Positions 1 through 30,425 of a stretch of DNA of 30,425 bases are shown here, one piece after another. The DNA is from a virus, in IMG/VR virus record IMGVR_UViG_3300032304_000929, positions 1 through 30,425 of that record. One strand, given 5' to 3'. Made by a program: the position numbers and the translations under genes. Numbering within the stretch: position 1 is the first letter of the stretch; each line of letters begins with the position of its first letter. The notes below the pieces were generated by a model that was given only the letters and a program-made list of their open reading frames with translations, did no database searches and was not told where the DNA came from.

Positions 1-123
1 GTACACATTTTCACGTTTTTTTGGTATTTTTTGAAAATATTATTTTTTCCGATTCTCAAAATAATTAAATATATATAAGTATATGACCGAAAATGTGTAC
101 TTGTGTACCTATTTTATTACTCA
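1..123. repeat. Left copy of the 123-bp terminal direct repeat
   Basis: These bases are identical to the last 123 bases of the window (30303-30425). The stop codon of the 117-518 gene lies inside both copies, so one gene runs across the join. The simplest reading is that the window is a circular or terminally redundant phage genome opened at an arbitrary point, with a read or k-mer overlap left at both ends. A true short terminal repeat cannot be excluded. The repeat holds AT-rich DNA and GTGTAC elements belonging to the candidate origin described at 30231-30425. Confidence 0.95.
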
Positions 124-518
124 GGTGATAACAATTCCTCATATTCGCCTCTCAACACTCTCCTCTTGATTGATTTGAGCTGATTGTATGACTTACATTT
201 CAGGATATCATCTTTCAAGAATCGTAATTTCTTCACATGAGCATTCCCCTGAAGCTCATCAATATCATCTTGGATGACTGTCATGTAATATGTATCTCCA
301 CCATCAATTGACCAATTGTGTAGCTTGATATTGTGCATCACTGTTGCATGACCTCGGTTGAACATCTCACCAATCGCATGAAATGGAAGATTCAATCCTC
401 TCAATTCAGCCATTAGATATCTTCTCCTCATGGTCAATACCTGGTGTCGACTCGCCACATCCAATGCATCTCGTTGGATGATGTGCTTGATTGCTTTTAT
501 TTTATCGTTTTTGTTCAT
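117..518 (-). CDS. DnaA domain IV-like DNA-binding protein
   Basis: A 133-residue protein whose first half resembles domain IV of DnaA, the helix-turn-helix part that reads DnaA boxes. Residues about 29-65 run from an Arg-rich helix (MRRRYLMAEL) through a turn (IGEMFNRG) to GHATVMHNIK at 56-65. This matches the DnaA signature in which [DG]H[TA]TV is followed by a basic helix. No AAA+ ATPase domain is present, so it cannot melt DNA like DnaA. The C-terminal half is basic and unrecognised. Stand-alone proteins of this kind occur in Bacteroidota phages. Its gene lies directly beside the iteron-like cluster, so binding there as initiator or regulator is plausible but inferred. The start ATG shares a base with the stop of the upstream methyltransferase remnant (TAATG). 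Confidence 0.75.
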   Translation of the reverse strand: MNKNDKIKAIKHIIQRDALDVASRHQVLTMRRRYLMAELRGLNLPFHAIGEMFNRGHATVMHNIKLHNWSIDGGDTYYMTVIQDDIDELQGNAHVKKLRFLKDDILKCKSYNQLKSIKRRVLRGEYEELLSPE

Positions 519-1137
519 TAGAATAGTGTTTGTTGTGATAAATATGGATAGATTCTTTTGTTTGCAAGGTCAACATATTCTTGTGTTATTTCACTTCCAA
601 AAAATATCTTGCCATTTCTACCGGCATTGTTGCTCCATGACCTTTTATTGATTCTTTTTTGTGCCATGTTTGAATATTTGGAACATAATTATTTTCTGGA
701 AAATTATTGTAATCAAAATTCATTTTTGAATCTTTTCCAAGTATAACAATAAATTCATATCCAGTAGCCATTTTACCTTTTTGTATTTGTGCAACTGCTT
801 GTTTTTTCCAAATTGCAATATCTTTTATATTATCTTTAAAATGATACATAAATTCCAAGTATACATTTTTGTTGTTTGATAATATTTGAAAATTGTAAAC
901 AACATAATTTTTTGTGACTCTTAATAATTCTTTCACATTATTAAATATGAAATTTTTATATTCAATATCTTGCAAATTATCCTTATATTCCTTATAAAAA
1001 TCTCCAGTTGTTAATGACTTTCCACCGGTATTGTATGGTGGACTTGTCACAACTAAATCAACGAAATTATCCGGCATTCTTGCCATAGTTTCTAAATTGC
1101 TTTCACAATAAATTTTGTTTAATTCTAAATTATTCAT
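518..1137 (-). pseudogene. DNA (N4/N6) methyltransferase, broken by an internal deletion and frameshift
   Basis: The intact frame from 1137 to 586 (183 codons) opens like a beta-class DNA methyltransferase: catalytic motif IV is TSPPYNTGG at about residues 31-39, and the target-recognition part follows. It reaches the HGATMPVEMARYF segment that normally precedes the SAM-binding DPFxGSGTT motif. That motif is absent. Three residues later the frame stops. In another frame the DNA from about 600 to 518 reads GSEITQEYVDLANKRI and on to QQTLF, the typical end of this family, stopping at TAA (518-520) that overlaps the next ATG. Roughly 30 residues including the cofactor site are therefore missing and the frame has shifted. 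The product should be inactive. The gene is much more AT-rich than the late genes (12 of 60 bases are G or C at 841-900, against 28 of 60 at 3421-3480), which suggests recent acquisition. An assembly error is the alternative. Confidence 0.82.
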
Positions 1138-1354
1138 ATGCTCCTGTTATTTTGTTTCTTTTTTCATCACTTCCTTTTACTTCAGTATAAGATTTTGATT
1201 CATTTTTTTGACCAACAATTTTTGATGATATTATTTTTGTAATTGTCATCCCTTTATAATTAAAATCATTTTCAATAAATACCGCATTTTTAATATATAT
1301 GCTTTTTTTACCATTAAAAACTTGAATATCTCCATATAAAATATTATCTTTCAT
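1130..1354 (-). CDS. Hypothetical protein, 74 aa, paired with the methyltransferase
   Basis: I do not recognise this protein. It is lysine-rich and predicted mostly beta in its first half (ILYGDIQVFNG, SIYIKNAVFIEN), with a polar C-terminus. Its last 8 bases overlap the methyltransferase start and its own start overlaps the end of the preceding gene by 11 bases, so it is translated within the same chain. It shares the strong AT-richness of the methyltransferase, so the two probably arrived together. Confidence 0.65.
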   Translation of the reverse strand: MKDNILYGDIQVFNGKKSIYIKNAVFIENDFNYKGMTITKIISSKIVGQKNESKSYTEVKGSDEKRNKITGAYE

Positions 1355-1592
1355 CTTCCGCTTGTTGTAGCCATTGTCTAAAGGCTAATTGAATATCCAT
1401 TTGCTGATTCCATATTTCGATTCCTGCATCATCAAGGAATTTCTTATCCGATTTCCGTATCTCATCGAGGAGATGGTTGGCTCTCATCTTGATTGCCTTG
1501 GTGAATATTTTCTTATCGTTTATATCTTCGATAAAATCACCAAGCACTGGAAGGATTCCAACGATCGCGATTAATTTAGTTGATGGTTTCAT
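1344..1592 (-). CDS. Hypothetical protein, 82 aa
   Basis: Unrecognised. Residues 6-18 (KLIAIVGILPVLG) are hydrophobic and could be a short membrane or buried segment. The rest is a predicted helical, charged domain ending in Gln- and Glu-rich residues. Its ATG overlaps the stop of the preceding 48-residue gene as ATGA, which fixes the start and implies translational coupling. Confidence 0.7.
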   Translation of the reverse strand: MKPSTKLIAIVGILPVLGDFIEDINDKKIFTKAIKMRANHLLDEIRKSDKKFLDDAGIEIWNQQMDIQLAFRQWLQQAEDER

Positions 1593-1735
1593 ACTTCCTC
1601 AACTTTAAACTTCCCCATTTCAAATCCTCCCTTATTGAGAAGCTCCGACTTCATCCAATATGCAAGTGACTTGGAATTGAAGTACCATTCTTGCACTGTT
1701 CTTTTTCCGATTGTGTATGTTAATTTGTAGTTCAT
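1589..1735 (-). CDS. Small hypothetical protein, 48 aa
   Basis: A 48-codon frame starting MNYKLTYTIGKRTVQEWYFN and ending GKFKVEEV. It is supported by context: its ATG at 1735 overlaps the stop of the upstream gene (ATGA at 1732-1735), and its stop overlaps the ATG of the downstream gene (1589-1592), so it fills the gap exactly. It is basic and aromatic-rich. Function unknown. Confidence 0.7.
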   Translation of the reverse strand: MNYKLTYTIGKRTVQEWYFNSKSLAYWMKSELLNKGGFEMGKFKVEEV

Positions 1736-2031
1736 TTCTTGATTTTATAAGTTTGAATTCCGTCTTTTTTTGTTTTATGGATGATTTTCCCCTCCTCAAC
1801 TAATTCGCCAAGTGCGTAAAAGAAAGGTGTTGCATTCCACCGAGGCATTCCAATCACATAAAAATCACTTTCTCCTAAAATATCCCAATCAAAATCTGAT
1901 GGCTTTCTTGTTTTTCCATCACTCATATATTCAAGCATGAATTTTTTAGCTGGTTCAATTAATCTATCTTTCATAATTGGTTGTTTTTCTTGTTTTGGTT
2001 TTATTAATTTTTTTAATATTTGGCAACTCAT
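1732..2031 (-). CDS. Hypothetical protein, 99 aa, possible winged-helix fold
   Basis: Not recognised as a named family. Residues about 60-99 (RWNATPFFYALGELVEEGKIIHKTKKDG then YKIKK) look like the last helix and beta-wing of a winged-helix DNA-binding domain. The first 20 residues are basic and may be a tail. A second Met at residue 20 (start 1974) is an alternative start, but the first ATG overlaps the upstream stop as ATGA, which favours 2031. A regulatory role would fit but is inference. Confidence 0.65.
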   Translation of the reverse strand: MSCQILKKLIKPKQEKQPIMKDRLIEPAKKFMLEYMSDGKTRKPSDFDWDILGESDFYVIGMPRWNATPFFYALGELVEEGKIIHKTKKDGIQTYKIKK

Positions 2032-2156
2032 AACTTTTGATTCATTTTGATTTCACAAATACGGAGATACAATTCTAAATTGAAGCTCCCTCCTTTATCA
2101 TATCGGTTGGTTTTGCCGGTCCAAAACTTTACCATTCTTTGAATATTAAATACCAT
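2028..2156 (-). CDS. Small hypothetical protein, 42 aa
   Basis: A 42-codon basic frame containing RMVKFWTGKTNRYDKGGSF and ending KMNQKL. Two in-frame starts exist: ATG at 2156, overlapping the end of the 116-residue gene by 11 bases, and ATG at 2135, which would give 35 residues. Its stop overlaps the next ATG as ATGA (2028-2031). The tight fit between neighbours on both sides is the main support. Function unknown. Confidence 0.6.
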   Translation of the reverse strand: MVFNIQRMVKFWTGKTNRYDKGGSFNLELYLRICEIKMNQKL

Positions 2157-2496
2157 AATCATCCCAATCTATTTCATCGTTATCATTTCCCCAAGTATAC
2201 TCACTCAAGAATTCTACCTCATCCATTAGGCACTCAATCATATTGAGCATCCATTCCTTGTATCCTGGACCGAATTCCATGACCTTATCGGTTGTATCTT
2301 CATCAGTCCACCATACTCCATCCTTCATTTTGATATCGATGTCATATCGAGCGGTTTCAAAATCATAATTGTTCTTCCACCATTCAATATTAACTTGAAA
2401 GTATATCTTTCCAATCTTATAATACCCCATCATGGATGAATGGTTGACATCCATAAATTCTAAATCGATTCGATTAATCTCTTTTTTCCAATTCAT
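2146..2496 (-). CDS. Hypothetical acidic protein, 116 aa
   Basis: Unrecognised. The protein is rich in Asp, Glu and Trp, alternates predicted strands (GYYKIGKIYFQVNIEWW, ARYDIDIKMKDGVWW) with one C-terminal helix, and ends in a very acidic tail (NDNDEIDWDDYGI). An early phage protein of this size and charge might act as a host-directed effector or a DNA mimic, but nothing here proves that. Its start overlaps the preceding gene by 4 bases. Confidence 0.7.
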   Translation of the reverse strand: MNWKKEINRIDLEFMDVNHSSMMGYYKIGKIYFQVNIEWWKNNYDFETARYDIDIKMKDGVWWTDEDTTDKVMEFGPGYKEWMLNMIECLMDEVEFLSEYTWGNDNDEIDWDDYGI

Positions 2497-2684
2497 TTTT
2501 GCGTGTGTTTAATTATCAATTCTCCATATGCATCCAATACCTTTGATTGAACGTGTTGAGGGACTTCCTGAATGACTTTATCCTCTTGGATATAGTTTGG
2601 TGTGGTTGCGATGAAAAAGCTCATTACAACCAAGAATAATGCAACTGGCATTAATAGATCTAATACTTCGTTTTTTGTTCTCAT
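2493..2684 (-). CDS. Small single-pass membrane protein, 63 aa
   Basis: Residues 9-27 (LDLLMPVALFLVVMSFFIA) form one clear transmembrane segment after a short charged N-terminus. The remaining 35 residues are polar. Family unknown. It is an early gene, away from the lysis cassette, so a holin role is unlikely. Superinfection exclusion or membrane anchoring are possibilities only. Its start overlaps the upstream stop as ATGA (2681-2684). Confidence 0.7.
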   Translation of the reverse strand: MRTKNEVLDLLMPVALFLVVMSFFIATTPNYIQEDKVIQEVPQHVQSKVLDAYGELIIKHTQK

Positions 2685-2848
2685 CTGATTTGTAGTTTTT
2701 GCATTAATTGACCAAGTGTTGCAGCTCGTGTTCCTGCTCTCTGAGTTCCCTCATCATCAATACCGAATGCATTAAGCATTTCCATGTACTCATTCCATAG
2801 AACATCATGCTCTTGGATAATCAAATCAATCATTTCTTTCTTTGTCAT
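2681..2848 (-). CDS. Small hypothetical protein, 55 aa, first gene of the early operon
   Basis: A 55-codon frame starting MTKKEMIDLIIQEHDVLWNE and ending TLGQLMQKLQIR, predicted helical throughout. It is the first gene after the promoter at 2875-2904, with an A-rich leader (AAAACAACACA) directly before the ATG, typical of Bacteroidota translation starts. Its stop overlaps the next ATG as ATGA. Function unknown. Confidence 0.75.
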   Translation of the reverse strand: MTKKEMIDLIIQEHDVLWNEYMEMLNAFGIDDEGTQRAGTRAATLGQLMQKLQIR

Positions 2849-2874
2849 TGTGTTGTTTTTAATTGTTTACCCCA

Positions 2875-2904
2875 CAAAGATACAAAAGGTTTCATAAATG
2901 CAAA
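2875..2904 (-). promoter_or_regulatory. Bacteroidota-type promoter of the early operon
   Basis: On the minus strand the -7 box is TATCTTTG (2875-2882), an exact TAnnTTTG, and the -33 box is TTTG (2901-2904) with an 18-bp spacer. Transcription should begin near 2868-2870, about 20 bases before the ATG at 2848. Only palindromes and repeats lie immediately upstream, so this is the likely start of the leftward early transcript. Confidence 0.8.
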
Positions 2905-2952
2905 ACTTTTTTAACTTTTTTTTTAGTTTTGAACAAAATAAATTGTGAATGC

Positions 2953-3007
2953 TATACCCGATGGGGTATTCATGTAAAGAAATTGAGGTTATTTATACCC
3001 GATGGGG
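2953..3007. repeat. Two palindromic operator-like repeats upstream of the early promoter
   Basis: TATACCCGATGGGG occurs at 2953-2966 and again at 2994-3007, 41 bp apart (about four helical turns). The first copy sits in a near-perfect palindrome, ATACCC-GATG-GGGTAT. The second has one mismatch in its right arm (GGGGAT). They lie about 50-100 bp upstream of the -33 box, as expected of activator or repressor sites. The binding protein is unknown. Confidence 0.65.
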
Positions 3008-3016
3008 GATATTTTG

Positions 3017-3052
3017 CGTATATCTTTCGTATCAATTCGTATCAATGCGTAT
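3017..3052. repeat. Phased CGTAT repeats in the control region
   Basis: CGTAT occurs at 3017, 3028, 3038 and 3048, a spacing of 10-11 bp, with the middle copies extended to CGTATCAAT. All copies therefore face the same side of the helix. The pattern suggests cooperative protein binding or intrinsic bending. No coding function is apparent. Confidence 0.6.
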
Positions 3053-3078
3053 ATACATTTGACAATAAATCAAAATAG

Positions 3079-3118
3079 TGGTAAATGTTTGTCCCAAAAC
3101 AATGGTAAATATGGGACA
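3079..3118. repeat. TGGTAAA repeats with a TGTCCC/GGGACA inverted pair
   Basis: TGGTAAA occurs at 3079-3085 and 3103-3109. TGTCCC (3090-3095) is answered by GGGACA (3113-3118). These lie between the late terminator and the early promoter. With 2849-2952 and 3119-3147, which show nothing else clear, they complete the roughly 350-bp gene-free stretch. Their function is probably regulatory. Confidence 0.4.
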
Positions 3119-3147
3119 TTCTTGTAATAGAACAAAGGTAAAGCCAT

Positions 3148-3178
3148 AAAAAAAGGGGAGCCTCACGACATCCCCCTT
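3148..3178 (-). terminator. Rho-independent terminator at the end of the late operon
   Basis: Read on the minus strand, AAGGGG (from 3178) pairs with CCCCTT and is followed by a run of seven T (3154 to 3148). It lies 27 bases after the stop of the metallophosphoesterase gene, so it closes the late and lysis transcript. Its loop contains TGTCGTGAGGC, a core also present in the leader at 30108-30179. Confidence 0.82.
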
Positions 3179-3205
3179 AACACACACTATGAAAAGTCCT
3201 GCAAG

Positions 3206-4081
3206 TTACAAAGGAAATTTGATTGAGTCGATACTTTTATGCATTTTTCTTAATCCATTTTTAGTGAATTCTTTTGAATGTATCGTCAAGATTCTTCCAC
3301 CGGTTGGTTTGATGGGAGCTCCACGTTCAACGTGCCATCCTTTGGAGCCATCACCATACTCCTCTTTATATGTTCCGGTGAGCATCAAGTGAATATTCTT
3401 GTGATGATTCACATATCCGTACTTCGGTGAGTGAACAACCGTATCTCTCACATCATTACGACAAGCGTTCTCGTGGATGTGTCCCATTGTGAACACATCA
3501 AAATCCTCATACATCTCCAATGACCTGGTCAAGTTGATTGCTCCCTTGGTCACGATTCCTCCACCACCTGAACCATGGAAGTATTTGATTTTGGTTGTTG
3601 TCCAAGAGCTTGTGTTGTATTTTTGATGGATGATTAACCAACCACCATAACCTCCGGTCATGACATTGCTTCCATTCTTATAATTAAGTAGGTCAACAAA
3701 TCGTTGAAGGATGTCGGTTTCTTGATGCTTTATGATTGCAGTTTCATGATTACCGTATCCGATTACAGTGAGGATATGTGCATATGGTGAAAACCATTCA
3801 ACTGCGGTTTCAACAATTGAATCCAAATACTTTGCGTTGTTGTGCTCAGGTCGGATGTCGGACTTGTTGCCTCGTTTATCACCTTTTCCTTGCATCAAGC
3901 AAAAGAAATCACCATTGACCATGACCTTGATATCATTCTCAAGGCAGTAATCAAAATCACGTTTCAATAAATCCCAATCGCATTTTGGATTATCCCAGTG
4001 AAGGTCGGACATCATTGCAAGTTGTACATTCTCTCCATCAATTTGAATTTCGTGAATGTTTTTAGAGTGCTTTTTTAGCAT
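3206..4081 (-). CDS. Calcineurin-like metallophosphoesterase
   Basis: A 291-residue protein with the full metal-binding set of the calcineurin-like phosphoesterase superfamily in order: DxH (SDLHWD, D26 and H28), GD (NGDFF, D58), GNHE (110-113), a middle His (FHGSGGGG, H169) and GHxH (GHIHE, 200-204). It should be a soluble enzyme using two divalent metal ions to cleave a phosphoester. The substrate (nucleic acid, nucleotide or phosphoprotein) cannot be read from sequence. It is the last gene of the late operon, and its ATG lies 20 bases inside the end of the spanin gene. The next element is the terminator. The position hints at a late role, or at a cargo gene inserted before the terminator. 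Confidence 0.85.
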   Translation of the reverse strand: MLKKHSKNIHEIQIDGENVQLAMMSDLHWDNPKCDWDLLKRDFDYCLENDIKVMVNGDFFCLMQGKGDKRGNKSDIRPEHNNAKYLDSIVETAVEWFSPYAHILTVIGYGNHETAIIKHQETDILQRFVDLLNYKNGSNVMTGGYGGWLIIHQKYNTSSWTTTKIKYFHGSGGGGIVTKGAINLTRSLEMYEDFDVFTMGHIHENACRNDVRDTVVHSPKYGYVNHHKNIHLMLTGTYKEEYGDGSKGWHVERGAPIKPTGGRILTIHSKEFTKNGLRKMHKSIDSIKFPL

Positions 4082-4469
4082 ATCTCAAGAGGTATTTGGT
4101 AACGATTCCCAATAGGAATCCGATTATGAAGAGCCATATATTAGGTCGTGTTTTCCTTTGACTCTTATATTTTGCGACTTCTATTTTTTGAATTTGTCGG
4201 ATTGTATCTCTCGTTAATTTATATAGGATTTTTTTCTCCCATCTTGTCTTGGGAATGTAATGCGTTTTCCACATGATGACCGTATCTTTCTCAGTGATAT
4301 ACTTACGCCAAACAATAGTATCATTCACGATCACCGGAAAGGAATCAACCGATGTGATGCGGATGGTATCAGCTACCTCCTCACATTTGTATCCTTTCTT
4401 TATTGCCTTGTTGAGATGGTGCTCAGCTGAACACGATACCAGGATAAAAAGAATTAAGATATATCTCAT
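4062..4469 (-). CDS. Unimolecular spanin (lipoprotein with C-terminal TM)
   Basis: The 135-residue protein begins MRYILILFILVSC, a short lipoprotein signal with lipobox LVSC (Cys13 would be acylated). It ends with a hydrophobic helix at about 109-127 (NIWLFIIGFLLGIVTKYLL) followed by basic residues. An outer-membrane lipid anchor plus an inner-membrane segment joined by a periplasmic region is the layout of a u-spanin, as in phage T1 gp11, which fuses inner and outer membranes at the last step of lysis. The middle looks beta-rich with a basic helical part. It directly follows holin and amidase, with a 4-base overlap to the amidase stop. The role is assigned from topology and context, not from sequence similarity. 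Confidence 0.75.
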   Translation of the reverse strand: MRYILILFILVSCSAEHHLNKAIKKGYKCEEVADTIRITSVDSFPVIVNDTIVWRKYITEKDTVIMWKTHYIPKTRWEKKILYKLTRDTIRQIQKIEVAKYKSQRKTRPNIWLFIIGFLLGIVTKYLLRYAKKAL

Positions 4470-5113
4470 AAATTTTTAAGCATTTCAATCACTCGTGGAC
4501 ATGGATACATATCACTTTTATCCTTTCGTACCGAGTTGTGTGTGAAAATCCCTCTCATGCCATTAAACGCATCCTTATCGATACCCCAAATTGAATCATT
4601 GTAGTCCTTTGGGATGTCATAAGTATCGCATAAATATACAACCAATTGTCGAAGTGACTCAATTTGTGCATCAGAATATTTGTACCAATGTTTGAATCCC
4701 TTAAATGATTGCTCCAATGTAGTGACATTCTCAGCTTTCACCACTCCTCCGGCATAGTTGTAGAACTTATCACCTCTCTTGGTAAGGTATCCCCAATTGC
4801 ACACCTCGATTCCAACTGATGACTTGTTGAGATTGGTATACTTTGCACCATTGGTGGCGAAATCTTGATTGTCAATTCCGAGATGCCATGCCCAGTGCTT
4901 TGAACTGAAGCATTGCACGATTAATCCATCCTCACCAATCACAAATGCAGTACCGATTCGAGTTTCATTTCCATTCCAATACTTTGAAACGCCTTCAGCA
5001 TTGCCATTTCCCGCAGTATGGTGGAGATATATTTGAGTTTTCGGTGATTCCTCTTTGAAATACTGGCTTTCCTTCAACCGAACTTGCTTGATTTTACTGA
5101 TGTCCAATTTCAT
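4466..5113 (-). CDS. Endolysin, N-acetylmuramoyl-L-alanine amidase (Amidase_2)
   Basis: A 215-residue cell-wall hydrolase that should cut between N-acetylmuramic acid and L-Ala in peptidoglycan. HHTAG at 31-35 supplies the first zinc ligand of the amidase_2/T7 lysozyme family. The core motif SVGIEVCNWG lies mid-protein, and the C-terminal FTHNSVRKDKSDMYPCP (about 190-206) supplies the second His (H192) and the zinc-binding Cys (C205). There is no signal peptide, so it depends on the holin encoded directly upstream (4-base overlap). It has a single domain with no obvious cell-wall-binding repeats, normal for phages of Gram-negative hosts. Confidence 0.92.
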   Translation of the reverse strand: MKLDISKIKQVRLKESQYFKEESPKTQIYLHHTAGNGNAEGVSKYWNGNETRIGTAFVIGEDGLIVQCFSSKHWAWHLGIDNQDFATNGAKYTNLNKSSVGIEVCNWGYLTKRGDKFYNYAGGVVKAENVTTLEQSFKGFKHWYKYSDAQIESLRQLVVYLCDTYDIPKDYNDSIWGIDKDAFNGMRGIFTHNSVRKDKSDMYPCPRVIEMLKNL

Positions 5114-5535
5114 TTGAATTCGTCAAGATTTGTTTTGGTCCTGGTGATGAATTTGCGAAGAGCTGCGAGTACATTCTTCCCCGTTACACTCTCATATGAT
5201 TCGTTGATGGACTTAATCTCCACCATCACGCAAAAGAATGCGAATACTTTAGTCATTATTAGCTCCGTAGAGATGAACTGAGCAATGATATCACCGGCAA
5301 TATACTTCTCAATTAGGAAGGTGAATATAATTGCTCCACCATAAAGTAGAACTTTGCTCACCATGTGTGACATTTTGTTTGATTCAAATGATTTCCATCC
5401 ATCAACTTTGATTGTTCTCCAAATTCCGAAGCAAGTATCAATTCCAATGCATAAAGCTGCGATATATATCATCGGCATAACCGGTGCAATCACTGCCCAA
5501 AATGAAGCTAACATAATCATCACATTTTGTCTCAT
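5110..5535 (-). CDS. Holin of the phage_holin_4 type
   Basis: A 141-residue protein with about three membrane segments: residues 5-33 (a long hydrophobic stretch ending CIGIDTCFGIWRT), about 61-80 (VLLYGGAIIFTFLIEKYIA) and about 92-105 (TKVFAFFCVMVEI). A basic, soluble C-terminus follows. The D-x-x-x-G-x-x-x-x turn after TM1 and the E-x-x-S-I-x-E motif near 106-112 (EIKSINE) are typical of the phage_holin_4 family. It lies directly before the amidase, with a 4-base overlap. It should form the inner-membrane holes that time lysis. Confidence 0.85.
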   Translation of the reverse strand: MRQNVMIMLASFWAVIAPVMPMIYIAALCIGIDTCFGIWRTIKVDGWKSFESNKMSHMVSKVLLYGGAIIFTFLIEKYIAGDIIAQFISTELIMTKVFAFFCVMVEIKSINESYESVTGKNVLAALRKFITRTKTNLDEFK

Positions 5536-6098
5536 AATACCAGGATTGAATTGTTGTATCCGTTATCGGTTGGATATCCACAAGTCCACACTCCATTCAT
5601 GAAGCAATTTCCAACGCACATATGACAATCAATTTGAGGTCGCAAATCGGTGTCACGATTCTCATGTGATGTGAAGATTGGAAATTCCGATTTGTTCTTC
5701 ACCAGGTATCGAATCAATCTCATCTCAAAGAATGATGCCTTTTGTGCGTAGTGCTCCATTCCAAATGCAACCTCACTGCGAGATACACTGGATGAGTTAT
5801 CACCGAATTGAGTTTGAAGTCCTTTGTTCTTGAGTTGATAAGTCAATCCGAAGATTGCATCCTCAGCGGAACGCCAAGCAACAACCGGTTGAATAAACAA
5901 AACAAGAGCTTCCTCTTCAGGTGTCAATGTTTGGTCATTGTATGCCTCCAATAAATGGTCATAAAATACAGTTCCCAAGATTGGCATCACTCTCAATTGT
6001 GCTTGAGTTGCAATGTATGGTGTCACATCAGTCACATCCACATTGGCAGTGATTGGTGTATTTGTTTTGAGGTAGGTTTCAGTGATAAAATACAACAT
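5532..6098 (-). CDS. Head-tail connector-like protein with a C-terminal cysteine cluster
   Basis: A 188-residue protein placed directly after the portal gene. Its helical body (residues about 20-145: TDVTPYIATQAQLRVMPILGT, TPEEEALVLFIQPVVAWRSAEDA) resembles the small connector proteins encoded beside the portal in Bacteroidota phages (DUF6712-like; recognised by pattern only). The C-terminus is unusual: C158, H159, C161, C165 and C173 fall in a 16-residue window and could bind a metal ion. It overlaps holin by 4 bases and the portal by one base. Confidence 0.65.
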   Translation of the reverse strand: MLYFITETYLKTNTPITANVDVTDVTPYIATQAQLRVMPILGTVFYDHLLEAYNDQTLTPEEEALVLFIQPVVAWRSAEDAIFGLTYQLKNKGLQTQFGDNSSSVSRSEVAFGMEHYAQKASFFEMRLIRYLVKNKSEFPIFTSHENRDTDLRPQIDCHMCVGNCFMNGVWTCGYPTDNGYNNSILVL

Positions 6099-7390
6099 TA
6101 TGCTTGAGGTGTTTGTTCTTGAATAGGATCTAAACCTGCCAATGATCTTAATTCATTTGCAGTCATTTGGTCAATCACTTTTTGTGCAATTGCTGGATTG
6201 AGTGAATTAAGTGAATCAATAACATATGACATTTTCTCATCACGTTCAACGATTGTTTCATTGATGATTTGGAAGTTGTTAATTCTAAAATCTGCATTGA
6301 TTTTTGCGATTCGAAGTATCTCATTGAAGATATCAGCAACTTGCTCTCTCAATGGCATGACCACATTCTTCTCAAAGATAACGTATGCTTGTTTGATATC
6401 ACTACCACTTCCAAGTGAGCCGGTTGTTCGAACTCCCATCAGTATCGGATCTATTGTGTGAGCAAAACAAATTTGCTCAGTATTCAATCCGGATGCTTCC
6501 TGGAATAGTTTATCGTTTTGATTTGTTGGAATGCTTTCAATTTTCGGCAATTGGTCCTGAGAATTGGCGAAAAAAGCGACAGCTTTGCCCGAGTTGGCAG
6601 CTCCTTTCATCTTGTCGATGGTATTTCTCAACACATTTTTCTCCTCTTCACTTTGTGGTCGCTTAGGGAACATCATCGCGAATGATGGGAATACACTGTT
6701 TTGGATATTTGATTTGGCGAAGTATGAAAGCTCACCGGATAGATACGCAAAATTAAGTGCGGATGTGTATTTTGGGAGCGGATACCACTCTTGACCTAAG
6801 CACTCAACCTCGTATACAAATAATTGGCAACGATCAGTGCAAGTCGGATGGTATCTTTGAATATCACGCACATCGATTCTTGCGGACCAATCATCACAAA
6901 TGAAATAATTGTTTGGATTTTGTCCTCTTCTCACTTTGTCCGGAGATACATTCTCCATTCGAGTCAACTTCATTTTATCATCAAAGTAAAGTTTGAAGTA
7001 AACGCGATTGTGAACAATCAATTGTTCGGTTGTGATTCGAACTGTTTTTTTCAATCGAGATTTCTTCTGAAATGTATACAATTCGAGGAGCTCTTGAGGT
7101 GTGGTTGTGGTTGTATTCAATTCAATCCCTCCACCAATGACTGCATTTGTTTTATAATCCACAATGGAACCATGGAGTGGTGATGAGTATACCAATTGGT
7201 TTAAAACGCTTGGAAAAAGATTCGCATCCCCAAATGGAATCCATCCACTGGTCTGATGTCTTCCGTTTACATATGGAAGAGATAAATTCCCCGCACCAAT
7301 TTTTAGGAATGGAGTTGAAAAGGATTGATATCCCTCCACCATTTCGGGTGATTCTTGTTTTGTTGTTCTAAATCGGTCAAAAAATCCCAT
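6098..7390 (-). CDS. Portal protein
   Basis: A 430-residue protein with the features of portal proteins that form the dodecameric ring at the capsid vertex. The N-terminus (MGFFDRF) leads to a short glycine-rich region. A central part follows (SPLHGSIVDYKTNAVIGGG, then VYFKLYFDDKMKLTRMENVSPDKVR), with the phrase in which the portal fold presents Pro-x-x-x-R residues. The late part (LNTEQICFAHTIDPILMGVRTTGSLGSGSDIKQA) is the conserved helical stem and wing region, and helices with Asn and Gln end the protein. Length suits the compact portals of flavobacterial siphoviruses. Gene position beside connector and neck genes agrees. Confidence 0.88.
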   Translation of the reverse strand: MGFFDRFRTTKQESPEMVEGYQSFSTPFLKIGAGNLSLPYVNGRHQTSGWIPFGDANLFPSVLNQLVYSSPLHGSIVDYKTNAVIGGGIELNTTTTTPQELLELYTFQKKSRLKKTVRITTEQLIVHNRVYFKLYFDDKMKLTRMENVSPDKVRRGQNPNNYFICDDWSARIDVRDIQRYHPTCTDRCQLFVYEVECLGQEWYPLPKYTSALNFAYLSGELSYFAKSNIQNSVFPSFAMMFPKRPQSEEEKNVLRNTIDKMKGAANSGKAVAFFANSQDQLPKIESIPTNQNDKLFQEASGLNTEQICFAHTIDPILMGVRTTGSLGSGSDIKQAYVIFEKNVVMPLREQVADIFNEILRIAKINADFRINNFQIINETIVERDEKMSYVIDSLNSLNPAIAQKVIDQMTANELRSLAGLDPIQEQTPQA

Positions 7391-7392
7391 AT

Positions 7393-7737
7393 TTAATCGT
7401 AGATTGAGTTTGTTGTTGCACCACTTACAACCATTCTGCCCTCTTCAATGACCACTCCGGTCGTGTCCTGGATAGATGTTGGTGGATATATTCCTGATTC
7501 ATACACTTGATATCGATATTGACCTTTCACAAGTGTCACGTCAACCGGCTCATCCAATAGGAATAGATTGAATCTTTCCTTCCAATCGGACATATCTAAT
7601 GTTGTGAATAGAATTGGATCTTCGGTTGTGTTCATTTCGTTTTCAAAAACAAACAAATAATAAGGATTCGAGAGGGTGCTCACCTCAGTCAAAGTCAGCA
7701 CAATTGAATTCACCTCACCTTTATCAATGTAAATCAT
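7393..7737 (-). CDS. Neck or tail-associated structural protein, 114 aa
   Basis: The protein looks all-beta (SIVLTLTEVSTLSNPYYLFVFENE, DVTLVKGQYRYQVYESG), like a small Ig-like or OB-type structural domain. Proteins of this type recur beside the portal and tail tube genes of Bacteroidota phages, so a neck or tail role is inferred from position. Two bases separate it from the portal gene. Upstream it has an AT-rich leader (AATATATATATAT directly before the ATG) and the terminator at 7773-7799. Confidence 0.6.
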   Translation of the reverse strand: MIYIDKGEVNSIVLTLTEVSTLSNPYYLFVFENEMNTTEDPILFTTLDMSDWKERFNLFLLDEPVDVTLVKGQYRYQVYESGIYPPTSIQDTTGVVIEEGRMVVSGATTNSIYD

Positions 7738-7772
7738 ATATATATATTATGAAAACTTGGAAAAATGTTTAT

Positions 7773-7799
7773 AAAAAAAGCCACCCGTAATGGATGGCT
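7773..7799 (-). terminator. Intrinsic terminator after the major tail gene
   Basis: On the minus strand AGCCATCC-ATTAC-GGGTGGCT is followed by seven T (7779 down to 7773). The eight-pair stem needs one G-U wobble in leftward RNA but would carry an A-C mismatch in rightward RNA, so the sequence itself points to leftward use. It lies 22 bases after the stop of the 7821-8345 gene. Portal and lysis genes lie beyond it, so it must be partial or be bypassed. Confidence 0.75.
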
Positions 7800-7820
7800 C
7801 TCTCTTTTTAGTTGTATTAA

Positions 7821-8345
7821 TTAAGCAATAACATCATTCACTGCACTTTCAAGAATCTCGTATGCAAGGAAATCATTCTCACCAATCAAAGTCACTGAAT
7901 ATTTGCTACCATCAGCACGAGCAGTTCCTGATCCCTCACCAACTGCACTCAATTGCAAATATGGGAAGTACCAAAATTTACCATTCGCATCCTGGATGAT
8001 TGCATTCAGGTATTGTTGACCAGCACCAAGCACTTTAATTGCTTGAGATTTCGCTTGATCTCTTCGATGGAACATCAATGTAATTGTTGCAGTCACATAT
8101 GATGAACCATTGACAAGGTCAATTGCTGCATCCTCGGTGTAACTTCCGGTATTTCTGCGGATTTCAAATTCAGTGTATAAATCACCTCCAACGATTAAGT
8201 TGATTTCATCGATTGTCCAAGTATTTGGAGCACCTGCAAATGCGATGCTATCGATGTTATCTTGTTGGTTGATATATACCTTGAAAATCCCACCACTATT
8301 GTTGTCACATGACTTAACAATGGATTCTAAATTTTCACAAGCCAT
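7821..8345 (-). CDS. Probable major tail tube protein
   Basis: A 174-residue, mostly beta protein (FKVYINQQDNIDSIAF, SSYVTATITLMFHRRDQ, KFWYFPYLQLSAVGEGSGTA, KYSVTLIGENDFLAYEIL). The pattern of a small beta-barrel with a final GENDF hairpin is that of siphovirus tail tube proteins in flavobacterial phages. It has its own terminator on either side (7773-7799 and 8366-8392) and an A-rich start region (AAAACAACAAAAATG), suggesting a separately set, high expression level. No numbering or named family can be confirmed from sequence alone. Confidence 0.68.
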   Translation of the reverse strand: MACENLESIVKSCDNNSGGIFKVYINQQDNIDSIAFAGAPNTWTIDEINLIVGGDLYTEFEIRRNTGSYTEDAAIDLVNGSSYVTATITLMFHRRDQAKSQAIKVLGAGQQYLNAIIQDANGKFWYFPYLQLSAVGEGSGTARADGSKYSVTLIGENDFLAYEILESAVNDVIA

Positions 8346-8365
8346 TTTTGTTGTTTTAAATATTT

Positions 8366-8392
8366 AAAAAAAAGGGGAGTATTTCATCCCCT
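8366..8392 (-). terminator. Intrinsic terminator after the major capsid gene
   Basis: On the minus strand AGGGGA (8392 to 8387), an eight-base loop and TCCCCT, then eight T (8373 to 8366). It lies 17 bases beyond the capsid stop codon. Since the next gene has no clear Bacteroidota promoter of its own in the 65-bp gap, it probably attenuates rather than stops late transcription. Confidence 0.78.
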
Positions 8393-8409
8393 CAAGGATA
8401 TTTTGTTAA

Positions 8410-9342
8410 TTATGCAGCTGAGTTGTAGAATACAATCTCTCCACCGTTAACGTGAGTGAATCCAACTTTCATGTTTGCACGAGTACGGATAACCGGCTCA
8501 GCAACTGTATCAGCTAAATTGATAGCACGCAATGCTTTACCATCTCCTTCAGCATCGAAAGAATACAAAAGATTTCCTTTCAACGTAGCAACGATTTTGG
8601 AAGTTGTTCCCATTCCTGGACACATTACCATTTTGATTCCCAAATAAGAGAAATCTAATGCTTGAGTCAAGTTGGCTTGAGTATTCGCAGCAGCAACCGC
8701 AGCACGATATGCAGTAGCTACCGGTGTTGATACATAGATTCTCAAATCCTCTTGGTTAGCAATAACCGCAGCAGGAATAGCAGCGTATACCAATGCTAAT
8801 TTAGCAAGTACATTTGATGGAGTGATTGCAACTGGAGATGCGATATCAATTACCGCTGCATCAGCAAGTAAAGATTTCACATAACCATCAGTTAATGCAA
8901 GTGCAGGAACCAATGAAGTTGTATCACCTAACCAACGTAATTTTTCGATATTCTCAGCAATTGTTTTTGCCATTTCTCCCCAATAGAAATCCATGAAAGA
9001 TGCAACAGTGAAATCACCATTAGATCCTTTTGTCATTTGCAATGAAACAAATGATTGCTCCAATTGGAATTGACAGATCTCTGCCATGGCTGATAATCCT
9101 GACACGTCTACCTCTACCGAAGAAAGTTCATCCTCTGAAGAATTCCATCCACAGTTCTCTGCTTGTAAAACTTGACCAAATGTTACGGTCGAAATTTTTG
9201 TCTTATATTTTACTCCAGGTAAAGTACGGTAGTTGTCAACCGTTTCCTCTTGCAAATATGCACGAGAATAGAATGCCTCACTGTTTGCTTGCAATAACGC
9301 TGATGCGTCAATATCCAAGTCGAATCTTAATTTTCTGCTCAT
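8410..9342 (-). CDS. Major capsid protein
   Basis: A 310-residue protein with HK97-fold hallmarks as they appear in Bacteroidota phages: an N-terminal arm (MSRKLRFDLDIDASALLQAN), a beta region with E-loop-like sequence (YKTKISTVTFGQVLQAENCGW), a spine helix (FMDFYWGEMAKTIAENIEKLRWLGD) and a beta/alanine-rich A-domain (AVAAANTQANLTQALDFSYLGIKMVMCPGM). It ends with the strand-rich GKALRAINLADTVAEPVIRTRANMKVGF. It follows the protease gene directly, and a terminator comes next, consistent with a highly expressed structural gene. Translation starts behind an A-rich leader (AACAACAAAACAAAATG). Confidence 0.88.
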   Translation of the reverse strand: MSRKLRFDLDIDASALLQANSEAFYSRAYLQEETVDNYRTLPGVKYKTKISTVTFGQVLQAENCGWNSSEDELSSVEVDVSGLSAMAEICQFQLEQSFVSLQMTKGSNGDFTVASFMDFYWGEMAKTIAENIEKLRWLGDTTSLVPALALTDGYVKSLLADAAVIDIASPVAITPSNVLAKLALVYAAIPAAVIANQEDLRIYVSTPVATAYRAAVAAANTQANLTQALDFSYLGIKMVMCPGMGTTSKIVATLKGNLLYSFDAEGDGKALRAINLADTVAEPVIRTRANMKVGFTHVNGGEIVFYNSAA

Positions 9343-9361
9343 TTTGTTTTGTTGTTAATTA

Positions 9362-10327
9362 TTAATTATTAGAATTTAAAAATTTACTTACTGCACTGAA
9401 TTTGTCATGCATCGACATTTTAGTTTTGTTGTCGCTCATTTCCACTTCATCCTCAGTTTCTCCAACCATCATCTCTTCCATTTGATTTCTCAAATCAGCG
9501 ATTAATGCGATGATTGCTTTCTCTCTCTCCTCAAGTAAAGGTGTAACGATTGCAAGGATAGCCTCTGAATCCAATGCTGGATCAATTGCCATTTCTTCCT
9601 CAACTGCATCCTCTACAATTGGAGCTTCCTCTTCAACTACTGTTTCCTCCAATGCAATTTCTTCCATTGCCTCTTCAATTGGTGCATCCTTAATCTCAAT
9701 GATTTCTCCATCTACAACAACGTAGATTTTGCCATCGATTAAGTGCTCCCCATCAGGTAATTTGTTCATGTTATATTTATTTAATTGATTACTTAATTTC
9801 AATCCCAAGAATCCCTCGATTGAGAATCCCACCTGGTCATTGGCAACCAATTCAGCATAATACTCTTTATCAGTTACCTGAGCGGTTACCATTAATGTAC
9901 CTTTTGGAACTTCAATACCGAATGTTGAATATGATTTGTCTTCCTTTGGTTGGTCCACAATCCATGTTTCGAGGATATATGCCGGAACTGTTTTGGATGT
10001 ATCATGCTCCAGGTTGAATAGGTCACGATTTCGAAGGTCGCTCATGAACTTCTCATGAATCTTTGCGATGGTTTCTTCAGTGAAGGACACATAATAATCT
10101 CCCTCCTTATCATCTCTTCGATATATCTCCATCGGTATCATTGCCGGTGCAGTGATTCGATACTTCAAATCATCAGCGAAAATCATTATCTCAGCTTGAT
10201 TGAATGCCATCCCTTTCACCTTGATTGCAGGTTTTGAGGTGAATGCAATTTGTTCAATACCTAAATCTTCCCCATCGGAATACTCAGGATCAATTGTTAT
10301 TTTGTAAATTGGCAAATCATTGGTCAT
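9362..10327 (-). CDS. Capsid maturation protease with scaffold-like tail (XkdF-like)
   Basis: From ATG at 10327 the protein has 321 residues. Its first 190 resemble the XkdF-type phage serine protease: IAFTSKPAIKVKGMAF near the start, then NLEHDTSKTVPAYILETWIVD (candidate catalytic His) and NDQVGFSIEGFLGLKL (candidate Ser). The last 130 residues are strongly acidic (long Glu/Val/Ala stretch) and then helical (ILAIVTPLLEEREKAIIALIADL), as expected of an internal scaffold that the protease later removes. An open frame continues upstream to 10678, but that part lies opposite the 10371-10925 gene and looks non-coding, so 10327 is chosen. The major capsid gene follows 19 bases later. Confidence 0.85.
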   Translation of the reverse strand: MTNDLPIYKITIDPEYSDGEDLGIEQIAFTSKPAIKVKGMAFNQAEIMIFADDLKYRITAPAMIPMEIYRRDDKEGDYYVSFTEETIAKIHEKFMSDLRNRDLFNLEHDTSKTVPAYILETWIVDQPKEDKSYSTFGIEVPKGTLMVTAQVTDKEYYAELVANDQVGFSIEGFLGLKLSNQLNKYNMNKLPDGEHLIDGKIYVVVDGEIIEIKDAPIEEAMEEIALEETVVEEEAPIVEDAVEEEMAIDPALDSEAILAIVTPLLEEREKAIIALIADLRNQMEEMMVGETEDEVEMSDNKTKMSMHDKFSAVSKFLNSNN

Positions 10328-10346
10328 GTATATATTAAAAAAATTG

Positions 10347-10354
10347 TATTTTTG
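10347..10354 (+). promoter_or_regulatory. Plus-strand -7 promoter element for the reversed gene pair
   Basis: TATTTTTG fits TAnnTTTG exactly and ends 16 bases before the ATG at 10371. A possible -33 element is poor (TTGG at 10320-10323, 23-bp spacer). It lies in the 43-bp gap between the divergent protease and chaperone genes, the only place where a rightward promoter would be needed. Confidence 0.55.
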
Positions 10355-10370
10355 TTCATAAAACGTACTT

Positions 10371-10925
10371 ATGATAAAAATTTTTGAAAGGGATATTCCC
10401 AACAATATGGATGAATTGACCATTGAACAATTCGAAAAGGTAACTGAAATTACCAACAACAATGAACTTGATAACATTGATCGGTACATCAAGATTTTTG
10501 AATACTTCGGTGTGAAGGAATCCGAGTGGGATGATAATGACATTGAATTATCGGAGTTTGTTGAAATAGTGAAGGAATTTAATTCCAATAAATATGAGAG
10601 AAAAGAGCCGGTTGAGTCATTTGAATTAGGAGGATACACATATGAAGCGAAGATGAAGCTCTCAGTCAAGGATACCAAAATGATTGAAAAGTTGATTGGT
10701 CGTAAATCTCACAATTGGATTAGTGATTTGATGGCTCTCATGTTCAAACGTACGGACCTCAGCCAAACGGAACACTACACTGAAGCTCATTTGAAGCACA
10801 AATCAAAGCTATTCAAAGAACTGAAAGCTGAAATTGCAATTCCTTATCTTATATTCGTAACTGAAAAAATCGCATCTCATGCTCAATCTCAATCTTCCGA
10901 ATCAGTGGAGCCAAGTAACGATTGA
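10371..10925 (+). CDS. Probable tail assembly chaperone, first paralogue (plus strand)
   Basis: A 184-residue acidic, helical protein. Residues 14-25 (DELTIEQFEKVT) and the following IELSEF block at about 63-68 recur in the next gene, so the two are diverged tandem duplicates over most of their length. The C-terminal part (WISDLMALMFKRT, then LFKELKAEIAIPYLIFVTEKI) also has its counterpart there. Two small helical acidic proteins between head/tail genes and the tape measure are normally the tail assembly chaperones (lambda G/GT analogues), so this role is inferred from position and composition. It is unusual in lying on the opposite strand to all its neighbours. It overlaps the next gene by 47 bases. 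Confidence 0.7.
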   Translation: MIKIFERDIPNNMDELTIEQFEKVTEITNNNELDNIDRYIKIFEYFGVKESEWDDNDIELSEFVEIVKEFNSNKYERKEPVESFELGGYTYEAKMKLSVKDTKMIEKLIGRKSHNWISDLMALMFKRTDLSQTEHYTEAHLKHKSKLFKELKAEIAIPYLIFVTEKIASHAQSQSSESVEPSND

Positions 10926-11610
10926 ACAATTCATTGAGATAAAGTCATTAAGCATGGATGATGGCACATTGCAGTACAATACGGATGTGCTATCCATCCT
11001 CTCCGATTTACCAATTGAGGAATTTGATGATATAGAACTCGATGAACTTCAAAAATTTACAAAACAAGTTCAATGGATGTACTCGGAGCCATCAAAGAGA
11101 TATCAACATCAGCTCGGTGAATTCAAGCTCAAGCCATTTGTTGACATCACTCTTGGTGAGTTTATCACATTGGAGGGATTCGTCACTGATGACTACATCA
11201 AGAATCTTCGGAATATATGTGCGATTCTATACCGGAAGACATCCACTGATGAATGGGGGAATGTTATCACTGAGCCATACAAATTCAAATCAACTGAGCG
11301 TGTGCATCTCTTCGATGACTATCCAATCACCTCAGTATTCGGATTGATACCTGAGTACCTTCAATTCAGACAATCATTCCTGGATAGCCATGCCAATCTA
11401 ATGACTGAATCATTTGAGGATGATGAGCAAATTGACGATCCGGAAGAGCGAAAAGAAAAACAAGAGGAAATTAAATCTTCCAAATGGGGATGGGAAAAAA
11501 TGATATGGACCATGTGTAATGGTGACCTCTCAAAATTCGATGCAATTACTGATACAAAACTTGTATTGATTTTTAACTTCCTTGCAATGAGAAAAGAGTT
11601 GGAAATTTAG
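10879..11610 (+). CDS. Probable tail assembly chaperone, second paralogue (plus strand)
   Basis: A 243-residue protein starting MLNLNLPNQWSQVTIEQF, which matches DELTIEQF in the preceding gene. Further shared landmarks are the acidic FDDIELDELQKF block (about residues 53-64) and the ICAILYRKT segment (about 115-123), equivalent to LMALMFKRT in the first protein. It adds a charged linker (EDDEQIDDPEERKEKQEE) and a final WGWEKMIWTMCNGDLSKF region. Because it repeats the N-terminus of gene one, it looks like a gene with its own start, not a frameshift extension of the lambda GT kind. Its stop overlaps the stop of the convergent gene by two bases, leaving no room for a terminator. Confidence 0.7.
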   Translation: MLNLNLPNQWSQVTIEQFIEIKSLSMDDGTLQYNTDVLSILSDLPIEEFDDIELDELQKFTKQVQWMYSEPSKRYQHQLGEFKLKPFVDITLGEFITLEGFVTDDYIKNLRNICAILYRKTSTDEWGNVITEPYKFKSTERVHLFDDYPITSVFGLIPEYLQFRQSFLDSHANLMTESFEDDEQIDDPEERKEKQEEIKSSKWGWEKMIWTMCNGDLSKFDAITDTKLVLIFNFLAMRKELEI

Positions 11611-12032
11611 TAATCAAGTGAGTAATTGAAATCACCGAATAAAGGATTGAAATCATATATCACTTTCACTTTTTTTCTAAGCAATCCACCAAGCTCCAGG
11701 ATGGGGAATGTTTGAGCCAATTTTGAAACGTATTGACCATACATCTCGGATATCAATCCTTGTTGCTCAAGTGCAGTGTTGAATTTTTTGACCAAATGGA
11801 AGGGAACAATTGTCGCAGTACCGTTGTTCAGGTATCCGAAGTAATATGCAGCAAGTATTTCAATGCGAAGATTTCCTTCAGTTGATACCTTAGCATTGAT
11901 ACGGATGGAATCATACAAAGTGCGTGTATCAATCAAGTTCTCATCCTTGATAATTTTCTTCAATACATTGGCAACCTTCCTCCTGGTTGGATAAAGGATG
12001 TTGAATTCTCCGTTTTTCTTATAAACTCCCAT
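11607..12032 (-). CDS. Minor structural (head-tail or tail completion) protein, 141 aa
   Basis: Residues 1-60 include a helix (RRKVANVLKKIIKDENLIDTRTLYDSI) followed by beta strands (RINAKVSTEGNLRIEILAAYYFGYLNNG). The phrase DTRTLYDSI followed by AYYFGYLNNGT resembles the HK97 gp10-type family, in which a helix plus small beta barrel adapts the head-tail interface. The position next to a tail-terminator-like gene and the tape measure agrees. Its leader is AATATATAGTATG. The gene is convergent with the plus-strand chaperone pair. Confidence 0.6.
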   Translation of the reverse strand: MGVYKKNGEFNILYPTRRKVANVLKKIIKDENLIDTRTLYDSIRINAKVSTEGNLRIEILAAYYFGYLNNGTATIVPFHLVKKFNTALEQQGLISEMYGQYVSKLAQTFPILELGGLLRKKVKVIYDFNPLFGDFNYSLDY

Positions 12033-12046
12033 ACTATATATTAATA

Positions 12047-12496
12047 TTAATTACCAATTTGTTCAGGAATTTGGCAATCGGTCCATGAAGGAAGTACAAA
12101 TGTAATTGTCATCAACCATCCTGCTGCGTAATCCAATAGGTCATTGTTTAATGGGATAAAGGTAGGCAATCCTTCCACATCAAAATCAGTATCAGTCAAT
12201 GAAAATGTGTAATTAAGATAAAGGTCATTCAGGATTTGTTGACAATCGGATAGAATTGTGGTGATATTTGCACGATCCTTTTGGATGATGTCAAAGCAAT
12301 ATATCTCCAATGTGAACAAATTTACGTTTTCACTTGGAATGGCATCCACCGGGACGATATACACAAGAGGATACTTCTCATCCTTAGTTGCGAAGTTGAA
12401 TAACTGTTCCTTGAAATCAGTACCTACCTTTTTAACTTGTAAATGTGCGGTATAAAAATCGGTAATTTCACCGATTAACGCTTGATAACTTATCAT
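12047..12496 (-). CDS. Probable tail terminator-like protein, 149 aa
   Basis: An alpha/beta protein: an N-terminal helix (YQALIGEITDFYTAHLQV), strands (KYPLVYIVPVDAI, VNLFTLEIYCFD), a helix (ITTILSDCQQILNDLYLNY) and a final strand (YAAGWLMTITFVLPSWTDCQIP). This order fits the small tail terminator/completion fold (lambda gpU-like) encoded just before the tape measure in many siphoviruses. The assignment rests on fold impression and position. It overlaps the tape measure stop/start by 4 bases. Confidence 0.55.
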   Translation of the reverse strand: MISYQALIGEITDFYTAHLQVKKVGTDFKEQLFNFATKDEKYPLVYIVPVDAIPSENVNLFTLEIYCFDIIQKDRANITTILSDCQQILNDLYLNYTFSLTDTDFDVEGLPTFIPLNNDLLDYAAGWLMTITFVLPSWTDCQIPEQIGN

Positions 12497-14559
12497 AATT
12501 CTGCTGATTTTTGGATTTTTGCTACTTTGTTTTGAGTGGATGTTATTTCGGTTTCACTCACAACCGCAGTCACAGTGATATTACTTGATTCAGTTGATCC
12601 GACATTGTTTTGGTCATTGCCTTGACCGAATAAATTACCAGGTGTGAATGATGGAACTGATACCGATTCTGCTCCACCTCCACCTCCTGCATCCGATGAG
12701 GATGGTGCGGATGTCGATGTGAATTGTGTTGCCGATATCTTTGCGATGTTGGATGCGGATGTTGCGATTGTTGCAGCAAGATTGGCAATACCAACGGGAT
12801 TCGGTACCACTCCGATTGCTAATGGTGCAGCTGCTAATGATGCAGTGACCGCCTTACCAGCATCCACAACGGCACCGGCTAATTGCATTGCCTTGTTGAA
12901 CTTAAATTGTTTCTTTGCAAGAGCTTCCTCTTCCTTACTTCCTTTCTTCACATTCTTCATTTTCGCTGCGAATGCGATATCACCAAGAGCTTGGATTGAT
13001 TTAACACTATCCTCAGCAATGCTCAATGCATCATTAGCGGTTTTGAGTTGTGCATCTCTTTTCTTTTTCTCTTCCTCTTCCGCTATTTTTATTCTTTCTT
13101 CAGCTGCCTTTTTTTCAATCTCAGTTTTATCCAATTGGAATTGATCATTGAGAGCTTTTTTCAAGGCATTATTATTCTCTGCTGCTGCCAATTCTTTCTC
13201 TAATTCCTGCTCAAGTTGGAATATTTTAAATTCACTTTCCGATAAAGTAAGTTCTTGGAATCTTACAAATCTTGCTTCCGCTTCCGCTTTCTTTTTATCC
13301 TCTGCTTCTTTTTCTTTTTTCTTTTTTTCCTCATCAGCATCATCCGCAACTTTTTTTAACTTAGTTTGAAAATCAGCTTCAGCTTTTATTTGTAAATCTT
13401 GACTTTGTTTTGTGAGAGTTTCTTTTTCTTTTGCAGTTAGCTTCTCATTCTTTTTAATATCCTCAATTTGTCTACGATATTTCTCTTGAATCTCTTGCAA
13501 TTCTCTCTTGGTTTCATCAGCAACCAATGCGATTCGATTGTCAATGATTGCTCTTTCCGCTGCTAATCTATTCGATGCATTCTCTTTTCTTTTATCCGCT
13601 GCTGCTTTTGCTGCTGCTGCTGCTGCTGCTGCATCCGCATTGGCATCATTGATTGCTAATAATTGACGATCGGCTCTTCCTTGAATGATAACCGCCTTTT
13701 CATCAGCAATTTGTTTTTTTAATGTTTTAAGTTTTTCTTTATCAGCACTCTTTCCAAGTGCTTTCTCAGCATTCAATGCTGCTTGTGCTGAGTTGTATCT
13801 TTCTCTTGCAAATAAACTCTTTGACATGGATGCCTGAACTTCCATTTTGTATGTGTCTTGACCTTGTGCCTTGAGTATTGCAATTTGATTTGAATACATT
13901 TGACTTTGAATGGCTTCTCTTTCCTTGGAAGATTCTTGGACTTTATTATTTGCCTCAACCATTTTTGCTGCATTCTCTTCAGCAGCATATTGAGTCAATC
14001 CCAACCAATCGGTCAACTCTTTAAATCCATTAATCAACGCATTCACTGGAGCCATTAGTGCTGATATTACATCATCAAGAACTCCAAATTGTTTTAAAAC
14101 AAGTCCAACCGCAACAATGATTGCACTGATAAATGCAACAATTCGGAACAAAGGATTTGCGATGATGACCTTACCTAAGCTGATAAATGACTTACCTACA
14201 TTTCCAATGGTTGAAGCAAATCCTTTAAATTGTTTAGTTAAATCTTCAGGCTTTAAAGATTTAATACTTTGATTTAGGTTAGCTGATTCTTTTGCTGCCT
14301 TGGCAAAATCAAGTTCAGTAACCGCCATTGATAAACCATCAAAAGATGCTCTTGCTTGGTCAAGATTGCTCCCCTTTTTAAATTCGTTTATTTGACTATT
14401 AACCGAAGCGAGTTTTTTCTGAAGTTCTCCCGCCCTATCCGCTAAAGCAGCAATTTGCTCCGGATCCATTGCAGTAACCATTTGGTCTTTAATCGACCTT
14501 AGTTCAGCTTTGATTTGAGCAATTCCTCCGAGTTTTAAATCAACTGTTATTTCATTCAT
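12493..14559 (-). CDS. Tail tape measure protein
   Basis: A 688-residue protein with the expected plan: an N-terminal helical part (KLGGIAQIKAELRSIKDQM and following), a strongly hydrophobic segment at about 131-155 (VIIANPLFRIVAFISAIIVAVG), then a very long, highly charged coiled coil (about 260-510, with runs of Ala, Lys, Glu and Gln). A small-residue tail rich in Ala, Ser and Gly follows. It sits between the tail terminator-like gene and the tail-tip genes. By the usual rule of about 1.5 angstrom of tail per residue, a tail near 100 nm is expected. Low-complexity GCx-type repeats encode an alanine run at about 310-318 (13600-13640), and the reverse frame there is an artefact of this composition. 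Confidence 0.85.
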   Translation of the reverse strand: MNEITVDLKLGGIAQIKAELRSIKDQMVTAMDPEQIAALADRAGELQKKLASVNSQINEFKKGSNLDQARASFDGLSMAVTELDFAKAAKESANLNQSIKSLKPEDLTKQFKGFASTIGNVGKSFISLGKVIIANPLFRIVAFISAIIVAVGLVLKQFGVLDDVISALMAPVNALINGFKELTDWLGLTQYAAEENAAKMVEANNKVQESSKEREAIQSQMYSNQIAILKAQGQDTYKMEVQASMSKSLFARERYNSAQAALNAEKALGKSADKEKLKTLKKQIADEKAVIIQGRADRQLLAINDANADAAAAAAAAKAAADKRKENASNRLAAERAIIDNRIALVADETKRELQEIQEKYRRQIEDIKKNEKLTAKEKETLTKQSQDLQIKAEADFQTKLKKVADDADEEKKKKEKEAEDKKKAEAEARFVRFQELTLSESEFKIFQLEQELEKELAAAENNNALKKALNDQFQLDKTEIEKKAAEERIKIAEEEEKKKRDAQLKTANDALSIAEDSVKSIQALGDIAFAAKMKNVKKGSKEEEALAKKQFKFNKAMQLAGAVVDAGKAVTASLAAAPLAIGVVPNPVGIANLAATIATSASNIAKISATQFTSTSAPSSSDAGGGGGAESVSVPSFTPGNLFGQGNDQNNVGSTESSNITVTAVVSETEITSTQNKVAKIQKSAEL

Positions 14560-17245
14560 ATATGCGAATCTCTAAGGGTGAATTATTTAATTTACTGTCT
14601 GCGTGTGCGTGTGTTTGTGTTCGGCAAGTAATAATCACCACATTGCCATCAGTGTTGATATATGCGGATGCAAGATAATCATGTTCAACATTTCCAATGA
14701 TTATGAATGTAGTTGTTTTTGAAAATGGAATTAATGGTGTTCCAAGATATTCACCAACTGCGGTGCGAGTCCAAGTTATTTCACCAATTGTGTTGGCGAA
14801 TTCAATCACTGTTGGAGCTGATGTACCTACTTGAGTAATGTTGGCAATATAAGCACCCGAATTGACCACGATTCCGTTGATTCTAGGAGTTATTATTCCA
14901 TCATCATTCAATATATTGTTATCACCAATTACAAGTCCTCTCAAGCCATCTCCAACAATATTTCCATTTCCCCTGACAAGTACATCCTCACCGCTCAAAT
15001 TGGCATTTGTTTGAACTGATCGTGTGGTCATCGCAGTTCCTGCTGATGTTGCTGATGTAATTGGTGAGGTTGGTGTACCTGGAGCACTTTGGAATGGAGC
15101 TAAATCAATATCGGAATCAATCGAGATAAGTTCAACTTTGGTTGGCACATCACTGTTGGCATTATAATCAATTACCTTGTTGATATTCCACCATGAATTG
15201 TCAATGCGAATCTTATCATTGAGCTTCATGATTTGAATATCAGCTTCAGTCAAGTAAAAATATGCGGTGAGCATTTTGCCCACATTGATTTGGTTGACTG
15301 TTCTCCTCCAGTAGTTATTGTAAAGGTTGTTAGCGGTTAATGTGAGAGGTGAATAAAAGTAATAATCACAAGTACCATAATTGATGTCAAATGATGGTGT
15401 GAGTGCATTGTCAAAGTGACCAAGCATTGGATATTCTTGGACACCGTACACTCCATTGCTTCCGTATTCAATTAGATTGTATGGTCCACATGACTGTTGT
15501 CCTCCATCATATAGGATGCGGATGTTGTTTTGTGGAGCTTCACCATCAATGATTGGCACATATGCGTTGTGATAATTCAATATCACCGGAGTTGGTGAGA
15601 ATATCAGTTCCTTGGTATCCGTATCCTTGACATATTCGTTGTCAAATGTGTACTCAATTTGACCATATATCTCATCAGTCATTTGAGTATATACCTGATT
15701 CGCTGAATCGGTATCCGGTTTATATGTGAGCTTTAATTTCTTGTTGGTAACATCCGGAAGGAATAGAAGAGTTTGTTCCTTATCCTTCATCAATTTGGAT
15801 GTCCAATTTCGCTCAGCTCCTGAATCATAGAATTCGTCGCGATGTCTAAAGATAAGTTTATTCGGTTGCTCAGTATCTACATCAACATACAAATTGTACA
15901 TTTGAAAGATTGACTTGACAAAATCCGATTGCTTAATCTTGAGAGGCACATATTGATTGATGTCCAATATCCCTCCAATCACTTCCACTGTTGGTGTTGG
16001 AAGAATTTTGATGCGAATTGAATTGACTTTCAGTATCAGGTTAACCGGTTGAATGGCTGATGCTGCAATGAATGGAGTTGGTCCTTGAGTTGTTCCAATC
16101 TCAATTTGAATCAAATCACCGGTATTCATTTGAGTACCGTTGTTCACATTTTGAGCGACAAGAAAAGATCCCGTTTTGATTCCTGAGCTTAATAACAATC
16201 CACTCGGTGGTACGTTAGTAAACTGAGGTAGATACCCCACAACAATATTTGATAACTGAGAAACATTCGATCCGATTTTACCTCTTATCCTTGGTTGATA
16301 TGTAAATATTCCATTTAAATTTTGAACATCTAATCCGGATAAATTATCAAGTGATAACTCATAATTGACCTCATAATTCACAACATATCCTTGACCTGAG
16401 AAAATTGAGGTGTCGATTGGTACGGTATAAACTCCGGTAGTTGGATTGAATAAACTTTGGACATCGGTTAGTTCAGTCCATCCAGTAGCATTGTCAAAGT
16501 TACCATTGGAATAGGCAGCGGATGTAACTTCAAATGGTGTTGTGATTGTAGCCTCAACCAAATAATCCTCAGCATCAAATGTATTGGCATCACCGTTGTA
16601 TGGGATGAGCAATTTATCGAAGTTAGAATCATTCAATCCAATCCAATCATATGAGAATCCGGCATTCGAAAAGATGCGGTCAAAGTATTGCTTTGCGTAT
16701 ATTGCCGGTTTAAATTGTCGCACATTATAAGTGGCATTCGCAGTTGATGAATAAGGGAACACATACTTATATCCATCCACAATTGTATTGTCAAATGTTG
16801 AGATGATATCGGATGCAGTGAAGATATGATTCAAATCACTGAAGTCCAAATCAGTTAGCTCATTGTTTGTGATCGCAGTATAAAACTCCGCTTGAGAATC
16901 TTTCACCAATACCTCATATTCCACCTCCTGCTCATATGCATCAGTGACTTGAGATTTGCGTACATTCACCAACTGAAGTAATGCATCCTCAACGATTGGT
17001 ATATCATTTTGAAGGATGGTGCATTTCGTGATCGTGTTGATGTTGAATGTCCCTTGTTGGATGTTGACATCGTAATAATGACCGAGAAGATTATGGTTGT
17101 TCTTGTTGCCAACCAAGGTGATTGTCTTTGAGAATGTCCCATTTCGTTTGCTCAAATCTCGTATATCCCCAACTGAGAAGTTGAGAGGGAATGAAGTGCC
17201 TTCCTTTACATCGAGGTATCCATTCTCAAGTTGTATCCTAACCAT
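14552..17245 (-). CDS. Large tail-tip/baseplate protein, 897 aa
   Basis: The protein begins MVRIQLENGYLDVKEGTSFPLNFSVGDIRD, with the following KRNGTFSKTITLVGNKNN phrase characteristic of large tail proteins next to the tape measure in Bacteroidota siphophages. The body is beta-rich with aromatic, Asn-rich sequence and a distal part (NLYNNYWRRTVNQINVGKMLTAYFYLTEADIQ) resembling tail-hub domains. Residues about 735-790 (LVRGNGNIVGDGLRGLVIGDNN) show short G-N-x repeats like a beta-helix turn. The end, FANTIGEITWTRTAVG, is a typical fibre terminal domain. It should form the tail tip and carry receptor-contact parts. It overlaps both neighbouring genes by 8 bases. Confidence 0.7.
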   Translation of the reverse strand: MVRIQLENGYLDVKEGTSFPLNFSVGDIRDLSKRNGTFSKTITLVGNKNNHNLLGHYYDVNIQQGTFNINTITKCTILQNDIPIVEDALLQLVNVRKSQVTDAYEQEVEYEVLVKDSQAEFYTAITNNELTDLDFSDLNHIFTASDIISTFDNTIVDGYKYVFPYSSTANATYNVRQFKPAIYAKQYFDRIFSNAGFSYDWIGLNDSNFDKLLIPYNGDANTFDAEDYLVEATITTPFEVTSAAYSNGNFDNATGWTELTDVQSLFNPTTGVYTVPIDTSIFSGQGYVVNYEVNYELSLDNLSGLDVQNLNGIFTYQPRIRGKIGSNVSQLSNIVVGYLPQFTNVPPSGLLLSSGIKTGSFLVAQNVNNGTQMNTGDLIQIEIGTTQGPTPFIAASAIQPVNLILKVNSIRIKILPTPTVEVIGGILDINQYVPLKIKQSDFVKSIFQMYNLYVDVDTEQPNKLIFRHRDEFYDSGAERNWTSKLMKDKEQTLLFLPDVTNKKLKLTYKPDTDSANQVYTQMTDEIYGQIEYTFDNEYVKDTDTKELIFSPTPVILNYHNAYVPIIDGEAPQNNIRILYDGGQQSCGPYNLIEYGSNGVYGVQEYPMLGHFDNALTPSFDINYGTCDYYFYSPLTLTANNLYNNYWRRTVNQINVGKMLTAYFYLTEADIQIMKLNDKIRIDNSWWNINKVIDYNANSDVPTKVELISIDSDIDLAPFQSAPGTPTSPITSATSAGTAMTTRSVQTNANLSGEDVLVRGNGNIVGDGLRGLVIGDNNILNDDGIITPRINGIVVNSGAYIANITQVGTSAPTVIEFANTIGEITWTRTAVGEYLGTPLIPFSKTTTFIIIGNVEHDYLASAYINTDGNVVIITCRTQTHAHADSKLNNSPLEIRIYE

Positions 17246-18725
17246 TGATGTTGTCCTGATTTGAGAATCTCACATTCACCGATTGACGAATGAGATTCTT
17301 GTTGCGTTGTTTGTATACCTCGTATGAGTTGTTTGTGACCATCACTGGCACATATGTAGTTGATTCAGGGATGCGAGATGAACATGACTCCTCCTCGATT
17401 CCGAATACTGTTCCCGTTTCATCAGTTATGTATTTTGTTATCTTGAGGTAAGTCATTGGTGATGTCACAAGCTCTTCATAATATTGAGCCATTCCCTCAT
17501 CCATCCAATTCGAATTTAAATCCATGGACTTGATGACATTGGTATTGAAGTAATGGAATCCGAATTCCTCCACACCATATGTCCATCGACCATCAGTCAC
17601 ATATCCATCGATGTTCTTATTGTACATCTCGCGGTTGACTTCACCTCTCTCATATGCTTTCAATTGGAATGCGAATGATGACCATGATCCCATTCTATCC
17701 AGGAACAAAATGTGATACTCCTCAATGATTGTTCTATTGTCAATATAGATGCGATACTTTTGAGAATCCTGAAGTCCTAATGTGAGAGAACTGTTGTACC
17801 ACACATCATAATATTTTGTCGTTGGCTTAATCAATGGGAGTGTTCCAACTGTTGGAGTCAATGTACCAAGGTTGTTCGGACCTACTCCTGTTTGCGTGAA
17901 TGTGTTAAGCTCGGCAATCGTTTTGGTGAAGGTATCTCCGGCATCGTTTTGATACACGAATCTATCCCCATTTCGAGTCCTTCCATTAAACCATATATCT
18001 TGACCAATAGTCGCATGGAATGATTGAGGTTGGTTGGTCACAAATTGCTTGGTGATTCCATCCATTACATAATCCGTTTCATCATACAACATCCAATCCA
18101 TGTGGCGAACTGCACCATTGAATGCTCGGTAATTTGCAAGGTTGGTGATGTTCAAAGTTATTATCTTTCGATTGTCGGCATATCTCACCACTCCATCGAT
18201 TGTGATGGATGTGATGGAGCTGAATGCAACATTGACAGTAACCGTTGAGCCGGTTGCACTGATGACCGTATGCAATCCCTCAAGCAAAGGATTCGCCACT
18301 CCACCATCAGCTTGTGTGATGACTACCTGGTCACCGGCAACGAATGTGTTGGTCGTTGAGATTCTCACATTCCCTGAGTTATCAGTGAGGTTGGCAGTCC
18401 ATGCATATTCAGCAACATACTCCTCACCAATCTTGACATCAAAATCATACTTAGATTCCAATGCCTTAACAGTTGCAGTTGATGTGGTGTCCAATGTCCA
18501 GGATACTTGGCTTTGAATGAGCTTAGATAGATCCTGCTCACCATATCCATCATCGATGCGAGGGATGACTTTGTACTCACCTATCTTGGTTGCAGTACCT
18601 CCCTTGAATACTTGGAATATATACTTGAATCCTGAGTTGTTCTTGTTGGTTGAATCAACGATGAACTTCAATTGATTGTATGCCGGTGAGAATTGCTGAG
18701 GTGATGCGATGAGTGTTTGTGCCAT
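17238..18725 (-). CDS. Tail structural protein, 495 aa
   Basis: A beta-rich protein starting MAQTLIASPQQFSPAYNQLK, a start seen repeatedly in tail proteins of flavobacterial phages, where FSPAYNQLKFIVDST leads an Ig-like or fibronectin-like domain. A middle segment (TNTFVAGDQVVITQADGGV, LEGLHTVISATGSTVTVNVAF) looks like a separate inserted beta domain. The C-terminal half has Trp- and Tyr-rich strands (FDRMGSW-type, GRWTYGVEEFGFHYFNTN). It probably belongs to the tail tip or baseplate with the 897-residue protein, which it overlaps by 8 bases. No enzymatic motif is apparent. Confidence 0.65.
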   Translation of the reverse strand: MAQTLIASPQQFSPAYNQLKFIVDSTNKNNSGFKYIFQVFKGGTATKIGEYKVIPRIDDGYGEQDLSKLIQSQVSWTLDTTSTATVKALESKYDFDVKIGEEYVAEYAWTANLTDNSGNVRISTTNTFVAGDQVVITQADGGVANPLLEGLHTVISATGSTVTVNVAFSSITSITIDGVVRYADNRKIITLNITNLANYRAFNGAVRHMDWMLYDETDYVMDGITKQFVTNQPQSFHATIGQDIWFNGRTRNGDRFVYQNDAGDTFTKTIAELNTFTQTGVGPNNLGTLTPTVGTLPLIKPTTKYYDVWYNSSLTLGLQDSQKYRIYIDNRTIIEEYHILFLDRMGSWSSFAFQLKAYERGEVNREMYNKNIDGYVTDGRWTYGVEEFGFHYFNTNVIKSMDLNSNWMDEGMAQYYEELVTSPMTYLKITKYITDETGTVFGIEEESCSSRIPESTTYVPVMVTNNSYEVYKQRNKNLIRQSVNVRFSNQDNING

Positions 18726-18880
18726 TATTCCCCTTTGAGTGCTTTCAATTCATTGTACATAGCCAAGAGCTCCGCTTCCTTTTGAGCAATCAATTCCTCT
18801 TGACTTGGCTCTTCAACCTCGATAAACTCTACTCGGACAAGTCCGTTGTCATCGTATATTTCGTTTCTTATTTGTGGCAT
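18725..18880 (-). CDS. Small coiled-coil protein between fibre and tail genes, 51 aa
   Basis: A 51-codon frame starting MPQIRNEIYDDNGLVRVEFI, with a C-terminal amphipathic helix rich in Glu, Leu and Lys (EELIAQKEAELLAMYNELKAL). Its stop shares one base with the ATG of the tail gene (TAATG), so it is coupled to it. Tiny proteins of this kind commonly sit just after phage tail fibre genes, possibly assisting fibre trimerisation. Here that is inference from position and the helix. Confidence 0.72.
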   Translation of the reverse strand: MPQIRNEIYDDNGLVRVEFIEVEEPSQEELIAQKEAELLAMYNELKALKGE

Positions 18881-18889
18881 AATTTAATT

Positions 18890-20248
18890 TTAAACTGCGG
18901 TTATAAATACCGCTGGTAAATTTGTCGAAGCTGAATTGGGATTCCCAAATGGCGAAGGAGCCGAGGGGAATGTAGCACTAACAAAATAGCTACTTGTTAA
19001 AGTATTTCCGGCAGCTGCAATATTCATCAATCCGGCTAATGAATATGCAGAAACTGTTGCGTTTCCGTTAAAATATGTACATATCCAATAAGTCACACCC
19101 GCCGAAAATGTGAATGAAGTCGTTGCCGTTTTTGTTCCGATTGTTGAACAATCTAAACTAGCACTCTCATATAGTTTGGCATTTGGTTTTCCGTTTAAAT
19201 CCGAGTAAATTAATATCCTTCCACTAACACCAGTACCCAAAACGGTAACATTAAGGTAGAAATTACTTGTTGTGAATGTTCTCGCGGGAATAAAAGGTAT
19301 TGCATAAAGCCTGTTATTAATAGTTCCGACGGTTGTTATTCCCGTTCCATTAACTTGGATTGCAATAGCGCCTCCACTTGTTAAAGGCAATAACGCATGA
19401 ACACCACTTAACCCACCAACAACTAAATCACCACTACCAACTATTGAATTTCCGTTAATACTTTTGATATTAGTACCGCTAACAAGTGCCTCTTGTTTGT
19501 TGGCAAAAAACATATAGTCGCTACTTGTTATATATCCATCGACAGTTCCATCGTTTTGAAACATCCCAAGGTCGGGATTTGCACCGCCACTTGAATACAT
19601 AGGATAGGTAGCCGTAACCGAAGAAACACCACCGCTTATCGTTAGATTGCCACTACCCAAAACAGAACTTCCGTTGATTGTTTTGATGTTTGTACCGCTA
19701 ACCAAAGTTGGTTGAACGGATAGTCCACCGCTACCAAGTAGTGAAGCTCCGTTTAATGTCTTGATATTCGTACCGCTCACCAAAGTATCTTGCTTGGTCG
19801 CAACATCCGAAGTCAAGGCAATTGTGCCTGAAGCATCCGGAAGATAGTGATCACGAGTCGAGCCTAATAAGGTTGTGTATAGATTAGATTGGATAAAACT
19901 CGATTTATGCAACTGAACATATCCATCCTCAACCACGAACATCGGTAGTCCACTAGCATTCTCAATATGAAAATTTCCATCGGTAAAATGAATCGAGCCG
20001 TAGTTGTTGTTCACACCATCATACAGGAATATCTCATTGACCAATAAGTCCTCGTTGCCAAGGTCAAGGTCTTGAGTCGCTCCAATATAAGGAACAAAAT
20101 CTCCACCCGCAGCTGCATCAATTATCTCTTGACCGGTGATTGACCTGGTCACATATCCTGAGCCATCGAACTCGGATATTTCGAGTAGGTCGGTTGACTC
20201 CAGGTTGGCTCCCTTTGGAGTGAGTTGTGATATCTTTATGTTTGCCAT
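18890..20248 (-). CDS. Tail fibre / receptor-binding protein
   Basis: From ATG at 20248 the protein has 452 residues. An ATG nine bases earlier would overlap the previous gene by 8 bases, but MANIKISQLTPKGANLESTDLLEIS is the usual fibre start. Residues about 20-80 form the attachment domain (TRSITGQEIIDAA, FVPYIGATQDLDLGN). Three copies of a turn-rich LVSGTNIK-x-x-NG-x-x-x-x-GSG-x-L motif follow, as in fibre shafts. The C-terminal 170 residues form a beta-rich, Ser/Thr/Gly-rich domain (FTTSNFYLNVTVLGTGVSGR) that should bind the host surface. Codon choice in the shaft and tip visibly differs from the tail genes, which suggests exchange of the tip between phages. Confidence 0.8.
   Translation of the reverse strand: MANIKISQLTPKGANLESTDLLEISEFDGSGYVTRSITGQEIIDAAAGGDFVPYIGATQDLDLGNEDLLVNEIFLYDGVNNNYGSIHFTDGNFHIENASGLPMFVVEDGYVQLHKSSFIQSNLYTTLLGSTRDHYLPDASGTIALTSDVATKQDTLVSGTNIKTLNGASLLGSGGLSVQPTLVSGTNIKTINGSSVLGSGNLTISGGVSSVTATYPMYSSGGANPDLGMFQNDGTVDGYITSSDYMFFANKQEALVSGTNIKSINGNSIVGSGDLVVGGLSGVHALLPLTSGGAIAIQVNGTGITTVGTINNRLYAIPFIPARTFTTSNFYLNVTVLGTGVSGRILIYSDLNGKPNAKLYESASLDCSTIGTKTATTSFTFSAGVTYWICTYFNGNATVSAYSLAGLMNIAAAGNTLTSSYFVSATFPSAPSPFGNPNSASTNLPAVFITAV
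19424..19800 (-). repeat. Three coding repeats in the fibre shaft
   Basis: About 70-bp units near 19730-19800, 19644-19716 and 19424-19500 encode LVSGTNIK, then NG and a GSG-x-L turn. The first two lie almost side by side, and the third follows after a 44-residue insertion. Nucleotide similarity is high in the TAGC/GTACCGCTNAC part. Repeats of this type are natural sites for homologous exchange of fibre tips. Confidence 0.75.
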
Positions 20249-20249
20249 G

Positions 20250-20558
20250 TTACGCAAGAACTAATTCAAGACCAGTACCATTTTCAACACCAGTATTTAC
20301 AAGAATTTCTACTCTTGCAAAAACACCGTTATTTATAGGTGTGATTCTTAACCCATCTGGCAAAATTGTTTCGGTACTATTGGAAAGATAAACATATGTC
20401 ATATCATCTAAATTTTCTCCGATATATTCAAAAATTGCGATACCTTCTATTCCCGCACCTCTTACAATGATTTGGTCGAAAGCACCAATATATTCACCAT
20501 TAGATAAAAAATACGTCCCATTGTTAGCGACTATTTCGCCTATTAAGTTTGTTCCCAT
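20250..20558 (-). CDS. Hypothetical virion-associated protein, 102 aa
   Basis: An all-beta protein (GEIVANNGTYFLSNGEYIGAFDQIIVRGAGIEGIAIFEYIG, then FARVEILVNTGVENGTGLELVL). Its Gly/Asn-rich strands and its place between large terminase and fibre suggest a fibre-associated or decoration-like component, but I do not recognise a family. The start lies behind a 45-bp AT-rich gap containing TTTTTTTTAATATATATATA and the leader AACAATCTACAAA. Confidence 0.55.
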   Translation of the reverse strand: MGTNLIGEIVANNGTYFLSNGEYIGAFDQIIVRGAGIEGIAIFEYIGENLDDMTYVYLSNSTETILPDGLRITPINNGVFARVEILVNTGVENGTGLELVLA

Positions 20559-20603
20559 TTTGTAGATTGTTTATATATATATTAAAAAAAATAGCTCTTT
20601 TGT

Positions 20604-21755
20604 TTAGAAGGCGAAGTATGAATCATCGGTATAGTATTCCTTGCGGATGTAAGTACCGGCATATCTCACCGCATCCATGGCATCATCGAAGAGCTTCACC
20701 GGCTCATCGGTAATGAAGTCACCAACTTTCTTCCACTTATAGTTCTCATACTCTTTCTTTATCCTGGAGTCATCCTCACAAAATACTCCGAATGTTTTGA
20801 TATTGTCAATACCTTTCTTCACAACCTTGTTTGCATTTTGAACATCGTATCCGGCATTGTTCATCTCCGCGATTATCTCAGGTCTTGCGTAATCGGCAAC
20901 GATGGTGATGTGCTTCTCAATGCCTAATGACTCACACCGCTCGATGAGGTTGGTTGTGGTGAGGTAGCTCTCATATATCACCGGCTCGATGTAGATGTCA
21001 TCCTCACACCAATATACTCGCATGAGTGCAGTGGGGTGATTGTAACCGAAATCGATTCCGTATACATAGTTCACGAATCTTGCAGGTCGATGCTTCACGA
21101 ATGTCCAATTGGAATAGATGTTGCTCTTGCTGATTGCCTTCTCTCCCAGTGCGTAGATTTGATACAGTGCCTCATCCGTTCGCTTGAGGTCTTCTATTTG
21201 TCTACGGATGGAATCAGGGAGGAATGGATTGTCACGATACGTTGACTTGATGAGGATGCTCTCCTCCTTTGGTAGCTCATACAACCAGGATGCTGATTCA
21301 CTTGGATTGTAGTCAAATATGAGCTTCCATTCAGTTCTCATGTTGAGCTGAGTGAAGTCATCGTAAAAAAGCTCATTGGCTTCATTACACCATGCGAGGT
21401 CACGTTTTCTTCCTCTTATCTTTTGCTCATCATCCACTGAGAAGAATTCAACGATGCTCCCATTTGGGAAGGTATAGATGTGCTCGGACTTATTGTGAGA
21501 GTTTACATCGTACAAATCCATCTCCTTCATAATCTCAAGGAAATCTCGCATGACTGTTGCTCTGAGTGCCGGGAACGTTTTTCTGATAATAGAGGTAACC
21601 TTCCCCCTATTTTGGAGAGAGTAAACAATTATCATTTGACAAAGGGAATATGTCTTAGATGACCTACTTCCTCCCTCATTAATTATAAAACGTACATCCT
21701 TATCCTGGAGAGCTGAGTAGTTCTTCTCGAATATTACGGTACTATTTATCTCCAT
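20604..21755 (-). CDS. terL: Terminase large subunit
   Basis: A 383-residue DNA-packaging motor. The ATPase domain has Walker A GGSRSSKT (28-35), Walker B with the catalytic Glu in DLAWCNEAN (119-127, E125), and a coupling motif FDYNPSES (about 147-154). The nuclease domain has the acidic set GIDFGYNHPTA (D235), VADYARPE (D288) and FDDAMDAVRYAG (D358 or D361), which cuts concatemers into genome units. Length and motif spelling match the PBSX/SPP1-like terminase group. It would join the small subunit and the portal during packaging. Its start overlaps the small subunit by 14 bases. Confidence 0.95.
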   Translation of the reverse strand: MEINSTVIFEKNYSALQDKDVRFIINEGGSRSSKTYSLCQMIIVYSLQNRGKVTSIIRKTFPALRATVMRDFLEIMKEMDLYDVNSHNKSEHIYTFPNGSIVEFFSVDDEQKIRGRKRDLAWCNEANELFYDDFTQLNMRTEWKLIFDYNPSESASWLYELPKEESILIKSTYRDNPFLPDSIRRQIEDLKRTDEALYQIYALGEKAISKSNIYSNWTFVKHRPARFVNYVYGIDFGYNHPTALMRVYWCEDDIYIEPVIYESYLTTTNLIERCESLGIEKHITIVADYARPEIIAEMNNAGYDVQNANKVVKKGIDNIKTFGVFCEDDSRIKKEYENYKWKKVGDFITDEPVKLFDDAMDAVRYAGTYIRKEYYTDDSYFAF

Positions 21756-22170
21756 CCGGCTTGATGATGTTCACCTTGATTTCGTTGATGTCCTTTCCAT
21801 TGGTCGTGATGTCCGATTTTTCAGTGAGTCCATTCAAGCGTTGAGTAATGGATGCGTTGTATTGTCCAACCATCCCTCCGGCAATTTGGTCATTTCGAAT
21901 TTCGTCGCTTATACGCGAGCAGATTGTCGAGAATGCTGAATAATTCCCTCCCGTATTTGCGAAATAATCTTGCACAACCAAAGAATGATCATGGCAAAAT
22001 ACTCTAAATCCACTCAAAGTCAATGGAGCTTCCAATGGAATAGGCTCAGCCTTTCCGGTTTTGTTACTCAATGAGTATTGGAATCGAGGATTCTCTTTTA
22101 CATGCTTTCGATACTTCTCGAATAGCTCATATAAATCCTCCGGTGTTTCAAAGTTGCGTGGTCTTCCCAT
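21742..22170 (-). CDS. terS: Terminase small subunit
   Basis: A 142-residue protein whose N-terminus (MGRPRNFETPEDLYELFEKYRKHV) and central part (PLTLSGFRVFCHDHSLVVQDYFANTGGNY) are typical of the small terminase subunits in Bacteroidota phages: a helix-turn-helix-like DNA-recognition domain followed by an oligomerisation helix (FSTICSRISDEIRNDQIAGGMVGQYNAS). It should recognise the packaging site and hand DNA to the large subunit, whose gene it overlaps. The C-terminal NEIKVNIIKPDGDK is the usual tail binding the large subunit. Confidence 0.85.
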   Translation of the reverse strand: MGRPRNFETPEDLYELFEKYRKHVKENPRFQYSLSNKTGKAEPIPLEAPLTLSGFRVFCHDHSLVVQDYFANTGGNYSAFSTICSRISDEIRNDQIAGGMVGQYNASITQRLNGLTEKSDITTNGKDINEIKVNIIKPDGDK

Positions 22171-22436
22171 TATTCCTCTCCTTTCCCTGGTGTTGGTTTT
22201 ACTCTTCTTTTTCTCTTTGGAATCGGTTTTGCACTCACTTCCTGCTCGATGCCCTCATATTTGATTGGCTCCGGTGCGGTTGTTGTTTCTGATTCCTGCT
22301 CAAAGAGATATCCCATTCCTATTGAAACGTAATATTTGTACTTTGATACATCTATATTATCAACAACAACGATAATGTTTCGAACTGTTGTGTGCTTGAC
22401 AATAGTTTTTCCTTTATATTCCTCTTTTATTCTCAT
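22170..22436 (-). CDS. Hypothetical protein, 88 aa, before the terminase genes
   Basis: Unrecognised. The first half is beta-rich (GKTIVKHTTVRNIIVVVDNID, KYKYYVSIGMGYLFE). The second half is a Glu/Pro/Lys-rich tail ending in KRKRRVKPTPGKGEE, which suggests DNA or RNA contact. It shares one base with the terminase small subunit and overlaps the upstream gene by 23 bases, so it is translated with them. Similar small proteins precede terminases in Bacteroidota phages, but their job is unknown. Confidence 0.62.
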   Translation of the reverse strand: MRIKEEYKGKTIVKHTTVRNIIVVVDNIDVSKYKYYVSIGMGYLFEQESETTTAPEPIKYEGIEQEVSAKPIPKRKRRVKPTPGKGEE

Positions 22437-22953
22437 CTTTTATCTTATTTAGATCGTGTTTAATATCTCGAATATAGTAGTGAGCTGATGTCACTGGAAT
22501 GTTGAAGTATTTCGCCATTGACCTTGCGGTGTTGTATCCTTTATCGTAATATGCCTCAAAGATTATGACCTTGATTCGGTCTTTCATCTCTCTTTTGTAT
22601 ATCTCAATGCATGATTTTTGGTCATGGTATTTCTTCTCTTCTAGTATCTTGTGATTCAAATCTTCCTCATCATCGCAGTCATTAGGAATATCAAGCTCAT
22701 TTGCGTTGACTCTCTCCTCGATATGACTGATTGAAGTTGACCAAAGTATTTGTTTCTTAATCGTGTTCAATAAGTAGCTCTTGACCTTATTCTCATCCCT
22801 GGTGTCATCATCGATATCCGCTACATAAAGATATGAATTGTTGATGACCACATCGGCAATCATGTTGGCTTTGAATTTGGTGAGGAAATACTCAGTGTAG
22901 CTCCTCACCTCATCATAATTCCTTGAGATATATCGGTCAAGTGTTTGCTTCAT
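22414..22953 (-). CDS. Sigma-like / helix-turn-helix regulator
   Basis: A 179-residue helical protein organised like a small sigma-type factor: an N-terminal helical part (RDENKVKSYLLNTIKKQILWSTS, about 52-76), an acidic linker (IPNDCDDEED), and a C-terminal region-4-like helix-turn-helix at about 130-170 (YDKGYNTARSMAKYFNIPVTSAHYYIRDIKHDL). Proteins of this kind sit just ahead of the terminase genes in Bacteroidota phages. It is a good candidate for switching on late genes, which lack a recognisable TAnnTTTG promoter here. Activity as a sigma factor is inferred. The -10 binding residues of true sigma region 2 are not evident. Confidence 0.62.
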   Translation of the reverse strand: MKQTLDRYISRNYDEVRSYTEYFLTKFKANMIADVVINNSYLYVADIDDDTRDENKVKSYLLNTIKKQILWSTSISHIEERVNANELDIPNDCDDEEDLNHKILEEKKYHDQKSCIEIYKREMKDRIKVIIFEAYYDKGYNTARSMAKYFNIPVTSAHYYIRDIKHDLNKIKDENKRGI

Positions 22954-23140
22954 ACCATTCCATGAATTGCTTATAATAAATCTTCCTCACTGTCCTGGCA
23001 CAAAAACAATCATCGGTTTTCTCTCCGGTGTGTTTGTCATATATTCGATACAGTGCTTTAAGCGTAATCTTGGCATACTTCGATGCATCACTTGACGTGA
23101 TTATCTCATTGATATACTTTATTTCAGCTTGTTCAAACAT
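22937..23140 (-). CDS. Hypothetical protein, 67 aa
   Basis: A helical, basic protein with one Cys pair (CFCARTVRKIYYKQFMEWYE, about 46-65). It overlaps the next gene by 17 bases and the previous by 22. Its sequence resembles short proteins found ahead of the late regulator in Bacteroidota phages, but no function can be read from it. Confidence 0.65.
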   Translation of the reverse strand: MFEQAEIKYINEIITSSDASKYAKITLKALYRIYDKHTGEKTDDCFCARTVRKIYYKQFMEWYEANT

Positions 23141-23367
23141 TCCTCCAATATAAACGCGATGAATGACACGATGGTTGCTTGAATGAATTCACCGGTGATA
23201 ATCCATGTTGACCAAAATGCCATGCACTTCCAACAACCGAGTCCGGCATGAATGTAATTGACCAGGTGATTCGGTTTAATTCGTATCGCAATGTTATCCC
23301 ATATCATTTGAATTGGCTCGAATGACACGAGAAACCAACTGATTGCTACTAATGCAATATAAGTCAT
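23119..23367 (-). CDS. Small membrane protein with a CWKC motif
   Basis: An 82-residue protein with a hydrophobic N-terminal segment (TYIALVAISWFLVSFEPI, 2-19) and two further hydrophobic stretches around residues 41-57 and 61-76. GCWKCMAFWSTW (about 44-55) carries a CxxC pair near the membrane, which could bind metal or form a disulphide. The layout matches widespread unnamed membrane proteins in phages and Bacteroidota. Role unknown. Confidence 0.65.
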   Translation of the reverse strand: MTYIALVAISWFLVSFEPIQMIWDNIAIRIKPNHLVNYIHAGLGCWKCMAFWSTWIITGEFIQATIVSFIAFILEECLNKLK

Positions 23368-23555
23368 ATCTCTTGTTTTAATTTTTCAATATAAAGTGTG
23401 GCATCCATCAACTCCTCCTGGAGATGATTCAACCATTGCATCAAAGGTAATGAATTATTCTCCAATGTTGTACCATATTTTTTGATTCCCATCTCCGACC
23501 GCTCATAATACTTGGTCATGACATTCATCAGTATTGGATCTATTTGCTTTTCCAT
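23364..23555 (-). CDS. MazG-like nucleotide pyrophosphohydrolase fragment-type protein
   Basis: A 63-residue protein containing RSEMGIKKYGTTL followed by WLNHLQEELMDATLYIEKLK. This is the pattern of the small MazG-like/dNTP diphosphohydrolase N-terminal family encoded by many phages, with the EELMDA segment providing metal-binding Glu and Asp. At this length it is half of a typical all-alpha NTP-PPase and would need to act as an oligomer. The substrate (possibly dNTPs or ppGpp-related) is inferred from the family. Confidence 0.6.
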   Translation of the reverse strand: MEKQIDPILMNVMTKYYERSEMGIKKYGTTLENNSLPLMQWLNHLQEELMDATLYIEKLKQEI

Positions 23556-23556
23556 A

Positions 23557-23751
23557 TCAATTCATTGTTGCGTTTAAATCTCTAAATTTATCCTTATCCA
23601 CTTCCTCAAGGTATACCTCATCACTATCCATAGTCATCATGATAAGGTAATTGACATCCATTCCATTCAACACATCCTGAAATCGGTTGATGATCATGTG
23701 AGGCTCTTCATTTTTTGTGCCCACATATGCGATGAAGTATCTATCTCTCAT
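23557..23751 (-). CDS. Hypothetical protein, 64 aa
   Basis: An alpha/beta mini-protein starting MRDRYFIAYVGTKNEEPHMI, with a strand, helix and strand (NYLIMMTMDSDEVYLEEVD). An upstream ATG at 23784 would add 11 residues but overlap the previous gene by 44 bases. The ATG at 23751 overlaps it by 11 bases and is preferred. Function unknown. Confidence 0.6.
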   Translation of the reverse strand: MRDRYFIAYVGTKNEEPHMIINRFQDVLNGMDVNYLIMMTMDSDEVYLEEVDKDKFRDLNATMN

Positions 23752-23974
23752 AATACTTAAAAAATTTGATGTAAAATTCCTCATTCACTGGATGACCTTT
23801 CAAGAATCTCCATAACTGAAGATAAGTGATTCCCATATCTTCAGCGATATGTGCTAATTTGTATCTCTTGGATACCCGTGACCTCACCTCTCTATCGATG
23901 AAGTCACGAATGGTTTCCCCATCAGAAAGGTGAATCGTCAAAGCTCTCACTTGCCACTGGTGTTGATTGAACAT
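23741..23974 (-). CDS. Helix-turn-helix DNA-binding protein
   Basis: The C-terminal two-thirds form a helix-turn-helix: KRYKLAHIAEDMGITYLQLWRFLKGHPVNEEF, in which GITYLQLWRFL is the recognition helix, as in Cro/CI-type or XRE-like repressors. The start is uncertain. ATG at 23974 gives 77 residues and overlaps the upstream gene by 53 bases, and a TTG at 23941 would give 66. The ATG at 24016 overlaps still further and looks unlikely. A regulator inside the replication-accessory operon is plausible, with unknown targets. Confidence 0.6.
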   Translation of the reverse strand: MFNQHQWQVRALTIHLSDGETIRDFIDREVRSRVSKRYKLAHIAEDMGITYLQLWRFLKGHPVNEEFYIKFFKYYER

Positions 23975-24224
23975 TCCATACATCCAAAGTATTATAATAC
24001 TTCCCATTGTACTCACGACCTCTGAGATTAAATTTCACGGTGATGTCGATACCAGGTGAATAGTTATCAATCAATTTGCACTTGTCTTGAGCTAGTTGGA
24101 AGATGACATCCTGAGGATACTCCCCATTTGGTACGGTTAGGACAAACATTCTCACTGAGAATTTGTCGCTGATTTGCTTGATTGGCTCAATTACTTTGAT
24201 TGTGCCGGTTACTGTTAATTCCAT
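23922..24224 (-). CDS. DUF3127-type OB-fold protein with SSB-like acidic tip
   Basis: A 100-residue beta protein matching the DUF3127 pattern: MELTVTGTIKVIEPIKQISDKFSVRMFVLTV, then PQDVIFQLAQDKCKLIDNYSPGIDITVKFNLRGREYNGKYYNTLDVW, an OB-fold known in Bacteroidota. It ends FDDSPF, like the acidic tip (DFDDDIPF) by which bacterial SSB recruits partner proteins. It probably coats single-stranded DNA during replication and annealing, with the ERF protein encoded nearby. Its stop lies inside the following gene. Confidence 0.72.
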   Translation of the reverse strand: MELTVTGTIKVIEPIKQISDKFSVRMFVLTVPNGEYPQDVIFQLAQDKCKLIDNYSPGIDITVKFNLRGREYNGKYYNTLDVWNVQSTPVASESFDDSPF

Positions 24225-24257
24225 ATTTGATTTGTTTTGTTACTATTTGGTAAGTTA

Positions 24258-24455
24258 CTAAAATGCACCTTTGAACACCCATGCAGCGAACAACGTCCCC
24301 AAGGTCATCAGTAATGCGACTGCGGATAAGAATCCGATGATTGCTAGTGTTTTCTCTTTGATGATTTTCTTCTCGTATCTTTTCACTTGTGGTTTTACAA
24401 CCGTTTCAATAATGTGTTCTGCCTTTCGGTTAAAGTCATCAATGTCTATCTTCAT
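24258..24455 (-). CDS. Small single-pass membrane protein, 65 aa
   Basis: A charged amphipathic N-terminal helix (DDFNRKAEHIIETVVKPQVKRYEKK) is followed by one membrane segment (ALAIIGFLSAVALLMTLGTLFAAWV-type, about 36-60) and a short tail. It starts in the first copy of the 19-bp start repeat, overlapping the preceding gene by 4 bases. Topology suits a small host-membrane factor. No family recognised. Confidence 0.65.
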   Translation of the reverse strand: MKIDIDDFNRKAEHIIETVVKPQVKRYEKKIIKEKTLAIIGFLSAVALLMTLGTLFAAWVFKGAF

Positions 24456-24470
24456 TGTTCTTGTTGTTTA
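24452..24470 (-). repeat. 19-bp start-codon repeat, copy 1
   Basis: TCATTGTTCTTGTTGTTTA, which on the minus strand reads TAAACAACAAGAACAATGA with the ATG of the 24258-24455 gene inside. Identical copies lie at 25234-25252 and 25587-25605. A partial copy without the start codon (TCTTGTTGTTTA) lies at 24591-24602. Confidence 0.9.
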
Positions 24471-24754
24471 AGATATTTAAATAAATTATGTTCTTCTTGT
24501 TCTTCTTGTTCCCGTTGTTTAGTTAAAAAAATCTGAGCTTCATCCCTTGTGTTGTAAGATACTTCACCTTCTTCATCAAACTCTTCAAATTCTTGTTGTT
24601 TAAATAGTTCAAATAAATTAGTACCACGAGCATTTCTACTTGTTGCAAAATGAAATGTAATAAATGGTAAAATGATTAATATTTGTGTGTATTGATATTT
24701 TATTCCAAGTGCTATTTGCCATTCAAAATATATACTAAATCTGTACTCAAACAT
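24452..24754 (-). CDS. Hypothetical protein with a membrane segment and Glu/Gln-rich tail, 100 aa
   Basis: Residues 1-35 are hydrophobic-aromatic (FEWQIALGIKYQYTQILIILPFITFHFA) and could be one membrane segment. The rest is a polar tail with a repeated unit: NLFELFKQQEFEEF (about 46-59) and NLFKYLKQQEQ at the end. The repeat reflects two similar DNA copies (near 24591-24619 and 24459-24488), so the tail seems to have grown by local duplication. Function unknown. Confidence 0.6.
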   Translation of the reverse strand: MFEYRFSIYFEWQIALGIKYQYTQILIILPFITFHFATSRNARGTNLFELFKQQEFEEFDEEGEVSYNTRDEAQIFLTKQREQEEQEEHNLFKYLKQQEQ

Positions 24755-24765
24755 AATTTTTATTT

Positions 24766-24870
24766 TTAATGTGTTAAATCGTTAATTATTAAGAATAATA
24801 TAATTGAATACACTACTGATGTTATCAGTGTACCAATTAAGATGCCATTTTTATATGTTTTGTTTTTCAT
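24766..24870 (-). CDS. Very small membrane peptide, 34 aa
   Basis: The frame reads MKNKTYKNGILIGTLITSVV and ends LIINDLTH, with one membrane segment (about 9-29). It starts inside the last codons of the preceding 51-residue gene (20-base overlap). It is short, so the call rests on the clear membrane segment and gap filling. Confidence 0.45.
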   Translation of the reverse strand: MKNKTYKNGILIGTLITSVVYSIILFLIINDLTH

Positions 24871-25006
24871 CGTCTACTTTTTCGTTAAAATAAATTTTAC
24901 CATTATATACATCTGCAATTTGCCACTTATTTAATTCTTCATAGGTTTTATTATCAAAGTAACTTGGTAAAAAAAAATAAATTAGTTTTACTATGAATTT
25001 TCTCAT
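24851..25006 (-). CDS. Small hypothetical protein, 51 aa
   Basis: The frame starts MRKFIVKLIYFFLPSYF and continues NKTYEELNKWQIADVYNG, ending DDEKQNI. A hydrophobic start leads to a charged body. It has an A-rich leader (AAAACAATTAACAATG). It passes through a run of nine T on the minus strand, where a sequencing error of one base would break it, but as written it is open throughout. Confidence 0.55.
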   Translation of the reverse strand: MRKFIVKLIYFFLPSYFDNKTYEELNKWQIADVYNGKIYFNEKVDDEKQNI

Positions 25007-25021
25007 TGTTAATTGTTTTAT

Positions 25022-25237
25022 TTACTTAATCTCAACATCTTTATAGTAAATACCTTGCGCTATATTTAAGACTTTTTCGTGATATGATTTATCAATACTA
25101 CTAAAGTCTAATTCAAATTTAACAGGTACTTTCATATCACCAATTTTAAGTTCATTAATAAATGTTACTTTAGGTTCAATGTTAATAGTTATTATGTCAC
25201 TGTTAATGGGTACTATATCATATTTAATTTCTTTCAT
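25022..25237 (-). CDS. Hypothetical protein, 71 aa
   Basis: A beta-rich small protein (KYDIVPINSDIITINIEPKVTFINELKIGDMKVPVKFELDF) with a C-terminal helix. Its ATG lies in copy 2 of the 19-bp start repeat and overlaps the end of the preceding gene by 4 bases. Not recognised. Confidence 0.6.
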   Translation of the reverse strand: MKEIKYDIVPINSDIITINIEPKVTFINELKIGDMKVPVKFELDFSSIDKSYHEKVLNIAQGIYYKDVEIK

Positions 25238-25252
25238 TGTTCTTGTTGTTTA
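25234..25252 (-). repeat. 19-bp start-codon repeat, copy 2
   Basis: Identical to 24452-24470 and contains the ATG of the 25022-25237 gene. Because the preceding gene is read through it, that protein ends in LKQQEQ, the same end as the protein read through copy 1. Confidence 0.9.
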
Positions 25253-25590
25253 AGTTGTTGTAAATGTTCTTTAACTAAAAACTCATAATGAAAAGGCAAA
25301 TCCATTTTAAAGTGTTCAAATACTTCTAAAACTTCTTCCTCACTATACATTCTTTCAGCTTGCCATTTAGCACCAACTTCTATACCTTCTAAGTATTCGG
25401 GAGTACAATGTCCATAGTAAGGTTGTGAATTAATAAAATCTTCCTTTCTCTGAGACTCCTCCATCTTTAAGGCTTTTGTTACCAAATCATCTTTTAAATC
25501 CATAAAGTCATTTAGATTAATTTTTTCTTGTCTTAATCTTTCTTCAAGCATAATTATTTCATCTGCTAACCACTCTACTGCTGTCTTCAT
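25234..25590 (-). CDS. Hypothetical protein of a recurrent flavobacterial phage family, 118 aa
   Basis: Starts MKTAVEWLADEIIMLEERL and contains GIEVGAKWQAERMYSEEEVLEVFEHFK (about 69-95). Both phrases recur in short proteins scattered through flavobacterial phages and prophages, often in several copies, so this is a known but unnamed family. It is acidic and largely helical. Its ATG lies in copy 3 of the 19-bp repeat and it is read through copy 2 at its end. Confidence 0.68.
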   Translation of the reverse strand: MKTAVEWLADEIIMLEERLRQEKINLNDFMDLKDDLVTKALKMEESQRKEDFINSQPYYGHCTPEYLEGIEVGAKWQAERMYSEEEVLEVFEHFKMDLPFHYEFLVKEHLQQLKQQEQ

Positions 25591-25605
25591 TGTTCTTGTT
25601 GTTTA
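25587..25605 (-). repeat. 19-bp start-codon repeat, copy 3
   Basis: Identical to 24452-24470 and contains the ATG of the 25234-25590 gene. Unlike copies 1 and 2 it lies in a gene-free gap. Confidence 0.9.
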
Positions 25606-25615
25606 GTTAAAATTG

Positions 25616-25636
25616 CGAGATTCTTGCAATATCTCG
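25616..25636 (-). other. Short inverted repeat in a gene gap
   Basis: CGAGAT (25616-25621) is answered by ATCTCG (25631-25636) around a nine-base loop. It lies in the 89-bp gap after the 25680-25865 gene. It has no good T run, so it may be a weak RNA stabiliser or a protein site. Confidence 0.35.
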
Positions 25637-25679
25637 TAGTTTTACATTTCTATTTAATTTATGTGGTAAAAATTGGGAC

Positions 25680-25865
25680 TTATCCATAAAGGATTGGTCC
25701 TTCATATTCCGTGCTATCATCCACTATCTCAAGGTGTCCGCTGAATACATATCCAGTTGCTTGGAGCATTCTTTCAAGTATTTCTATCATTTCCTCCATT
25801 GAAACATCGTTGTGTTTGACTGAGTAGGTTACCGTGTGTTCGTATTGTTCGATTGTTATTTTCAT
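25680..25865 (-). CDS. Hypothetical protein, 61 aa
   Basis: A small beta-alpha-beta protein (ITIEQYEHTVTYSV, EEMIEILERMLQATGY, VFSGHLEIVDD). It overlaps the exonuclease gene by 4 bases and ends the tight recombination gene run. Short proteins of this shape occur in many Bacteroidota phages without assigned function. Confidence 0.65.
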   Translation of the reverse strand: MKITIEQYEHTVTYSVKHNDVSMEEMIEILERMLQATGYVFSGHLEIVDDSTEYEGPILYG

Positions 25866-26479
25866 TTCGCTTCCAATAATTTATAATACTCATTATAATA
25901 CTCAGTACATAACTCCAATCTCTCAACCATCTCCTTCTCCTTCTCCTCATCACGATCAAACGAAAGTACGGTGATTCTCTTCTCCGGTGCGATGTGGTCA
26001 ACGCGATGAATATCTAAGTTCTCCCACTCGTTCAGTAGCTCGTTGGATGTAGTTACCATGCAATAGATTAATTCTGCCTTAGATTTGTCGTATAGCCTCA
26101 TGTAAGCTCTCAACTGCCACTCATAGATTGCATCGTATCCATCCTCTGCCATCACTGGAAAGGTATCCAATGACCAGGATGTTTTGATGTCGATGATTGA
26201 ATCGTTGGTGATGATGTCTGCTTCACCGGTCATCAGCTCGTCAACCATTCGCACGGTGTTCTTGACGTATCCCTCAAATCGCACGGTGTTGAGCAGTTCG
26301 ATTGAATCCTGCTCTTGCATCAATCCCTTCTCAATATACTTGGAATTGATTTGACTGCGGTATCCGTAGAAGTTTTCTTTAGCAACTTGCTTGATATAGC
26401 TCTTCGCAGTTTGTCCCATTTCATTCTTGCCACGACCGTTGGTCATTAGCTTACCGATTTGGGATGGATGCCACTTCAT
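25862..26479 (-). CDS. PD-(D/E)XK exonuclease (YqaJ/Cas4-like)
   Basis: A 205-residue nuclease. TGEADIITNDSIIDIKTSW (about 84-102) contains the GEAD and D-x-K core (D88, D97, K99), and EWQLRAYMRLY (about 120-130) is the following Q-x-x-x-Y helix of the YqaJ/RecB-like exonuclease group. An upstream acidic residue in IEKGLMQEQDSIEL completes the set. It should digest duplex ends to give single strands for the ERF annealing protein encoded immediately upstream (4-base overlap), a standard phage recombination pair. Confidence 0.85.
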   Translation of the reverse strand: MKWHPSQIGKLMTNGRGKNEMGQTAKSYIKQVAKENFYGYRSQINSKYIEKGLMQEQDSIELLNTVRFEGYVKNTVRMVDELMTGEADIITNDSIIDIKTSWSLDTFPVMAEDGYDAIYEWQLRAYMRLYDKSKAELIYCMVTTSNELLNEWENLDIHRVDHIAPEKRITVLSFDRDEEKEKEMVERLELCTEYYNEYYKLLEAK

Positions 26480-26997
26480 ACTTCAAGAGCTTTAAGTTGT
26501 ACCTCAGTCAATGACCATTTCTCAATCAATTGCTCCTTTGTATACTTTCCTGCGGTAATGGATGCCACTGCGGATTCGAATCTCGCATTGTCAAGAGCAG
26601 GTTTCACCGGATTAACTGCAATTGATGCTGCCTTGCCATCATCATCCACTGCCTGAAGGGATAGAAGTGATTGCAATGTACCTCTTCGAAAGTATGTCAC
26701 TGCACTGAGTACCTTTTGTGGATCAGTAATAATTGGCAAAGTCATGAATGATTCCACCATTTCACCTGAATCGATGTCAATGATGCGAGTCACTACATCG
26801 GTACCGATAACCGGTTGGAGTAGAATCAATCCATTCTCCAAAAGAATTGGCTCGACTGCGGTGAGCAGTGCATTAATATCGGCATACGACTTTTTGAAAT
26901 GTGGATTGGTTGCATTCTTCGCTACCTTTCCGATTTGCTGCTTAGCAAGATGCAACTTTTTGTACAGAGTTGATACTGTTTGTTCTTTCTTTTCCAT
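26476..26997 (-). CDS. ERF-family single-strand annealing protein
   Basis: A 173-residue protein with the ERF signature: KKSYADINALLTAVEPILLENGLILLQPV (about 35-63) and DPQKVLSAVTYFRRGTLQSLLSLQAVDDDGKAA (about 92-124), equivalent to the GSAITYARRY...L..L.DDDGN pattern of the family. The C-terminal helix-turn (YTKEQLIEKWSLTEVQLKALE) probably contacts partners. It should anneal complementary single strands in recombination-dependent replication and repair. It starts behind AACACACACAAAATG. Confidence 0.9.
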   Translation of the reverse strand: MEKKEQTVSTLYKKLHLAKQQIGKVAKNATNPHFKKSYADINALLTAVEPILLENGLILLQPVIGTDVVTRIIDIDSGEMVESFMTLPIITDPQKVLSAVTYFRRGTLQSLLSLQAVDDDGKAASIAVNPVKPALDNARFESAVASITAGKYTKEQLIEKWSLTEVQLKALEV

Positions 26998-27030
26998 TTT
27001 GTGTGTGTTAATTTCAGTAAAGATAATAAA

Positions 27031-27489
27031 CTATTTTAATTCAGCAATGAAAGTATCATAAAATTCAATGAAATCATCAAAAGTTCGGGAGATATAGTAC
27101 ACTCCTCCAGCATCTTCAATCATTTTTTGATATACTTTTTGTGCATCCGACTGCCTATCCTTCCCATACTTGACCTCAATCTTGACTGAGCGACCTCGAA
27201 TGGTTGCCGATATATCCGCTGAGCCAGGTGTTCCCGTTCCTTTTGTCCATTGACCACCTATTTCCACTCCATCAGTACGGTATTTTTTGCGATACACTCC
27301 CATTGTATTGATTCGCTCCGCTTGGCACCCACTCATTTGAAGGAATCCGCATATGGATTTGGTTAGTGCGTTTGCTGAGTTATCCTGCCAATTGGTGAGG
27401 AATGAATCCACATATGGCAGCTTTGGATACTTCGCCCTGGTGAGAGCTCTCTCAAGGTCTTTGATTCGTTCTTTGTTTTGTTTTGTCAT
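27031..27489 (-). CDS. VRR-NUC-like nuclease
   Basis: A 152-residue protein whose C-terminal part has the compact PD-(D/E)XK core of the VRR-NUC family: PGSADISATIRGRSVKIEVKYGKDRQSDAQKVYQKMIEDAGG, with D92, E105 and K107 as the likely active site. The N-terminal half is helical and basic. Phage VRR-NUC proteins are structure-specific nucleases acting on Holliday junctions or flaps. This fits its place between the helicase-primase and recombination genes. It overlaps the 27486-27707 gene by 4 bases. Confidence 0.82.
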   Translation of the reverse strand: MTKQNKERIKDLERALTRAKYPKLPYVDSFLTNWQDNSANALTKSICGFLQMSGCQAERINTMGVYRKKYRTDGVEIGGQWTKGTGTPGSADISATIRGRSVKIEVKYGKDRQSDAQKVYQKMIEDAGGVYYISRTFDDFIEFYDTFIAELK

Positions 27490-27707
27490 AGCTTTTTTAT
27501 TTCATTTGTAACATCAATGCAAAATGCAATCTCTTTAACATTTTTTGCTGGTGATTCATATAGTATATCAAGCATTTCACCAACTGCAATCAATGCACAA
27601 TTTTTTATTCTTGAATTTAATAAATCCTCATTGTCTGTTAAATCAATTAATTCTTGGGCAAATAATGTTCTTAATTCTTTTGCTTTTTCTATTGCTTTTG
27701 GATTCAT
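27486..27707 (-). CDS. Hypothetical protein, 73 aa
   Basis: An all-helical small protein (KAIEKAKELRTLFAQELIDL, CALIAVGEMLDILYES). It is coupled to both neighbours by 4-base overlaps and is more AT-rich than they are. No family can be named. A role in replication is suggested only by position. Confidence 0.65.
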   Translation of the reverse strand: MNPKAIEKAKELRTLFAQELIDLTDNEDLLNSRIKNCALIAVGEMLDILYESPAKNVKEIAFCIDVTNEIKKL

Positions 27708-30094
27708 ATCTCCTTTGCTTTATCGTTTAACTCATCCCAAATATCATCCGGATCACTTGGTGTTTTATCGGTCCTTCCGAATTCAATCCATCTTCGATTG
27801 TTTGTTTTATTCTCAGTGATTTGATGACCATGATAATGTCCAAAGATACTCAACCATTGAGAGAATTTCTTTTTGCTCAGTTTGGCATAATCGGTGTACT
27901 CATTAGTGAAAGCCTCATGAAGCTCGTCTTTGTATAACCGTACATTCAAAGGAAGATTCCCATCATTTGACCAATCATAAAACTCAAAACACGTTTCCTT
28001 TATAAATTTACGCACATCCAGGTTGGTGAACTCATGAGATACCAATCCATTCTTGAGGTAATATTGGCAACATTGAATCATGAAGTTGTCAAACATAATC
28101 CACTGCTCATCATTCCAATCATCAAATAACATATGACCAAACTCATCCAATGGTGATCGTGTGTGACCAAAATAGTTGCTCATCTCCACCTCGAACTTCC
28201 TTCTCTCAAATGAGCCACCCACTCCACCAATTGTGTAGTTGGTAGTTATGATAATTTTGGGAGATTTGTTCACTGGTATCTTGATGGCATCCTGCCCTTT
28301 GTACTCCAATGTAATTCCTTCAGTAATCAATGAGAAGAGATTCTCAAAGTTGAAGTTCTTTTTCACATCATCAAACACCAGGAGCTGAGTATCGGTTGAA
28401 ACTGTTTGATAAGGGAATCCCTTGGTGAATTCAAATGTCTTTCCATCGATTGATGCTACCTTTTTTAACTTGGCTAATGCATTCCAAAATAATCCCTTTC
28501 CACTTCCTCCATTCGGATTCTCCGATATGGTTTCATCGTTGAATATTATTGCCTTATTACTCGCTGAGGTCTTGTATGAATGCATTAAATATCCAATCAC
28601 CGACTTGAATGAGTTGTACTTCGCTGAATCTTTACCACTTACCAACCATAAGAATGTTCTAAACTCACTTTTATGGTGATCACTAGCAATATATTCTCGG
28701 TCAATTATCTGCCTCTTCCATACATATCCATCCAGGTCAATGTACTCATGTTTAAATATCCCTTGCTTGGTGATTTCCACTGCACAATTCCGATAATATA
28801 GATAACATTTATCCGCAGTATCCTCCATCATCTCAACCTGAGCACTGTCTAACATCGAAAGGAATTCGGATGTGAAGTATTTGGTAGCACCTGCCATCAA
28901 ATCATACGGTTGGAATCCAATCTCTTCCCTTGACAATAGAGAGCTGAGGGTGAAATCCTTGATTCTCTTCTCATTGGTTTCCTCGATTAGATTCTGCTCC
29001 TTCTTAATGAATGAGTATGTATTTGAATCAGCAGGAAAGTATTTAAAAAAGTTGTTTTGTTGTAGCCAAAACTTGTATTGATGGATGCTGAGTTGAATTC
29101 GATTCTGATTGTTGTAAGTCCAAAAGTCCTCAATGTTTCCGGTTTCTTTGATGGCATCAACGCACTTCTCAACCTCATCTTGAGTAAACTCCGGAAGTAT
29201 CTTGATGATATCGTTTGTCTTTTTACCTGCTCGAATGTGTTTTTCAATCTTCGCCCTAGATGTATTATCTTCGAAGTACCTGGTCCCGAATTGAGAGGTC
29301 TTGGAATATGCTGATTTGATTATCTTTCTAATCTCATTCTCTTTCCCTCCTTCATCAAAGCGAAGCATCACATTCTCGCATTCAGTTTTCTGAATACCGA
29401 AGTCATTGAATGCAGCTGCAAGTTTGAATAGGTTGTTATTCTTCTCACCTGGCACCATTCCATACTTCCGTTCCCACCATTTCATCAAGTTTTCAATGAT
29501 ACGGTTGTCGGACTTGATTGGAATCATCACATCCATTGAGCCAATTTCCTCAATCTCCGGCTCTTCAAGTTGAGTCCAAATGATTGAATCTTGATTGATG
29601 TAAATATTTGGATCGTATGACTCAAAACAAAAGCGGTCAAGATTACTCCCTGAACTATCCCAATAGTCCGAATCAAAGTAAGTTTTCAAGGCATCAAAAT
29701 ATCCTTTGAAATCTCCCTCAGTTGGAATCTTGACCAATGCCTTCACTCCTTTTCCGCTTGGTGATATCCATGCACTGAAAACATAGTTGTTGAACATCAA
29801 AGAATCCTTGAATTGAATTGCCTCAGCAGTATGGCTCATGTTGTCAAAGTCCAATATCATCAATCCGGACCTTTGTTCGATACCTTTCACTGAGCGACTC
29901 TTGAAAGTCCCATTGAAGCAAACTCCAGGAAGCTGATTCTTGTATTGTTTTTGCTCATCCTTAGTTGCACAAGCTCTGATTTGCTCAACCAATTCCTTGG
30001 ACTTACCATCTCGAATTCTTTCAAGACAATATAGAGCTGATTTGTTGAATGGATTTGTGGTATCCGTTACCTTCTTAAAAATTGATACGATCAT
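27704..30094 (-). CDS. Primase-helicase: BT4734/VirE_N-like primase with SF3 helicase
   Basis: A 796-residue replication protein. Residues 1-180 match the BT4734/VirE N-terminal domain of Bacteroidota (TNPFNKSALYCLERIRDGKSKEL, GIEQRSGLMILDFDNM, ISPSGKGVKALVKIP), an archaeo-eukaryotic primase-like domain. The C-terminal half is a D5/SF3-type helicase: Walker A NGGSGKG near 529-534, Walker B LLVFDDV near 571-577, the sensor KIIITTNY near 608-615 and an arginine segment GSFERRKFE. It should unwind and prime DNA. It is the first gene after the promoter and structured leader, next to the candidate origin. Domain order agrees with phage DNA-replication proteins. Confidence 0.88.
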   Translation of the reverse strand: MIVSIFKKVTDTTNPFNKSALYCLERIRDGKSKELVEQIRACATKDEQKQYKNQLPGVCFNGTFKSRSVKGIEQRSGLMILDFDNMSHTAEAIQFKDSLMFNNYVFSAWISPSGKGVKALVKIPTEGDFKGYFDALKTYFDSDYWDSSGSNLDRFCFESYDPNIYINQDSIIWTQLEEPEIEEIGSMDVMIPIKSDNRIIENLMKWWERKYGMVPGEKNNNLFKLAAAFNDFGIQKTECENVMLRFDEGGKENEIRKIIKSAYSKTSQFGTRYFEDNTSRAKIEKHIRAGKKTNDIIKILPEFTQDEVEKCVDAIKETGNIEDFWTYNNQNRIQLSIHQYKFWLQQNNFFKYFPADSNTYSFIKKEQNLIEETNEKRIKDFTLSSLLSREEIGFQPYDLMAGATKYFTSEFLSMLDSAQVEMMEDTADKCYLYYRNCAVEITKQGIFKHEYIDLDGYVWKRQIIDREYIASDHHKSEFRTFLWLVSGKDSAKYNSFKSVIGYLMHSYKTSASNKAIIFNDETISENPNGGSGKGLFWNALAKLKKVASIDGKTFEFTKGFPYQTVSTDTQLLVFDDVKKNFNFENLFSLITEGITLEYKGQDAIKIPVNKSPKIIITTNYTIGGVGGSFERRKFEVEMSNYFGHTRSPLDEFGHMLFDDWNDEQWIMFDNFMIQCCQYYLKNGLVSHEFTNLDVRKFIKETCFEFYDWSNDGNLPLNVRLYKDELHEAFTNEYTDYAKLSKKKFSQWLSIFGHYHGHQITENKTNNRRWIEFGRTDKTPSDPDDIWDELNDKAKEI

Positions 30095-30107
30095 AAAACT
30101 GTTTTAG

Positions 30108-30179
30108 TTCACTGTTAAAAAAAAAGAGGGGGAAAGGAACAGTGAAAACCTTTTAAGTGGATGCCTCCGACAACCCCTC
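30108..30179 (-). promoter_or_regulatory. Structured leader / possible attenuator before the primase-helicase
   Basis: Two competing structures are visible in leftward RNA. One is a terminator-like hairpin: GAGGGG (from 30179) pairs with CCCCTC (30131-30126), followed by nine T (30125-30117). The other is a nine-pair stem in which TTCACTGTT (30146-30138) pairs with AACAGTGAA (30116-30108), looping out the C-rich arm and the T run. Transcription from 30182-30214 would begin almost at the GAGGGG arm. This arrangement suggests attenuation of replication genes. The 5' part repeats the core of the terminator at 3148-3178. Confidence 0.6.
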
Positions 30180-30181
30180 AA

Positions 30182-30214
30182 CAAAGATACTAATTTATTC
30201 CATTACTCAACAAA
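30182..30214 (-). promoter_or_regulatory. Bacteroidota-type promoter of the replication operon
   Basis: On the minus strand the -7 box TATCTTTG (30182-30189) fits TAnnTTTG exactly. The -33 TTTG (30211-30214) lies 21 bp upstream, within the usual 17-23. The start should fall near 30175-30178. Iteron-like repeats lie directly upstream at 30242-30265. The -7 box is identical to that of the early operon at 2875-2882. Confidence 0.78.
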
Positions 30215-30230
30215 ATACACTTTATTTTCA

Positions 30231-30425
30231 ATTAGTACCTCAATGTGTACCTAAATGTGTACCTATAAAAATGTAGTATTTACTAGTGTTTCAGCGTTTT
30301 TGGTACACATTTTCACGTTTTTTTGGTATTTTTTGAAAATATTATTTTTTCCGATTCTCAAAATAATTAAATATATATAAGTATATGACCGAAAATGTGT
30401 ACTTGTGTACCTATTTTATTACTCA
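30231..30425. other. Candidate replication origin: GTGTAC iterons and AT-rich DNA
   Basis: A 12-bp unit AATGTGTACCTA occurs twice in tandem at 30242-30265. Related copies are AATGTGTAC (30394-30402), TTGTGTACCTA (30403-30413) and one inverted copy GGTACACATTTT (30302-30313). Between them, 30314-30390 is very AT-rich, as in a DNA-unwinding region. The region lies between the DnaA-domain-like gene and the helicase-primase operon and continues into bases 1-116 at the join. Together with 30095-30230 (leader and promoter) this accounts for the gene-free stretch spanning the ends. Confidence 0.55.
30303..30425. repeat. Right copy of the 123-bp terminal direct repeat
   Basis: Identical to bases 1-123. 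The last seven bases carry the stop of the gene that continues at 117-518. On closing the circle one copy should be removed, giving about 30,302 bp. Confidence 0.95.

Follow-up and report, generated by a model that had tools for sequence, protein, structure and literature searches.

In long-tailed phages, the tail assembly chaperone genes normally lie between those of the major tail protein and the tape measure and are co-directional with them, and a conserved frameshift usually sets the chaperone dose. The hallmark of the lambda-type chaperones is a pair of products, one short and one long, connected by a -1 slip (PMC10274946). In T4-like phages, Vladimirov et al. (2022) are said to have described tail assembly chaperones made by a mechanism other than frameshifting, a precedent for chaperone forms that do without it. 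Programmed frameshifting is common, but not universal, among these proteins (PMC10274946). A regulatory parallel comes from plasmid pLS20, in which a conjugation switch with overlapping divergent promoters has been experimentally shown (PMC4207663). Among phages, Nonlabens phages P12024L/S (Inhavirus) have the same order protease-capsid-tail tube-portal as the virus described here and similar early genes (Erf, exonuclease, and DUF3127). No flipped chaperone genes were found in the literature searched.

The window, i.e., the whole stretch of DNA analyzed, is a 30.4-kb virus record (IMGVR_UViG_3300032304_000929), from a large group of uncultured freshwater phages, probably with Bacteroidota as hosts. 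All its genes with a family match (Pfam and PHROGs) are on the minus strand, namely, primase/helicase, Erf, exonuclease, terminase, tape measure, prohead protease, capsid, portal, and endolysin; the capsid and tail-tube roles were assigned partly by position. Two overlapping genes run rightward, g1 (positions 10371 to 10925, 184 amino acids) and g2 (10879 to 11610, 243 amino acids). From its open reading frame (ORF), relatives, dN/dS, and structural model, g1 is a probable short (G-like) tail assembly chaperone, and g2, by ORF, relatives, dN/dS, and hhalign, its probable long (GT-like) paralogue, longer by an extra C-terminal domain with a KWGW motif. They share 47 nt and sit between the divergent, leftward gene of an XkdF-like prohead protease (9362 to 10327; Pfam PF14550, E value of 4.5e-10) and the convergent, leftward gene of an HK97 gp10-like neck or tail-completion protein (11607 to 12032), whose matches are weak (Pfam PF04883, E value of 0.027; phrog_5, E value of 0.021). 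Also on the minus strand are the probable major capsid protein (8410 to 9342), assigned by phrog_1623 (virion structural protein, E value of 1.2e-20) and position, and the tape measure protein (12493 to 14559; phrog_9483, E value of 4.9e-8). The stop codon of g2 (TAG, 11608 to 11610) overlaps that of the opposing neck gene (TTA, 11607 to 11609), and no rightward terminator-like site was detected 3' of g2 within the scanned region. All this anatomy had been described in an earlier sequence-only reading of the window: the overlapping rightward pair, the leftward orientation of every other recognized gene (which holds for each gene with a family match), and the overlapping stops without a terminator.

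Scans of IMG/VR retrieved relatives whose identity ranged between about 90% and about 36%, with 126 distinct relatives for g1 (up to locus L191) and 219 for g2. Both are real genes under purifying selection, with a dN/dS of about 0.11 for g1 (mean dN of 0.089 and mean dS of 0.81) and of about 0.10 for g2 (mean dN of 0.075 and mean dS of 0.74). Across the 219 distinct g2 relatives, g1 and g2 were on the same strand, and every scorable neighbor (protease, capsid, or neck) was on the opposite one in all 219. As these loci had been retrieved via g1 and g2 themselves, a control scan was run via the protease. Among its 80 best matches, all 78 contigs with room for the pair carried an antiparallel g1, 74 of them also with g2, and the remaining two contigs end within 90 bases; relatives with both genes absent or broken were sought, and none was found. 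The tape measure gene, by comparison, varies by clade, being found on one or the other side of the block (left of the portal in L113 to L159, right of the neck in the window and most of L160 to L262). The neighborhood is thus mobile, while the flipped pair is fixed. The sequence-only reading had placed the pair exactly where tail assembly chaperones belong, which is not supported as worded, because the co-directional placement typical of these genes is replaced in 219/219 sequences by an opposite-strand position beside the protease and the neck, and the pair stays there when the tape measure changes place. Some relatives have an extra small gene between the rightward promoter box (see below) and g1 (L036, positions 4181 to 4459; also L115, L119, L136, and L141), so that the cassette seems able to carry cargo. 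No relatives of g1 or g2 were found by tblastn in cultured phage records, and none was confirmed in host genomes. Elsewhere in the window, when G001 to G006 and G008 were compared, the primase (27704 to 30094) was 97 to 99% identical in two relatives and 38% in the others, and the terminase was 95 to 98% identical in most, a contrast that we read as module exchange.

The pair is preceded by the sequence TATTTTTG (10347 to 10354, plus strand), a TAnnTTTG box already spotted in the sequence-only reading, which by its conservation is the putative -7 box of a g1-g2 promoter of the Bacteroidota housekeeping type. In Flavobacterium johnsoniae, the -7 consensus is TAHHTTTG, and transcription starts 4 to 5 nt downstream (PMC6847099). 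There are about 40 occurrences of TAnnTTTG in the window, so a single box means little, and its weight comes from conservation: of 142 distinct sequences preceding g1, 132 have it (13.5 expected), mostly 20 to 25 nt from the g1 start. The free positions were TA, CC, TT, AA, AT, TC, CT, or CA, and never included G. When the count was extended to the whole gap to the protease, and thereby to relatives in which an extra small gene precedes g1, 118 of the 120 distinct divergent regions had TAHHTTTG. The box upstream of other genes was rare or absent (protease, 0; tail tube, 0; capsid, 2; portal, 1). A TTTG is found 23 to 25 nt from the g1 box, compared to about 19 to 21 nt for a -33 element, and its bases fall in protease codons; even in F. 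johnsoniae, the -33 element is a weak one (PMC6847099). E. coli-type promoters were below chance in the region. In the genomes of six relatives, where we surveyed noncoding upstream regions within 130 nt of a gene start, the box recurred besides g1 only before the primase (5/6 relatives), apart from a copy just after terL that was found in five relatives and is absent from the window. This distribution suggests that the g1-g2 cassette has an early-type promoter inside the late region. Another box, TATCTTTG, with an upstream TTTTGCA, is visible at about position 2882 (minus strand) in the gap alignment of several relatives; it follows a terminator-like hairpin and stands at the head of the gene cluster at the left end.

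The leftward genes have a different signal, a bipartite element of the form TGAACAAA-N12/13-TTAATATATA, of which the window has exactly three copies, all on the minus strand (0.01 expected). One copy, with a 12-nt spacer, precedes the protease (10329 to 10358), the second precedes the neck gene (12035 to 12065), and the third, with TAAACAAA as its first half, lies just after terL (20576 to 20606); a degenerate copy is found before a small gene upstream of the portal (7741 to 7769, minus strand). In the six full relatives, the element was at the equivalent places wherever the place itself was matched in the stretches examined, and a clade at 54 to 59% identity keeps it and has one more, about 2.6 kb beyond that of the protease (L437, L439, and L440). 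In the L036-type clade, the protease and the neck gene have instead a different motif in common, TTAACCAAAA-N-TACTT, and this concerted change suggests a common trans-acting factor. Altogether, the leftward element looks like a candidate late promoter. In the literature searched, we found nothing on late promoters of Flavobacterium phages or, more widely, of phages of Bacteroidota. Two intrinsic-terminator-like hairpins on the minus strand, one after the capsid gene (8372 to 8393) and one after the gene next to it (about 7799 to 7773), are conserved in relatives, consistent with several leftward units. The second hairpin shows paired base changes among relatives. Just upstream of the terminase, a 179-amino-acid protein with a helix-turn-helix (HTH)-like C terminus (22414 to 22953, minus strand), found conserved at 68 loci, is a candidate for the late transcription factor, although we take it as a lead only. 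A sigma factor identity for this ORF was discarded after profile comparison with P12024L gp35 (Sigma70_r2) failed.

The gap between g1 and the protease is only 43 nt long and holds both the rightward box and the leftward element. The complement of TTTGTTCA, i.e., the TTTG of the -7 box and the next four bases, is TGAACAAA in 41/41 distinct window-type regions, and the AACAAA of the protease element is the complement of TTTGTT at the g1 box. Among 13 distinct footprints of positions 10328 to 10362, only 5 of the 35 positions vary (10339, 10340, 10344, 10349, and 10350). All five belong to the spacer between the halves of the leftward element, and 10349 and 10350 are also the free positions of TAnnTTTG, which is the pattern that two superimposed elements would predict. 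In other clades, the box and the leftward element are present without identical shared bases.

The sequence-only reading had proposed that chaperone and structural gene expression might exclude each other or be timed by the collision of their transcripts. Presumably, two polymerases would be unable to use one site together, which places the exclusion better at the divergent promoters than at colliding transcripts. Since a promoter-like element stands before the protease unit itself, leftward transcripts could be made without passing through g1-g2; antisense read-through from the neck gene into g2 is possible because no terminator separates them. Thus, g1-g2 would be held opposite the structural genes and driven by a promoter that the main RNA polymerase of the host can read, so that this polymerase would make the chaperones first. 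Once the late factor appeared, it would occupy the overlapping site, start transcription of protease and capsid, and shut the chaperone promoter, and run-on late transcripts from the neck element would add antisense RNA. The resemblance to pLS20 lies in two promoters that face apart and have DNA in common, but the conjugation switch was established by experiment, whereas early/late exclusion in the phage is deduced from the sequence. We assign a probability of roughly 50% to the main reading, a chaperone pair encoded as two overlapping genes with overlapping divergent early and late promoters, its regulatory steps being inferred. That a timing switch by base-sharing promoters, rather than frameshifting, sets the chaperone dose and explains the locked reverse orientation in hundreds of phages is put forward only tentatively. 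The anatomy would be identical if the pair were chaperones with a reversed promoter and no switch, the divergent promoters working concurrently, the overlap reflecting compactness, and the flip being an old accident that became fixed. The separation of box and leftward element in the L036-type clade fits such an arrangement, as it indicates that overlap is not essential, but none of the 219 sequences shows a return to the common orientation, even though the tape measure moves, and the sharing of bases is found without exception in the 41 window-type regions. We consider concurrent promoters rather doubtful.

The genes g1 and g2 had been described as mutually similar in the sequence-only reading, and the similarity is genuine but distant, with 21% identity and a blastp E value of 7e-4, reaching a probability of 92% and an E value of 6.7e-7 over 172 columns when profiles were compared; they are, by this measure, remote paralogues. 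Their AlphaFold models (mean pLDDT of 87 for g1 and 82 for g2) matched largely one common set of uncharacterized viral proteins with a probability of 1.0, including a protein of Nonlabens phage P12024S and, more weakly, one of Flavobacterium phage 6H, and named chaperones among viral models matched weakly (E value of about 0.1). Pfam, PHROGs, and PDB sequence searches gave no family name for either protein, and the fold of g1 compared to the solved HK97 chaperone (gp13, 2ob9) was at noise level (Foldseek E value of 2.3, probability of 0.07).

A clue comes from P12024L, where gp40 has the g1/g2 fold and, at CTTTTTTTTTA, overlaps with an ORF in the -1 frame of which gp41 is a part. These two genes (L192, positions 23946 to 24640) are annotated as hypothetical proteins; the run of nine T residues, together with the -1 frame, suggests a programmed frameshift of the tail-assembly-chaperone type that the annotation lacks. 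The g2 profile scored 13.3 bits against the -1 fusion, compared to 7.9 for the unshifted and 8.5 for the +1 version, and at most 5.5 bits in 2,000 shuffles. With hhalign, g2 aligned along the length of the fusion, including the C-terminal KWGW region (E value of 1.4e-5), and the g1 profile found no match in gp40. Taken together with the lambda-type signature, this match makes g1 the putative short form and g2 the putative long form, encoded as two genes. The proposed identity is thus probable through the P12024L pair and not through similarity to solved chaperones; resting on a remote match to a predicted -1 frameshift pair, it is likely, not proven. A frameshift linking g1 and g2 was rejected, as both are complete genes and their frame offset is not conserved across clades. 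Flavobacterium phage 6H gp10 (L193, positions 10352 to 10927), a fold relative of g1/g2 with C-terminal-like pieces in two other frames downstream, was also left out of the evidence, since joining these pieces needs two shifts; the split could be either frameshifting or a sequence error.

Compared to lambda gpG/gpGT and its frameshifted equivalents, g1 and g2 are alike in being short and long related products with a similar size ratio, the long form with an extra C-terminal domain, located with tail and neck genes, and in having a remote relative (P12024L gp40/gp41) with a -1 slippery-run arrangement. They differ in being two separate paralogous genes without a conserved frameshift, on the opposite strand and with their own host-type promoter, and there is no detectable sequence match to the lambda or HK97 chaperones or, for g1, fold match to that of HK97. 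In P12024L/S, on the other hand, gp40/gp41 are co-directional with the structural genes, after terL, with an apparent -1 frameshift. A host-type box resembling that of the primase would also suit other early proteins, for example, a host-takeover or regulatory pair read from an early-type promoter in the late region, and the lack of a named family match and the noise-level fold match to the solved chaperone speak for such a role; the fixed position between protease and neck makes it unlikely, as does the distant similarity of g2, C-terminal domain included, to a gene pair with a -1 frameshift. Similarly improbable is that the leftward TGAACAAA...TTAATATATA element serves to start translation, leaving no promoter overlap, since its near-constant distance of 10 to 12 nt from the protease and neck start codons and the initiation favored by A-rich leaders in Bacteroidota (PMC6847099) are countered by a bipartite structure with fixed spacing, by its presence before only three units and absence before the capsid, tail-tube, portal, and tape measure genes, by the greater distance, in the window, of the post-terL copy from the start codon, and by its change in concert in another clade.

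Under the chaperone reading, this freshwater lineage, abundant and uncultured, seems to have exchanged the frameshift for a duplicated and reversed gene under a promoter of its own. The locus would also be an example, open to testing, of two promoters that use the same bases, and the leftward element provides a candidate late promoter for phages of Bacteroidota. The many viral proteins of the g1/g2 fold that are now called "uncharacterized" would likewise acquire a likely role.
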